From assembly GCF_021283545.2 (NCBI RefSeq), contig NZ_CP128540.1, positions 4,933,501 through 4,997,500 on the forward strand: a stretch of DNA of 64,000 nt, given 5' to 3'. This stretch comes from Pseudomonas alloputida (lineage in GTDB: Bacteria > Pseudomonadota > Gammaproteobacteria > Pseudomonadales > Pseudomonadaceae). Of this stretch, positions 1 through 64,000 are shown one piece after another (the first letter of the stretch is position 1; every line of letters begins with the position of its first letter). The notes under the pieces were generated by a model. That model did not search any database. It saw nothing but the letters and a program-made list of their open reading frames with translations, and was not told the DNA's origin. The position numbers and the translations under genes are program-made.

Positions 1-2
1 TA

Positions 3-260
3 AAGCGTCGGGACGACGAGGCGTACTGGCCCTTCCTGGACCGAATGTTCAGCGCTATCCCTGACGCTAAGCTGGAGGCTAGCCGTTGTGCCGGAACCCT
101 AAGAAATGTCCGACGAACGGAGGGAACCAAGACGATAGTGCAACTGACAAACTGCGCCGGTTCGGTGAGCGACGAACCCTTTCGCGACGCAAGGCCAGCG
201 TCTTCTAGAGAACGCGCGTGTCGCGAAAGGGCCGCAGAGCGGCCCTGCGATCTTGAATGA
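3..260 (+). CDS. possible 3' end of an unidentified ORF
   Basis: An open frame enters from the left edge and stops at 258-260. The first twenty or so codons (before about 65) have third positions somewhat like a Pseudomonas gene, but the later part does not, and the last third runs into the inverted repeat and terminator hairpin described below. I do not recognise the protein. It may be the tail of a real gene or a chance open frame. The other two forward frames are closed early (stops near 62 and 106). Confidence 0.2.
   Translation, partial: KRRDDEAYWPFLDRMFSAIPDAKLEASRCAGTLRNVRRTEGTKTIVQLTNCAGSVSDEPFRDARPASSRERACRERAAERPCDLE
177..231. repeat. 12 bp perfect inverted repeat, 31 nt loop
   Basis: CCCTTTCGCGAC at 177-188 is the exact reverse complement of GTCGCGAAAGGG at 220-231. 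The arms overlap the start of the terminator hairpin at 229-245. It resembles a degenerate REP-like extragenic palindrome but lacks the gcgggt/acccgc core of the REPs elsewhere in the window. Confidence 0.5.
229..245 (-). terminator. terminator hairpin downstream of the DUF2058 gene
   Basis: A 7 bp GC stem (GGGCCGC/GCGGCCC) with a 3 nt loop lies 48 bp past the stop codon of the minus-strand DUF2058 gene. On the minus strand it is followed by TTTCGC, a short T run. The same hairpin type ends several other genes in this window. Confidence 0.6.
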
Positions 261-292
261 ACCGCATTAACGCCAAGGCGGGATTTTCGTGC

Positions 293-832
293 TTACCACA
301 TCAGATCATCAGGGATCTTGTAAGCCGCGTACGGGTCGTCTTCGTCCGTTTCCTCGACATGGCTGTTGAGCAGCAGAATACGGCCAGGGTCGCGCTCCTG
401 GATCTTCAATGCGGCCTCACGGGGGATAACCTCGTAACCACCGGCATGGGCTACCACGGCCAGCGCGCCGTTGCTCAGCTTGGTGCGCATCAGCGCGTTG
501 ACGGCAATGCGCTTGACCTTCTTGTCGTCGACGAAGTTGTAGTAATCCTCGGTGCTCAGTTTGGGCAGGCGAGTGGCCTCGATCAGTTGCTTGACCTGTG
601 CGGCACGGGCCTTCTGCTCGGCCTTTTCCTGCTGCTGGCGGTTCAGCTCCTGGTCACGCCGGGCTTTTTCAGCCATGGCTTCCTTGGCCATGCGCTGCTG
701 GCTGTCGTCGACTTCGACCTGGCCTTTGTGCTCCATGCGCTTCTGTTTCTTTTCAGCTTTGTTGGTCTGCGAGACCTGTTTCTGGTTGACCAGACCGGCT
801 TTGAGCAATTGGTCGCGAAGGGAAAGGCTCAT
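293..832 (-). CDS. DUF2058 (YaiL-like) protein
   Basis: This 179 aa protein starts MSLSLRDQLLKAGLVN, the signature beginning of the DUF2058/YaiL family. Residues about 20-85 are a highly charged Lys/Glu/Gln/Arg-rich helix, probably a coiled coil. The C-terminal half (about 90-179) is a compact domain ending in a DDPYAAYKIPDDLMW tail. The family is described as nucleoprotein or polynucleotide-associated, but its molecular role is not established. It lies 26 bp downstream of mazG on the same strand and is probably cotranscribed with it. There is no signal peptide and no membrane segment. Confidence 0.85.
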   Translation of the reverse strand: MSLSLRDQLLKAGLVNQKQVSQTNKAEKKQKRMEHKGQVEVDDSQQRMAKEAMAEKARRDQELNRQQQEKAEQKARAAQVKQLIEATRLPKLSTEDYYNFVDDKKVKRIAVNALMRTKLSNGALAVVAHAGGYEVIPREAALKIQERDPGRILLLNSHVEETDEDDPYAAYKIPDDLMW

Positions 833-858
833 GAATATTCACTCACTTATGCAACAGC

Positions 859-1692
859 TCAGCCGCAGCTGGGCAGGTTCTTTTCCTGACGTTTGGCTTC
901 CCCCCAAAGGGCATCCAGCTCGTCAAGGTCACAATCTTCAATGGGGCGGCCACTGTCGCGCAATGCCTGTTCGATAAAACGGAAACGTCGTTCGAACTTG
1001 CGATTGGCGCGGCGCAGCGCATGCTCTGGGTCTTGCTTGAGGTGGCGGGCCAGGTTGACCGCAGCAAACAGCAAGTCGCCGACTTCATCTTCCAGCGCAT
1101 CGGCGTCACCGTCGGCCATGGCCTGCAGCACTTCATCCAGCTCTTCGCGGACCTTGTCCAGCACCGGCAACGCCGCCGGCCAGTCGAAACCGACCGTGGC
1201 CGCACGTTTTTGCAGTTTGGCTGCCCGCGATAGCGCCGGCAAGGTTGCCGGCACGTCATCAAGCAGCGACAGCTGTTCGGGCTGGCTCTTCTCCGCGCGC
1301 TCTTCGGCCTTGATTTCTTCCCAGCGCGACTTGACCTGGGCTTCGCTCAGGCTGGGCGTGTCCACCGGCGCGTACAGCTCGCCAGTCGGAAACACGTGCG
1401 GGTGGCGGCGGATGAGCTTGCGGGTGATGCTGTCGACCACGCCATCGAACTCGAAACGCCCTTCTTCGCGGGCCAGCTGGCTGTAGTAGACCACCTGGAA
1501 CAGCAGGTCGCCCAGCTCGCCTTGCAGGTGCTCGAAATCGCCGCGCTCAATGGTGTCAGCGACCTCGTAGGCCTCTTCGATGGTGTGCGGGACGATGCTG
1601 GCGTAGTTCTGCTTTAGGTCCCACGGGCAGCCGTACTGCGGGTCGCGCAGGCGGGCCATGAGGTGCAGCAGGTCGTCAAGGGTGTAGGTCAT
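859..1692 (-). CDS. mazG: nucleoside triphosphate pyrophosphohydrolase MazG
   Basis: MazG hydrolyses (d)NTPs to NMP and pyrophosphate in the cytoplasm; it is known to clean up aberrant nucleotides and influence (p)ppGpp levels in starved cells. The 277 aa product has the two tandem MazG domains of the E. coli type. The first is at about 20-105 with the metal-binding EEAYEV...GELGDLL pattern. The second is at about 165-250 with REELDEVL...DEVGDLL. Length is close to the usual 263-280 aa. It follows relA on the same strand with a REP pair between them, as in other pseudomonads. Confidence 0.95.
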   Translation of the reverse strand: MTYTLDDLLHLMARLRDPQYGCPWDLKQNYASIVPHTIEEAYEVADTIERGDFEHLQGELGDLLFQVVYYSQLAREEGRFEFDGVVDSITRKLIRRHPHVFPTGELYAPVDTPSLSEAQVKSRWEEIKAEERAEKSQPEQLSLLDDVPATLPALSRAAKLQKRAATVGFDWPAALPVLDKVREELDEVLQAMADGDADALEDEVGDLLFAAVNLARHLKQDPEHALRRANRKFERRFRFIEQALRDSGRPIEDCDLDELDALWGEAKRQEKNLPSCG

Positions 1693-1716
1693 ACAGGCAG
1701 GTCCTTCGGTGGTGGC

Positions 1717-1801
1717 TTCTTCGCGGGCTTGCCCGCTCCCACAGGTACGGTGCAGATTTCAAACCTGCATCCATCCTGTAGGAGCGGGTTTACCCGCGAA
1801 G
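1717..1801. repeat. REP pair (BIME-like) between relA and mazG
   Basis: Two oppositely oriented REP palindromes are present. The first (1717-1745) is of the gcgggcttgcccgc subtype with a trailing tcccacagg. The second (1774-1800) is ctgtaggagcgggtttaccc followed by gcgaa. The second copy carries an intact, unoccupied version of the site used by the IS110 element at 6580. Confidence 0.9.
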
Positions 1802-1815
1802 CAGACGCCCCGGTC

Positions 1816-4056
1816 TCAAGGGGTACGATTACGCCGCGTCTCGATGATGTTCGGCAACTGCGAGATCCGCCCCAGCAGGCGCCCCAGCGCGTCCAGGCCT
1901 GGAATCTCGATGGTCAGCGACATCAGCGCGGTGTTGTCTTCCTTGTTCGAACGGGTGTTCACCGCCAGCACGTTGATCTTCTCGTTCAGCAGCACCTGCG
2001 ACACATCGCGCAGCAGGCCCGGGCGGTCGTAGGCGCGGATGACGATGTCGACCGGGTAGGTCTGCACCGGGATCGGCCCCCAGCTCACCTGGATCATGCG
2101 CTCTGGCTCTTTGCCCGCCAGCTGCAGTACCGAGGCGCAGTCCTGGCGATGAATGCTCACGCCCCGGCCCTGGGTGATGTAACCGACAATGGCATCGCCC
2201 GGTAGCGGCTGGCAGCAGCCGGCCATCTGTGTCAGCAGGTTGCCGACACCCTGGATCTGAATGTCGCCACGCTTGCCGGTACGCGGCCCGGTAGGCTTGC
2301 GCGGCACCAGCTCGATCTGCTCGATACGCTCAGGCTCCAGCAACTGCTGGGCAGCGTTGACCAGATGAGCCAGGCGCAGGTCGCCAGCACCGAGCGAGGC
2401 AAACATGTCCTCGGCGGTCTTGACGTTGGTCTTCTCGGCCAGGCGCTCGAAATCAACCTGCGGCAGGCCCAGACGACTGAGCTCGCGCTCAAGCAAGGTC
2501 TTGCCGGCAGCAACGTTCTGGTCGCGGGCCTGCAATTTGAACCAGTGGACGATCTTGGCCCGCGCCCGCGAGGTGGTGACGTAGCCCAGGTTGGAGTTCA
2601 ACCAGTCACGGCTGGGGTTGCCGTGCTTGCTGGTGATGATCTCCACCTGCTCGCCAGTCTGCAGGCTGTAGTTCAGCGGCACGATACGGCCGTTGATCTT
2701 CGCGCCGCGGCAGTTGTGGCCGATCTCGGTGTGCACGCGGTAGGCGAAGTCCAATGGCGTGGCGCCTTTGGGCAGGTCGATGGCGTGGCCGTCGGGGGTG
2801 AACACATAAACCCGGTCAGGCTCGATGTCGACCCGCAACTGCTCGGCCAGGCCACCGATGTCGCCCAGCTCTTCGTGCCACTCCAGCACCTGACGCAACC
2901 AGGAAATCTTTTCTTCGTAGTGGTTGGAGCTGGGCTTGACGTCGGTGCCCTTGTAGCGCCAGTGGGCGCATACGCCAAGTTCGGCCTCTTCGTGCATGCC
3001 GTGGGTACGGATCTGCACCTCCAGCACCTTGCCCTCGGGGCCGATTACCGCAGTGTGCAACGAGCGGTAGCCGTTCTCCTTGGGGTTGGCGATGTAGTCG
3101 TCGAACTCCTTGGGAATATGCCGCCACAAGGTGTGCACGATGCCCAGCGCGGTGTAGCAGTCGCGGATTTCCGGCACCAGCACGCGCACCGCACGCACGT
3201 CGTAGATCTGGCTGAACTCCAGGCCTTTGCGCTGCATCTTGCGCCAGATCGAATAGATATGTTTCGCCCGGCCGCTGATGTCGGCCTTCACGCCAGTGGC
3301 GAGCAACTCGTTCTGCAGCTGGTTCATCACGTCGCTGATGAAGCGCTCGCGGTCCAGCCGCCGCTCATGCAACAGCTTGGCGATCTGCTTGTACTGGTCG
3401 GGCTCCAGGTAGCGGAAGGACAGGTCTTCCAGCTCCCACTTGATGTGACCGATACCCAGGCGGTGCGCGAGCGGCGCGTAGATGTCGAACACTTCACGCG
3501 CGACACGCAGGCGTTTCTCGTCATCGGCGGACTTGACCGCCCGGATTGCGCACGTGCGTTCGGCCAGCTTGATCAGCGCCACGCGCACGTCGTCGACCAT
3601 GGCCACCAGCATCTTGCGCAGGTTCTCTACCTGCGCCTGCGAGCCCAGCACCAGCGACTGTCGTGGGCTGAGGCTGGCACTGATGGCGGCCATGCGCAGC
3701 ACACCGTCGATCAGCTTGGACACCACCGGGCCAAACCGCTGGCTGACCTCGGCGAGGGTGACCTTGCCCTCGCGCACCGAGCGGTAGATGACCGCAGCCA
3801 CCAGGGAGTCCTGGTCGAGCTTGAGGTCAGCCAGAATTTCGGCGATTTCCAGGCCTGCCTGGAAGCTGGACGTACCATCCGCCCAGGAATGCTTGGCCGG
3901 GTTGCCCTTTTTCTCTACCTCAAGAGCAAACTCGCAGGCTTCTTTCAGCGCTGCGCGATCCAGTGCCGAATCGACGCTTACCACATGGTCCAACCATGCT
4001 TCGAGATTGATACTGCCGTCAGTGTTGACCGGCTGGTGCACTCTCACCTGTACCAT
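1816..4056 (-). CDS. relA: GTP pyrophosphokinase RelA, (p)ppGpp synthetase
   Basis: RelA makes pppGpp/ppGpp from ATP and GTP/GDP when uncharged tRNA stalls the ribosome. The 746 aa length fits Pseudomonas RelA. Order: degenerate HD hydrolase domain (about 50-200), synthetase domain with YRSLHTAVIGPEGKVLEVQI (about 300-345), TGS domain (about 400-465, DRVYVFTPDG), a middle region with Cys-Cys (MAGCCQPLPGD), and a C-terminal ACT domain. The hydrolase HD pair is replaced by VIYRSVREG, so it should be synthesis-only, unlike SpoT. I chose the ATG at 4056 (MVQVRVHQP) over an upstream in-frame ATG at 4140, because an AAAGG motif precedes it and the family starts there. Confidence 0.96.
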   Translation of the reverse strand: MVQVRVHQPVNTDGSINLEAWLDHVVSVDSALDRAALKEACEFALEVEKKGNPAKHSWADGTSSFQAGLEIAEILADLKLDQDSLVAAVIYRSVREGKVTLAEVSQRFGPVVSKLIDGVLRMAAISASLSPRQSLVLGSQAQVENLRKMLVAMVDDVRVALIKLAERTCAIRAVKSADDEKRLRVAREVFDIYAPLAHRLGIGHIKWELEDLSFRYLEPDQYKQIAKLLHERRLDRERFISDVMNQLQNELLATGVKADISGRAKHIYSIWRKMQRKGLEFSQIYDVRAVRVLVPEIRDCYTALGIVHTLWRHIPKEFDDYIANPKENGYRSLHTAVIGPEGKVLEVQIRTHGMHEEAELGVCAHWRYKGTDVKPSSNHYEEKISWLRQVLEWHEELGDIGGLAEQLRVDIEPDRVYVFTPDGHAIDLPKGATPLDFAYRVHTEIGHNCRGAKINGRIVPLNYSLQTGEQVEIITSKHGNPSRDWLNSNLGYVTTSRARAKIVHWFKLQARDQNVAAGKTLLERELSRLGLPQVDFERLAEKTNVKTAEDMFASLGAGDLRLAHLVNAAQQLLEPERIEQIELVPRKPTGPRTGKRGDIQIQGVGNLLTQMAGCCQPLPGDAIVGYITQGRGVSIHRQDCASVLQLAGKEPERMIQVSWGPIPVQTYPVDIVIRAYDRPGLLRDVSQVLLNEKINVLAVNTRSNKEDNTALMSLTIEIPGLDALGRLLGRISQLPNIIETRRNRTP

Positions 4057-4152
4057 CTTTGTTTTACCTTTCCATGCAGCACACCATACGAGTGTGCTGG
4101 CGATCACCGTGCGGCCGCCCTTCCGTGGCAACCGCACCAAGGGGCCAGTCAG

Positions 4153-5511
4153 CTAGCCCGCTTCGAATAACGCCATGGCCTCGACATGCGCCGTCTGAGG
4201 AAACATGTCGAGAATCCCGGCCCTTTTTAACCGGTACCCCTGGCCGACCAGCACTTGGGCGTCTCTCGCCAGCGTGGCCGGGTTGCACGATACGTAGACC
4301 AGCCTTCTGGCCTTGAGGCGGGCGATGCCTTGCACCACCTCGAAAGCACCGTCGCGCGGTGGATCCAAGAGTACCGCAGAAAAGCCCTCGGCGGCCCATC
4401 CGGTGCCTGCCAAAGGCTGCGATAAATCGGCCTGAAAAAACCGTGCGTTATGCACATTGTTGTTCCGGGCATTGGCCGCGGCCCGATCGACCATGGCCTG
4501 TACACCTTCCACTGCCACCACCTCACGCGCCTGGCGGGCCAGCGGCAGGGCAAAGTTGCCCAGACCGCAGAACAAGTCCAGCACACGCTCGTCGGCTTGT
4601 GGAGCGAGCCAGGCCAAAGCCTGCTCGATCATCGCCGTATTGACCTGGGCATTCACCTGCACGAAATCGCCCGGGCGCCAGGCCAGCTCCAGCTGCCAGG
4701 GGGCCAGGGCAAAGCCCAACTGCGCCGCTGGGTCCACGGGCGCCGGCTCACCTTCGCCTTGCAGCCACAGCTGGGCGTTGGCCTGCTCGCAGAACGCTTG
4801 CAACCTGGCCTGGTCCTCAGCCGGCAATGGCGCGACGTGGCGCACCAGAACCGCCTCGGCGGTGCCACTGAAAAGCTCTACATGGCCCAGCGCCTGCGGC
4901 TTGCTCAACGAACGCAGCACGGTCGGCAAGTGCCGCAAAATGGACTGCAAGGGTTGTACCAGCACTGCGCAATCGTCGATGGCTATGATGTCCTGGCTGG
5001 CTTCGGCGCGGAAGCCCACCTCCAGCTGACGCGCCTTGACGTCCCAGCGCACGGCGACACGGGCCCGGCGCCGGTAGCCGAATTCCGGCCCGCTCAGGGG
5101 GGCAGCCCACGCCTCGGGTTGCACGCCGGCCACCCGCTGCAACTGCTCGGCGAGTGTGCGCTGCTTCAGCGCCAGTTGCGCTTCGTGCGGCAGGTGCTGC
5201 AGGTTGCAGCCACCGCAGCGGTCGTAGTAGCGACATGGCGCCTCACGGCGCTCGGGCGCGGCCTGCAGCAACCGCTCCAGGCGGGCCTCGACCACTTTGC
5301 CACGGGCGTTGAGCACCCGCGCCTCCACGGCCTCACCGGCCAAGGCACCGCTGACGAACCAGGTACGCCCGTCGAGGAAGGCGATGCCACGGCCGTCACC
5401 GGCCAGGCGCTCGATGTCCAGGCGCTGCTTCTTGCCCACTGGGACCTGCGGGGTGCGATTGCCGCCGGCCGGCTGGAAGCGCAGGCCGCTGTTGCTTTTT
5501 TTCTTGGACAT
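4153..5511 (-). CDS. rlmD: 23S rRNA (uracil-C5)-methyltransferase RlmD
   Basis: RlmD (RumA) methylates a conserved uridine of 23S rRNA (U1939 in E. coli) using SAM. The 452 aa protein has an N-terminal TRAM domain (about 20-80, [20 protein letters not shown]). An iron-sulfur cysteine cluster [10 protein letters not shown] follows at about 92-101, with a further Cys near 180. The Rossmann methyltransferase domain holds [15 protein letters not shown], and the nucleophile region is [12 protein letters not shown] near the C-terminus. Its ATG directly abuts the stop codon of cysM (TAA then ATG), which indicates translational coupling. relA follows after 96 bp. Confidence 0.95.
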
Positions 5512-6411
5512 TTAGCGTGGATCAAACAGGCCAGTGGACAGATAACGGTCGCCGCGGTCGCAAATGATCGCAACCATGACCGCATTTTCCACTTCGCGGG
5601 ACAGACGCAACATGGCCGCGACCGCACCACCAGAAGACACGCCGCAGAAAATGCCCTCTTCACGCGCAAGGCGACGGGTGGTGTCTTCGGCTTCCTGCTG
5701 CGACATGTCGACCACGCGGTCGACGCGGGTGGCGTCGAAGATTTTCGGCAAATATTCCTCGGGCCAGCGGCGAATGCCCGGAATAGCCGAGCCTTCCATC
5801 GGTTGCAGGCCGATGATCTGCACCGCGGGGTTCTGTTCCTTGAGGTACTGCGAGCAGCCCATGATGGTACCGGTGGTCCCCATGGAGCTGACGAAATGGG
5901 TAATGGTGCCCTGGGTCTGCTGCCAGATCTCCGGGCCGGTGCTGTTGTAGTGGGCGATCGGGTTGTCGCCGTTGGCGAACTGGTCGAGCACCAGGCCACG
6001 GCCTTCGGCCTGCAGCTTCTCGGCCAGGTCACGGGCGCCTTCCATCCCCTCCTCCTTGGTCACCAGGATCAGCTCGGCGCCATAGGCCGTCATGGCGGCC
6101 TTGCGCTCGGCGGTGGAGTTGTCGGGCATGATCAGGATCATCTTGTAGCCCTTGATCGCCGCCGCCATCGCCAGGGCGATGCCCGTGTTGCCGGAGGTGG
6201 CTTCGATCAGGGTATCGCCTGGCTTGATCTGGCCCCGCAATTCGGCGCGAGCGATCATCGACAGGGCCGGGCGGTCTTTCACCGAGCCGGCAGGATTGTT
6301 ACCTTCGAGCTTGAGCAGGAGGGTATTGCTGGTTTCGCCAGCGATGCGCTGCAGGCGAACCAGTGGCGTATTGCCGACGCAATCGGCGATGGTTGGGTAC
6401 TGCAAGGTCAT
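5512..6411 (-). CDS. cysM: cysteine synthase B (O-acetylserine sulfhydrylase) CysM
   Basis: A PLP enzyme of fold type II that makes cysteine (or S-sulfocysteine) from O-acetylserine. In the 299 aa form, the PLP lysine is K45 in NNPAGSVKDRPAL, the substrate loop is EATSGNTG, and the PLP-phosphate loop GTTGTIMG is near 180. LEGNNPAGS and the sequence overall favour CysM over CysK. Start choice is uncertain. ATG 6411 (MTLQYPTIAD) matches the family start but has a poor Shine-Dalgarno. The in-frame ATG at 6450 adds 13 residues and has a GAAGGG 9 nt upstream. It is cotranscribed with rlmD. Confidence 0.93.
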   Translation of the reverse strand: MTLQYPTIADCVGNTPLVRLQRIAGETSNTLLLKLEGNNPAGSVKDRPALSMIARAELRGQIKPGDTLIEATSGNTGIALAMAAAIKGYKMILIMPDNSTAERKAAMTAYGAELILVTKEEGMEGARDLAEKLQAEGRGLVLDQFANGDNPIAHYNSTGPEIWQQTQGTITHFVSSMGTTGTIMGCSQYLKEQNPAVQIIGLQPMEGSAIPGIRRWPEEYLPKIFDATRVDRVVDMSQQEAEDTTRRLAREEGIFCGVSSGGAVAAMLRLSREVENAVMVAIICDRGDRYLSTGLFDPR

Positions 6412-6493
6412 GGCGTATTTCGCAATCCGGACGGCGGGGGTGCCTATCATACCGGCAAACCCTTCGCGGCCATATCACGCAATCTGTAGTGCA

Positions 6494-6510
6494 TATAGCT
6501 ACAAGCTATA
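6494..6510. promoter_or_regulatory. 7 bp dyad upstream of cysM
   Basis: TATAGCT-ACA-AGCTATA is a perfect 7 bp inverted repeat with a 3 nt centre. It lies 83 bp upstream of the cysM start, between cysM and the REP/IS110 region. It could be an operator or part of the cysM promoter. No protein can be assigned from sequence alone. Confidence 0.35.
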
Positions 6511-6532
6511 ACGGTGTGACATGTGCTGGCTT

Positions 6533-6560
6533 CTTCGCGGGTGAACCCGCTCCTACAGGG
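6533..6560. repeat. REP palindrome, first half of the REP pair hit by the IS
   Basis: cttcgcgggtgaacccgctc followed by ctacagg is an intact REP. Its inverted partner began at 6571 (cctgtaggag) and is split by the IS110 element; the rest resumes at 7897. Confidence 0.85.
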
Positions 6561-6570
6561 GATTCGCAAG

Positions 6571-6580
6571 CCTGTAGGAG
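6571..6580. repeat. left fragment of the REP split by the IS
   Basis: cctgtaggag at 6571-6580 joined to cgggtttacccgcgaag at 7897-7913 rebuilds a complete REP identical to intact copies at 1775-1800 and 48369-48393. The two-base core AG (CT on the transposase strand) is present at both junctions (6579-6580 and 7895-7896). Confidence 0.9.
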
Positions 6581-6593
6581 ATTCTATGGCCGG

Positions 6594-6599
6594 AGGCAA
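6594..6599 (-). promoter_or_regulatory. -35 half of the circle-junction promoter (IS right end)
   Basis: TTGCCT on the minus strand near the right end of the element. When the ends are joined in an excised circle it lies exactly 17 bp upstream of the TATGGT at 7887-7892. In the linear element the two halves are about 1.3 kb apart, so the promoter exists only after excision. Confidence 0.55.
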
Positions 6600-6725
6600 A
6601 TTTTCAGTAAAAACGCCATCGGCCTCTCTCAGCAACCTCGAGGTACGAGTCAGCGTGCCAGAGAATTTCTCCCCAGCATTGGATACTGCCCGTCAGTTTG
6701 GGCGGGCTGCGTTGCAGCCCCAGCC

Positions 6726-7691
6726 TCAGCTGGCCGGCTTGGCACCTCCGGTATATATCTCGGGCTTCCAGTCGGCCTGATGCCTCATCAGGCCGAAGGC
6801 CAGCCGAGCCAAGCGACGTGCAAGGATCACCAAGGCTTGAGTGGTTTTCTTCCCCCGGGCTTGGTGATGGGCGTAATACTGCTTCCAGGTCGCGGTTCGA
6901 CTGCCGCTCATCGAGGCGTTGTACAGGAGTCTACGGACCTCCGAGTCTCCGCGCTTGCTCAACTTCCCTCTGCCTGCCCATTTACCGGATTGGGAAACCG
7001 TTACATCCATGCCTAGATAAGCGACAAAGGCGTCGCTGTTCTTGAACTCGCCGCGCATGAAGGACATCACCAGGCCGGCAGCCGTTAAGAAACCAACACC
7101 CGGAAGCCTCTGAACACGGCGCATCTGATCGGAAAGCCCCGCCTTCTTGATCACCGCACGCAGCTGTTTTTCCAGCGAAAGCTCTATGCGTTCGAGCACT
7201 TCCTCAACACGTTTGAGTTCTGAGGCAAACAATTTGTCGCCCGACAAGCTCATCCGCAGCATGCCGCGCACTGCTACAAGTTTGGCGCGGCGGCGCAGCA
7301 GCACCTGGATCTCACGATGCCCGGCTGGTGGCGGAGTCCAAGCCTTCAAAGAGCCCCGCTCGTTGCTCAGGAAGCGGGCGAGCAAAGCGGCATCATGGGC
7401 ATCTGTTTTTGCCCGTATAGCAACACTTTCCCGGTACTTACTCAGCCTCAGCCCATCGATAACGTATACCGCGAAGCCCGCAGCATGGGCTTGCTCCGCC
7501 ATTTCCATGTGATAGGTACTGGTCGCTTCGATGGCCAGCGCTGAGCCTTTGGGCAGCGTCTTGAGCCAGGCTTTGATTGCTTTCGGAGTGTTAGGGATGG
7601 CGAAGGATTTGGTATTCGGAGCGGCTTGAATCACCAGTTCATCTTTGGAGGTGTCCACGCCAGCTTCGATTGGGATTGCGGACATTGCCAT
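6726..7691 (-). CDS. IS110-family transposase (DEDD recombinase)
   Basis: A 321 aa recombinase. The N-terminal RuvC-like domain (about 8-165) carries the DEDD set at D13 (GVDTSK), E55 (AIEATSTYH), D97 and D100 (TDAHDAALLARF). The C-terminal Transposase_20 domain (about 185-290) has the helix-hairpin-helix RVQRLPGVGFLTAAGLV and the VSQSGKWAGRGKLSKRG block that contains the probable catalytic serine (S233 or S235). It is intact with no frameshift, so the element is potentially active. In this family, recombination between target and circular donor is directed by an element-encoded bridge RNA (shown for IS621). The ATG at 7689-7691 is 10 bp after GGAGCAG. Confidence 0.93.
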   Translation of the reverse strand: MAMSAIPIEAGVDTSKDELVIQAAPNTKSFAIPNTPKAIKAWLKTLPKGSALAIEATSTYHMEMAEQAHAAGFAVYVIDGLRLSKYRESVAIRAKTDAHDAALLARFLSNERGSLKAWTPPPAGHREIQVLLRRRAKLVAVRGMLRMSLSGDKLFASELKRVEEVLERIELSLEKQLRAVIKKAGLSDQMRRVQRLPGVGFLTAAGLVMSFMRGEFKNSDAFVAYLGMDVTVSQSGKWAGRGKLSKRGDSEVRRLLYNASMSGSRTATWKQYYAHHQARGKKTTQALVILARRLARLAFGLMRHQADWKPEIYTGGAKPAS

Positions 7692-7696
7692 GAATA

Positions 7697-7880
7697 GCTG
7701 CTCCTTGTAGCGTAGTGTGACTTGAAGGGCACACCCTGGCGCAGGCTTGCTTCTATTGTCGCTTGCTCGCGAGGCATTCCTTATCGGCGCTTGGGTGTTG
7801 AAAGGAGGAGGGGTGATTTCTCCTACGGTCTGTACTGCGCGAACAGTCAGAAGCGAGTTATGGCCCTCCTCCTCCCTTCA
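7697..7880 (-). ncRNA. candidate bridge RNA of the IS110 element
   Basis: The noncoding left end, read on the transposase strand, folds as a target-binding loop. A 9 bp stem (7864-7872 with 7804-7812) encloses ACTCGCT at 7852-7858, an apical hairpin at 7830-7850, and GTAGGAG at 7820-7826. ACUCGCU pairs fully (one U:G wobble) with the strand opposite ACCCGCT, the left target half plus core. GUAGGAG pairs perfectly with CTCCTAC, the core plus right target half. A second loop holds AATAGAA (7751-7757), matching the right-end tip, and TACAAG (7704-7709), complementary to the left-end tip CTTGTA. A GTGTG/CACAC hairpin lies between them. Exact RNA ends are not visible from sequence. Confidence 0.65.
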
Positions 7881-7884
7881 AGTC

Positions 7885-9261
7885 CTACCATACAAGCGGG
7901 TTTACCCGCGAAGAGGCCGGCACATGCAACGGCAACCTCATCCACAAGCGCAACCCGCGTTTGCCATTCTGCGCCCACAAGGTGCCGCCCTGGCGCTGGA
8001 TGGCACTGCGGGCGATGCTCAGCCCCAGGCCGAAGCCACCATCCCCGGGCCGCGAACCGTCCAACCGCGAAAACGGCGCGAAGATCCGTTCCAGGTCTTC
8101 TTCAGCCACCCCGCCACCCTCATCCTCAAGCCACAACCACCAATAGCTACCCTCACGCTGCCCACCCAACCGCACCACACCCTCGGCCGGCGAGTGGCGA
8201 ATGGCATTGCGCAAGATGTTCTCCAGCGCCTGAGCCAGGTGGTTGAGGTTGCCCTGCACCCAGCAGTCGGCCGGTACTTCGCAGCGCAGTTGCGCAGGCG
8301 ACCAGCCGCTCTCGTAGCTGGCATTTTCGGCCAGCAACTCCCACAAGGCGTGGACCTCGATCGGCTCAAGGTTCATCGGCGCACGCTCGGCGTCCTGCCA
8401 GGCCAGTTGCAGGGTGTCTTCAACCAATTGCTGCATGCAGTCCACTTCACGGATCAGGCGATCACGCAGACGCTGCAGGTCGGTTTCACCATCGCAGGCC
8501 ACCCGCAGCCGGCTCAGCGGCGTGCGCATTTCGTGGGACAGGTCGCGCAGCAACTGCTGCTGCATAGCCACCGTGCCTTGCAGCCGCTCGGCCATCTGGT
8601 CAAAGGCACGCGCCAGTTCGCCCAATTCGTCATGCCGGGCGATGGTGCGCGAGTCCAGGCGGGCCGACAGCTGATCGGCCCGCCAGGCATTGGCCTGCTC
8701 GCGAAGTTGGTTCAGCGGCACGATCAGCATGCGGTACAGGCCTACACACAACAGCAAGGTGAACAGCCCCGGGATGATGCCGTTGGTGACAATGCGCCAC
8801 AGCAAGCGGTGCTGGCCCGGATTGAAGCGCTGCGGCAGTTCGATCACCAGCATGCCCTGCTCCGGCGCCCCCGGGAACGGTATGCGCACCCACGGCTGGT
8901 CGACACTGCGCCGACTCATCGGCCAATCGACACCGCGCAGGCGCGTCAGACGCTGCATGATCTGTGGGTTGAGTGTGGCGCTGTCGAGCGGGCGCAGGTT
9001 GATGTCGAGCACCCCGACCCAGCCCCGTTCGCGCTGATGCATGGCCGCCACCCACTGGTCCAGCCCTGCCCGCCCGCCACTGCGCCAGGCCTGTTCAGCT
9101 TCGGCGGCATAACCCCGCAAGGTCTGGCGTGCCGGCTCCGAGAGGAAGGCATTCTGGGTTTCCATGTGCCGGCCCCAGGTATAACTGAGGCCGATCATCA
9201 GCAGGCAGAAGCCCACCAGCAAGATGGCCAGCTTCCAGAACAGCGAATGGCGGTCGAGCAT
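7885..9261 (-). CDS. pirS: sensor histidine kinase, PirS-like
   Basis: A 458 aa inner-membrane kinase with TM1 at about 9-28, a periplasmic domain at about 30-158, TM2 at about 159-180, HAMP, and an H-box with H243 in RDLSHEMRTPLSRLR. The ATPase domain has NILRNAIRHSP, a G1 box (LEDEGGGV) and a G2 box (GGFGLGLSIA). The name rests on position: in P. aeruginosa, gacS-pirR-pirS-pirA-cysM share this order, and PirRS controls the ferric enterobactin receptor PirA. No pirA is present here. The last residues (ASSRVNPLVW) are encoded by REP and IS sequence. The stop TAG at 7885-7887 lies inside the IS, so the insertion changed the C-terminus. Confidence 0.8.
   Translation of the reverse strand: MLDRHSLFWKLAILLVGFCLLMIGLSYTWGRHMETQNAFLSEPARQTLRGYAAEAEQAWRSGGRAGLDQWVAAMHQRERGWVGVLDINLRPLDSATLNPQIMQRLTRLRGVDWPMSRRSVDQPWVRIPFPGAPEQGMLVIELPQRFNPGQHRLLWRIVTNGIIPGLFTLLLCVGLYRMLIVPLNQLREQANAWRADQLSARLDSRTIARHDELGELARAFDQMAERLQGTVAMQQQLLRDLSHEMRTPLSRLRVACDGETDLQRLRDRLIREVDCMQQLVEDTLQLAWQDAERAPMNLEPIEVHALWELLAENASYESGWSPAQLRCEVPADCWVQGNLNHLAQALENILRNAIRHSPAEGVVRLGGQREGSYWWLWLEDEGGGVAEEDLERIFAPFSRLDGSRPGDGGFGLGLSIARSAIQRQGGTLWAQNGKRGLRLWMRLPLHVPASSRVNPLVW
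7887..7892 (-). promoter_or_regulatory. -10 half of the circle-junction promoter (IS left end)
   Basis: TATGGT on the minus strand, 4 of 6 matches to the -10 consensus, close to the left tip. Paired with TTGCCT at 6594-6599 across the joined ends it gives a 17 bp spacer, and would start transcription near 7880, at the first base of the predicted bridge RNA. Confidence 0.55.
7897..7915. repeat. right fragment of the REP split by the IS
   Basis: cgggtttacccgcgaagag continues the REP whose first part is at 6571-6580. It also encodes part of the C-terminal tail of the PirS-like kinase on the minus strand. Confidence 0.85.
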
Positions 9262-9264
9262 GGT

Positions 9265-9984
9265 TCACTCCGCCTCGCTGGCACTGAGCACGTAACCCTT
9301 GCCCCACACGGTGCGGATCTGCCGTTCGTGATAACCGATGCCCTTGAGCTTGCGACGGATCTGGCTGACGTGCATGTCCAGGCTACGGTCATGCCGTGAA
9401 TAGCCGCGCTGCAACACGTGCTGGTACAGGAATGGCTTGCTGAGGACTTCGTCGAGGTTGCGGTTGAGGATGTCCAGCAGGCGGTATTCGCTGGGGGTCA
9501 GGCCTGCCAGGCGGCTATTCAGGCGCACGTCGCACAGCCTTTCATCAAACTGCAGCTCGCCGCAGCCGGCTTGCTCCAGCGGGCCCTGATGCCGCCGCTC
9601 CAGTGCCACGCGGCGCAGAATCGCCTCGATGCGCACCTGCAACTCGGCCATGCTGAATGGCTTGGGCAGGTAATCGTCGGCGCCGCGCTGAAAGCCGCTG
9701 ATACGATCCGCCTCGGCCCCCAGCGCCGACATCATGATCACCGGTGTGGTGCTGTGCCTGCGCAACTGCGCCAAGGCGTCCAGCCCATCAAGCCCGGGCA
9801 GCAGGATGTCCATCAGCACCACATCGAAAGCCTGGCGGCCAGCCGTTTCCAGGCCCTCCAGGCCATTGCGGCACCAGGTGACCTGGCAGCCGCCACGCTG
9901 CAGCTCTTCCTGCAGATAGGCACCAAGCACCGGGTCGTCCTCGATGGCAAGGATGTTGGTGTTGTAAATAGATACAGGATTCAT
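9265..9984 (-). CDS. pirR: OmpR-family response regulator, PirR-like
   Basis: A 239 aa response regulator. Its receiver domain (about 10-125) has ILAIEDDP, phospho-acceptor D59 in VVLMDILLPG, and the conserved Lys in DDYLPKPF. The winged-helix DNA-binding domain (about 140-235) has SLDMHVSQIRRKLKG. The ATG at 9984 (MNPVSIYNTN) puts the receiver fold at its usual place; an upstream in-frame ATG at 10083 would add 33 residues unlike the family. Its stop lies 3 bp before the kinase start, so the two are one operon. It is divergent from gacS. Confidence 0.85.
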   Translation of the reverse strand: MNPVSIYNTNILAIEDDPVLGAYLQEELQRGGCQVTWCRNGLEGLETAGRQAFDVVLMDILLPGLDGLDALAQLRRHSTTPVIMMSALGAEADRISGFQRGADDYLPKPFSMAELQVRIEAILRRVALERRHQGPLEQAGCGELQFDERLCDVRLNSRLAGLTPSEYRLLDILNRNLDEVLSKPFLYQHVLQRGYSRHDRSLDMHVSQIRRKLKGIGYHERQIRTVWGKGYVLSASEAE

Positions 9985-9994
9985 TGGCAACTGC

Positions 9995-10030
9995 CATGCA
10001 TTCTCAATTGCGTGATTATTGAGCATTCGC
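9995..10030. promoter_or_regulatory. dyad operator candidate in the pirR-gacS intergenic region
   Basis: CTCAAT at 10003-10008 and ATTGAG at 10018-10023 form an inverted repeat spaced by 9 bp. Flanking bases extend it to 9 of 12 matching positions per arm (GCATTCTCAAT against ATTGAGCATTC). It lies about 20-40 bp upstream of the pirR start. It could be an autoregulatory PirR site or a weak Fur-type site. Confidence 0.35.
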
Positions 10031-10177
10031 CACCTGCCAGGCAACCGCACTGCGACCAATGCCTCGGCAACGGCGCATAACACGTACTAAAGAGATGCAA
10101 TGGTGCGGCAGGCGGAGTAACTTCGCGGCTTGGCCGTTACCACTTGACGGCATCCAGGCACATCAGAGGAGGCGAGT

Positions 10178-12931
10178 GTGCTCGATCGCTTGGGAATCCG
10201 CAGCCGGGTACTGCTGCTGGCACTGCTACCGGCCGGCTTGATGGCCCTGGTGCTGGGTAGCTATTTCACCTGGCTGCAACAGAACGACCTGCGCACCCAG
10301 CTGCTGCAGCGCGGCAAGATGATCGCCGAACAACTGGCGCCCCTGGCCGCACCCGCCATGGCCCGGCTCGCGCCTGCGCAACTGGAGAGAATTGCCGCAC
10401 AAACCCTGGAGCAGGCCGATGTGCGCGCAGTGGCGTTTCTGGCCCCGGACCGCACGCGCCTGGCCCACGCCGGCCCGAGCATGCTCAATCTGCCGCCCAG
10501 CGGCGGTACCGGCACCCAACTCCTGCAGCGCAGTGGCAACGACGCCACCCGCTACCTGATGCCAGTTTTCGGCCACCACCGCGACCTGGCCACCGACGCC
10601 GTGCCGGCCGAAGCCGAGCGCCTGCTGGGCTGGGTAGAGATCGAGCTGTCGCACGACGGCACGCTGCTGCGCGGCTACCGCAACCTGTTCACCAGCCTGT
10701 TGCTGATCCTCGCCTGCCTGGCACTCAGCGGCCTGTTGGCGCTGCGCATGAGCCGCACCATCAACGACCCCATCGAACGCATCAAGCACGCGGTCAATCA
10801 GCTCAAGGACGGCCACCTCGAAGAACGCCTGCCGACCATGGGCAGCCATGAGCTGGACGAACTGGCCCACGGCATCAACCGCATGGCCGAAACCCTGCAG
10901 AATGCCCACGAAGAACTGCAACACAGCATCGACCAGGCCACCGAAGACGTGCGCCAGAACCTGGAAACCATCGAAATCCAGAACATCGAGCTGGACATGG
11001 CGCGCAAAGAGGCACTTGAGGCCAGCCGCATCAAGTCGGAGTTCCTGGCCAACATGAGCCACGAAATCCGCACCCCGCTCAATGGCATCCTCGGCTTTAC
11101 CCACCTGCTGCAAAAAAGCGAGATGACACCGCGCCAGCTCGACTACCTGAACACCATCGAGAAGTCTGCTGACAACTTGCTGGGAATCATCAACGAGATC
11201 CTCGATTTCTCCAAGATCGAGGCCGGCAAGCTGGTGCTCGACAGCATACCGTTCAACCTGCGGGACCTGATCCAGGACACCCTGACCATCCTCGCTCCGG
11301 CCGCCCACGCCAAGCAGCTGGAATTGCTGAGCCTGATCTACCGCGACACACCTGCTTCGCTGGTAGGCGACCCGTTGCGGCTCAAGCAGATCCTCACCAA
11401 CCTGGTCAGCAACGCCATCAAGTTCACCCGCGAAGGCACCATCGTCGTGCGCGCCATGCTGGAAGACGAGCACGAAGACTGCGCGCAGTTGCGCATCAGC
11501 GTGCAGGACACCGGCATCGGCCTGTCACCTCAGGATGTGCGCACACTGTTCCAGGCCTTCAGCCAGGCTGACAACTCACTGGCCCGCCAGCCCGGCGGCA
11601 CCGGTCTGGGGCTGGTGATTTCCAAGCGCCTGATCGAACAGATGGGCGGCGAGATCGGTGTCGACAGTACCCCGGGCGAAGGTTCGCAGTTCTGGATCAG
11701 CCTCAACCTGCCCAAGGCTCATGACGATGCCGAAGCGCTGCCACCGCAGCCATTGCTGGGCCGCCGTGCCGCCATTGTCGATGGCCACGAACTGGCGCGC
11801 CAGGCACTGGAGCACCAGCTGGAAGACTGCGGCCTCAGCGTGAGCCTGTTCGCCTCCTACGACCAGTTGCTGCAGGGGGTGCAGGCCGCCAGCCAGGCCG
11901 GCCTGCCCTTCGAGTTCGCGGTGCTCGGTGCCAACCTGGGTAACCTGTCGCCCGAGCAACTGGGCCATTATCATCAGCAGCTCGAGCGTTACCACTGCCA
12001 ATGCGTAGTGCTGTGCCCGACCACCGAGCAGGCGCTGTACCACCCGTACCTGCCCAACGGCCATGGCCAGTTGCTGTCCAAGCCGACCTGCACCCGCAAG
12101 CTGCGGCGCCTCTTGCTGGAGCTGGTGCAACCTCGCCGTCCGCTGGCCGAGGGGAGCAACCCCAACGGCCAGCGACGACCGAAAATACTCTGCGTCGACG
12201 ACAATGCCGCCAACCTGCTGCTGGTAAAAACCCTGCTCGAAGACCTGGGTGCCGAGGTACTGGCCGTCAACAATGGTTATGCGGCGGTACAGGCCGTGCA
12301 GGAAGAATTGTTCGACCTGGTGCTGATGGATGTGCAGATGCCCGGCATGGACGGCCGCGCCTGTACCGAACAGATCCGCCTGTGGGAGAACACCCAGAGC
12401 GGCAACCCGCTGCCGATCGTCGCCCTCACTGCCCATGCCATGGCCAACGAAAAACGCGCGTTGTTGCACAGCGGCATGGACGACTACCTGACCAAACCGA
12501 TCAGCGAACGGCAACTGGCCCAGGTGGTGATGAAGTGGACCGGCCTGAGCCTGGGCACACCGCAGCAGGCGCAGGCCGAGCTGCTGACCAACGGCGACGA
12601 ACTGAAGGTACTCGACCCCGAAGAGGGCCTGCGCCTGGCCGCTGGCAAGGCAGATCTGGCCGCTGACATGCTGAGCATGCTGCTGGCCTCCCTGGATACG
12701 GACCGCGAAGCCATACGCGCCGCCCGCGCAGCCGATGACCGAAATGGCCTGATCGAGCAGGTACACCGTCTGAACGGTGCCTCACGCTATTGCGGCGTGC
12801 CGCAGTTACGGGCAGCGTGTCAACGCAGCGAGACCTTGCTGAAGCAGGACAATCCCCAGGCGCAGCAGGCCCTGGATGAACTGGACAGCGCGATCAGCCG
12901 GCTGGCGGCACAGGCCAGATTGAGCGCTTGA
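10178..12931 (+). CDS. gacS: hybrid sensor kinase GacS (BarA family)
   Basis: GacS is the membrane sensor that, via GacA, turns on the small RNAs rsmY/rsmZ and so secondary metabolism and the switch to a sessile life. The 917 aa protein has TM1 (about 11-33), a periplasmic region, TM2 (about 170-190), HAMP, and a HisKA domain with H295 ([13 protein letters not shown]). An ATPase domain follows, then a degenerate receiver-like stretch (about 525-650), a true receiver with D718 ([13 protein letters not shown]), and a C-terminal Hpt domain with H863 ([12 protein letters not shown]). The start is GTG at 10178, preceded by AGAGGAGG. Its target gene rsmZ is at 32807-32943 in this window. Confidence 0.96.
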
Positions 12932-13007
12932 GGGGATCTGGGCCACGCTGGGCATGCCTTGACAGGCAGTGACCCACCCAAGACATGCATTGCAAAGGAG
13001 TTCGACC

Positions 13008-13997
13008 ATGCGCGCCCTGTTGTTCAGCAGCCAGCACTACGATCAGGAAAGCTTCACCAAGGCTGCCGGCGGCACCGCCCTGGAGCTGCATTTCCAGCCC
13101 GCCCGCCTGACCCTCGACACCGCCGCCCTGGCAGATGGCTTTGAGGTGGTCTGCGCCTTCATCAATGACGAACTCGACGCGCCGGTGCTGCAGCGCCTGG
13201 CCGCCGCTGGCACGCGGTTGATCGCCCTGCGCTCGGCCGGCTACAACCACGTCGACCTGGCCGCCGCCCAGCGCTTGGGGCTGGCCGTGGTGCGGGTGCC
13301 GGCCTACTCGCCACACGCCGTTGCCGAGCATGCCGTGGCGCTCATCCTGGCACTCAACCGGCGTCTGCATCGGGCCTACAACCGCACCCGCGAAGGTGAC
13401 TTCACCCTGCACGGGCTGACCGGCTTCGACCTGCACGGGAAAACCGTCGGGGTGGTCGGTACCGGCCAGATCGGGGTCGCCTTCGCTCGCATCATGGCCG
13501 GTTTCGGCTGCCAGCTGCTGGCTTACGACCCCTACCCCAACCCAGAGCTGCTGGCCCTTGGCGCCCGCTACCTGCCCCTGCCCGAGCTATTGCGCGAAGC
13601 CCGCATCATCAGCCTGCACTGCCCACTGACCGAGCACACTCGCCACCTGATCAACGCGCAAAGCCTGGCCCAGTTGCAGCCCGGCGCCATGCTGATCAAC
13701 ACCGGTCGCGGTGCGTTGGTCGACACCCCGGCGCTGATCGACGCACTGAAAAGCGGCCAGCTTGGCTACCTGGGCCTGGACGTCTACGAAGAAGAAGCCC
13801 AACTGTTCTTCGAGGACCGCTCCGACCTGCCCTTGCAAGACGATGTGCTGGCTCGGCTGCTGACCTTCCCCAACGTGATCATCACCGCCCACCAGGCTTT
13901 CCTCACCCGCGAGGCGCTGGATGCCATTGCCGCGACCACACTGGACAACATCAACCGCTGGGCGGCAGGCAATCCACAGAACCTGGTGATGGGTTAA
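13008..13997 (+). CDS. ldhA: D-lactate dehydrogenase (fermentative type)
   Basis: A cytoplasmic NAD-dependent 2-hydroxyacid dehydrogenase reducing pyruvate to D-lactate. The 329 aa length equals E. coli LdhA. Visible motifs are the Rossmann loop GVVGTGQIGVAFARI (about 148-162), the catalytic Arg/Glu region in NTGRGALVDTPAL and LGLDVYEEEAQLFFED, and the catalytic His in ITAHQAFLTREAL (about 296). The chosen ATG has AAAGGAG eight bases upstream; an in-frame ATG at 12969 lacks one. It follows gacS on the same strand after 76 bp, as in other pseudomonads. Confidence 0.93.
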   Translation: MRALLFSSQHYDQESFTKAAGGTALELHFQPARLTLDTAALADGFEVVCAFINDELDAPVLQRLAAAGTRLIALRSAGYNHVDLAAAQRLGLAVVRVPAYSPHAVAEHAVALILALNRRLHRAYNRTREGDFTLHGLTGFDLHGKTVGVVGTGQIGVAFARIMAGFGCQLLAYDPYPNPELLALGARYLPLPELLREARIISLHCPLTEHTRHLINAQSLAQLQPGAMLINTGRGALVDTPALIDALKSGQLGYLGLDVYEEEAQLFFEDRSDLPLQDDVLARLLTFPNVIITAHQAFLTREALDAIAATTLDNINRWAAGNPQNLVMG

Positions 13998-14028
13998 TGC
14001 TAGGATACGCGGCATTTCTGGAGGACCC

Positions 14029-14466
14029 ATGGTCGAACACGATTTTCGCTACACCCTTTTCAACCCGCAACACACCCTGATCGAGTGCCGCGCTTTGGTG
14101 CCGGGCCGCTATCAGGTCACGGGCAACGGCGGTTCGATGCAAAAAGGCGACAGCCTGCTGGTCACGCTCAAGGGCAGCAAGGATTTGTCCATGCGCCTGA
14201 CCGTGGAAAGCGTGCGCCACCTGATCAACCCACGCGGCCAGTGGGTGGCCGTGGCGAACGGCCCGGTATTCAACGAGCTGGAAATCCTCACCTGGCAGGT
14301 CGAGTGCGATCGCTGCGATGCGGTGCTGGGCTTCGAGTTCGCAGTAGACGCCAAGCTCGGCAAGGCAGCTCGTCAGCCGGCTGCCAGCGCCCGTATCGCA
14401 GAGCTGGGCTGGGCCAGCCGTGGCGAAAAACACCTGTGTCCGCGTTGCCAGGAGAGCGCCGAGTGA
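14029..14466 (+). CDS. conserved Pseudomonas protein with a zinc-ribbon-like C-terminus
   Basis: A 145 aa protein whose function I do not recognise. Residues about 90-140 carry two CxxC pairs (CDRC near 93-96 and CPRC near 138-141) that could bind one zinc. The N-terminal 85 residues look like a beta-rich domain (FRYTLFNPQHTLIECRALV). There is no signal peptide or membrane segment. GGAGG at 14020-14024 supports the ATG. Its stop overlaps the GTG start of the next gene, so the two are translationally coupled. Its position next to ldhA-gacS matches conserved Pseudomonas gene order. Confidence 0.75.
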   Translation: MVEHDFRYTLFNPQHTLIECRALVPGRYQVTGNGGSMQKGDSLLVTLKGSKDLSMRLTVESVRHLINPRGQWVAVANGPVFNELEILTWQVECDRCDAVLGFEFAVDAKLGKAARQPAASARIAELGWASRGEKHLCPRCQESAE

Positions 14467-14867
14467 AGAATCTGCTGACCGGCGTGCTGATTGCAACCGG
14501 CCTGCTCGGCTGCGCCACTGAACCTTCCAGGCTGCAGCAGGAACGCAGCTACGTGCTGGAGTGGATTGGCGAACGACCACTGATCGACTACAGCCACCTG
14601 ACCTTGACCCTGGCCAGCGACGGCCGTGCCTATGGCAACGGCGGCTGCAACCACTGGTTTGCGCCTTACACGCTCGATGGCGAACACCTGAGCTTCGGCA
14701 AGGTCGGCAAGACCCGCAAGCTGTGCGCACCCGCGCTGATGGAACAGGAAAAGCGCTTCCTGCAGGCGCTGGAAACGGTAGAGCGTTGGGATGTGTCACC
14801 GGTGGGGCAGATGCGCTTCTGGCCAGCCGAAGGCAAGCCGCTGCGCTTCTGGCCCGAGGAAGGCTGA
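14463..14867 (+). CDS. META/HslJ-domain lipoprotein
   Basis: A 134 aa protein with a lipoprotein signal (KNLLTGVLIATGLLGC, lipobox LLGC), so it should be membrane-anchored. The rest is a META/HslJ-type domain: LTLTLASDGRAYGNGGCNHWFAPY followed by LSFGKVGKTRKLC. The HslJ family is linked to heat and novobiocin tolerance in E. coli; the role here is unknown. The GTG start overlaps the stop of the upstream gene (GTGA), with AGGAG at 14450-14454 as Shine-Dalgarno. A bidirectional terminator follows. Confidence 0.8.
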   Translation: MKNLLTGVLIATGLLGCATEPSRLQQERSYVLEWIGERPLIDYSHLTLTLASDGRAYGNGGCNHWFAPYTLDGEHLSFGKVGKTRKLCAPALMEQEKRFLQALETVERWDVSPVGQMRFWPAEGKPLRFWPEEG

Positions 14868-14875
14868 GGATTGCC

Positions 14876-14895
14876 GGGGCCGCGAAAGCGGCCCC
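14876..14895. terminator. bidirectional terminator
   Basis: An 8 bp stem GGGGCCGC/GCGGCCCC with a GAAA tetraloop between two convergent genes, the META-domain lipoprotein and the TlpA-like lipoprotein. Confidence 0.75.
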
Positions 14896-14902
14896 GAATG
14901 CA

Positions 14903-15367
14903 TCAGGCGCCTTTCAGGGCCTTGATCTTGGCCTGCAACCCTTCCAGGGTCTGCTCGCCCATCAACTGCTCACGCACCTTGCCCTTGTCGTCGATGATGT
15001 AGGTCACCGGCAACGCCTCGCTGCGCGGCAGGTCATAGCGCTCGGCCGGGTCCTGGGCAAGCACGGTGAAACCGATACCCAGGGTTTCGGCAGCCTGCTT
15101 CAGGTCCTGCCCCTGCAGGCCATCGAAGTTCACCCCCACCACCTTGACGCCATCAGCCGCCCATTGCTTGGCCGCCGCGTTCAGTTCCGGGATTTCGGTA
15201 CGGCACGGTCCGCACCATTCAGCCCAATAGTTGAGCACCAGCCAGTGCCCTTCGATCTGTTCGGCCTTAACCGTATTACCGTGTTGGTCCACGCCGTAAT
15301 CGGCACCGCAACCACCGAGCAACAGGCTCGCGGTGATGGCCAGTACTGCTGCCAGACGCCTTGCCAT
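14903..15367 (-). CDS. TlpA/thioredoxin-fold lipoprotein
   Basis: A 154 aa periplasmic, lipid-anchored thiol-disulfide protein. The signal ends in LLLGGC (lipobox, Cys at about 20). The thioredoxin fold has the active site WAEWCGPCRTEIPEL at about 48-62 and a cis-Pro segment EALPVTYIIDDKG. TlpA/ResA-like proteins reduce disulfides in periplasmic substrates such as apocytochromes. No cytochrome-maturation genes are adjacent, so the partner is unknown. It is divergent from arsC. Confidence 0.88.
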   Translation of the reverse strand: MARRLAAVLAITASLLLGGCGADYGVDQHGNTVKAEQIEGHWLVLNYWAEWCGPCRTEIPELNAAAKQWAADGVKVVGVNFDGLQGQDLKQAAETLGIGFTVLAQDPAERYDLPRSEALPVTYIIDDKGKVREQLMGEQTLEGLQAKIKALKGA

Positions 15368-15452
15368 GGGTCAATCCTTCTCGAGTTTTAAAGCAAATTG
15401 GTCAGTCGCTGCGGTTAGAATAGCCGCCACACCCAGCTGGATGCGACCCGAC

Positions 15453-16814
<1,362 letters not shown>

Positions 16815-16818
16815 ATTT

Positions 16819-16900
16819 TTCGCGGGCACGCCCGCTCCCACAGGTACTGCACAGGCCTTAAGTGCGGTGCGATTACTGTGGGAGCGGGCATGCCCGCGAA
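16819..16900. repeat. REP pair, gcgggc-type
   Basis: Two inverted REPs at 16819-16845 (ttcgcgggcacgcccgctcc) and 16876-16900 (tgtgggagcgggcatgcccg) lie between the convergent DUF2069 and tag genes. This subtype has GTGGGAG instead of GTAGGAG, so the IS110 guides described here should not fit it. Confidence 0.9.
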
Positions 16901-16917
16901 TGGGAGCAACACAAGGC

Positions 16918-17589
16918 TCAATGGTTGACGGTGTGCGCCAGCATCACCGACAACTGGCACAGCGGCCGCCCGCTCTCTGCATGCCACTGGTTGAACGCCT
17001 GCTGCACCAGAGCCAGGTCGCGCTGGCTGGTTGGCTGCTTGTCGATCACCTTCTGCGCAATCAACGCCGCTGCCATGTCATCGGTCGGGATGAACGTGTC
17101 CTTGCCGACCATGCGCAAGAACCGTGGCGCCGACAACCCGCCCAACTGGTTGCCGTGCTTGGCCAGGTACTTCCACAAGCCGACAATGTCGGTCACTGGC
17201 CAATCGGCGATGAATGCACCAAAACTGCCATGCGCCTTGGCGATATCCAGCACCATTTGCGCATTGCGTGGCACGCTCTTGAGCTTGCCCAGGTGGCGGA
17301 TAATGCGCTCATCCTGCATCAACCGCTCCAGATGCTCGGCGCCCATCAGCACCACTTTCTCCGGGTCGAAGCCAAAGAACACCTGCTCGAACGCCGGCCA
17401 CTTGGCATCCACCAGGCTGTGCTTGAGCCCCGCGCGGAACACGCGCAGGGCCAATGTCGACAGGTAGCGGTCGTCACTGATGTCGCGCAGTTGCGCCGGC
17501 GTGCGCGGCTGCGGCAGGAAAGCCTCCAGCGCCTGGGCCGAACCAAAGCGGTTCAGGCAATACTCATGCAACCACTGGTAATCACGCAT
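16918..17589 (-). CDS. DNA-3-methyladenine glycosylase I-like protein
   Basis: A 223 aa protein of the DNA-3-methyladenine glycosylase I (Tag/HhH-GPD) superfamily, which would remove alkylated adenine from DNA. Visible: ALRVFRAGLKHSLVDAKWPAFEQVFFGFDPEKV (Tag-like FQAGLSW-type region, about 47-79), RLMQDERIIRHLGKLKSVPRNAQMVLDIA (about 90-115) and LSAPRFLRMVGKDTFIPTDDM (about 153-173). It lacks the N-terminal zinc-binding CxW block of E. coli Tag, so substrate range may differ. It lies 4 bp downstream of ttcA on the same strand. Confidence 0.78.
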   Translation of the reverse strand: MRDYQWLHEYCLNRFGSAQALEAFLPQPRTPAQLRDISDDRYLSTLALRVFRAGLKHSLVDAKWPAFEQVFFGFDPEKVVLMGAEHLERLMQDERIIRHLGKLKSVPRNAQMVLDIAKAHGSFGAFIADWPVTDIVGLWKYLAKHGNQLGGLSAPRFLRMVGKDTFIPTDDMAAALIAQKVIDKQPTSQRDLALVQQAFNQWHAESGRPLCQLSVMLAHTVNH

Positions 17590-17593
17590 GGGC

Positions 17594-18418
17594 TCAGATG
17601 TTCAGCACGTCGAGGAAACGCGGGGTAGCGTTTTCGTCGATCTTCAGGCTGGTGAAGTCAAACAGGTTCCGGTCGGCCAACTGCGACGGTGCCACATTCT
17701 GCAGGGCACGGAAGATGCTCTCGGTACGGCCCGGGTGCTTGCGTTCCCACTCCACCAGCATGTCCTTGACCACCTGGCGCTGCAGGTTTTCCTGCGAGCC
17801 GCACAGGTTGCACGGGATGATCGGGAATGCCTTCATGTCCGAGTAGGCCTGGATGTCCCTCTCGCTGCAGTAGGCCAGCGGGCGGATCACCACGTTGCGG
17901 CCATCGTCGGCGCGCAGCTTCGGCGGCATGCCCTTGAGCGCACCGTTGAAGAACATGTTGAGGAAGAAGGTTTCGACGATGTCGTCGCGATGATGCCCCA
18001 GCGCCATCTTGGTAGCGCCGATTTCGTCGGCGAAGGTGTACAGGGTACCGCGGCGCAGGCGCGAACACAGCGAGCAAGTCGTCTTGCCTTCGGGTACCAG
18101 CTCCTTTACCACCGAGTAGGTATCCTTCTCGACGATGTGGTACTCGACCCCCAGCTCCTTGAGGTAGGCCGGCAGTACGTGCTCAGGGAAGCCCGGCTGT
18201 TTCTGGTCCATGTTCACCGCAACGATCTCGAACGTGATCGGTGCCACCTTCTGCAGGTGCAACAGAACGTCGAGCATGGTGTAGCTGTCCTTGCCGCCGG
18301 ACAGGCAGACCATGACCTTGTCGCCATCCTCGATCATGTTGTAGTCGGTGATGGCTTCGCCAGCGAGACGACGCAGGCGTTTTTGCAGTTTGTTCTGGTT
18401 GACCGAGAGGGTGCCCAT
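17594..18418 (-). CDS. ttcA: tRNA 2-thiocytidine biosynthesis protein TtcA
   Basis: TtcA thiolates C32 of tRNA, using ATP and an Fe-S cluster. The 274 aa protein has the PP-loop [16 protein letters not shown] (about 46-61), followed by CSLC (about 121-124) and CNLC (about 212-215), the conserved cysteines of the family. I chose ATG 18418 ([15 protein letters not shown]); an in-frame ATG at 18445 would add nine residues. Its 5' region faces the Yip1-like gene, so the 263 bp between them holds both promoters. Confidence 0.95.
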
Positions 18419-18574
18419 AGCGCTTGGATCCGCGAGGTGTGACAAAAGCCGGCTATTTTACGCACAAACGCGACGCCGCTGTAGGCATTCCGATAAAGAC
18501 TTCATTGTAATCAACAGCACGGCTTACAGCGCAATTTGCTCTAAAAAGCGCGGTTTATGTAGGTAACGGCTTCC

Positions 18575-18580
18575 TATACT
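18575..18580 (+). promoter_or_regulatory. -10-like element upstream of the Yip1-like gene
   Basis: TATACT (5 of 6 to the sigma-70 -10 consensus) lies 102 bp before the start codon. No good -35 is seen at the right distance. The rest of the ttcA/Yip1 intergenic region (18419-18681) shows no other clear signal. Confidence 0.3.
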
Positions 18581-18681
18581 GCGACATAAGGCCACATTAC
18601 CGCTTGCATCGGTGTTAGGGCCTCGGGCCGCTTACGCTCCATATTGGGGGGCGTTTGGCAACATTGAGAGGAGTGATCGGC

Positions 18682-19281
18682 ATGATTCATCACGTTGTGG
18701 GGCTGTTTACCCATCCCGATCAGGAATGGCGGGAGATTCGTGGCGAAGAAGAAACCATCAGCCACATGTACCTGACACACACCCTGATCCTCGCGGCGAT
18801 TCCGGCCGTTTCGGCGTTTATCGGCACTACCCAGGTGGGCTGGGTGATCGGTGACCGACCAGCAGTGATGCTGACCATGGAAAGCGCAATCTGGATGAGC
18901 ATCATGTCCTACCTGGCCATGCTCGCCGGAGTGGCGGTAATGGGCGCGTTCATCCACTGGATGGCCCGCACCTACGATGCCAACCCGTCCATGGCGCAAT
19001 GCATCGCTTTTGCCACTTACACCGCCACCCCCTTGTTCATCGGCGGCCTGGCGGCGCTTTACCCGCACCTGTGGCTGGGCATGCTGATCGGCACTGCCGC
19101 CATCTGCTACACGGTGTACCTGCTGTATGTCGGCTTGCCGACGTTCATGAACATACCGTCGGATGAAGGCTTCCTGTTCTCCAGCTCGGTGCTGGCAGTG
19201 GGCTTGGTAGTACTGGTGGCAATCATGGCCGCTACCGTGATTATCTGGGGACTGGGCGTGGGGCCCGTCTACACCAACTAG
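18682..19281 (+). CDS. Yip1-family inner-membrane protein
   Basis: A 199 aa protein with five or six hydrophobic helices (about 33-55, 60-85, 103-125, 128-150, 168-192). The soluble N-terminus MIHHVVGLFTHPDQEWREIR is typical of bacterial Yip1 (PF04893) proteins. Function is unknown; in eukaryotes the fold belongs to Rab-interacting membrane proteins. The ATG at 18682 follows GAGAGGAG; an in-frame ATG at 18655 lacks a ribosome site. Confidence 0.82.
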   Translation: MIHHVVGLFTHPDQEWREIRGEEETISHMYLTHTLILAAIPAVSAFIGTTQVGWVIGDRPAVMLTMESAIWMSIMSYLAMLAGVAVMGAFIHWMARTYDANPSMAQCIAFATYTATPLFIGGLAALYPHLWLGMLIGTAAICYTVYLLYVGLPTFMNIPSDEGFLFSSSVLAVGLVVLVAIMAATVIIWGLGVGPVYTN

Positions 19282-19315
19282 AACAGACCGAACCAACACT
19301 GGGGCATCAACCAGG

Positions 19316-19333
19316 GGCCGCCGCAAGGCGGCC
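19316..19333 (+). terminator. terminator of the Yip1-like gene
   Basis: A 7 bp stem GGCCGCC/GGCGGCC with a GCAA tetraloop, 35 bp after the stop. It is followed by TCT only, so a weak T run. Confidence 0.6.
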
Positions 19334-19412
19334 TCTGGCTGTGCGCTGACCGGTGACTCGGCAAGCCACCTGCGCTTGCGGCATAATGCCTGGTCAGGAG
19401 AACCGCCCCGCC

Positions 19413-19907
19413 ATGCCCGAGCAGCTCAAACAACGCGTCGAAACCTGTTACCAGCAAGCCGAAGCCTTTTTCAAACGCCGCTTCCCGCGCCCCGAAGTCA
19501 GCTTCAAACTGCGCGGGCAAAAAGCCGGCGTCGCCCACCTGCACGAGAATCTGCTACGTTTCAACCTGCAGCTCTACCGCGAAAACCAGGAAGACTTCCT
19601 GCGCCAGACCGTGGCCCATGAAGTGGCACACCTGGTTGCCCACCAACTGTTTGGCGACCGCATCCAGGCCCATGGTGAAGAGTGGCAGCTGATCATGCGC
19701 GGGGTGTATGAACTGCCGCCCAATCGTTGCCACAACTATGACGTGCAACGGCGCGCAGTGACCCGCTACATCTACCGCTGCCCGTGCCCGCAAAGCGACT
19801 TCCCGTTTACCGCGCAGCGGCACAAGCTGGTGCACCAAGGGCGGCGATACCTGTGCAAGCGGTGCCGGGAAGTCCTGGTGTACAGCGGCGAGACGCGGGT
19901 CGAATAG
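19413..19907 (+). CDS. sprT: SprT-family zinc metalloprotein
   Basis: A 164 aa protein with the zinc-binding HEVAH motif (VAHEVAHLVAHQLFG, about 69-83) followed by HGEEW. A C-terminal zinc ribbon has CPCP and CKRC pairs. SprT-like domains include DNA-protein crosslink proteases (SPRTN). The bacterial protein is less well defined. The ATG at 19413 gives MPEQLKQRVETCY; an ATG at 19386 is in frame but precedes the TCAGGAG at 19394-19400. Confidence 0.88.
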   Translation: MPEQLKQRVETCYQQAEAFFKRRFPRPEVSFKLRGQKAGVAHLHENLLRFNLQLYRENQEDFLRQTVAHEVAHLVAHQLFGDRIQAHGEEWQLIMRGVYELPPNRCHNYDVQRRAVTRYIYRCPCPQSDFPFTAQRHKLVHQGRRYLCKRCREVLVYSGETRVE

Positions 19908-19946
19908 ATCGGGGGTCGTACAATTCCCGAGACGTGCGCTGCCCCG

Positions 19947-19976
19947 CGTAGGAGCGGGTTTACCCGCGAAAGGGCC
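19947..19976. repeat. single REP
   Basis: gtaggagcgggtttacccgc followed by gaaagggcc, between convergent sprT and fpr. It carries an intact GTAGGAGCGGGT site identical to the one used by the IS110 element. Confidence 0.85.
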
Positions 19977-20009
19977 GGAACAGGCAATGCACAAATCCCA
20001 GGCATAAGA

Positions 20010-20031
20010 AAGGCGACCCGAAAGTCGCCTT
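20010..20031 (-). terminator. fpr terminator
   Basis: An 8 bp stem AAGGCGAC/GTCGCCTT with a 6 nt loop. On the minus strand it is followed by TCTTATG, 18 bp past the fpr stop. Confidence 0.75.
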
Positions 20032-20049
20032 CCTCTACCCGCCTGCGCC

Positions 20050-20829
20050 TTACTTCTCGACGAAGGCACGTTCGATCAGGTAGTCACCCGGCTCGCGCAT
20101 GCGCGGGGAGATCTTCAGGCCGAAGCTGTCCAGCACTTCGCTGGTCTCGTCGAGCATGCTCGGGCTGCCGCAGATCATCGCGCGGTCGTCTTGCGGGTTG
20201 ATCGGCGGCAGGCCGATGTCGCTGAACAGCTTGCCGCTGCGCATCAGGTCGGTCAGACGGCCCTGGTTTTCGAACGGCTCGCGGGTCACGGTCGGGTAGT
20301 AGATCAGCTTGTCGCGAACCGACTCACCGAAGAACTCGTTCTGCGGCAGGTGCTCGGTGATGAACTCGCGGTAGGCCACTTCGTTCACATAGCGCACGCC
20401 GTGCACCAGGATCACTTTTTCAAAGCGCTCGTAGGTTTCCGGGTCCTGGATGACGCTCATGAACGGCGCCAGACCAGTGCCGGTGCTCAGCAGGTACAGG
20501 TGCTTGCCAGGATTCAGGTCGTCGAGGACCAGGGTGCCGGTAGGCTTCTTGCTGATGATGATCTCATCGCCTTCCTTCAGGTGCTGCAGCTGCGAGGTCA
20601 GCGGGCCGTCCGGCACCTTGATGCTGAAGAATTCAAGGTGCTCTTCCCAGTTTGGCGAAGCGATGGAGTAGGCACGCATGAGCGGACGGCCGTTGTCCTG
20701 CTGCAGGCCGATCATCACGAACTGACCGTTCTCGAAGCGCAGGCCCGGGTCGCGGGTGCACTTGAAGCTGAACAGGGTGTCGTTCCAGTGGTGCACACTG
20801 AGGACACGTTCGTGGTTCATGTTGCTCAT
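20050..20829 (-). CDS. fpr: ferredoxin-NADP+ reductase Fpr
   Basis: A 259 aa FAD enzyme that moves electrons between NADPH and ferredoxin/flavodoxin, important under oxidative and osmotic stress. It has the FAD-binding RAYSIAS motif (about 50-56), the NADP-binding GTGLAPFMSVI (about 113-123), and the C-terminal AFVEK ending typical of the bacterial subclass. ATG 20829 is preceded by CAGGAGCC. In P. putida, fpr is activated by the divergent LysR regulator FinR. A 7Fe ferredoxin gene, fdxA, is at 32432. Confidence 0.95.
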   Translation of the reverse strand: MSNMNHERVLSVHHWNDTLFSFKCTRDPGLRFENGQFVMIGLQQDNGRPLMRAYSIASPNWEEHLEFFSIKVPDGPLTSQLQHLKEGDEIIISKKPTGTLVLDDLNPGKHLYLLSTGTGLAPFMSVIQDPETYERFEKVILVHGVRYVNEVAYREFITEHLPQNEFFGESVRDKLIYYPTVTREPFENQGRLTDLMRSGKLFSDIGLPPINPQDDRAMICGSPSMLDETSEVLDSFGLKISPRMREPGDYLIERAFVEK

Positions 20830-20898
20830 CGATGGGGCTCCTGAAGAAAAACGCGCGCGCAAAGCGCACAGTTGCGCAATAGTTTAGGGGCAGCGACA

Positions 20899-20948
20899 AT
20901 ATCTGTTAACTGGATTATCAAGATATGTGTTATCGGTTATATCGATAT
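20899..20948. promoter_or_regulatory. fpr-finR divergent operator candidates
   Basis: Two dyads lie in the 117 bp intergenic region. ATATCT (20899-20904) and AGATAT (20921-20926) are a perfect 6 bp inverted repeat spaced by 16 bp, about 70-95 bp upstream of fpr. ATATCGATAT at 20939-20948 is a 10 bp palindrome covering the finR start codon. The first suits LysR-type activation of fpr, the second autorepression of finR. Confidence 0.45.
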
Positions 20949-21873
20949 GCGATTCACACTCCGTCAAATGCAAGTCTTCGTCGCCGTCGCCCAGCACCAA
21001 AGCGTCTCTCGGGCCGCCAGCCTGTTGGCGCTGTCGCAGTCGGCCGCCAGTACCTCTATCACGGAACTGGAGCGGCAATCGAGCTGCCAGCTGTTCGACC
21101 GTGCCGGCAAACGCCTGGCCCTCAATGCCCTGGGCCATCAATTGCTGCCACAAGCAGTAGCCCTGCTTGACCAGGCCAAGGAAATCGAAGACCTGCTCAA
21201 CGGCAAATCCGGTTTCGGCTCACTGGCGGTCGGCGCCACGCTCACCATCGGCAACTACCTGGCCACCCTGCTGATCGGCAACTACATGCAGACACACCCG
21301 GAAAGCCAGGTAAAACTGCATGTTCAAAATACTGCGCATATCGTGCAACAGGTCGCGCACTACGAAATTGATCTGGGTCTAATCGAAGGTGACTGCAATC
21401 ACCCCGACCTGGAAGTTCAGCCGTGGGTCGAGGACGAACTGGTGGTGTTCTGTGCGCCACAGCACCCACTGGCGAAACTGGGCCGCGCCGATATCGAAAG
21501 CCTTTCGCAAGAGGCGTGGATCCTGCGCGAACAAGGCTCAGGCACGCGCCTGACCTTCGACCAGGCCATGCGCCATCACCGCGCCAACCTCAATATTCGC
21601 CTGGAGCTGGAGCACACCGAAGCGATCAAGCGCGCGGTGGAGTCGGGCCTGGGCATCGGTTGCATTTCACGTCTGGCCCTGCGTGACGCCTTCCGCCGTG
21701 GCAGCCTGGTACCTGTGGAAACACCGGAGCTGGACCTGCTGCGCCAGTTCTACTTCATCTGGCACAAACAGAAGTACCAGACCTCGGCCATGCGTGAGTT
21801 TCTCGAGCTATGCCGCAACTTCACTGCGGGCTTTACCCGCAGTGACGAGATCGTGCTGCCGCCGATCGCTTAA
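20947..21873 (+). CDS. finR: LysR-type regulator FinR
   Basis: A 308 aa LysR-family regulator. The winged helix-turn-helix is at about 3-62 (LRQMQVFVAVAQHQSVSRAA) and the effector-binding domain at about 90-295. Its divergent position beside fpr matches FinR of P. putida, reported to induce fpr under superoxide and sulfur-related conditions. ATG 20947 begins MRFTLRQMQ; an in-frame ATG at 20872 would place 25 extra residues before the DNA-binding domain and inside the operator region. Its stop overlaps that of convergent dgkA. Confidence 0.9.
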   Translation: MRFTLRQMQVFVAVAQHQSVSRAASLLALSQSAASTSITELERQSSCQLFDRAGKRLALNALGHQLLPQAVALLDQAKEIEDLLNGKSGFGSLAVGATLTIGNYLATLLIGNYMQTHPESQVKLHVQNTAHIVQQVAHYEIDLGLIEGDCNHPDLEVQPWVEDELVVFCAPQHPLAKLGRADIESLSQEAWILREQGSGTRLTFDQAMRHHRANLNIRLELEHTEAIKRAVESGLGIGCISRLALRDAFRRGSLVPVETPELDLLRQFYFIWHKQKYQTSAMREFLELCRNFTAGFTRSDEIVLPPIA

Positions 21874-22235
21874 AGCAGGATCACACCCCACACCAGCGCC
21901 ACCATGGTCAGGGCCACCAGCTGTGCGGCGCTGCCCATGTCCTTGGCATTTTTCGACAGCGGGTGGCGCTCGAGCGAAATGCGATCGATGGCCGCCTCCA
22001 CCGCCGAGTTGAACAGCTCGACGATCAGCCCCAGCAGGCAAACGGCGATCATGATTGCCCGCTCGGCGCGGCTGACCGGCAGCCAGAAGGCGATCGGGAT
22101 CAGCAGCACGTTGAGCAGCACCAGCTGGCGGAATGCGGCCTCGCCCTTGAAGGCGGCACGCAGGCCGTCCAGCGAGTAGCCAGCGGCGTTGAAGATGCGT
22201 TTGAGGCCGGTCTGGCCCTTGAATGGCGATGTCAT
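21870..22235 (-). CDS. dgkA: diacylglycerol kinase DgkA
   Basis: A 121 aa inner-membrane enzyme that phosphorylates diacylglycerol released during membrane-derived oligosaccharide and LPS modification. Three membrane helices are visible, with the catalytic signature ELFNSAVEAAIDRIS (about 70-84) and a conserved KDMGSAAQ. ATG 22235 (MTSPFKGQTG) is the family start. The C-terminal stop codon overlaps the finR stop by 3 bp on opposite strands. Confidence 0.93.
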   Translation of the reverse strand: MTSPFKGQTGLKRIFNAAGYSLDGLRAAFKGEAAFRQLVLLNVLLIPIAFWLPVSRAERAIMIAVCLLGLIVELFNSAVEAAIDRISLERHPLSKNAKDMGSAAQLVALTMVALVWGVILL

Positions 22236-22308
22236 GTGAGTCACTTCACAGCAGAAAGGCCAGCAGACTAGACCGGCTCGGGTCAAAAAAGCGTGAAGCC
22301 ACACGCAG

Positions 22309-22959
22309 TCAGTTGCTGGCAACCGATTCAAGTTGTTGCAGCAGCAGTGCAGCCTGGGTCCGGGTACGCACGCCCAGTTTACGGAAGATCGCGGTTACGT
22401 GGGCCTTGATGGTCGCTTCCGACACGCTCAGCTCATAGGCGATCTGCTTGTTCAGCAAGCCTTCGCAGACCATGGTCAGTACGCGGAACTGCTGCGGCGT
22501 GAGGCTGGCCAAGCCTTCGCTGGCGGCCTTGGCCTCGGCCGAAACATCGACCTTTTCGAACGCCTGCGGCGGCCACCAGACCTCGCCGTCGAGTACCTTG
22601 CGCACCGCATCCTGGATCACTTCCAGGGTGCTGGACTTGGGAATGAAACCACTGGCGCCGAACTCGCGGGACTTGACCACCACGGCGGCCTCTTCCTGTG
22701 CCGAAACCATCACCACGGGGATCTGCGGGTACTGCCCGCGGAGCAGCACCAGACCGGAAAAACCGTAGGCACCCGGCATGTTCAAGTCCAGCAGCACCAA
22801 GTCCCAGTCGGCTTTTTCGCTCAGGCGGGTTTCCAGTTCGGCAATGCTTGCGACTTCGACCAGACGCACATCGGAGCCAAGCCCGAGGGTAACGGCCTGG
22901 CGCAGGGCGCCACGGAACAGTGGGTGGTCATCGGCAATCAGGATTTCGTATGTGGCCAT
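22309..22959 (-). CDS. erdR: NarL/LuxR-family response regulator ErdR
   Basis: A 216 aa response regulator. Its receiver domain (about 5-120) has IADDHP and phospho-Asp in LVLLDLNMPG. The LuxR-type helix-turn-helix (about 150-210) has LTPQQFRVLTMVCEG and LSVSEATIKAHVTAI. Pseudomonas ErdR/AgmR-type regulators control ethanol, acetate and C2 metabolism. No kinase gene is adjacent, so it is an orphan here. ATG 22959 (MATYEILIADDHPLF); an in-frame ATG at 23049 lacks family support. Confidence 0.88.
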   Translation of the reverse strand: MATYEILIADDHPLFRGALRQAVTLGLGSDVRLVEVASIAELETRLSEKADWDLVLLDLNMPGAYGFSGLVLLRGQYPQIPVVMVSAQEEAAVVVKSREFGASGFIPKSSTLEVIQDAVRKVLDGEVWWPPQAFEKVDVSAEAKAASEGLASLTPQQFRVLTMVCEGLLNKQIAYELSVSEATIKAHVTAIFRKLGVRTRTQAALLLQQLESVASN

Positions 22960-23116
22960 CGATCTAAGGATCCTGTTCTGTGCCAGGCACTCGAGGGGAA
23001 GGGAAGCGCCCGGCGGGGAATCGGCGCCAAGGATGCCGAGCACGGTCAAGGGAGATCAAGCCAATCGCCCTGCCGTCTCGCCCACCCTGGCTGCCAGCTC
23101 CGTCATTATGAACCAA

Positions 23117-23132
23117 AGCAGGGGTTGTGCCC
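23117..23132 (-). promoter_or_regulatory. sigma-54-like promoter upstream of erdR
   Basis: On the minus strand GGGCACAACCCCTGCT has GG and GC separated by exactly 10 bp (-24/-12 elements), matching GGCAC-N5-TTGC except one base. It would start transcription near 23107, about 150 bp before erdR. No enhancer-binding regulator is nearby, so this is tentative. Confidence 0.3.
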
Positions 23133-23138
23133 CTTGGA

Positions 23139-23849
23139 CTATAGGAAGGTATGCAAACGCTGGTGGGTGTCGTCCTGCTCGTCAAGCGGCAGCCGCCGCT
23201 TGCCGCTCAGGTAATGCAGGCTGAACACATCCAGATAGGCATCCAGCGCCTGCGAAGCCTGGCCATCGCCAGCAAGGTCCAGGCACATCGCCGCAACTTC
23301 TGCCGTACAGAAATGATCATCGCGCTTGGAGCGCCGCAGGCGGTAGCGCGACATCTGCTCGGCTTGCAGGCTCAACACCGGGAAGCGGTCCAGGTACGGG
23401 CTTTTGCGGAACATCTTGCGCGCTTCGGTCCAGGTGGCATCCAGCAGGATGAACAATGGCCGCTTGCCCGGCTCCCGCACCACCTCGCTGACCACCCGCT
23501 CCTGGGCAACGAACTCGCCCGGAAAAACGATATAGGGCTGCCAGCGCGGGTCATCGAGCAAGGCCAGCAGTCGCTCGTCAACTGCGGTGCGCAACCAGCC
23601 GAAGGCCCAGGTGTCTTCAATCAGGTCGGCAATCAACCAGCCGGTGTTGGTGGGTTTCAGCGGCTCGGTGTCGTGCATCAGCAGGCACACACCCGCGTCA
23701 GCCTGCACCCTAGGCTTCCAGGCACACAGGCAATGGGTGGCGATGACCCGGCAATCCGGGCAACGCTCGGCACGCGAGCCACGGGCGATGAAAGGCTTGT
23801 TGCTGCGGGCCAGGCGTTCGGCGCGCAGACGCGCTACCGCATGGCTCAT
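23139..23849 (-). CDS. DTW-domain tRNA-uridine aminocarboxypropyltransferase
   Basis: A 236 aa protein of the DTW family (E. coli TapT/YfiP), which transfers the aminocarboxypropyl group of SAM to uridine (acp3U) in tRNA. The N-terminal cysteines CPDC and CLC (about 33-45) probably bind zinc. The DTW-type signature is LLDATWTEARKMFRKS (about 136-151, with DATW in place of DTW), and a Tyr-rich segment YRLRRSKRDDHFCTAE follows. ATG 23849 has AGAGG upstream; ATG 23906 is in frame but adds 19 unlikely residues. Confidence 0.88.
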   Translation of the reverse strand: MSHAVARLRAERLARSNKPFIARGSRAERCPDCRVIATHCLCAWKPRVQADAGVCLLMHDTEPLKPTNTGWLIADLIEDTWAFGWLRTAVDERLLALLDDPRWQPYIVFPGEFVAQERVVSEVVREPGKRPLFILLDATWTEARKMFRKSPYLDRFPVLSLQAEQMSRYRLRRSKRDDHFCTAEVAAMCLDLAGDGQASQALDAYLDVFSLHYLSGKRRLPLDEQDDTHQRLHTFL

Positions 23850-24065
23850 GCCGGCAGGCCTCTGGACAGATTGAAAATGGGCACAGGGATGACTCGGAAA
23901 AAACAAGGCGGCCAGTCTACCAGAACAGGTGGCAATTGCTGTGCAGCCAGCAAAGCGCTCCTTATAATCGGACTTCTACCGTGCCGGTCCTCGCCACGCG
24001 CAATTTTACGGAACGCCGTTGACCCGCGCATGTCAAAGCGCCAGTCATCGAACCAGGAGAGATTC

Positions 24066-24485
24066 ATGCTGCGCCTTATCGCCCCCGCCCTGAGCCTGCT
24101 GCTCGCCCTGCCTCTGGCAGCCCAGGCGGCATCCAAGCAGGATTACGACCTGAACACCCTGCTGCAGAAGGTCGCCAAAGAGAGCAGCGTCGGAACCCCA
24201 CGCGCAATCAACGAGGACATCCTCGATCAGGGTTACACCGTTGAAGGCAAGGCGCTGGTCAACCACCTGAGCGTACGCCAGAGCCACGCAGCACGCATGC
24301 AGGCCAACCCTGAGCAGGTGCGCAGCCAGCTCGGCGACAGCGTGTGCCGCAACAACGGCTTCCGCAACCTGATGTCCAAGGGCGCCGTCATGGTCTACCG
24401 CTTCACGGTCTACAAGACCAACCAGCCAGTCATGGACCAAGCCTTCGACAACGCCAGCTGCGTGGCCGGCAACAAGAAGAAGTAA
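24066..24485 (+). CDS. secreted PA3611-like protein
   Basis: A 139 aa protein with a cleavable signal peptide (LIAPALSLLLALPLAAQAA, cleaved near residue 22), hence periplasmic. The mature part has two cysteines (DSVCRNN and NASCVAG) that could form a disulfide and a basic tail. It matches the small family of P. aeruginosa PA3611, annotated as a quorum-sensing-regulated virulence factor; the biochemical role is unknown. CAGGAGAG lies just upstream of the ATG. Confidence 0.8.
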   Translation: MLRLIAPALSLLLALPLAAQAASKQDYDLNTLLQKVAKESSVGTPRAINEDILDQGYTVEGKALVNHLSVRQSHAARMQANPEQVRSQLGDSVCRNNGFRNLMSKGAVMVYRFTVYKTNQPVMDQAFDNASCVAGNKKK

Positions 24486-24499
24486 GCACAGCGTCAACG

Positions 24500-24709
24500 C
24501 TACGCCTTTTCGTCCTCATGAGCGTGCCAGCGCCCTTCAGCGGCATCGGCGCGCATCTCCGCCAACAGCGCCTGCAAGTATCGCGACCGGCACTCCAGCC
24601 CCGACAGCCTGCGGCGGCACTCGGCTTCAAGGCTCAGGTGATGCACCTGGGCCGCGTTCTCCAGCTGCTGGTAGAGCTGCCAGTCCACTTCGATGACCAA
24701 GCGATGCAT
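24500..24709 (-). CDS. small ribbon-helix-helix (Arc-like) protein
   Basis: A 69 aa protein. Residues about 1-40 (HRLVIEVDWQLYQQLENAA then LSLEAECRRRL) fit an Arc/MetJ-type ribbon-helix-helix fold: one strand followed by two helices. The C-terminal third is charged (LLAEMRADAAEGRWHAHED). Such proteins are often antitoxins or small repressors, but there is no adjacent toxin gene. AGGAGGTG upstream of the ATG is a very strong ribosome site. It is convergent with the PA3611-like gene, with 14 bp between stops. Confidence 0.7.
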   Translation of the reverse strand: MHRLVIEVDWQLYQQLENAAQVHHLSLEAECRRRLSGLECRSRYLQALLAEMRADAAEGRWHAHEDEKA

Positions 24710-24869
24710 ACCGCCACCTCCTGCATCGACACGTTTCACTCTACCAGTTAACCAAACCCGTGCTGCCGATGGCCGCAGGCCGACAGGCGGCGGCGCCGAA
24801 CACCTCGGCACGATCGGGCGCAAGGGTCTAGATTGAGGTCAGAGGTATTGGTGCAGAAGGAGACGTCGC

Positions 24870-25988
24870 ATGCCTTACCATTCGAATGAACTGCTGTTCA
24901 GCCACTTCCGCGACAACAATATCGATCTGAGCAATATCGAAGCACAACTGCAACTGGTTGCCCCCAACAGCCCCAACCTGCCGCTCTACCGCGACATGAT
25001 GCTGACCATCCTGCGCATGGCCCATGACGACAGCGACCGCTGGAGCGCCAAGATCACCCTGCAGGCCCTGCGCGAACTGGACCAGTCGTTCCGGACCCTG
25101 CAGCGCTACAAGGACCGACGCAAAGTGACCGTGTTCGGCTCGGCACGCACCCCGCTGGAGCATCCGATGTACGCCCTGGCCCGCGAGCTGGGCGCCACTC
25201 TGGCGCGCTCCGACCTGATGGTTATCACCGGCGCCGGCGGCGGCATCATGGCGGCCGCCCACGAAGGCGCCGGCAGCGAGCACAGCCTGGGCTTCAACAT
25301 CACCTTACCCTTCGAACAACATGCCAACCCGACGGTGAACGGTACCGACAAATTACTGCCGTTCCACTTTTTCTTCATCCGCAAGCTGTTCTTCGTCAAG
25401 GAGGCCGACGGCCTGGTGCTGTGCCCTGGCGGCTTCGGCACCCTGGATGAAGCGCTGGAGGTACTGACCCTGATCCAGACCGGCAAGAGCCCACTGGTGC
25501 CGGTGGTGCTACTGGATTCGCCGGGCGGGAGCTTCTGGCACGACTGCCTGGACTTCATCAGCCGCCAGTTGGAAGAAAACCGCTACATCCTGCCCAGCGA
25601 CCTGAAGCTGGTGCGCCTGGTGCACAGCGCTGACGAGGCGGTTGAGGAAATCAACCAGTTCTACAGCAACTACCACTCCAGCCGCTGGCTGAAGAGCCAG
25701 TTCGTGATCCGCATGCACCATGCGCTCAGCGAGGCGGCGTTGTATGACATTCAGGAAGGGTTTGCCGATTTGCGCCTGAGTGGCAAATATCATCAGCAAG
25801 CGGATAGCAGTGCCGAGCACGAAGTTGGCAATTACAGCCACCTGACCCGCCTCTCATTCGCCTTCAACGGCCGGGATCAGGGCCGCTTGCGTGAGCTGGT
25901 GGATTTCATCAACCTGCCGGAGAACTGGGCCAAGCCACAACCCATGCATACCACGCAGAGGGCCAGGCAGGCGCTGAAAGTGAGTTGA
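24870..25988 (+). CDS. LOG-family nucleotide-processing protein (PpnN-like)
   Basis: A 372 aa protein with the LOG/lysine decarboxylase-like Rossmann domain. Visible: VTVFGSARTP (about 86-95), ITGAGGGIMAAAHEGA (about 118-133) and CPGGFGTLDEALEV (about 187-200), the PGGxGTxxE motif that binds the 5'-phosphate. E. coli PpnN (454 aa) of this family splits nucleotide monophosphates and responds to (p)ppGpp. This one is shorter and probably a related nucleosidase; the activity is inferred. A hairpin follows the stop. Confidence 0.82.
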   Translation: MPYHSNELLFSHFRDNNIDLSNIEAQLQLVAPNSPNLPLYRDMMLTILRMAHDDSDRWSAKITLQALRELDQSFRTLQRYKDRRKVTVFGSARTPLEHPMYALARELGATLARSDLMVITGAGGGIMAAAHEGAGSEHSLGFNITLPFEQHANPTVNGTDKLLPFHFFFIRKLFFVKEADGLVLCPGGFGTLDEALEVLTLIQTGKSPLVPVVLLDSPGGSFWHDCLDFISRQLEENRYILPSDLKLVRLVHSADEAVEEINQFYSNYHSSRWLKSQFVIRMHHALSEAALYDIQEGFADLRLSGKYHQQADSSAEHEVGNYSHLTRLSFAFNGRDQGRLRELVDFINLPENWAKPQPMHTTQRARQALKVS

Positions 25989-26017
25989 TGCTTTTCTGTA
26001 ACAGCTCGCGTGATACC

Positions 26018-26050
26018 TGCAGGAGCAACCTTAGGCTGTTTGCTCCTGCA
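26018..26050 (+). terminator. hairpin downstream of the LOG-family gene
   Basis: An 11 bp perfect stem TGCAGGAGCAA/TTGCTCCTGCA with an 11 nt loop, 30 bp after the stop codon. No T run follows, so it may be a processing or stability element rather than an intrinsic terminator. Confidence 0.5.
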
Positions 26051-26079
26051 CCTGATCGGGTTGTTGTACGCAGACCGTC

Positions 26080-26182
26080 GTAGGAGCGGGTTTACCCGCG
26101 AAAGGGCCTGACCTGCTGGCCAATTTCCCTGGTCATTCGCCGTCGCAGCCGCTACCGCATTCGCGGGTGAACCCGCTCCTAT
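26080..26182. repeat. REP pair between the LOG gene and recX
   Basis: An inverted pair of gcgggt-type REPs at 26080-26107 (gtaggagcgggtttacccgc) and 26159-26182 (ttcgcgggtgaacccgctcc). The remaining bases of 25989-26264 show no gene. Confidence 0.88.
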
Positions 26183-26264
26183 GTATGGAATGGAGACAGC
26201 CGGGGGCATTTGACAAAACAGATTATCCGCTACGGGCACGTGCCACCCACTGTGGTTTCGAGCT

Positions 26265-26735
26265 TCAATAATCGTCGAGATCACGCCCGCTGAGCAGACG
26301 ACCGATCATGTCCATAGGGAACCCACGGTAAGCCAGGAACCGGGTCTGCTGGGCGCGGCTGCGCGGATCTTGCGGGCGCTGCCCGGCAAACTTGCGCTGC
26401 CACACGTCGCGCATACGCTCGCTCCAATTCACCTCGCTTTCACGCAGGGCCTGGTCGATATCTGCACGCGCCAAACCACGCTGACACAGCTCTTCGCGAA
26501 TACGCGCAGGGCCATAGCCAGAGCCGGAACGATAACGAATGAAACTCTCGAGGTAGCGGGCTTCACTAAGCAGCCCTTCTTCGGCGAGCCGATCGAGTTC
26601 AGGCTCGATCAGCTCGTCCGAAGCGCCGCGCTGACGCAACTTGCGCGTCAGCTCGACTCGACCGTGCTCACGTCGTGCGAGCAGGTCCATGGCTGTCCGC
26701 CGGATGGCGACGGGGGTGTCGAGTACGGCAGACAT
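26265..26735 (-). CDS. recX: RecA regulator RecX
   Basis: A 156 aa all-helical protein that binds in the RecA filament groove and inhibits RecA. It has the RecX pattern of three repeated three-helix units, including [19 protein letters not shown] and [20 protein letters not shown]. It lies 21 bp downstream of recA on the same strand and is probably transcribed from the LexA-controlled recA promoter by read-through. Confidence 0.94.
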
Positions 26736-26756
26736 ATTCGGCTATCTACTGCGCAA

Positions 26757-27824
26757 TCAATAACCGGCGTCAGCGTCGGCCATGTCATCGGCATCAGCTT
26801 CAGCAGCAGCAGCTTTGCCGGCTTCAGCAGCAGCACCCGCTTTCAGCAACTTCTCACGAATCTGCTTCTCGATCTCGGCACCAATAGCCGGGTTCTCAGC
26901 CAGGTACTTGGCAGCGTTGGCTTTGCCTTGACCGATCTTGTTGCCTTGGTAGGCGTACCAGGCGCCGGACTTTTCGACCAGGCCCTGAGATACCCCCAGA
27001 TCAATGATCTCGCCGTTACGGTAGATACCTTTCCCGTAAAGAATCTGGAACTCAGCCTGACGGAACGGAGGCGAGACCTTGTTCTTGACGATCTTGACGC
27101 GGGTTTCGCTGCCGACCACTTCGTCGCCTTCCTTGACCGCGCCGGTACGGCGGATGTCCAGACGGACCGAAGCATAGAACTTCAGGGCGTTACCACCGGT
27201 AGTGGTTTCCGGGCTGCCGAACATCACACCGATCTTCATACGGATCTGGTTGATGAAGATGACCAGGCAGTTCGCGTTCTTGATGTTACCGGTGATCTTA
27301 CGCAGTGCCTGGGACATCAGGCGGGCCTGCAGGCCCACATGCATGTCACCCATCTCGCCTTCGATCTCGGCCTTCGGTACCAGCGCGGCAACGGAGTCGA
27401 CAATGATCACGTCGACCGCGTTGGAACGCACCAGCATGTCGGTGATTTCAAGGGCCTGCTCACCGGTGTCCGGCTGCGAAACCAGCAGGTCATCGACGTT
27501 GACGCCCAGCTTGCCGGCGTACTCAGGGTCAAGGGCATGTTCGGCGTCGACGAAGGCGCAGGTAGCACCGTTCTTTTGCGCTTCAGCGATGACAGACAGG
27601 GTCAGCGTGGTCTTACCCGACGATTCCGGGCCGTAGATCTCGACGATACGGCCTTTTGGCAGACCGCCGATGCCCAGGGCGATATCCAGCCCCAGCGAGC
27701 CGGTGGAGATGGCCGGAATGCCTTGACGCTCATGGTCACCCATGCGCATGACCGCGCCTTTACCGAATTGGCGTTCGATCTGACCCAGGGCCGCAGCCAA
27801 GGCGCGCTTCTTGTTGTCGTCCAT
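26757..27824 (-). CDS. recA: recombinase RecA
   Basis: A 355 aa recombinase that forms filaments on single-stranded DNA, drives strand exchange and triggers LexA self-cleavage. Walker A is GPESSGKTT (about 66-74), Walker B is VIIVDS, and an acidic C-terminus ([14 protein letters not shown]) is present. ATG 27824 begins [17 protein letters not shown]; an in-frame start at 27941 would cover the LexA box and is rejected. It forms a pair with recX. Confidence 0.98.
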
Positions 27825-27867
27825 TGAAATCCTCACGTGTTCGACTTGGCCCTGACGGCCGGAATAC

Positions 27868-27883
27868 CTGTATAAGTAGCCAG
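27868..27883 (-). promoter_or_regulatory. LexA (SOS) box of recA
   Basis: CTG-N10-CAG (CTGTATAAGTAGCCAG on the plus strand) lies 44 bp upstream of the recA start codon, the usual place for SOS control. The inner bases keep the TATA-rich left half of the consensus. Confidence 0.85.
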
Positions 27884-27927
27884 TATTATTCCACAGGCAG
27901 ACGCCCGCGCAAACCCCTGTCGTCGAT

Positions 27928-28410
27928 TTACTCGGCACCAAGCTGTAACAAGCCGTCTAACGCGGCGATCACCGTCTGTCGGCGCACCGCCTCGCGGTCA
28001 CCATCGAACTGCCGACGTTCGCTGAACACCCGATCGCCATCACCCCAGGCCAGCCACACAGTGCCCACCGGTTTGGCTGGCGAGCCGCCGTCCGGCCCGG
28101 CCACACCACTCACCGCCACGGCGAAGCGTGCGCCACTGGCAGCCTGAGCTCCGCGGACCATGGCTTCGACCACTTCCTGGCTGACCGCCCCCACCTGACC
28201 GAACAACGCTTCAGGCACCCCCAGCTGGCGGGTTTTCTGGGCATTGGAATAGGTGACGTAACCGGCCTCGAACCAGGCCGAGCTGCCAGGTATGCGGGTG
28301 ATGGCTTCGGCAATGCCACCACCGGTGCAGGATTCGGCGGTAGTCACCTGCGCATTGAATCGGCGCAGGTGTTCACCCAGGCGGGTGGCGAGCGTAGTGA
28401 TCGGGTCCAT
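27928..28410 (-). CDS. pncC: nicotinamide-nucleotide amidase PncC (CinA C-terminal family)
   Basis: A 160 aa cytoplasmic enzyme that deamidates NMN to nicotinate mononucleotide, recycling NAD produced by-product NMN. It has the CinA_C signature [22 protein letters not shown] start (catalytic Ser in AESCTGG, about 23-30), [19 protein letters not shown] (about 98-116). It is the stand-alone form lacking the N-terminal COG1058 domain. It lies upstream of recA on the same strand, the conserved pncC-recA-recX order. Confidence 0.9.
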
Positions 28411-28465
28411 GTGGGTGCTCCTTGAGGGCGGCTCTCTACCCTATCACCCTGCTTCGGGCTCTGGC

Positions 28466-29557
28466 TCAGGAAACTTTCAGGCTGGCCCGGGCGATTTCGC
28501 TGAACGCCAGTTCGTCACGCTGCCCCAGCCGCGGCAGCCCCTCAGGCCACTCCCGGCTCCAGTCGAAGCCGCCCAGCGTGCGCATGTCCTCGATTGCCGA
28601 ACGCCACCAGACCACCTTGCACGCGCGCTGGTAATCATCACCACTCATCACACTGCCGTAGAGCAACTTGCGGCCGATGCCACGCAACTCCCGGGGTACA
28701 TGCTTGAGGCTCCATTTCACCGAGAGCCGAGCCAACCACGAGGGCACCGGGCGATGCGCCGGCACCTTCAGGGCCAGACCTGGCATCTTCGAATGAAAAT
28801 GCTCGCCATGCCTGGCAAAGAAGATTTCTAGAATGGCATGCACGTACTGCTTCATCGCAAAGTAATGGCTGATCACGCCGCGCGCCTCGTTGATCGGCGC
28901 GCCATGCAATTCGAAGGAAAAAGCGATCTGCTCGATCGTATGCAAGTCACGGGCATACGGCGTCCAGTCGTCAATCCGGACGATGGCGCGCTCGGCGATG
29001 CCAACGTCGTCGCGGGTAAAGCCCATCACACCGCTGTTACACAGCCGCAGGGCATCGGCCGGTGCTTCGCCCGACTCCGCAAGCCCCTCGACGAAGCTGC
29101 GGTAATAGCTGCTGCGCGAGGCCTCGGCCCAGCTCATTTCCACCTCGTCGACCAAGAATTGCCCGACATCGACCTGGCTGAACAGCTTTTGCGGCGACTG
29201 CAGAAATACCGTATCGGTATCGATGAACACGGTCTTGTCCGCCCACTGCCCGGCCTGGGCAATGGCGCAGGCCTTGCGCCGATGGGTGTAGCCGCCGTCG
29301 CCGGCCCAGGCCTGCAAGGTCTGCTCGTCCAGTGCGATCACTTCCACCGGCCAGCCGGCAAAAGCCTGTGGCTGGTCGGTAAGCACGCGGATCACCGGCA
29401 GCTCAGCCGCCTTGCAACGGGCCAGGGCGGTGAGGATGCTGAGTTTTGCCTCCAGCTGATAGATCCGGCGCTCGCCATAAAGGAGGTAGATCAGCTGTTG
29501 CGTTACATAAGGGACAGGGCTGGACACATTCATCGTGCAGGTCACGGCTAGGGGCAT
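28466..29557 (-). CDS. putative GT8-like glycosyltransferase
   Basis: A 363 aa protein. A DxD motif in KTVFIDTDTVFLQSP (about 110-124) and the surrounding pattern resemble nucleotide-sugar glycosyltransferases of the GT8/GT-A type; sugar and acceptor are unknown. No signal peptide or membrane helix is obvious. The first ATG (29557) and a second at 29533 (MNVSSPVPYVT) both lack a good Shine-Dalgarno. It sits alone between pncC and divergent mutS, with no polysaccharide genes nearby. Confidence 0.6.
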   Translation of the reverse strand: MPLAVTCTMNVSSPVPYVTQQLIYLLYGERRIYQLEAKLSILTALARCKAAELPVIRVLTDQPQAFAGWPVEVIALDEQTLQAWAGDGGYTHRRKACAIAQAGQWADKTVFIDTDTVFLQSPQKLFSQVDVGQFLVDEVEMSWAEASRSSYYRSFVEGLAESGEAPADALRLCNSGVMGFTRDDVGIAERAIVRIDDWTPYARDLHTIEQIAFSFELHGAPINEARGVISHYFAMKQYVHAILEIFFARHGEHFHSKMPGLALKVPAHRPVPSWLARLSVKWSLKHVPRELRGIGRKLLYGSVMSGDDYQRACKVVWWRSAIEDMRTLGGFDWSREWPEGLPRLGQRDELAFSEIARASLKVS

Positions 29558-29717
29558 TCATCGAGGGGCGCGCATTCTAGAGGGTTACGCGGCGCAGCTC
29601 CACCATTGCCCGCCAGACTGCGCGCATGCCCCATAGCACGCGCCTGCATCGCAACGAAAAAGCCTGTACCATTACGGGTTTACCATCGCCAACCAGATCC
29701 CCCCTGTAAGGCCCTGA

Positions 29718-32291
29718 ATGTCAGATCTTTCCGCACACACCCCGATGATGCAGCAGTACTGGAAGCTGAAAAACCAGCACCCGGACCAGCTGATGTTCTA
29801 CCGCATGGGCGACTTCTACGAGATCTTCTACGAAGATGCGAAAAAGGCCGCGAAACTGCTGGATATCACCCTGACCGCCCGCGGTCAGTCGGCCGGCCAG
29901 TCCATCCCCATGTGCGGGATTCCGTTCCATTCGCTGGAAGGCTACCTGGCCAAGCTGGTCAAGCTCGGCGAGTCGGTGGTGATCTGTGAGCAGATCGGCG
30001 ACCCCGCCACCAGCAAGGGCCCGGTGGAGCGCCAGGTGGTGCGCATCATCACCCCGGGTACGGTCAGTGACGAGGCACTGCTCGACGAGCGCCGCGACAA
30101 CCTGATTGCCGCCCTGCTCGGTGACGAGCGCCTGTTCGGCCTGGCGGTACTGGACATCACCAGCGGCAATTTCAGCGTGCAGGAGATCAAGGGCTGGGAA
30201 AACCTGCTGGCCGAACTCGAGCGCCTGAACCCGGTCGAGCTGTTGATCCCCGACGACTGGCCACGGGACCTGCCTGCGGAGAAACGCCCAGGCGCCCGCC
30301 GCCGCGCCCCCTGGGACTTCGACCGAGACTCGGCACGCAAGGCCCTGTGCCAGCAGTTCGCGACCAAGGACCTCAAGGGCTTCGGCTGCGACAAGCTGAC
30401 CCTGGCCATCGGCGCCGCCGGCTGCCTGCTGACCTATGCCAAGGAAACCCAGCGCACCGCCCTGCCGCACCTGCGCAGCCTGCGCCACGAGCGTCTGGAC
30501 GATACAGTCATCCTCGATGGGGCCAGCCGCCGCAACCTGGAGCTGGACATCAACCTGGCCGGCGGGCGCGACAACACCCTGCAATCGGTGATCGACCGCT
30601 GCCAGACCGCCATGGCCAGCCGCCTGCTGAGCCGCTGGCTGAACCGCCCGCTGCGCGACCTCAAGGTGCTGCAAGCACGCCAGGACTCGATCCGCTGCCT
30701 GCTCGACAGCTACCGCTTCGAGAAGCTGCAGCCGCAGTTGAAGGAAATTGGCGATATCGAGCGGATCCTCGCCCGGATTGGCCTGCGCAATGCCCGCCCG
30801 CGCGACCTGGCACGCCTGCGCGATGCGCTGGGCGCGTTGCCAGAGCTGCAGAACGCCATGACCGAGCTCGAAGCGCCGCACCTGGCGCGCCTGGCGGCCA
30901 TTACCGGTACCTATCCGGAGCTGGCCAGCCTGTTGGAGCGGGCGATCATCGACAACCCGCCGGCGGTGATCCGCGACGGCGGCGTACTGAAAGCCGGCTA
31001 TGACAACGAACTGGACGAGCTGCTGGCAATCAGCGAGAACGCCGGCCAGTTCCTGATCGACCTGGAAGCCCGTGAAAAGGCTCGCACCGGCCTGGCCAAC
31101 CTCAAGGTCGGCTACAACCGCGTGCACGGCTACTTCATCGAACTGCCGACCAAGCAGGCCGAGCAGGCCCCGGGCGACTACATCCGCCGCCAGACCCTCA
31201 AAGGCGCCGAGCGCTTCATCACCCCGGAGCTGAAGGCGTTCGAGGACAAGGCATTGTCGGCCAAGAGCCGCGCCCTGGCCCGCGAGAAGATGCTCTACGA
31301 CGCACTGCTGGAAACCCTGATCAGCCACCTGGCGCCACTGCAGGACAGCGCAGCCGCCCTGGCCGAACTGGACGTGCTCAGCAACTTGGCCGAGCGCGCA
31401 CTGAACCTCGACCTGAACTGCCCACGCTTCGTCGACGAGCCTTGCCTGCGCATCGAGCAGGGCCGCCACCCGGTGGTGGAGCAGGTGCTGACCACGCCGT
31501 TCGTGGCCAACGACCTGGGCCTGGACAACAGTACGCGCATGCTGATCATCACCGGCCCGAACATGGGCGGTAAGTCGACCTACATGCGCCAGACCGCCCT
31601 GATCGTGCTGCTGGCGCACATCGGCAGCTTCGTCCCTGCGGCGAGTTGCGAGTTGTCGCTGGTCGACCGCATCTTCACCCGCATCGGCTCCAGTGACGAC
31701 CTGGCCGGCGGGCGCTCGACCTTCATGGTGGAGATGAGCGAAACCGCCAACATCCTGCACAATGCCACCGACCGCAGCCTGGTGCTGATGGACGAAGTGG
31801 GCCGCGGTACCAGCACCTTCGACGGCCTGTCGCTGGCCTGGGCTGCCGCTGAGCGCCTGGCCCAGCTGCGTGCCTACACCTTGTTCGCCACCCACTACTT
31901 CGAACTGACCGTGCTGCCGGAGAGCGAGCCGCTGGTGGCCAACGTGCACCTGAACGCCACCGAGCACAATGAACGCATCGTGTTCCTGCACCACGTGCTA
32001 CCCGGCCCTGCCAGCCAAAGCTACGGCCTGGCCGTTGCGCAGTTGGCCGGCGTACCGACGGCAGTGATCCAGCGTGCCCGCGAGCACCTTGGCCGGCTGG
32101 AAACCACCAGCCTGCCCCATGAGCAGCCAGCGGCCCACAAGGCCAAGGACGCGCCGCAAGTGCCGCACCAGAGCGACTTGTTTGCCAGCCTGCCGCATCC
32201 AGCCATCGAGAAGCTGGGCAAGCTGCAACTGGACGACATGACCCCGCGTCAAGCTATCGAAATGCTATATCAACTAAAGAACCTGTTATAA
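29718..32291 (+). CDS. mutS: DNA mismatch repair protein MutS
   Basis: An 857 aa mismatch-recognition ATPase. The mismatch-reading Phe-x-Glu lies in [12 protein letters not shown] (about 31-42). Core, lever and clamp domains follow. The ATPase domain has Walker [15 protein letters not shown] (about 613-626) and Walker B with signature [15 protein letters not shown] (about 691-705). The C-terminal helix-turn-helix dimer region and a tail for tetramer formation are present. AAGG lies 8 bp before the ATG. Confidence 0.98.
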
Positions 32292-32321
32292 CGGCGCCCA
32301 TTACAAGCTGGTAGAATCCGC

Positions 32322-32404
32322 CGCGGTTTGCTGGTGCTGCAGGTTATTAGCCTGGCCTGCAGCCACATGCCCGTAAACCGCGCGGCCCTGAGAGGAAGGG
32401 CCGC
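32322..32404 (+). promoter_or_regulatory. structured 5' leader of fdxA
   Basis: Three perfect 8 bp stems occupy the space before fdxA. An outer stem CGCGGTTT (32322-32329)/AAACCGCG (32375-32382) encloses an inner hairpin GCTGCAGG (32336-32343)/CCTGCAGC (32356-32363). Next to it is GCGGCCCT (32382-32389)/AGGGCCGC (32397-32404). The last stem ends just before the ribosome site GAGGAGAG. A -10-like TAGAAT is at 32312-32317. This may be a regulatory RNA leader or a read-through attenuator after mutS. Confidence 0.45.
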
Positions 32405-32431
32405 CGCCGTCGCCTGAGGAGAGAATTAGAA

Positions 32432-32755
32432 ATGACCTTCGTCGTCACCGACAACTGCATCAAATGCAAATACACCGACTGCGTGGAAGTCTGTCCGGTG
32501 GACTGCTTCTACGAAGGCCCGAACTTCCTGGTCATCCACCCGGACGAGTGCATCGACTGCGCCTTGTGCGAGCCGGAGTGCCCAGCGCAAGCCATCTTCT
32601 CGGAAGACGAAGTGCCTTCGGGCATGGAAAACTTCATCGAGCTGAACGCCGAGCTGGCGGAAATCTGGCCTAATATCACCGAGCGTAAGGACGCCCTGCC
32701 GGACGCTGAAGAATGGGATGGCAAGCCTGGCAAGATTGCCGACCTGGAGCGCTGA
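32432..32755 (+). CDS. fdxA: 7Fe ferredoxin FdxA
   Basis: A 107 aa soluble electron carrier binding one 3Fe-4S and one 4Fe-4S cluster. The cysteine pattern [17 protein letters not shown] (about 9-25) and [12 protein letters not shown] (about 40-51) is that of Azotobacter FdI-type ferredoxins, followed by the usual C-terminal extension. GAGGAGAG precedes the ATG. A plausible redox partner, fpr, lies at 20050. A strong terminator follows. Confidence 0.96.
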
Positions 32756-32770
32756 TAGCGCCCAGACGCG

Positions 32771-32793
32771 AAAAAGGCCCTTCGGGCCTTTTT
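32771..32793 (+). terminator. fdxA intrinsic terminator
   Basis: A 10 bp stem AAAAAGGCCC/GGGCCTTTTT with a 3 nt loop and a T run, 15 bp after the fdxA stop. Its symmetry lets it work on both strands. Confidence 0.9.
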
Positions 32794-32806
32794 TGTTTTC
32801 CTACGG

Positions 32807-32943
32807 GCAAAAAAAGGGGCGGTTTGACCCGCCCACATTTTTTTCCGTAGTCCCTGCTTGTCCCAAACATCATCCTGATGAAATCGCTTCTTGCGATGTC
32901 CCTGGCCTTCATCCTGAAAGCCTGTGCATGTCCCTGTGCACAG
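32807..32943 (-). ncRNA. rsmZ: regulatory small RNA RsmZ
   Basis: RsmZ sequesters the translational repressors RsmA/RsmE when Gac signalling is on. The minus strand here carries seven GGA motifs (complements at 32844, 32851, 32861, 32873, 32899, 32912, 32931), several in hairpin loops such as CATC-AGGA-GATG. It ends in a hairpin GGGCGG-GTCAAA-CCGCCC followed by CTTTTTTT. The gene lies between fdxA and rpoS, its conserved site in pseudomonads. A promoter and a GacA box lie upstream. The 5' end is estimated from the -10 element. Confidence 0.88.
32809..32834 (-). terminator. rsmZ intrinsic terminator
   Basis: A 6 bp stem (complement of 32817-32822 and 32829-32834) with a 6 nt loop followed by seven Ts on the minus strand. 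Confidence 0.88.
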
Positions 32944-32948
32944 TTCGA

Positions 32949-32976
32949 ATACTAGCGGGTTCAGCCGGGCGAGCAA
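32949..32976 (-). promoter_or_regulatory. rsmZ core promoter
   Basis: On the minus strand, TAGTAT (-10, 32949-32954) and TTGCTC (-35) are 16 bp apart. Transcription would start near 32943, just before the first GGA motif. The weak -35 fits an activator-dependent promoter. Confidence 0.6.
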
Positions 32977-33010
32977 GCGATGGACCTTGCAAGGTATTTC
33001 CGCGGACACA

Positions 33011-33030
33011 TTTACTCACCGGTGAATAAA
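33011..33030. promoter_or_regulatory. 20 bp near-perfect palindrome upstream of rsmZ
   Basis: TTTACTCACCGGTGAATAAA is symmetric at 18 of 20 positions, with a perfect 10 bp centre TCACCGGTGA. It lies about 70-90 bp upstream of the predicted rsmZ start, between the GacA box and the core promoter. It looks like the site of a dimeric regulator that I cannot name. Confidence 0.5.
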
Positions 33031-33114
33031 CCATGCTTTTCAATGGGTTGTAAAAATGCAGCCTTTGGAAACGACTTTGATTTACTGAAGGTTGCATGGA
33101 AAGCTTACACAACG

Positions 33115-33132
33115 AGTAAGCAAAGGCTTACA
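33115..33132 (-). promoter_or_regulatory. GacA upstream activating sequence of rsmZ
   Basis: TGTAAG-CCTTTG-CTTACT on the minus strand matches the Gac box TGTAAG-N6-CTTACA at 11 of 12 defined positions. It lies about 180 bp upstream of the predicted rsmZ start, the distance seen for rsmY/rsmZ genes in other pseudomonads. Confidence 0.85.
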
Positions 33133-33190
33133 CGCGATGTTACTGGGGTAGCGCGGTACACATTTGATTGTGCCTTGCCTGGCAGAGTCT

Positions 33191-33205
33191 GGGCGCCATG
33201 CGCCC
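33191..33205. repeat. GC-rich hairpin between rsmZ control region and rpoS
   Basis: GGGCGC-CAT-GCGCCC, a 6 bp stem with a 3 nt loop. It may be a secondary terminator beyond rpoS. No other feature is seen between 33133 and 33240. Confidence 0.4.
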
Positions 33206-33242
33206 CGGCAACCGGAGGGGAAACTGGTTTTTCTTCACAAAC

Positions 33243-33273
33243 AAAAACGCCCCGAGATCACCGGGGCGTTTTT
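33243..33273 (-). terminator. rpoS intrinsic terminator
   Basis: A 12 bp stem AAAAACGCCCCG/CGGGGCGTTTTT with a 7 nt loop, 14 bp past the rpoS stop, with T runs on both strands. Confidence 0.92.
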
Positions 33274-33287
33274 TGTTACAGCGCTAG

Positions 33288-34295
33288 CTACTGGAACAAT
33301 GACTCGCTGGACAGACCATTCTTTTCAAGGATCTCGCGCAAGCGCTTGAGCCCTTCCACCTGGATTTGCCGCACCCGTTCACGGGTAAGGCCGATCTCCA
33401 GCCCAACATCCTCCAGGGTACTGCTTTCATGGCCGCGAAGGCCAAAGCGGCGTACAACCACTTCACGCTGCTTGTCGGTCAACTCACCCAACCACTGATC
33501 GATGCTTTGCGACAGGTCGTCATCCTGCAGCAGTTCGCACGGGTCGGTCGGGCGGTCGTCGGTCAGGGTATCGAGCAGGGTCTTGTCCGAATCCGGGCCA
33601 AGCGACACGTCTACCGAAGACACCCGCTCGTTCAGGCCGAGCATACGCTTGACCTCGGCGACCGGCTTTTCCAGCAAGGTGGCGATTTCTTCCGGCGAGG
33701 GCTCGTGGTCAAGTTTCTGCGTCAGCTCGCGCGCGGCGCGCAGGTAGACGTTCAGTTCCTTGACCACGTGGATCGGCAGGCGAATGGTGCGGGTCTGGTT
33801 CATGATCGCCCGTTCGATGGTCTGGCGAATCCACCAGGTCGCATAGGTCGAAAAACGGAAACCACGCTCCGGGTCGAACTTCTCGACCGCCCGGATCAGC
33901 CCCAGGTTGCCCTCCTCGATCAGGTCGAGCAACGACAGGCCACGGTTCACGTATCGACGGGCAATTTTGACAACCAGGCGCAGGTTGCTTTCGATCATGC
34001 GCTTGCGGCCGGCAGGGTCACCCTTTTGCGACAAGCGCGCAAAATGCACTTCTTCTTCCGGCGAAAGAAGCGGCGAGAAACCAATCTCGTTGAGATACAG
34101 CTGGGTGGCATCGAGCGCCCTGCTGTAATCGATGTACTTGTGTTGCTTGAGCGAAGAGCCCGATTTGGCCCTCGTCCGAACCGAAGATACAGCAGGTTCG
34201 TCTGACACCACATCCGTTTCCAAAACGATACCCGTCTCCATCAGGAGGACGTCATCGTCGATGTCAAACTCCGGCACTTCTTTACTGAGAGCCAT
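33288..34295 (-). CDS. rpoS: RNA polymerase sigma factor RpoS
   Basis: A 335 aa sigma-38 for stationary-phase and general stress genes. Region 1.2 holds [11 protein letters not shown], and region 2 holds [17 protein letters not shown] and [17 protein letters not shown] (about 145-165, -10 recognition). Region 4 has the helix-turn-helix [20 protein letters not shown] (about 295-314, -35 recognition). nlpD lies upstream; in pseudomonads the main rpoS promoter lies inside nlpD. Together with rsmZ downstream this is a stress-regulation cluster. Confidence 0.98.
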
Positions 34296-34403
34296 TGTTA
34301 TAATCCTTTGCTGAGTTCGAACTCAGACTCGAGCGGCACCTTTCTCCCTGGCAGCGCTTGAGCCTGTCCCCTCTACATCACAGGAACAGGCTGGGTACAA
34401 CGG

Positions 34404-35261
34404 TCAACGACGTGGCAGGAACTGGAGTGGATCGACGGGTTTGCCCTGGCGGCGAATCTCGAAATGCAGCTTCACCCGATCTGTGCCCGTAGACCCCATT
34501 TCAGCAATCGACTGCCCTGCCTTGACCTGCTGCCCCTCCCGAACCAACAGCCTGCGGTTATGACCGTAGGCACTGACGTAGGTGTCGCTGTGCTTGATGA
34601 TGATCAGCTCGCCGTAGCCCCTCAAACCACTCCCGGCATAAACCACCGCACCATCAGACGCAGCAAAAACAGGCTGTCCCAAATCACCGGCGATATCAAT
34701 GCCTTTATTCAAACTACCGTTTGAAGCGAATTTTCCAATCAGTACACCGTTGGCAGGCCAGGTCCACCCACCTACCGCGCGCTCTGCGGCTGGTACGGTA
34801 GCAACCACAGGGGCAGGGGCGGAAGGCGCCGACGTGGCCGGTTTGCTGGTGCTGGCAGGCGCCGTGGCTGTGCTGCCCACAGGCCGCCGCGTGACCGTGG
34901 TGCGGCTTGACGAGGACGGGCTGGACACCACCGTGGTGCGGCTGCTGGAACCGCTGCTGAAACGAATCGCTTGGCCCGGGCGGATGGTATAAGGCGCCTG
35001 AATGCCGTTGCGTGCAGCCAGCTCCTTGTAGTCCCAGCCATAACGGAAGGCGATGGAGAACAGGGTGTCGCCTGGCTTGACGATGTATTGCCCAGAAGTC
35101 ACCGCCGGGCGCTTGGGCACGGTGTTGTTGCGGTCGACCACCCGCGCGCTGTTGCTGCTGGTGCTTGAGCAACCCACCAGAAGCGAGCCCATGGCCAATG
35201 CAATCACCAGAAGCTTGAAACCCGACCCGTCCTTGCGCTGCCGAATGACTGTGTGACCCAC
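34404..35261 (-). CDS. nlpD: LysM/LytM lipoprotein NlpD
   Basis: NlpD is an outer-membrane lipoprotein that activates the amidase AmiC at the septum. In the 285 aa form, the signal ends at the lipobox LLVGC. A LysM domain (YIVKPGDTLFSIAFRYGW) is at about 58-100, a low-complexity Ser/Thr/Pro/Ala linker follows, and the M23/LytM domain is at about 175-280. The LytM zinc ligands are degenerate (NKGIDIAG lacks the usual His; VKLHFEIR lacks the first His of HxH), fitting an activator rather than an enzyme. I chose GTG 35261, preceded by GAGGGGAG, over ATG 35276, which has no ribosome site. Confidence 0.92.
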   Translation of the reverse strand: MGHTVIRQRKDGSGFKLLVIALAMGSLLVGCSSTSSNSARVVDRNNTVPKRPAVTSGQYIVKPGDTLFSIAFRYGWDYKELAARNGIQAPYTIRPGQAIRFSSGSSSRTTVVSSPSSSSRTTVTRRPVGSTATAPASTSKPATSAPSAPAPVVATVPAAERAVGGWTWPANGVLIGKFASNGSLNKGIDIAGDLGQPVFAASDGAVVYAGSGLRGYGELIIIKHSDTYVSAYGHNRRLLVREGQQVKAGQSIAEMGSTGTDRVKLHFEIRRQGKPVDPLQFLPRR

Positions 35262-35321
35262 CCGCGCTCCCCTCATGGTGCCGAAAATCGATATGAAGAC
35301 AAGAAATGCAATATTGTTGCA

Positions 35322-35350
35322 ATTATAACCAAGCCAGCCGGTAATGGCAG
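35322..35350 (-). promoter_or_regulatory. nlpD promoter
   Basis: A perfect TATAAT (35322-35327) with CTGCCA (35345-35350, 4 of 6 to TTGACA) 17 bp upstream on the minus strand, about 60 bp before the nlpD start. A CAATATTG palindrome at 35309-35316 lies in the early transcribed region. Confidence 0.6.
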
Positions 35351-35498
35351 ACGGGTACAAAAGACGGGCATAAAACCCCGGTGCACGCTGTGCGTCAGCG
35401 CTTCGCACCGCCTGATAGACAGGGCGAAGCGACAAGAATTCGCCACCGGCACAAAAATACACCGCGCCTCATGCCCGCACAGCTCGGATCAACAGGCC

Positions 35499-36909
<1,411 letters not shown>

Positions 36910-36922
<13 letters not shown>

Positions 36923-37968
36923 GGGCTGTCCGTCTGCCCTGCCGACACCAGATCCACGACTTCACGCACCACCACGGTGGCGAAGCATCCGGCCGGCAGG
37001 ACGAATTCCAGTTGCAGGATATCAGGCTCGGGATAATGCCACGTCAGGCCGCCAATAGGGAGCCGCAGAATTCGCCGTTCGTGATCCATGCCCGCCTGGG
37101 CCAGCCACTGGCAAAGTGCCGGCTGACGTGCGCCGATAGCGTTTTCCAGCTGCGCAGGCGCACCGCCAGCAGGTGAAGCGCCTTCCCCCCACATCGGGCC
37201 GGTTGGATGCAGGTCGAGAATCGCCAGGCGCGGGTCGGCACATTCCGCCTCACCCGCCGGGAAGAAACTGCGGCTGTCGGTGAACGCCAGCAGGTCGCCG
37301 ACCTGGGCTCGGGCCCAGCTACCGTCAGCCACACGCGCAGCCAGCAACTGATTGAACAGGTAGCTGCGCCCGGCCGAAAGCAGCCGCGAACGCACGTTGC
37401 GCTGTTCAGGCAAAGCCTTGCGCGCGGCCCAATCGAGGGCGTCATGGACGTTGCCACCCCCGTGCCCGAAGCGCTGGGTGCCGAAATAGTTGGGCACACC
37501 TTGCTGCCTCAGCTGCTCCAGGCGGGCATCCACCGCCTGGTGATCGGCAGCCAGGGCGGTCAGGCGCAAGGTGAACCCGTTGGCCGAATGCGCGCCGCGC
37601 TGCAGTTTGCGCTGGTGACGCACCTGCTTGAGCACACGCAGGCTGGCATCCTCGGCACGCGACAGATCCGGATCGGCCTTGCCCGGCAGGTGCAGGCTGA
37701 ACCACTGGCGGGTCAGCGCCTGGCGGTCCTTCAGGCCGGCGTAGCTGATGCTGCGCACCGGCACGCCAGCGGCGCGGGCGAGGCGCCGGGCGGCTTCTTC
37801 AGTGTTCAGATCACGCTTCTCGACCCACAGCCACAGGTGCTCGCCTTGGCCCGATAGCGGTATATCGAGGACTTCGTCAACCTGAAAGTCTTCGGCGACC
37901 GCTTTGAGGATGGCGGTGCCCAGGGGTTCGCCCGATGCGCGCGGGCCCAGCAATTCCAGTTCGGTCAT
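36910..37968 (-). CDS. truD: tRNA pseudouridine(13) synthase TruD
   Basis: A 352 aa enzyme making pseudouridine at tRNA position 13. The catalytic Asp is in [19 protein letters not shown] (about 74-92). [15 protein letters not shown] (about 155-169) is a conserved family motif. It overlaps ispF by 4 bp upstream and surE by 13 bp downstream. Confidence 0.95.
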
Positions 37969-38438
37969 GCTGGCAGCAGCAGGGCGACCGAATGCACGGC
38001 AATGCCCTCCTCGCGGCCGGTAAAGCCAAGCTTCTCTGTGGTGGTGGCCTTGACATTGACCTGGTCGAGCTCGACCTGCAGGTCTTCGGCGATCAGCTGG
38101 CGCATGGTTTCGATGTGTGGGGCCATTTTCGGTGCCTGGGCGACGATGGTGGCGTCAACGTTGCCGACCTTCCAGCCCTTGGCCTTGACGATGCCGACCA
38201 CATGGCGCAGCAGCGCGCGGCTGTCAGCCCCCTTGAACTGCGGGTCAGTGTCAGGGAAGTGCTTGCCGATGTCGCCCAGCGCCGCAGCGCCAAGCAAGGC
38301 ATCGCTCAGGGCGTGCAGCAGCACGTCACCGTCGGAGTGGGCCAGCAGGCCGTATTTGTGGGGGATACGCACCCCGCCCAGGGTAATGAAATCACCGTCG
38401 CAGAAACGGTGCACATCGTAGCCGTGGCCAATACGCAT
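37965..38438 (-). CDS. ispF: 2-C-methyl-D-erythritol 2,4-cyclodiphosphate synthase IspF
   Basis: A 157 aa trimeric zinc enzyme of the MEP isoprenoid pathway. It has the zinc ligands in GHGYDVHRF (D8, H10), the segment [21 protein letters not shown], and the C-terminal [19 protein letters not shown]. ispD (41658) and dxr (61766) of the same pathway are also in the window. It overlaps truD by 4 bp. Confidence 0.96.
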
Positions 38439-38444
38439 AAGAAA

Positions 38445-38467
38445 ACGCCCTGAATGAGTCAGGGCGT
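38445..38467 (-). terminator. terminator between fghA and ispF
   Basis: A 9 bp stem ACGCCCTGA/TCAGGGCGT with a 5 nt loop, followed on the minus strand by TTTTC. It would end fghA transcripts just before the ispF start. Confidence 0.75.
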
Positions 38468-38502
38468 GATTCTACCTGCTTTGCAGGGGATTTGTGGGAT
38501 TG

Positions 38503-38546
38503 GGGCTGCTGTGCAGCCCTTCGCGGGCACGCCCGCTCCCACAGGA
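38503..38546. repeat. hairpin plus single REP downstream of fghA
   Basis: GGGCTGC-TGT-GCAGCCC at 38503-38519 runs directly into a gcgggc-type REP (ttcgcgggcacgcccgctcc, 38520-38546). The same composite occurs at 53100-53142. Confidence 0.8.
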
Positions 38547-38550
38547 GGCG

Positions 38551-39405
38551 TTAAACCCGCCCCAGTGCCACCGCATGATGGCGCAGGTGCTCCTCGATGA
38601 AGCTGGCAATGAAGTAGTAGCTATGGTCATAGCCTGGCTGCATACGCAGGGTCATTGCATGGCCACCTTTGCGTGCCGCCTGTTCCAGCGCTTCAGGCTT
38701 GAGTTGCTTCTCGAGGAAGTCGTCACGGTCGCCCTGATCCACCAGCAACGGCGGGCATTGGCCTGCCGGGGTTTCGGCCAGCAGCACGCTGGCATCCCAC
38801 TCACGCCAGCGCCCACGGTCTTCACCCAGGTAGCGGCTGAAGGCCTTCTCGCCCCACGGACAATCCATCGGATTGCTGATCGGCGAGAATGCCGACACCG
38901 AGCGGTAGCGCCCCGGATTGCGCAAGGCGCACACCAGCGCGCCATGCCCACCCATGGAGTGGCCGCTGATGCTGCGCTCGCCCGACGCCGGGAAGTGTGC
39001 CTCGATCAGGGCTGGCAACTCCTCCACCACATAGTCATGCATGCGGTAGTGCTGGGCCCAGGGTTGCTGGGTGGCGTTGAGGTAGAAGCCAGCGCCCAGG
39101 CCGAAGTCCCAGGCGCCGTCCGGATCGCCCGGCACCTGCTCGCCACGCGGGCTGGTATCGGGGGCGACGATGATCAGCCCCAGCTCGGCGGCCAGACGCT
39201 GGGCGCCGGCCTTCTGCATGAAGTTCTCGTCGGTGCAGGTGAGGCCGCTGAGCCAGTACAGCACCGGCAGCTTTTCGCCCTGCTCGGCCTGCGGCGGCAG
39301 GTACACAGCGAACACCATATCGCAACCCAGCACCTTGGAATGATGCCGGTAACGCTTGTGCCAGCCGCCGAAGCTCTTCTGGCAGGAGATGTTATCCAGG
39401 CTCAT
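38551..39405 (-). CDS. fghA: S-formylglutathione hydrolase
   Basis: A 284 aa serine esterase of the esterase D family that releases formate from S-formylglutathione, the second step of formaldehyde detoxification. The nucleophile elbow is [12 protein letters not shown] (Ser about 147). The oxyanion segment [13 protein letters not shown] is at about 49-61, and the Asp and His of the triad lie in [10 protein letters not shown] and PGYDHSYYF. It lies 8 bp downstream of adhC, forming a two-gene operon. Confidence 0.94.
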
Positions 39406-39413
39406 GACAGACC

Positions 39414-40610
<1,197 letters not shown>

Positions 40611-40633
40611 TTATTGCCACACAGGGATAATCG

Positions 40634-41530
40634 ATGAGCAGCCGATGGGAAGGCATCGACGAATTTGTCGCCGTGGCCGAATCGGGCCAGTTCACTGCCG
40701 CCGCCGAACGCCTGGGGGTTTCCTCATCGCACATCAGCCGGCAGATCGCCCGGCTGGAGGACCGCCTGCAAACGCGCCTGCTGTATCGCAGCACCCGCCG
40801 GGTAACCCTGAGCGAAGCCGGGCAGACCTTCCTGCAGCATTGCCAACGCTTGCAGGATGGCCGTGAGGAAGCGCTGCGCGCCATGGGCGACCTGGCCAGC
40901 GAACCCAAGGGCTTGTTGCGCATGACGTGTGCAGTGGCCTACGGCGAGCGCTTCATCGTGCCGCTGGTGACGCGATTCATGGCGCTGTACCCGCAGTTGC
41001 GCGTGGATGTGGAGCTGAGCAACCACACCCTCGACCTGCTGCATGAAGGCATGGACCTGGCCATCCGTCTTGGCCGCCTGGCCGACTCTCGCCTGGTGGC
41101 TACCCGCCTGGCGCCAAGGCGCATGTACCTGTGTGTTTCGCCGGCCTATCTTGAGCGCTATGGCCGGCCACACAGCCTGTCGGAGCTGGCGCGGCACAAT
41201 TGCCTGGTGGGGAGTTCGGACTTGTGGGCGCTACAGCAGGATGGCCGTGAGATCAGCCAGCGGGTACAGGGTAACTGGCGCTGCAACAGTGGCCAGGCAG
41301 TGCTGGATGCGGCGCTGCAAGGAATCGGGTTGTGCCAGTTGCCGGATTACTACGTGCTGGAACACCTGAACAGTGGTGCGCTGGTGTCGCTGCTGGAGGC
41401 GCACCAACCGCCGAATACGGCGGTATGGGCGCTGTATCCGCAGCAGAGGCACCTGTCGCCGAAGGTACGGCGGCTGGTGGATTACCTGAAGGAGGGGTTG
41501 GCGGGGTTGCCGGAGTATCGTTTCGGCTGA
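40634..41530 (+). CDS. gfnR: LysR-type regulator of formaldehyde detoxification (GfnR-like)
   Basis: A 298 aa LysR regulator. DNA-binding domain at about 4-63 (FTAAAERLGVSSSHISRQIA), effector domain at about 90-290. It is divergent from adhC-fghA as GfnR is in P. aeruginosa, where it activates these genes in response to formaldehyde or methylglycine-derived formaldehyde. The name is by position and family; the inducer is not shown by the sequence. Confidence 0.75.
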   Translation: MSSRWEGIDEFVAVAESGQFTAAAERLGVSSSHISRQIARLEDRLQTRLLYRSTRRVTLSEAGQTFLQHCQRLQDGREEALRAMGDLASEPKGLLRMTCAVAYGERFIVPLVTRFMALYPQLRVDVELSNHTLDLLHEGMDLAIRLGRLADSRLVATRLAPRRMYLCVSPAYLERYGRPHSLSELARHNCLVGSSDLWALQQDGREISQRVQGNWRCNSGQAVLDAALQGIGLCQLPDYYVLEHLNSGALVSLLEAHQPPNTAVWALYPQQRHLSPKVRRLVDYLKEGLAGLPEYRFG

Positions 41531-41554
41531 CGGGATGTGCTGCTGGTACTGGCC

Positions 41555-41640
41555 TCTTCGCGGGTAAACCCGCTCCTACGACGGTCTGTGTCCAACCACC
41601 GATGCAATCCATTGTAGGAGCGGGTTTACCCGCGAAAAGG
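41555..41640. repeat. REP pair between gfnR and ispD
   Basis: An inverted pair of gcgggt-type REPs at 41555-41579 (ttcgcgggtaaacccgctcc) and 41613-41640 (tgtaggagcgggtttacccg). Both contain the full GTAGGAGCGGGT site. Confidence 0.9.
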
Positions 41641-41657
41641 CCAGCCCAGGAGAACGC

Positions 41658-42365
41658 TCAGCGTTTACCCGCCCAGCGCTGGCGCAACCATTCGAGATCT
41701 TCGGGCCGGGTCACCTTTATGTTGTCACTGCGCCCTTCCACCAGCCGCGGCGCCTGACCGGACCATTCGATGGCCGAGGCTTCGTCGGTCACCACCACAT
41801 CCGACACCAGGCACTCAGCCAGCGCCCGATGCAACGCTCCAAGGCGGAACATCTGCGGTGTGTACGCCTGCCAGATGGTGCTGCGGTCCACGGTAGCACT
41901 CACCCGGCCATGGCTGTCGGCACGCTTGAGGGTGTCGCGCGCCGGCACCGCCAGCAGGCCACCCACCGGGTCGTCCGCCAGCTCCGACAACAGCTTGTCC
42001 AGGTCGCTGCGCGCCAGGTTCGGCCGCGCAGCATCGTGCACCAGCACCCAGTCGCTGTCCGCCGCCCCCTGGGCATGCAGCACCAGCAAGGCGTTAAGCA
42101 CCGAGTCAGCGCGTTCACGCCCGCCCGCCGCGCAGTGGATGCGTGGGTCGCTGGCGCAGCGCAGGCCAGGCCAGTACGGGTCATCTTCGGCAATGCTGAC
42201 CACCACGCCCTTGAGCGCCGGGTGGCCAAGAAAACAGTCGAGGCTGTGCTCGAGAAGGGTCTGCCCAGCCAGCTCCAGGTATTGCTTGGGGCGGTCGGCA
42301 GCCATGCGGGCACCTACACCCGCCGCAGGGATCACGGCCCAGAAGGCCGGCAAGATATCGATCAT
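41658..42365 (-). CDS. ispD: 2-C-methyl-D-erythritol 4-phosphate cytidylyltransferase IspD
   Basis: A 235 aa CTP-dependent enzyme of the MEP pathway. The nucleotide-binding loop PAAGVGARMAADRPKQYLEL (about 12-31) and VLVHDAARPNL (about 106-116) are clear. The C-terminal signature KVTRPEDLEWLR is present. It overlaps ftsB by 4 bp (ftsB upstream), the usual ftsB-ispD coupling. Confidence 0.95.
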   Translation of the reverse strand: MIDILPAFWAVIPAAGVGARMAADRPKQYLELAGQTLLEHSLDCFLGHPALKGVVVSIAEDDPYWPGLRCASDPRIHCAAGGRERADSVLNALLVLHAQGAADSDWVLVHDAARPNLARSDLDKLLSELADDPVGGLLAVPARDTLKRADSHGRVSATVDRSTIWQAYTPQMFRLGALHRALAECLVSDVVVTDEASAIEWSGQAPRLVEGRSDNIKVTRPEDLEWLRQRWAGKR

Positions 42366-42643
42366 TTCTGTGGCAACTGGAAGAGGGTTTCGCCCTCTTT
42401 GACCATCCCCAATTCATGGCGGGCCCGTTCTTCAACGGTCTCCATGCCTTTTTTCAGCTCTAGCACTTCAGCATCGAGCACACGATTACGCTCGAGCAAG
42501 CGCTCGTTTTCGGCATGCTGATCGGCAATCTGCTGCTTCAGTTCGGTCACTTGCGCCAGGCTGCCGTTACCCACCCACAGGCGGTACTGCAGGCCACCCA
42601 ACAGCAAGAGCAGAACGAGGAACAACCAATAGGGACTGCGCAT
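42362..42643 (-). CDS. ftsB: cell division protein FtsB
   Basis: A 93 aa bitopic membrane protein of the FtsQLB divisome complex. One N-terminal membrane helix (YWLFLVLLLLLGGLQYRLWV, about 4-23) is followed by a leucine-rich coiled coil (about 28-70, VTELKQQIADQHAENERLLE). ATG 42643 starts MRSPYW; a GTG codon just before it is not needed. It is coupled to ispD. Confidence 0.94.
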   Translation of the reverse strand: MRSPYWLFLVLLLLLGGLQYRLWVGNGSLAQVTELKQQIADQHAENERLLERNRVLDAEVLELKKGMETVEERARHELGMVKEGETLFQLPQK

Positions 42644-42702
42644 CACGTTATCCAGGTTAAAAAGGCTGCCGCGTACTTGTTACTTCGGGGCCTCGAATAG
42701 CA

Positions 42703-42728
42703 CGAAGCCTGGCCGAGGCCAGGCTTCG
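42703..42728. repeat. 12 bp perfect hairpin between eno and ftsB
   Basis: CGAAGCCTGGCC (42703-42714) and GGCCAGGCTTCG (42717-42728) with a 2 nt centre. No T run follows on either strand. It lies beside a second imperfect stem, GTAGGAA (42750-42756)/TTCCTAC (42772-42778). Both lie in the 168 bp between eno and ftsB and could be transcript-processing or partial termination elements. Confidence 0.55.
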
Positions 42729-42811
42729 TCGACAGAAACCCGTTAGTACGTAGGAAAGTTCAGTACGAACGTTCCTACAACTCCGGCTGCTGCCTTTTTA
42801 CCATCTCTTGC

Positions 42812-44140
<1,329 letters not shown>

Positions 44141-44199
44141 TTAGGAAATTCTTGCCGTTCACCGGGCGAACTTGCTTTGGGCAGGCCTGATGAAGGGAG

Positions 44200-44221
44200 C
44201 CCCTGACCGACTGGTCAGGGG
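44200..44221 (-). terminator. terminator between kdsA and eno
   Basis: A 9 bp stem CCCCTGACC/GGTCAGGGG with a 4 nt loop, 35 bp after the kdsA stop and about 100 bp before eno. On the minus strand no strong T run follows, so termination may be partial. Confidence 0.6.
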
Positions 44222-44255
44222 TGGATCGGGCGGTACTTTACCCGAGAAATGAGCT

Positions 44256-46754
<2,499 letters not shown>

Positions 46755-46758
46755 TTAA

Positions 46759-46774
46759 GGCGGCCAGCGCCGCC
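46759..46774. promoter_or_regulatory. hairpin in the pyrG leader
   Basis: GGCGGC-CAGC-GCCGCC, a 6 bp stem with a 4 nt loop, 26 bp upstream of the pyrG start. It follows the small ORF and could affect ribosome loading at pyrG. Confidence 0.4.
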
Positions 46775-46814
46775 GGAGAAAGCGAAGGAAGGCCGAAGCC
46801 CCCGATCACCTGCG

Positions 46815-46925
46815 TCAATCACAGTGCATCTCGAAAAACTGCCGCGTCTGTACAGCCAGGGTATACCCGGCATGGCGTTCGCTCGTCATTTCCAGAATCA
46901 GCTCGGCAAAAAACTGCTTGGTAAT
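46815..46925 (-). CDS. unannotated small ORF in the pyrG leader (36 aa)
   Basis: An open frame of 36 codons ending TGA at 46815 reads ITKQFFAELILEMTSERH..., finishing RQFFEMHCD, with Pseudomonas-like codon use. AGGAG (46932-46936) stands six bases before an ATT codon (46923-46925). A TTG at 46929 touches the AGGAG and is too close to be used. The first ATG (46887-46889) would give only 24 residues. A promoter lies just upstream. It may be a real small protein with a rare ATT start or a leader peptide of pyrG; neither is proven. Confidence 0.35.
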   Translation of the reverse strand: MTKQFFAELILEMTSERHAGYTLAVQTRQFFEMHCD

Positions 46926-46980
46926 CGGCAACTCCTGTGTTTTCGCGGAACCCACAGAAGTTGTATCAAGAAGGGAGGGT

Positions 46981-47009
46981 AGTCTACCGGAATGTACCCT
47001 TCAGCTCAA
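46981..47009 (-). promoter_or_regulatory. promoter for the pyrG leader
   Basis: TTGAGC (-35, 47004-47009) and TAGACT (-10, 46981-46986) on the minus strand with a 17 bp spacer. The -35 overlaps the last codons of tilS. Transcription would begin near 46974, upstream of the small ORF and pyrG. Confidence 0.55.
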
Positions 47010-48284
47010 ACCTTGCGCGTTCGTCGGTAACTGCCAGTGCAGTTGGCAATCCGCCTGCACCAGCCCGGGCAGGTTGGCCACCGCCAGCAGGCATTCGCCG
47101 TGATACAGCAACGGCAGGCGCGAGCGCAGGAAATGCGGCACCTGCTGTTCGTTGAGCAGGCGCTTGAGGTCCCGCCGACCACGGCCGGGAACCTCCAGCA
47201 TTTCACCCCCCTGACGGTAGGCAATGCGCAACCCGCTCGGCACGGCTGCGCCAACAAGACGCACGCAACCATTGCCCGGCAACCGCAACGGCCCATCAGG
47301 GTCGGGCCAGGCCAGCGAGCCAGCCGGTTGCTGTAGCCAATCACCGCTCAACCACCAGATGCGCCCGTGGCTACGCACCAACCGTCCATCGGCAAGCCGC
47401 CAGACTGGCCGGGCATCGGCACCGGCATCGCGCAGGTCTGCCCAGCCGGCCCAGTGCCGGGTATCGGGCAAACGGGTGCGCTGGCTCAGCCAGTACTGCA
47501 AGGCATTGCGCTGACGGGCCGGCGATAACGCCAGCAGGGCGGCCAGGTCGAGGGAATCCAGCCCCGGCCAGGCGAGGGGCGCCCCCTTACCCGCAAGCGC
47601 CAGATCCTCCTGGGCCAGTTCGTCCAGCAAACCCAGCGCCTCGCCCAGATGCTCTGCTGCACGGGCGAAGTTCTGGCTGGCCTGTGGCCAACGTTGCTGC
47701 AAGTGCGGCATCACTTCGCCGCGCAGGTAGTTGCGGGCGAATTGTGTGTCGACGTTTGACGGGTCTTCGATCCAGGTCAGCCCTTGGGCTTGAGCATACT
47801 CCTGCAAATGTTGCCGGGAACAGGCCAGTAACGGCCTGACCAGGCTGCCCTGCCCCAGCGCCCGCTGCCCCGGCATTGCCGCCAGGCCCCGCAGGCCGGC
47901 ACCGCGCAACAGGCGGAACAGCAGGGTCTCGGCCTGGTCGTCGCGGTGCTGGCCGGTGAACAGGATATCGCCCGGGCCGAGCACTTGCCTGAAGGCGGCA
48001 TAGCGGGCATCGCGAGCGGCCTGTTCAAGGCTGGCGCCTGGGGAGACCTGGACGTGGATGACCTGAAGTTCAACGTCGAAATTGTCGCAGATGGCCTGGC
48101 AGTGGGCGGGCCAGGCGTCGGCAGCAGCTTGCAGGCCGTGGTGGATATGGATGGCGCGCAGCGGGGGGGATGCGTGGTTGCGGGCGTATTCGGCCAGCAG
48201 GTGCAGGAGGACGGTGGAATCGAGGCCGCCGGAGAAGGCGACGTACCAGGTGGGGGCGTTGAGCCAAGGAGTGAGGTTGATCAT
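47001..48284 (-). CDS. tilS: tRNA(Ile)-lysidine synthetase TilS
   Basis: A 427 aa ATP-dependent enzyme that attaches lysine to C34 of the AUA-reading tRNA-Ile, which is essential. The PP-loop YVAFSGGLDSTVLLHLL is at about 14-30, GQHRDDQAETLLFRLLRGAGLRG at about 123-145, and the TilS C-terminal substrate-binding domains follow. It lies downstream of accA, separated by a REP pair and hairpins. Confidence 0.95.
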   Translation of the reverse strand: MINLTPWLNAPTWYVAFSGGLDSTVLLHLLAEYARNHASPPLRAIHIHHGLQAAADAWPAHCQAICDNFDVELQVIHVQVSPGASLEQAARDARYAAFRQVLGPGDILFTGQHRDDQAETLLFRLLRGAGLRGLAAMPGQRALGQGSLVRPLLACSRQHLQEYAQAQGLTWIEDPSNVDTQFARNYLRGEVMPHLQQRWPQASQNFARAAEHLGEALGLLDELAQEDLALAGKGAPLAWPGLDSLDLAALLALSPARQRNALQYWLSQRTRLPDTRHWAGWADLRDAGADARPVWRLADGRLVRSHGRIWWLSGDWLQQPAGSLAWPDPDGPLRLPGNGCVRLVGAAVPSGLRIAYRQGGEMLEVPGRGRRDLKRLLNEQQVPHFLRSRLPLLYHGECLLAVANLPGLVQADCQLHWQLPTNAQGLS

Positions 48285-48311
48285 CTAGCCCTCGCTCGAT
48301 TCCAGAAAGCA

Positions 48312-48410
48312 TTCGCGGGCATGCCCGCTCCCACACGTACGGCGCAAGCCTCAAGGGCAGCGCAATACCTGTAGGAGCGGGTTTACCCGCGAACACCGGC
48401 GAAGCCGGTG
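48312..48410. repeat. REP pair plus hairpin between accA and tilS
   Basis: A gcgggc-type REP at 48312-48336 and a gcgggt-type REP at 48369-48393, inverted, followed by CACCGGC-GAA-GCCGGTG at 48394-48410. The second REP (ctgtaggagcgggtttaccc) is an intact copy of the IS110 target. Confidence 0.88.
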
Positions 48411-48423
48411 CCATCAATCACAA

Positions 48424-48440
48424 GGGCCGCAAAACGGCCC
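48424..48440 (-). terminator. terminator of accA
   Basis: A 6 bp stem GGGCCG/CGGCCC with a 5 nt loop, 15 bp past the accA stop, with only a short T-containing tail on the minus strand. Confidence 0.6.
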
Positions 48441-48455
48441 CGGGGCAAATCAGAA

Positions 48456-49403
48456 TTAGAGGCCGTAGCTCATCAGGCGCTCGTAACGACGGGCCAGTAG
48501 CGCATCGTTGTCGAACTTGCCGAGCATGTCCAGCTGCTGCACCAGATCGGCACGGATGCTTTCGGACATCTTGGCCGGATCACGGTGGGCGCCGCCCAGC
48601 GGCTCCTGGATGACCTTGTCGACAATGTTCAGGCTCTTCAGACGCTCGGCGGTGATGCCCATGGCCTCGGCCGCGTCTGCTGCTTTATCGGCAGTTTTCC
48701 ACAGAATCGAAGCACAGCCTTCCGGCGAGATCACCGAGTAGGTGGAGTACTGCAGCATGTTCAGTTGGTCGCACACGCCAATGGCCAGTGCCCCACCGGA
48801 ACCACCCTCACCGATCACGGTAGCGATGATCGGGGTTTTCAGGCGTGCCATGACCCGCAGGTTCCAGGCGATGGCTTCACTCTGGTTGCGCTCTTCGGCG
48901 TCGATGCCCGGGTAGGCGCCCGGCGTGTCGATGAAGGTCAGGATCGGCATCTTGAAGCGTTCGGCCATTTCCATCAGGCGACAGGCCTTGCGGTAGCCTT
49001 CCGGGCGCGGCATGCCGAAGTTGCGACGCACTTTCTCGCGCACTTCACGGCCCTTCTGGTGGCCAATGACCATGACCGGCTTGCCGTCCAGACGCGCAGT
49101 ACCACCCACGATGGCGGCGTCGTCAGAGAAGTGACGGTCCCCGTGCAGCTCTTCGAACTCGGTGAAGATGTGCTCCAGGTAGTCCAGGGTGTAAGGACGA
49201 CGCGGGTGACGGGCCAGGCGGGCGATCTGCCAGCTGGTCAGGTTGCCGAAGATGCTTTCGGTCAGGGTGTTGCTCTTGTCTTGCAGACGGGCAATTTCAT
49301 CGCTGATGTTCAGCGAGTTGTCGTTGCCCACCAGGCGCAGGCCTTCGATCTTGGCTTGCAGGTCGGCAATCGGCTGTTCGAAGTCGAGGAAATTCGGGTT
49401 CAT
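48456..49403 (-). CDS. accA: acetyl-CoA carboxylase carboxyltransferase alpha subunit
   Basis: A 315 aa subunit that, with AccD, transfers CO2 from carboxybiotin to acetyl-CoA, the first step of fatty acid synthesis. It has [15 protein letters not shown] (about 122-136), the oxyanion-type segment [23 protein letters not shown] (first part at about 152) and [13 protein letters not shown] (about 196-208). ATG 49403 (MNPNFLDFE) has GGA upstream; an ATG six bases earlier lacks one. It lies downstream of dnaE. Confidence 0.97.
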
Positions 49404-49509
49404 AGTCATCCGTCTTGGGTCTACGGCCAGGCGGCCGGCCGGTTGATCCGTTTGGCGCCATACCTTACGGGATCAGGCGCATTCAGGTCGAGATTAAATT
49501 TTTGTCGGT

Positions 49510-53034
<3,525 letters not shown>

Positions 53035-53099
53035 GGAAGATCCTGTAGCAGTGCTTAACGACAAGGGCGGGATTGTAGCCTAACTAGGGGCTTTTTTTG

Positions 53100-53198
53100 G
53101 GGCTGCTTTGCAGCCCTTCGCGGGCACGCCCGCTCCCACAGGTACGGCCCCGCCGCTCAGACCGATGAATCCTGTGAGAGCGGGCGTGCCCGCGAAGG
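53100..53198. repeat. hairpin plus REP pair between rnhB and dnaE
   Basis: GGGCTGC-TTT-GCAGCCC (53100-53116) joins a gcgggc-type REP (53115-53142). Its inverted partner is at 53171-53198 (ctgtgagagcgggcgtgccc), a degenerate subtype with GTGAGAG. Confidence 0.85.
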
Positions 53199-53213
53199 GC
53201 CGCGAAGCGGCCC
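53197..53213 (-). terminator. rnhB terminator hairpin
   Basis: A 7 bp stem GGGCCGC/GCGGCCC with a GAA loop, 8 bp past the rnhB stop. Confidence 0.65.
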
Positions 53214-53220
53214 CAATAGG

Positions 53221-53844
53221 TCAGATCAGGGAATCGGTGACGCCTTCGCGCGCTTCCCAAGCCGCCCGCACCGGGGCGAAGGAACGCCGATGAATGGGCG
53301 TAGGCCCAAGACGTGCCAACGCCTCGAGATGCACCGGGGTCGGGTAGCCCTTGTGCCCGCCAATGCCATAACCCGGGTAGATCAGTTCGAACGCACTCAT
53401 CTCCCGATCACGGGTCACCTTGGCCAGGATCGATGCCGCCGCAATGGCCGGCACCTGGCTATCCCCCTTGACCACCGGTGCTGCCGGCACCGCCAGCTTC
53501 GGGCAGCGATTGCCATCGATCAGGGCCAGCTTTGGCGTAATGTGCAACCCCTCCACTGCCCGCTGCATGGCCAGCATGGTGGCTTGCAGGATGTTCAGGC
53601 TGTCGATTTCCTCGACTTCGGCGCGGGCGATGCAGAAGCTCAAGGCCTTTTCGCAGATCTCGTCGAACAGCGCCTCACGCCTGGCTTCGGTGAGTTTCTT
53701 AGAATCGTTCAGACCGAGAATCGGCCGTGCAGGATCAAGAATCACCGCCGCCGTTACCACCGCGCCGCACAGCGGGCCACGGCCCACTTCATCAACGCCG
53801 GCAACCAGGTCTTCTACCAAGTTGAAGTCCAGTCCAATTTGCAT
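53221..53844 (-). CDS. rnhB: ribonuclease HII
   Basis: A 207 aa nuclease that removes ribonucleotides and RNA from DNA-RNA hybrids. Active-site residues are in [20 protein letters not shown] (Asp-Glu-Gly-Arg, about 15-18), LIDGNRCP (Asp about 108) and the second Asp in [19 protein letters not shown] 53844 (MQIGLDFNL); an in-frame ATG at 53952 lies within lpxB and is rejected. It lies 1 bp after lpxB. Confidence 0.95.
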
Positions 53845-53845
53845 G

Positions 53846-54973
53846 TCAGCGGTCCTTGAGCAGGGCCAGTACCGCCTCGGCCGCCTGATTGGAGGCGTCA
53901 CGGCGCAGGGTGCGGTGAATTTCGTCGAAACGTTCGGTCTGCTGGCTTCCATCGCGCACCAGCGGCGCCAGGGTGTTGGCCAGCGCTTCGCTGGTAGCGT
54001 CGTCCTGCAGCAACTCGGGCACCAGCTCTCGCTGGGCCAGCAGGTTCGGCAATGACACGTAAGGGCTTTTCACCAGACGCTTGAGAATCCAGAAGGTCAA
54101 GGGCGCCAGGCGGTACGCCACTACCATCGGCCGCTTGTACAGCAACGCCTCGAGGGTGGCGGTGCCCGAGGCGATCAGCACCGCGTCACAGGCCGCCAGG
54201 GCCTGGTGCGACTGGCCATCGAGCAGGGTCAGCGGCAGTTGGCGCCCTTCAAGCATCTGTTCGATCTGGGCGCGCCGCGTGGCGTTGGCGCAGGGCAACA
54301 CGAAGCGCACACCCGGCACTTGTTGGCTGAGGCGCTCGGCGGCGTCGAGGAACAGCGCGCCCAAGCGCCCTACTTCGCCACCCCGGCTGCCCGGCATCAA
54401 CGCCACCACCGGCCCCTCGCCCAGGCCCAGCGCGGCACGCGCGGCCGGGCGGTCGGCTTCAAGCGGTATGGTGTCTGCCAGCGGGTGGCCGACAAAACGC
54501 ACTGGCACACCCTGCTCTTCGTAGAACCGCGCCTCGAACGGCAGCAGCGTCAGCATCAGGTCGCAGCCTTCGCGGATCTTCAGCACGCGCTTCTGCCGCC
54601 AGGCCCACACTGACGGGCTGACATAGTGCACGGTCTTGATCCCGGCCTGGCGCAGCTTGAGCTCGATGTTGAGGGTGAAGTCAGGGGCGTCGATGCCGAT
54701 GAATACGTCGGGCTTTTCTTCGATCAGGGTCTGGATCAGCAGCTTGCGGCGCTTGAGCAGTTCGCGCAGGCGCCCCAGTACCTCGACTAGCCCCATGACG
54801 GCCAGGCGCTCCATGGGGAAATAGGATTGCAGGCCCTCGGCCTCCATCAAGGGGCCGCCAACCCCGATGAAACGCACGTCGGGGTGGCGCGCCTTGAGGG
54901 CACGCATCAAGCCTGAACCAAGGATATCGCCACTGGCCTCACCGGCGACCAGCGCTACGCAAAGCTGGGCCAT
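53846..54973 (-). CDS. lpxB: lipid-A-disaccharide synthase LpxB
   Basis: A 375 aa peripheral membrane glycosyltransferase (GT19) joining UDP-2,3-diacylglucosamine and lipid X. It has the N-terminal [21 protein letters not shown] (first 20 seen), [14 protein letters not shown] (about 92-105) and the donor-binding [20 protein letters not shown] stretch (about 267-286). Part of lpxA-lpxB-rnhB, with 1 bp between lpxA and lpxB. Confidence 0.96.
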
Positions 54974-54974
54974 A

Positions 54975-55751
54975 TCAGCGCGTGATGCCGCGAGCGGAGC
55001 TCAGGATCGACTGACGGAACAGCTCGACCTCAGGGTGTTGCGTGGCCGGTTCGGCCAGCTCCTTGAGCGCGTCTTCTACGGTCAGGCCCTGACGGTAGAC
55101 AATCTTGTAGCAACGACGCAGCACATGGATCACCTCGTCGCTGAAACCGCGGCGGCGCATGCCCTCGAAGTTCATGCTGCGGGCTTCGGCGGGGCTGCCG
55201 AACACGGTAACGAAGGCCGGAACGTCCTTGCCAATGGCCGTGCCCATGCCGGAAAACGCGTGGGCGCCAATGTGGCAGTACTGGTGAACCAGGGTGTAAC
55301 CGGACAGGATCGCCCAGTCACCCACATGTACATGACCTGCCAACGCCGTGTTGTTGACCAGGATGCAGTGGTTGCCGATGACACTGTCGTGGCCAATGTG
55401 GGCATAGGCCATGATCAGGTTATGGTCACCCACGGTGGTTTCCGCGCGGTCCTGAACAGTACCGCGGTGGATGGTCACCCCTTCGCGAATCACATTGTGA
55501 TCGCCGATCACCAGGCGCGTCGGCTCACCCTTGTACTTAAGGTCCGGGGTGTCTTCACCGATCGAGGAAAACTGAAAGATACGGTTGTGCTTGCCGATGC
55601 GGGTCGGGCCTTTGAGCACAACATGCGGGCCGATAACGGTGCCCTCCCCGATTTCTACATCAGGGCCAACGATCGACCAAGGGCCGACCTCGACGCCGTC
55701 GGCCAGCTTGGCCGACGGATCGATAATGGCCCGAGGATCAATCGAATTCAT
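54975..55751 (-). CDS. lpxA: UDP-N-acetylglucosamine acyltransferase LpxA
   Basis: A 258 aa left-handed beta-helix enzyme with many hexapeptide repeats ([20 protein letters not shown] and following). It adds 3-hydroxyacyl from ACP to UDP-GlcNAc, the first step of lipid A. The catalytic His lies in [13 protein letters not shown] (about 120-132). ATG 55751 overlaps the fabZ stop by 4 bp; an in-frame start at 55817 is within fabZ. Confidence 0.97.
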
Positions 55752-56188
55752 AGGGAGCGTTCCGCGCAGGTGATTTCTGCCGAGCAGACCGGCTTGCCAT
55801 CGACAAGGGCGCGGCACTCGAACTTCCAGATCATGCTTTTACGGCTGAGGAACTTGGCTTCCAGCACAAGCTGGTCACCCGGCAGAACCGGCTGACGGAA
55901 ACGCAGTTTGTCGGAACCGACAAAGTAGTACAGGGTGCCATCGGCCGGCTTGGCATCGAGCATCTTGAAACCAAGGATGCCGGCCGCCTGGGCCATGGCT
56001 TCGATGATCAGGACACCCGGCATGATCGGGTGTGCCGGGAAGTGGCCATTGAAAAACGGCTCATTGATGCTGACATTCTTGTAGGCACGAATGCTCTGGG
56101 CCTCGAAGTCCAGATCCGTCACACGGTCTACCAGCAGGAACGGGTAGCGGTGAGGCAGGTATTCGCGAATCTCGTTGATGTCCATCAT
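55748..56188 (-). CDS. fabZ: (3R)-hydroxyacyl-ACP dehydratase FabZ
   Basis: A 146 aa hot-dog fold enzyme of fatty acid elongation. The active site His is in [20 protein letters not shown] (about 46-65), with the Glu in the same helix. ATG 56188 ([16 protein letters not shown]); an in-frame start at 56257 adds 23 unrelated residues. It competes with LpxA for 3-hydroxyacyl-ACP, hence the shared operon. Confidence 0.96.
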
Positions 56189-56302
56189 TTCGGTGGGGAA
56201 GCCTGTAATAAGAATAGGGAGCGCAGGTGCTGACCACACGCTCCTTTTGCAATCCAAAGAGGAGCCAGCTAGCGACTGTTCACTCTTGCTCAGGGAATGG
56301 TA

Positions 56303-57358
56303 TCAGCCTTCTGATGTCGGCAGGCCACCTGAGGTCACGGTATCGACGCGTTTTTCCAGCTGCTGGAGACGCTTGGCCATGTCGTCCAGGTGGCGGATAC
56401 GCGCGGCGCTCTTGCGCCAGTCAGCCAGCGGCTGCATGGCAGTGCCGGAAGAATAGGAACCCGGTTCAGTGATCGAACGGGTAACCATGGTCATTCCGGA
56501 AACGAAAACGTTATCGCAAATATCGATGTGCCCAACCAGCCCCACACCCCCGGCCAGCATGCAGTGCTTGCCGATGCGCGTGCTGCCGGAGATTCCGACG
56601 CAAGCGGCCATGGCAGTGTGATCACCGATCTGTACGTTGTGAGCGATCTGGATCTGGTTATCCAGCTTGACCCCGTCGCCGATCCGGGTGTCGGACAGCG
56701 CGCCACGGTCGACAGCAGTATTGACGCCGATCTCCACGTCATCACCAATGGTGACGCCGCCGATCTGCGCAATCTTGCGCCAGATGCCCTTTTCGTTGGC
56801 AAAGCCGAAGCCCTCGCCGCCGATCACGGCACCCGACTGGATGACCACACGCTTACCGATGGTCACGTCGTGATACAGCGTGACCCGCGGTGCCAGCCAA
56901 CCACCTTCACCGACCACACAGCGGGCACCGATGAAGCAGTGTGCGCCGATGCTGACGTTGGCGCCGATGCGCGCACCACTTTCGATGACCGCGAACGGCC
57001 CGATGCTGGCGCTGGCGTCCACCTGGGCATCTTCCGCCACCACGGCGCTGGGATGTATACCCGCCTCAGCCTTGGGTTTGGGATCGAACAGGTGGGAAAT
57101 TCGCGCGTAAGCCAGGTACGGGTCCGCCACGACCAGGGTATTGCCGGCAAAGCTTTCGGCATCCGCAGCCTTGAGCAGCACCGCGCCGGCCTGGCTGTTA
57201 TCCAGGTACTTGCGGTACTGCGGGTTGGCGAGGAAGCTCAACTGCGTCGGGCCAGCCTCCTGCAAGGTGGCCAACCCGGTAATCTGCAGCGCCTCGGGCC
57301 CCTTGAGGGTAGCTCCGAGTACCTCGGCCAGCTGGCCTAGCGTCATGGTCACACTCAT
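56303..57358 (-). CDS. lpxD: UDP-3-O-acylglucosamine N-acyltransferase LpxD
   Basis: A 351 aa beta-helix acyltransferase, the third step of lipid A synthesis. N-terminal uridine-binding domain (about 1-100), hexapeptide repeats (about 105-300), catalytic His in [17 protein letters not shown] (about 235-251), and a C-terminal helix ([15 protein letters not shown]). The start at 57358 lies 1 bp after skp; an ATG 12 bases further in is possible. Confidence 0.96.
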
Positions 57359-57359
57359 A

Positions 57360-57863
57360 TCAACGGGCTTGGTTCATGCGCTCGATGACTTGGCGGGTGA
57401 TGTCGTACTGAGGTTTGACATCGATGACCGCACCACGCTCGAGGACCAGGTCGTAGCCGCCCTTCTTGATCACTTCCTCGACAGCACCATCCAGCTTCGG
57501 CTTCAGTTGCTTGAGCATGTCGCGATCAGCAACGGCCTTGGCTTCGTTCAGTTCCTTGGACTGGAACTGGAAATCGCGGGCCTTTTGCTTGAACTCGAGC
57601 TCCAGGCGCTCACGCTCCTGCTGCTGCATCTTGTCGCCGCCCTTGATCAGGCGGTCCTGGATGCCCTTGGCACTGCTTTCCAGGCTTTTCAGCTTGGTCA
57701 GTTGCGGACCGAATTTCTTCTCGGCATCAACCGCATACTTCTTGGCGGCATCCGACTCGAGCAGGGCCATCTGGTAGTTCAGGACGGCAACCTTCATTTC
57801 GGCGAAAGCCGGGGTGGCGACCAGCGCCGCGGCCACTACGGCCAATTGAGCCAATTTACGCAC
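57360..57863 (-). CDS. skp: periplasmic chaperone Skp (OmpH)
   Basis: A 167 aa periplasmic chaperone for outer-membrane proteins. Signal peptide [18 protein letters not shown] cleaved near residue 21, followed by [20 protein letters not shown] and a long charged coiled coil (about 45-125) forming the tentacles. It lies between bamA and lpxD as usual. Confidence 0.94.
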
Positions 57864-57907
57864 GATGCACTCCTGGATAAACCGTTGTCATTAAGCAAGG
57901 GCCGACC

Positions 57908-60268
57908 TTAGAAGGTCTGGCCCAGAGAGAATTGGAACACCTGGGTATCGGCATCGTCCGGCTTCTTGACCGGCATTGCCAGGCTGAAGCTCAGGGGGCC
58001 CAGTGCGGTAATCCAGGTCACGCCCAGGCCGACCGAACTGGCCATGCCCGAGAACCCGACCTTCTCGCAATCAGGTTTGTTGCCGCAATTGGTGTCGAAC
58101 ACGTTACCCACGTCCCAGAACACAGAGGTGCGCAGTGAACGCTGGTCCTTGACGAACGGCAGCGGGAACAGCAGTTCGGCACCGCCTTGCACCAGCACGT
58201 TACCACCAAACGGCAACGGATCCTGATCCGGGTCGGCGATGGTGCCTGGCTTGCCACCTGCGGCCTCACCGATGCTCGGGGTACTGCGCGGGCCCAGGCT
58301 GCTGTCCTTGAAGCCACGGACGGAGTTGAAACCACCCGCGAAATAGTTCTCGTAGAACGGCAGACCGGAGGTGCTGCCGTAACCATCACCATAGCCCAGC
58401 TCGGTATGCAGGCGCAGGGTGTAGTCGCTGGTGATCGGCTTGAACAGCTGGCCACGGTAGTCAAGCTTGAAGAACGACAGGTCGCTGCCCGGAACGGTGG
58501 ACTCCAGGGTCAGGCTTTGCGAGTGACCACGGGTGGCCAGTACGCCTTTGTTCAGGGTCGACTCGGACCAGCCGATCGAGGCCTTGAAGTTCAGGAAGTT
58601 GTCACCTTCCTCCTCGAGGAAGTCGAAGATCTCGTCAACGGTGTATTTGCCGGTCTTGATCTTGTCCTGCTGCACGCTCAGGCCGTAGGTCAGGCGCGAG
58701 GTTTCGCTGATCGGGTAGCCCAGGCTGACGCCGGCACCGTAGCTGTCCACCGCATAGCTGGCAACGTCGACGTCGAGGTCGTCGTAATCGGTGCTGCGAT
58801 AGAAGGCGTTGTAGCCCAGGCTGACGCCATCGGCGGTGAAGTAGGGATCAACGAAGCCGAAGTTGTAACGGGTCTGGTATTCCGAACGGGTCAGGCCGAT
58901 GGATACCTTGTTACCGGTACCGAGGAAGTTGCTCTGGCTGATCGAACCACCCAGGATCAGGCCGGCGCTCTGGGCGAAACCGACGCTGGCGGTGATCGAG
59001 CCGGAGGCCTGCTCTTCGACGCTGTAGTTGACGTCGACCTGGTCGTCAGTGCCAGGCACCTGCGGGGTCTCGACGTTGACTTCCTTGAAGAAGCCCAGGC
59101 GCTCAAGACGGGTCTTGGACTGGTCGATCAGGTAGGTCGACGCCCAGCCGCCTTCCATCTGGCGCATTTCGCGACGCAGCACTTCGTCTTCGGTCTTGGT
59201 GTTGCCGCGGTAGTTGATGCGGTTGACGTAGGCACGCTTGCCCGGGTCGACCACGAACATGATGTCGACCGTGTGGTCCTGGTCGTTGGGTTGCGGCACG
59301 CCGTTGACGTTAGCGAAGGTGTAGCCTTCGTTACCCAGCCGGCGGGTGATCAGCTCGGACGTGGTGGTCATCACCTTGCGCGAGAATACCTGCCCCGGCT
59401 GCACCAGCAGCAGCGACTTGACCTGGTCTTCCGGCACCTTGAGGTCACCGGACAGCTTCACGTCGCGAACGGTGTATTTCTCGCCTTCGTTGATGTTGAC
59501 GGTGATGTAGACGTGCTTCTTGTCCGGCGTGATGGACACCTGGGTGGAGGCGATGTCCATGTTGATGTAGCCGCGGTCCAGGTAGTAGGAACGCAGGCGC
59601 TCCAGGTCACCGGAGAGTTTTTCACGGGCGTACTTGTCGTCGTTCTTGAAGAACGACAGCCAGTTGGTGGTCTTCAGCTCGAACAGCTGCCCCAGGGTCT
59701 CATCATCGAATACGTTGTTGCCAACGATGTTGATGTGCTGGATGGCGGCGACGGTGCCTTCGTTGATCTTGATCTTCAGGGCCACACGGTTGCGCGGCTG
59801 CGGCACCACTTCGGCATCGACCTCGGCCGAGTAGCGCCCTTGGGCCACGTACTGGCGTTGCAGTTCGTTACGCACACCTTCGAGGGTGGCACGCTGGAAG
59901 ATCTCGCCTTCGGCCAGGCCCGATTGCTTCAGGCCCTTCATCAGGTCTTCGGTGCTGATCGCCTTGTTGCCTTCAATCTCGATGCTCGACACCGACGGGC
60001 GCTCGACCACGTTGATGATCAGCACATTGCCATCGCGGCTCAACTGGATGTCCTGGAAGAACCCGGTCTTGAACAGGGAACGAGTCGAGTCCACCAGGCG
60101 GCGGTCGTCAGCCTGGTCGCCGACGTTCAGCGGCAAGGCACCGAACACACTGCCAGCGGAAACCCGCTGCAGGCCGTTGACGCGAATATCGGAGATGGTG
60201 AAGGACTCGGCGTGAACTTCAGCGATCATCAGTGCGGACATGACCGCAGTTAGCAGCAGACGTTTCAT
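57908..60268 (-). CDS. bamA: outer-membrane assembly factor BamA
   Basis: A 786 aa essential core of the BAM complex. Signal peptide of about 20 residues (LLLTAVMSALMIAEVHAES), five POTRA domains (about 23-420; the first begins FTISDIRVNGLQRVSAGSVF), and a 16-stranded beta-barrel (about 425-786) with the VRGF motif in FNSVRGFKDSSLGPR (about 660-674). The C-terminal Phe (FSLGQTF) is the outer-membrane insertion signal. Confidence 0.97.
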   Translation of the reverse strand: MKRLLLTAVMSALMIAEVHAESFTISDIRVNGLQRVSAGSVFGALPLNVGDQADDRRLVDSTRSLFKTGFFQDIQLSRDGNVLIINVVERPSVSSIEIEGNKAISTEDLMKGLKQSGLAEGEIFQRATLEGVRNELQRQYVAQGRYSAEVDAEVVPQPRNRVALKIKINEGTVAAIQHINIVGNNVFDDETLGQLFELKTTNWLSFFKNDDKYAREKLSGDLERLRSYYLDRGYINMDIASTQVSITPDKKHVYITVNINEGEKYTVRDVKLSGDLKVPEDQVKSLLLVQPGQVFSRKVMTTTSELITRRLGNEGYTFANVNGVPQPNDQDHTVDIMFVVDPGKRAYVNRINYRGNTKTEDEVLRREMRQMEGGWASTYLIDQSKTRLERLGFFKEVNVETPQVPGTDDQVDVNYSVEEQASGSITASVGFAQSAGLILGGSISQSNFLGTGNKVSIGLTRSEYQTRYNFGFVDPYFTADGVSLGYNAFYRSTDYDDLDVDVASYAVDSYGAGVSLGYPISETSRLTYGLSVQQDKIKTGKYTVDEIFDFLEEEGDNFLNFKASIGWSESTLNKGVLATRGHSQSLTLESTVPGSDLSFFKLDYRGQLFKPITSDYTLRLHTELGYGDGYGSTSGLPFYENYFAGGFNSVRGFKDSSLGPRSTPSIGEAAGGKPGTIADPDQDPLPFGGNVLVQGGAELLFPLPFVKDQRSLRTSVFWDVGNVFDTNCGNKPDCEKVGFSGMASSVGLGVTWITALGPLSFSLAMPVKKPDDADTQVFQFSLGQTF

Positions 60269-60298
60269 GAAGTCCTTTTATTCCAACTGGCAATAAAC

Positions 60299-60324
60299 AA
60301 CCTGCCGTCACAGAACGGCAGGTT
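60299..60324 (-). terminator. hairpin between rseP and bamA
   Basis: A 10 bp stem AACCTGCCGT/ACGGCAGGTT with a 6 nt loop, followed on the minus strand by GTTTATT. It sits within an otherwise cotranscribed cluster, so it may attenuate rather than stop transcription. Confidence 0.6.
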
Positions 60325-60341
60325 CGCAATTGAGCGAAGCT

Positions 60342-61694
60342 TTATAGTCGACCCAGATCGTTGATCAGGGCGAGCAACATCACCCCTATGACCAAACTGA
60401 TACCGATCTGAACCCCCCAACCTTGCACCCGATCCGACAGCGGACGACCGCGCGCCCACTCGACCAGGTAAAACAGCAAATGCCCCCCGTCCAGTACTGG
60501 AATGGGCAGCAGGTTAAGAACCCCCAGGCTTATGCTCAGGTAGGCCAGGAAATTCAGGAAATCCCCCACGCCGGACTGGGCTGAAGCGCCCGCCACTTTA
60601 GCAATGGTTATCGGTCCACTCAAGTTTTTTACCGAGAGCTCCCCGAACAGCATTTTCTTCAGCGATTCAAGGGTCAGGACGCTCATGTTCCAGGTACGCG
60701 ACAAGCTCTCACCCACCGCATCCAGCGGGCCGTAGCTGATTTCGCGGAGCATGTTGGCAGGCCATTCGCCACCTTTGACACCAGCGCCAAGATAGCCACC
60801 GACTGCCTTGCCCTCCCCCTTGCGGGCCAAGGTCACCGGCAGTTCCAGGGCAGCGCCGTCGCGCTCCACTCGCACCACGACCTTGGCATCCGGGCGGGCG
60901 CGCACGCGGTCGACTACCTGCTGCCATTCGGTCACTGCCAAATCATCCAGAGCCAGCAGCTTGTCACCGGTTTTCAGGCCCGCAGCGGCAGCCGGCCCCT
61001 TCGGATCGATCTCGGCCAGCACCGGGGTGATCGCCGGGCGCCAAGGGCGCAGCCCCAGGGATTGAATCGGGTCCGGCTCGTCGGCGCCCTTGAGCCAACT
61101 GTCCAGCTTGACCTGCAGCTGGCGCTCGGCGCTGGCGCCCTCATCGCGCACGCCAATCTGCAAGGTACCGCTCTCGCCCAGACGACGAACCAGCTGCAAA
61201 TTGACCGCCGACCAACCGTTGGTCGGCTTGCCATCCACAGAAACAATTTCCTGACCCGCGGTCAGCCCTGCAGATGCTGCCAGGCTGCCACTGTCGACCG
61301 CGCCGATAACCGGGCGGATTTGCTGGGTACCCAGCATCGCCAGCACCCAGAAAAACAGGATAGCCAGCAGAAAATTGGCGATCGGGCCTGCCGCGACAAT
61401 CGCAATACGCTGGCGCACCGACTTGCGGTTGAACGACTGCCCGGCCAGCGCTGGCGGCACATCGCCTTCGCGCTCGTCGAGCATCTTGACGTAGCCACCC
61501 AGAGGAATGGCCGCAACAACGAACTCGGTGCCGTGGCGGTCATGCCACCGCAGCAGCGGCGTGCCGAAACCCACCGAGAAACGCAGCACCTTGACGCCGC
61601 AGCGGCGCGCCACCCAGAAGTGACCGAATTCGTGGAAAGTGACCAGCACACCCAAAGCCACGAGGGTGCCGATAATCATGTAGAGCGCTGTCAT
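60342..61694 (-). CDS. rseP: site-2 protease RseP
   Basis: A 450 aa inner-membrane metalloprotease that cleaves the anti-sigma factor (MucA/RseA) after DegS/AlgW. Zinc motif VTFHEFGHFWVARRCGVK (about 18-35), two PDZ domains (about 115-300), and the third zinc ligand in LNLLPIPVLDGGHLLFY (about 390-406). GGAG lies six bases before ATG 61694 but touches the ATG at 61700, so 61694 is the start. Confidence 0.96.
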   Translation of the reverse strand: MTALYMIIGTLVALGVLVTFHEFGHFWVARRCGVKVLRFSVGFGTPLLRWHDRHGTEFVVAAIPLGGYVKMLDEREGDVPPALAGQSFNRKSVRQRIAIVAAGPIANFLLAILFFWVLAMLGTQQIRPVIGAVDSGSLAASAGLTAGQEIVSVDGKPTNGWSAVNLQLVRRLGESGTLQIGVRDEGASAERQLQVKLDSWLKGADEPDPIQSLGLRPWRPAITPVLAEIDPKGPAAAAGLKTGDKLLALDDLAVTEWQQVVDRVRARPDAKVVVRVERDGAALELPVTLARKGEGKAVGGYLGAGVKGGEWPANMLREISYGPLDAVGESLSRTWNMSVLTLESLKKMLFGELSVKNLSGPITIAKVAGASAQSGVGDFLNFLAYLSISLGVLNLLPIPVLDGGHLLFYLVEWARGRPLSDRVQGWGVQIGISLVIGVMLLALINDLGRL

Positions 61695-61765
61695 GTCCAT
61701 CTCCGAATGATGTTCAGCGGGCCGGCATCCTGCCCAGCCCCCTCACGAACCTTGGCGGGCCTGCA

Positions 61766-62956
61766 TCAGCGGCCGTGACGCCTCAGCCACTCACGGGAAA
61801 GCTCCCGGGCACGCTGATCGGCGGCAAATACCGCATCCAGCGACGGCAGCGGTACGACGGGTTCCTGGTCGAGTACCTGTTCGATCATACCCGCGATCTC
61901 CGGGAAGCGGATGCGCCGTTCAAGAAATGCCTGGACCGCGACTTCGTTGGCCGCATTGAGCACGGCAGGCGCGCTGTTGCCGGCCTCGGCAGCCTGCCGC
62001 GCAAGGCGCAGGCAAGGGAAGCGTTGTTCGTCGGGCGCCTGGAAATCCAGACGGGCGATGGCGAACAGGTCCAGCGGGGCAACCCCGGAATCGATCCGTT
62101 CCGGCCAGGCCAACGCGTTGGCGATTGGCGTACGCATGTCCGGGTTGCCCAACTGCGCGAGTACCGAACCGTCCACGTAGTCGACCAGCGAGTGGATCAC
62201 GCTCTGCGGGTGCACCACCACCTCAACCTTGGACGGCACGGCATCGAACAACCAGCAGGCTTCGATCAACTCGAGGCCTTTGTTCATCATGCTGGCCGAA
62301 TCCACGGAGATCTTGCGCCCCATGGACCAGTTGGGGTGCGCACAGGCTTGCTCCGGAGTCACGTCCAGCAGCGCCTCGACCGGCGTTTCGCGGAACGGCC
62401 CGCCGGACGCGGTAAGCAGGATCCGGCGCACACCGACGGCACTCAGGCCACGGGCGTAGTCGCCTGGCATGCACTGGAAGATAGCGTTGTGTTCGCTGTC
62501 GATCGGCAGCAGCACGGCACCCTTTTGCCGCACCGCCTCCATGAACAGTGCGCCGGACATCACAAGTGCTTCCTTGTTGGCCAGCAACACCTTCTTGCCT
62601 GCCTCGACTGCCGCCAGCGTGGGGCGCAGGCCGGCAGCACCGACAATGGCTGCCATCACTGCATCCACTTCAGCGGCCGACGCCACTTGGCAAAGCCCGG
62701 CCTCACCTTCCAGCACCTCGGTGGTGCAACCGGCCGCAGCCAGACTCGCACGCAACCTCACCGCCGCCTCGGTGCTCGGCACCACAGCGAAGGCCGGACG
62801 ATGACGCACGCATAGCGCCAACAGCTCGTCGATGCGCGAATAGCCAGTGAGGGCGAACGCTTGATAACGGTCAGGATGACGCGCAATCACATCCAGCGTA
62901 CTCAGGCCAATGGAGCCGGTGGCCCCGAGCACGGTAATACGTTGCGGGCGACTCAC
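61766..62956 (-). CDS. dxr: 1-deoxy-D-xylulose 5-phosphate reductoisomerase
   Basis: A 396 aa NADPH-dependent MEP pathway enzyme, the fosmidomycin target. NADPH motif [18 protein letters not shown] (about 6-23), substrate-binding [11 protein letters not shown] (about 123-133), [10 protein letters not shown] (about 150-159, metal ligands) and [11 protein letters not shown] (about 182-192). The start is GTG at 62956, which overlaps the cdsA stop (GTGA). Confidence 0.96.
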
Positions 62957-63768
62957 ATCACACCCCATTCGGCAGCCCACAACAGCACGGCGAAGATCGG
63001 GATTGCGGCAGTCAGGCTGTCAATGCGATCGAGCACACCCCCATGCCCGGGCAGCAGATTGCTGCTGTCCTTGATGCCGGAGCGACGCTTGAACATGCTC
63101 TCGGTCAGGTCACCGACCACCGAGGACATCACCAGCAACGCAGCGCCCAACAGGCCCAGCAGGATCTGACCAAAGCCCCAGTCGCGGCTGATGCCGACAC
63201 CCAGGGTAATCAACAGGCTGACCGCCAGACCACCGTACACGCCTTCCCAGCTCTTGCCTGGGCTGACCTGGGGAGCCAGCTTGCGCTTGCCGAATGCCCG
63301 GCCAGAGAAGTACGCACCGATGTCGGCGGCCCACACCAGCACCATGACCGACAGGATCAGCCAGTTGCCCAAGGGCCAGTGCTTGAGCAGCACCAGCCCT
63401 TGCCAGGCCGGCAGCAACACCAGCAGGCCGATCAACAACCGACAGGCCGCACTGGCCCACAGGTCGCTGCTGCGCGGGTAGGTAAGCACCAGCCAGGTGG
63501 CCAGCCCCCACCAGATCACGGCAGCGCCCAGCACCCAGGGCGCCAGTTCCGGAAGGATGTGCAGCAGCATCAGCGCCCCCGCGACCACCGCTGCATAGGC
63601 AATGCGCAGCGGCTGGGCCATCAGCCCGGCAAGGCGCGCCCACTCCCAGGCACCGAGGGTCACTACGAAGCCGATGAACAGGGCGAAATCCCCGCCATTG
63701 AGCAGGAAGAAACCACCCAGCGCGACCGGCAGCAGGATCAGCGCAGTAATGATGCGTTGTTTAAGCAT
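62953..63768 (-). CDS. cdsA: phosphatidate cytidylyltransferase CdsA
   Basis: A 271 aa integral membrane enzyme making CDP-diacylglycerol for phospholipid synthesis. About eight membrane helices, and the CdsA signature [20 protein letters not shown] (about 215-234) followed by [15 protein letters not shown]. Its ATG overlaps the uppS stop (TAATG) and its stop overlaps dxr. Confidence 0.95.
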
Positions 63769-64000
63769 TAAGCACGAGCTCCAGCCTCGACCTGCTCGCT
63801 GGTCTTACCGAAGCGGCGCTGGCGCGAAGCGAAATCGGCCAGGGCATTGCGCATGGCCTCGTGTTTGAAGTCCGGCCAGTAGAGGTCGGAGAAGTACAAC
63901 TCGGCATAGGCCAGCTGCCACAACAGGAAATTGCTGATGCGGTGCTCGCCACCGGTGCGAATGCACAGGTCCGGTAACGGCAGGTCGCCGGTTGCCAGGC
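63768..64000 (-). CDS. uppS: undecaprenyl diphosphate synthase UppS (C-terminal part)
   Basis: Only the last 77 codons or so are in the window; the gene continues beyond 64000. The visible part reads [20 protein letters not shown], then [17 protein letters not shown], the conserved C-terminal region of cis-prenyltransferases (Arg-Thr-Gly-Gly-Glu-x-Arg-Ile-Ser-Asn pyrophosphate-binding motif). The enzyme makes the C55 lipid carrier for peptidoglycan and O-antigen. It heads uppS-cdsA-dxr-rseP. Confidence 0.95.

Follow-up and report, generated by a model that had tools for sequence, protein, structure and literature searches.

We analysed a 64,000-nucleotide stretch of Pseudomonas alloputida DNA (the window), in which an IS110-family insertion sequence interrupts a REP. 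The element and its target comprise the following features.

6579..7896, minus strand: IS110-family insertion sequence, 1316 bp with one CT core counted
6726..7691, minus strand: recombinase of 321 aa, with a DEDD RuvC-like domain and a C-terminal domain with a serine
7692..7896, minus strand: noncoding left end (LE), 205 nt
7724..7896, minus strand: region sharing homology with relatives' left ends (covariance model R1), holding the predicted bridge RNA
7897..7903, minus strand: left target half AAACCCG of the interrupted REP, identical in 6/6 copies
6574..6578, minus strand: right target half CCTAC of the interrupted REP, identical in 6/6 copies

The CT cores of the element lie at 7895-7896 and 6579-6580. 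The recombinase contains the domains PF01548 and PF02371, and a PDB sequence search with it returned IS621 (8wt6, E 7.4e-23) and ISCro4 (9t56). Its residues D13, E55, D97, D100 and S235 align with the catalytic residues of IS621, as these are named in the available text of PMC11208158. The element shows the traits of the IS110 group: a DEDD RuvC domain with a C-terminal domain carrying a conserved serine, and 205 noncoding nt upstream of tnp versus 145 nt downstream. Subterminal repeats of 11-13 bp were absent, and inspection revealed only CCATA/TATGG near the element ends.

The genome holds six copies of the element, which share their ends but differ in their outer flanks, indicating separate insertions. 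All six entered the REP at the same point, GGGTAAACCCG-CT-CCTAC, and read ...TTCGCGGGTAAACCCG-[CT LE ... RE]-CTCCTAC; their noncoding left ends are identical. A genome sequence search with the element gave six full-length matches, the rest being short and weak, and a covariance model gave six matches for the six copies. Neither search found orphan bridge RNAs or mini-elements in this genome.

Predicted fold and guides of the left end

We then examined the left end on the recombinase strand. Its predicted fold (MFE -64.5 kcal/mol, z -3.63) contains two large loops, and only 1 of 200 shuffles folded as well. The predicted fold contains these parts.

7868..7881, minus strand: closing stem of the target-binding loop, 5' arm (MFE fold and relatives)
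7852..7859, minus strand: left target guide AACUCGCU, pairing with the strand opposite AACCCGCT with one U:G wobble
7829..7851, minus strand: apical hairpin between the two target guides (MFE fold)
7820..7826, minus strand: right target guide GUAGGAG, the complement of CTCCTAC
7798..7811, minus strand: closing stem of the target-binding loop, 3' arm (MFE fold and relatives)
7793..7798, minus strand: closing stem of the presumed donor-binding loop, 5' arm (MFE fold)
7731..7736, minus strand: closing stem of the presumed donor-binding loop, 3' arm (MFE fold)

The first loop thus runs stem, AACUCGCU, hairpin, GUAGGAG, stem, and the two guides pair with opposite strands of one REP, across its core. 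Both include the core dinucleotide (CU in the left guide, AG in the right), and the exact complement of the guides is ACTCGCTCCTAC. In the free MFE fold the CUC of the left guide forms three pairs with the GAG of the right guide, so that the loop is not fully open, and position 7798 is assigned to the second loop.

An earlier sequence-only reading had proposed a bridge RNA here, and much of its anatomy was borne out. ACTCGCT at 7852-7858 and GTAGGAG at 7820-7826 lie where it put them and pair with the REP as described, in the order left guide, hairpin, right guide known from IS621 (PMC11208160 and PMC11208158, both cited for the text available). The left guide ACUCGCU is real and extends by one base to AACUCGCU, and the hairpin given as 7830-7850 is present with bounds one base wider on each side. 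The 205-nt noncoding left end was also correct, although the proposed RNA span, 7697-7880, falls slightly short at both ends. The 9-bp closing stem (7864-7872/7804-7812) needed revision: its complementarity exists, as one register of a GGAGGAGG repeat, but the MFE fold and the relatives favour 7868-7881/7798-7811.

To gauge chance matches, the left end was shuffled 60,000 times by mononucleotide. The two guides turned up in their proper order and 10-40 nt apart in 20 of these shuffles, while the right guide alone matched 818 times and the left guide alone, with wobble allowed, 12,474 times. Taken alone, the left guide would carry little weight, and it is the relatives that make the argument convincing.

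Among those relatives, an ungapped closing-stem run of 10-14 bp was found in 36/40 left ends, checked sequence by sequence. This check replaced RNAalifold on a MAFFT alignment, which misplaced the repetitive stem. In the apical hairpin one pair changes from UA to CG in 3/24 relatives, and one from CG to UA in 1/24. Covariance model R1, built from 24 relatives without the element itself and its nearest relative G009 (73% identical), found 7724-7896 in the window with 154.5 bits (E 1.7e-42); of its two further matches in the window, one (E 0.0012) was to the reverse strand of this same stretch and the other had E 0.46. Rfam gave no match over the left end at the gathering score, and at E up to 5 gave three below-threshold matches in 6500-8000, none of them a transposon RNA. 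A PrrB/RsmZ regulatory RNA lies at 32809-32942 of the window (133.1 bits).

Covariation of guides and targets among relatives

Matches to the recombinase with E <= 1e-20 were present in 60/298 genomes of the genus. We used 39 genomes and two named records, forming 41 groups with 117 loci; copies per genome were fetched in part. Three groups were set aside, G066 because its locus truncates the left end, JTM40 for too short a right flank and G186 for a left flank without a REP, which gave 38 usable elements. Element ends were located by motif, with CTTGTAT for LE and ATAGAATCT, or GGTATCT in G266, for RE. These ends agreed with the points where copies of one genome stop matching, except in G080, G010, G245 and G039, where, on one side, the copy-comparison walk halted within the element. 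A scan of genome contigs added two distant relatives, and weak model matches occurred in G103, G215, G263, G278 and G281, many at contig ends. G046, considered as a shortened element, was dropped, its gap being a run of N. Three loci stood out. In G066 (L014) a relative is present twice, its copies separated by about 1.35 kb and lying in two neighbouring REPs; in G091 (L022) a relative has a left end of only 127 nt, which by eye keeps the target loop but lacks the second loop entirely; and in G186 (L026) the left flank shows the motif of the right flank again in place of a REP half, which may reflect a rearranged copy.

Guides were located by the hairpin anchor, the right guide and G266 by motif, and some by hand. 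The best right match, 7/7 bases, lay at the right-guide place in 37/38 elements, with one mismatch in the exception, G080. For the left target, scanned over the left end except its first 8 nt, the best match was the guide place in 34/38 elements: at -9 relative to the hairpin in 32, at -10 in G128, and in its own register in G266 (9/9). In G245, G214, G091 and WH4 the best match was not at the guide place. The left-guide core bases are CU in 5/38 elements (this one, G009, G094, WH4 and G266), AU in 28 and CA in 4, with G128 shifted, and the target core is CT.

The changes in guides are mirrored in targets. This element pairs GUAGGAG with CTCCTAC, and G009 pairs GUGGGAG with CTCCCAC. G094 has AGUUCGCU and GUAGGAG for the target AGTTCG-CT-CCTAC, and G070 (GCCGG), G296 (GCCAG) and G018 (AAUUCG) carry further guide variants with targets to match. 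The distant element G266, about 31% identical, has ACCCACCCU and UUUGUAG for ACCCACC-CT-ACAAA.

To quantify this, we shuffled targets, taken as the majority letters per genome, among the 38 elements. Observed guide-target pairing was 423.5/456, and the shuffles had a mean of 375.1 (sd 4.57) and a best of 401; 0/20,000 reached the observed value, with G128, shifted by one base, misaligned in these shuffles. The observed pairing was likewise never reached without G266 or among the 23 distinct guide/target classes. Targets of related elements therefore do co-vary with the segments at 7852-7858 and 7820-7826, the point on which the sequence-only reading had staked itself.

At one left-guide base, 88 copies could be tabulated: C guides sat in 26 C and 1 T targets, and U guides in 50 T, 10 C and 1 A. 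This element's six copies are among the ten that combine a U guide with a C target. The table covers 88/116 copies, leaving out 20 copies of G266, G080, G296, G070, WH4 and G128, 6 copies whose left flank lacks the CG end, JTM40 and G186. The asymmetry between U and C guides is what one would predict from a U that can pair with either A or G.

We also compared independent pairs on the recombinase tree, without G266 and G080 and, at the main guide base, also without WH4, G091 and G214; G128 was set by hand for this, for the abundance test and for the comparison with host REP types and the second tree given below. At the main base a mean of 5.7/6 pairs changed in the same direction and 0 in the opposite one (median p 0.031). 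Both pairs for the right guide agreed (2/2). Three other left-guide positions each gave about 2 same and 0 opposite of 3-4 pairs, too few for a test, and a fourth gave no pairs. A second tree, without the long rows G266 and WH4 and restricted to REP-counted genomes, gave 3/3 pairs in the same direction, again too few. Among 13 further left ends compared at the five core-adjacent bases, 8 matched, 2 (both G066) matched with wobble and 3 had one mismatch; two loci were unreadable.

The match has exceptions. This element's own left guide forms a wobble with its target. In G004 and G139 the guide GCCCG mismatches its target by one base in every one of the 5 copies, the target being GCCCC in four and GCTCG in one, and guides of G011, G216, G254 and G245 differ from their targets at at least one base, outside or inside the five core-adjacent bases. 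The GCCAG guides of G143 and G283 sit in GCCCG at 3/4 loci, 1/3 copies of G214 matches, and G091 and WH4 fit poorly.

These data bear on the possibility that the left end is mainly a structured 5' untranslated region hiding the recombinase start site, its REP likeness being secondary. Start-site hiding has been proposed for ISPpu9, which has a structured 244-nt 5'-UTR (PMC8450116, available text), and the left end here folds stably. Such a role does not predict loop letters that co-vary with the inserted target, however, and about 130 nt separate the end of the right guide from the start codon of the recombinase. We consider this account improbable, and a 5'-UTR role could coexist with a guide role.

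Choice between REP types

Guide choice can be separated from target supply in genomes with two REP types, and several carry both GCCCGCTCCCAC and GCTCGCTCCCAC. In the 13 mixed-REP genomes, defined by a rarer type of >= 10%, 35/38 copies lay in the type that matches the guide by Watson-Crick pairing, where 21.9 were expected from abundance (P 3.9e-7; 38/39 fetched copies, treated as independent insertions). The remaining three, one from G213 and two from G100, have a U guide and lie in C targets. The guide-matching type was chosen even where rarer in G205 (2/2) and G254 (2/2); in G100 this held for only 1/3, the other two copies lying in the commoner, wobble-paired type. The genome of this element contains 323 uninterrupted ACCCGCTCCTAC sites (12 for a reversed-pattern control), 241 of GCCCGCTCCCAC and 14 of AC[CT]CGCTCCCAC. 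All 6/6 copies lie in ACCCGCTCCTAC, which has a probability of ~0.03 by abundance, by arithmetic on these counts.

The protein alone might pick the REP, with guides coming to resemble host REPs by descent or mutation. Guides do agree with the commoner REP type of the host: 7/7 C-guide genomes are C-major and 12/15 U-guide genomes T-major, two of the 15 being nearly tied (Fisher p 0.0007, kinship ignored; 2.9/3 tree pairs in the same direction). In mixed genomes, however, the type that holds the copies is the one matched by the guide, even if it is the rarer one (G205 and G254, but only one of three in G100), and the IS621 precedent (PMC11208160, available text) argues against this account too, which we regard as very improbable. 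The least credible proposal is that the two segments are REP remnants captured from the flank with no guiding role: each does match REP letters, but in most of the 38 elements they match opposite strands and flank a conserved hairpin in a constant order, the distant G266 has quite different, equally matching segments, and in genomes where other types abound the copies favour the REPs that their guides match.

The anatomy of the left end, its pairing with the REP, its covariation with targets among relatives, and the preference of copies for guide-matching over other abundant REPs all point to a left end that very probably encodes an IS110-group bridge RNA guiding the recombinase to one REP type. 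The two guides of the first loop would pair with the two strands of this REP across the CT core, and the second loop would probably pair with the element's own joined ends. By analogy with IS621, we infer that this strand gives rise to the RNA and that the RNA is loaded on the recombinase, which would use it to insert the excised circle into that REP; loading and chemistry would follow IS621, as would transcription, perhaps from a promoter formed at the joined ends of the circle.

It also seems somewhat favoured by the data that REP-targeting IS110 guides in Pseudomonas evolve with the host REP type by point changes, a guide U being degenerate (reading T- and C-type REPs) and a C reading one type. 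If so, the element would follow REP turnover across species with its protein mechanism unchanged, and the U/C asymmetry suggests a wobble rule of interest for programmable recombinases.

Presumed donor loop, candidate junction promoter and known systems

The second loop is present in the predicted fold, and the donor end is nearly invariant among relatives. Candidate donor guides, suggested by inspection, and promoter-like boxes are as follows.

7776..7785, minus strand: candidate left donor guide GAUAAGGAAU, against donor ATAGAAT, needing a bulge or mismatch
7746..7756, minus strand: candidate right donor guide AU...CAAG, against donor CTTGTAT
7887..7892, minus strand: -10-like TATGGT in LE, 4/6 to consensus
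6594..6599, minus strand: -35-like TTGCCT in the right end, 4/6 to consensus, weak

The candidate right donor guide resembles the discontiguous right donor guide of IS621 in the available text of PMC11208158. In the distant G266, ACGGTATCT in the left end matches its own right end by inspection. TTGCCT-17-TATGGT attains its 17-bp spacing only when the ends join as a circle, making it a weak candidate for a junction promoter; in G070, G160 and G290 the flank holds a better -35 than the circle junction. A promoter scan of the inserted sequence found none, which says little as shuffles average 0.4. The 5' end of the predicted bridge RNA probably lies near 7880, judging solely by the -10-like box.

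Bridge RNAs are established for IS621 of E. coli, and we compared the element with it using the available text of PMC11208160 and PMC11208158. The two share a left-end RNA (predicted here) with two loops, the order left guide, hairpin, right guide, a CT core, a REP target, a DEDD and serine recombinase, and the right donor CTTGTAT, which for IS621 we deduced from the pairing list of PMC11208158. In both, the guide also forms a natural pair with its usual REP target that is not of the Watson-Crick type (PMC11208160 for IS621): the IS621 loop encodes ATCGGGCCTAC and its usual target is ATCAGGCCTAC, so the wobble here is not unusual. In contrast, the recombinases are distant (E 7.4e-23), the target here is a Pseudomonas REP, and the guides measure 8 nt (left) and 7 nt (right) here versus 9 and 4 in IS621. 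A 5' stem-loop before the target-binding loop, structurally conserved among orthologues (PMC11208158), is absent from the predicted fold here, whose first 16 nt are unpaired; the distant records JTM40 and WH4 have longer stretches there, hairpin-like by eye. We do not take its absence as decisive evidence against a bridge RNA; its deletion only slightly reduced recombination in PMC11208158.

The mechanism is thus already known from IS621 and predicted for ISPpu10; what is added is a natural data set on guide-REP covariation, a series of guide-target pairs for a REP-directed clade. It gives support, from sequence alone, that bridge RNA guides predict the landing site of an element. A limited literature search, by title or the start of the abstract, found no paper on guide-REP covariation across Pseudomonas elements.

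ISPpu10 of P. putida KT2440 is likewise an IS110-family element with a REP target; according to the available text of PMC1525189, it inserts between REP bases 9 and 10 with a 2-bp repeat, and ISPpu9 and ISPpu10 lie in REPs at one point. It is among six elements with predicted guides in the Extended Data Fig. 10 legend of PMC11208160. An "ISPpu10 transposase" of Alcanivorax is 53% identical to the recombinase here, and plasmid searches bearing on ISPpu9/ISPpu10 identity found nothing. The ISPa11 seekRNA (IS1111 family; PMC11187229, available text) co-purifies with its transposase and also has guides to a Pseudomonas REP, but there the RNA lies downstream of tnp and the guide order is reversed.

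ISPpu9, as described in the available text of PMC8450116, resembles this element in its REP target with a 2-bp repeat, its IS110/IS492 family and its structured RNA upstream of tnp. Two sRNAs are described for it, Asr9 in antisense and Ssr9 in sense orientation, along with the structured 5'-UTR of 244 nt. Compared by description, its 5'-UTR begins about 84 nt into the element, whereas the left end here spans 205 nt, and its extra ssr9 segment has no counterpart that we found in this genome. From that text only, the sense RNA Ssr9 (~180 nt) is a possible second bridge RNA, and the orphan ssr9 copies could represent mini-elements. In the same text, the B-AG-A box junction before ssr9 in KT2440 reads like a joined right end and left end.
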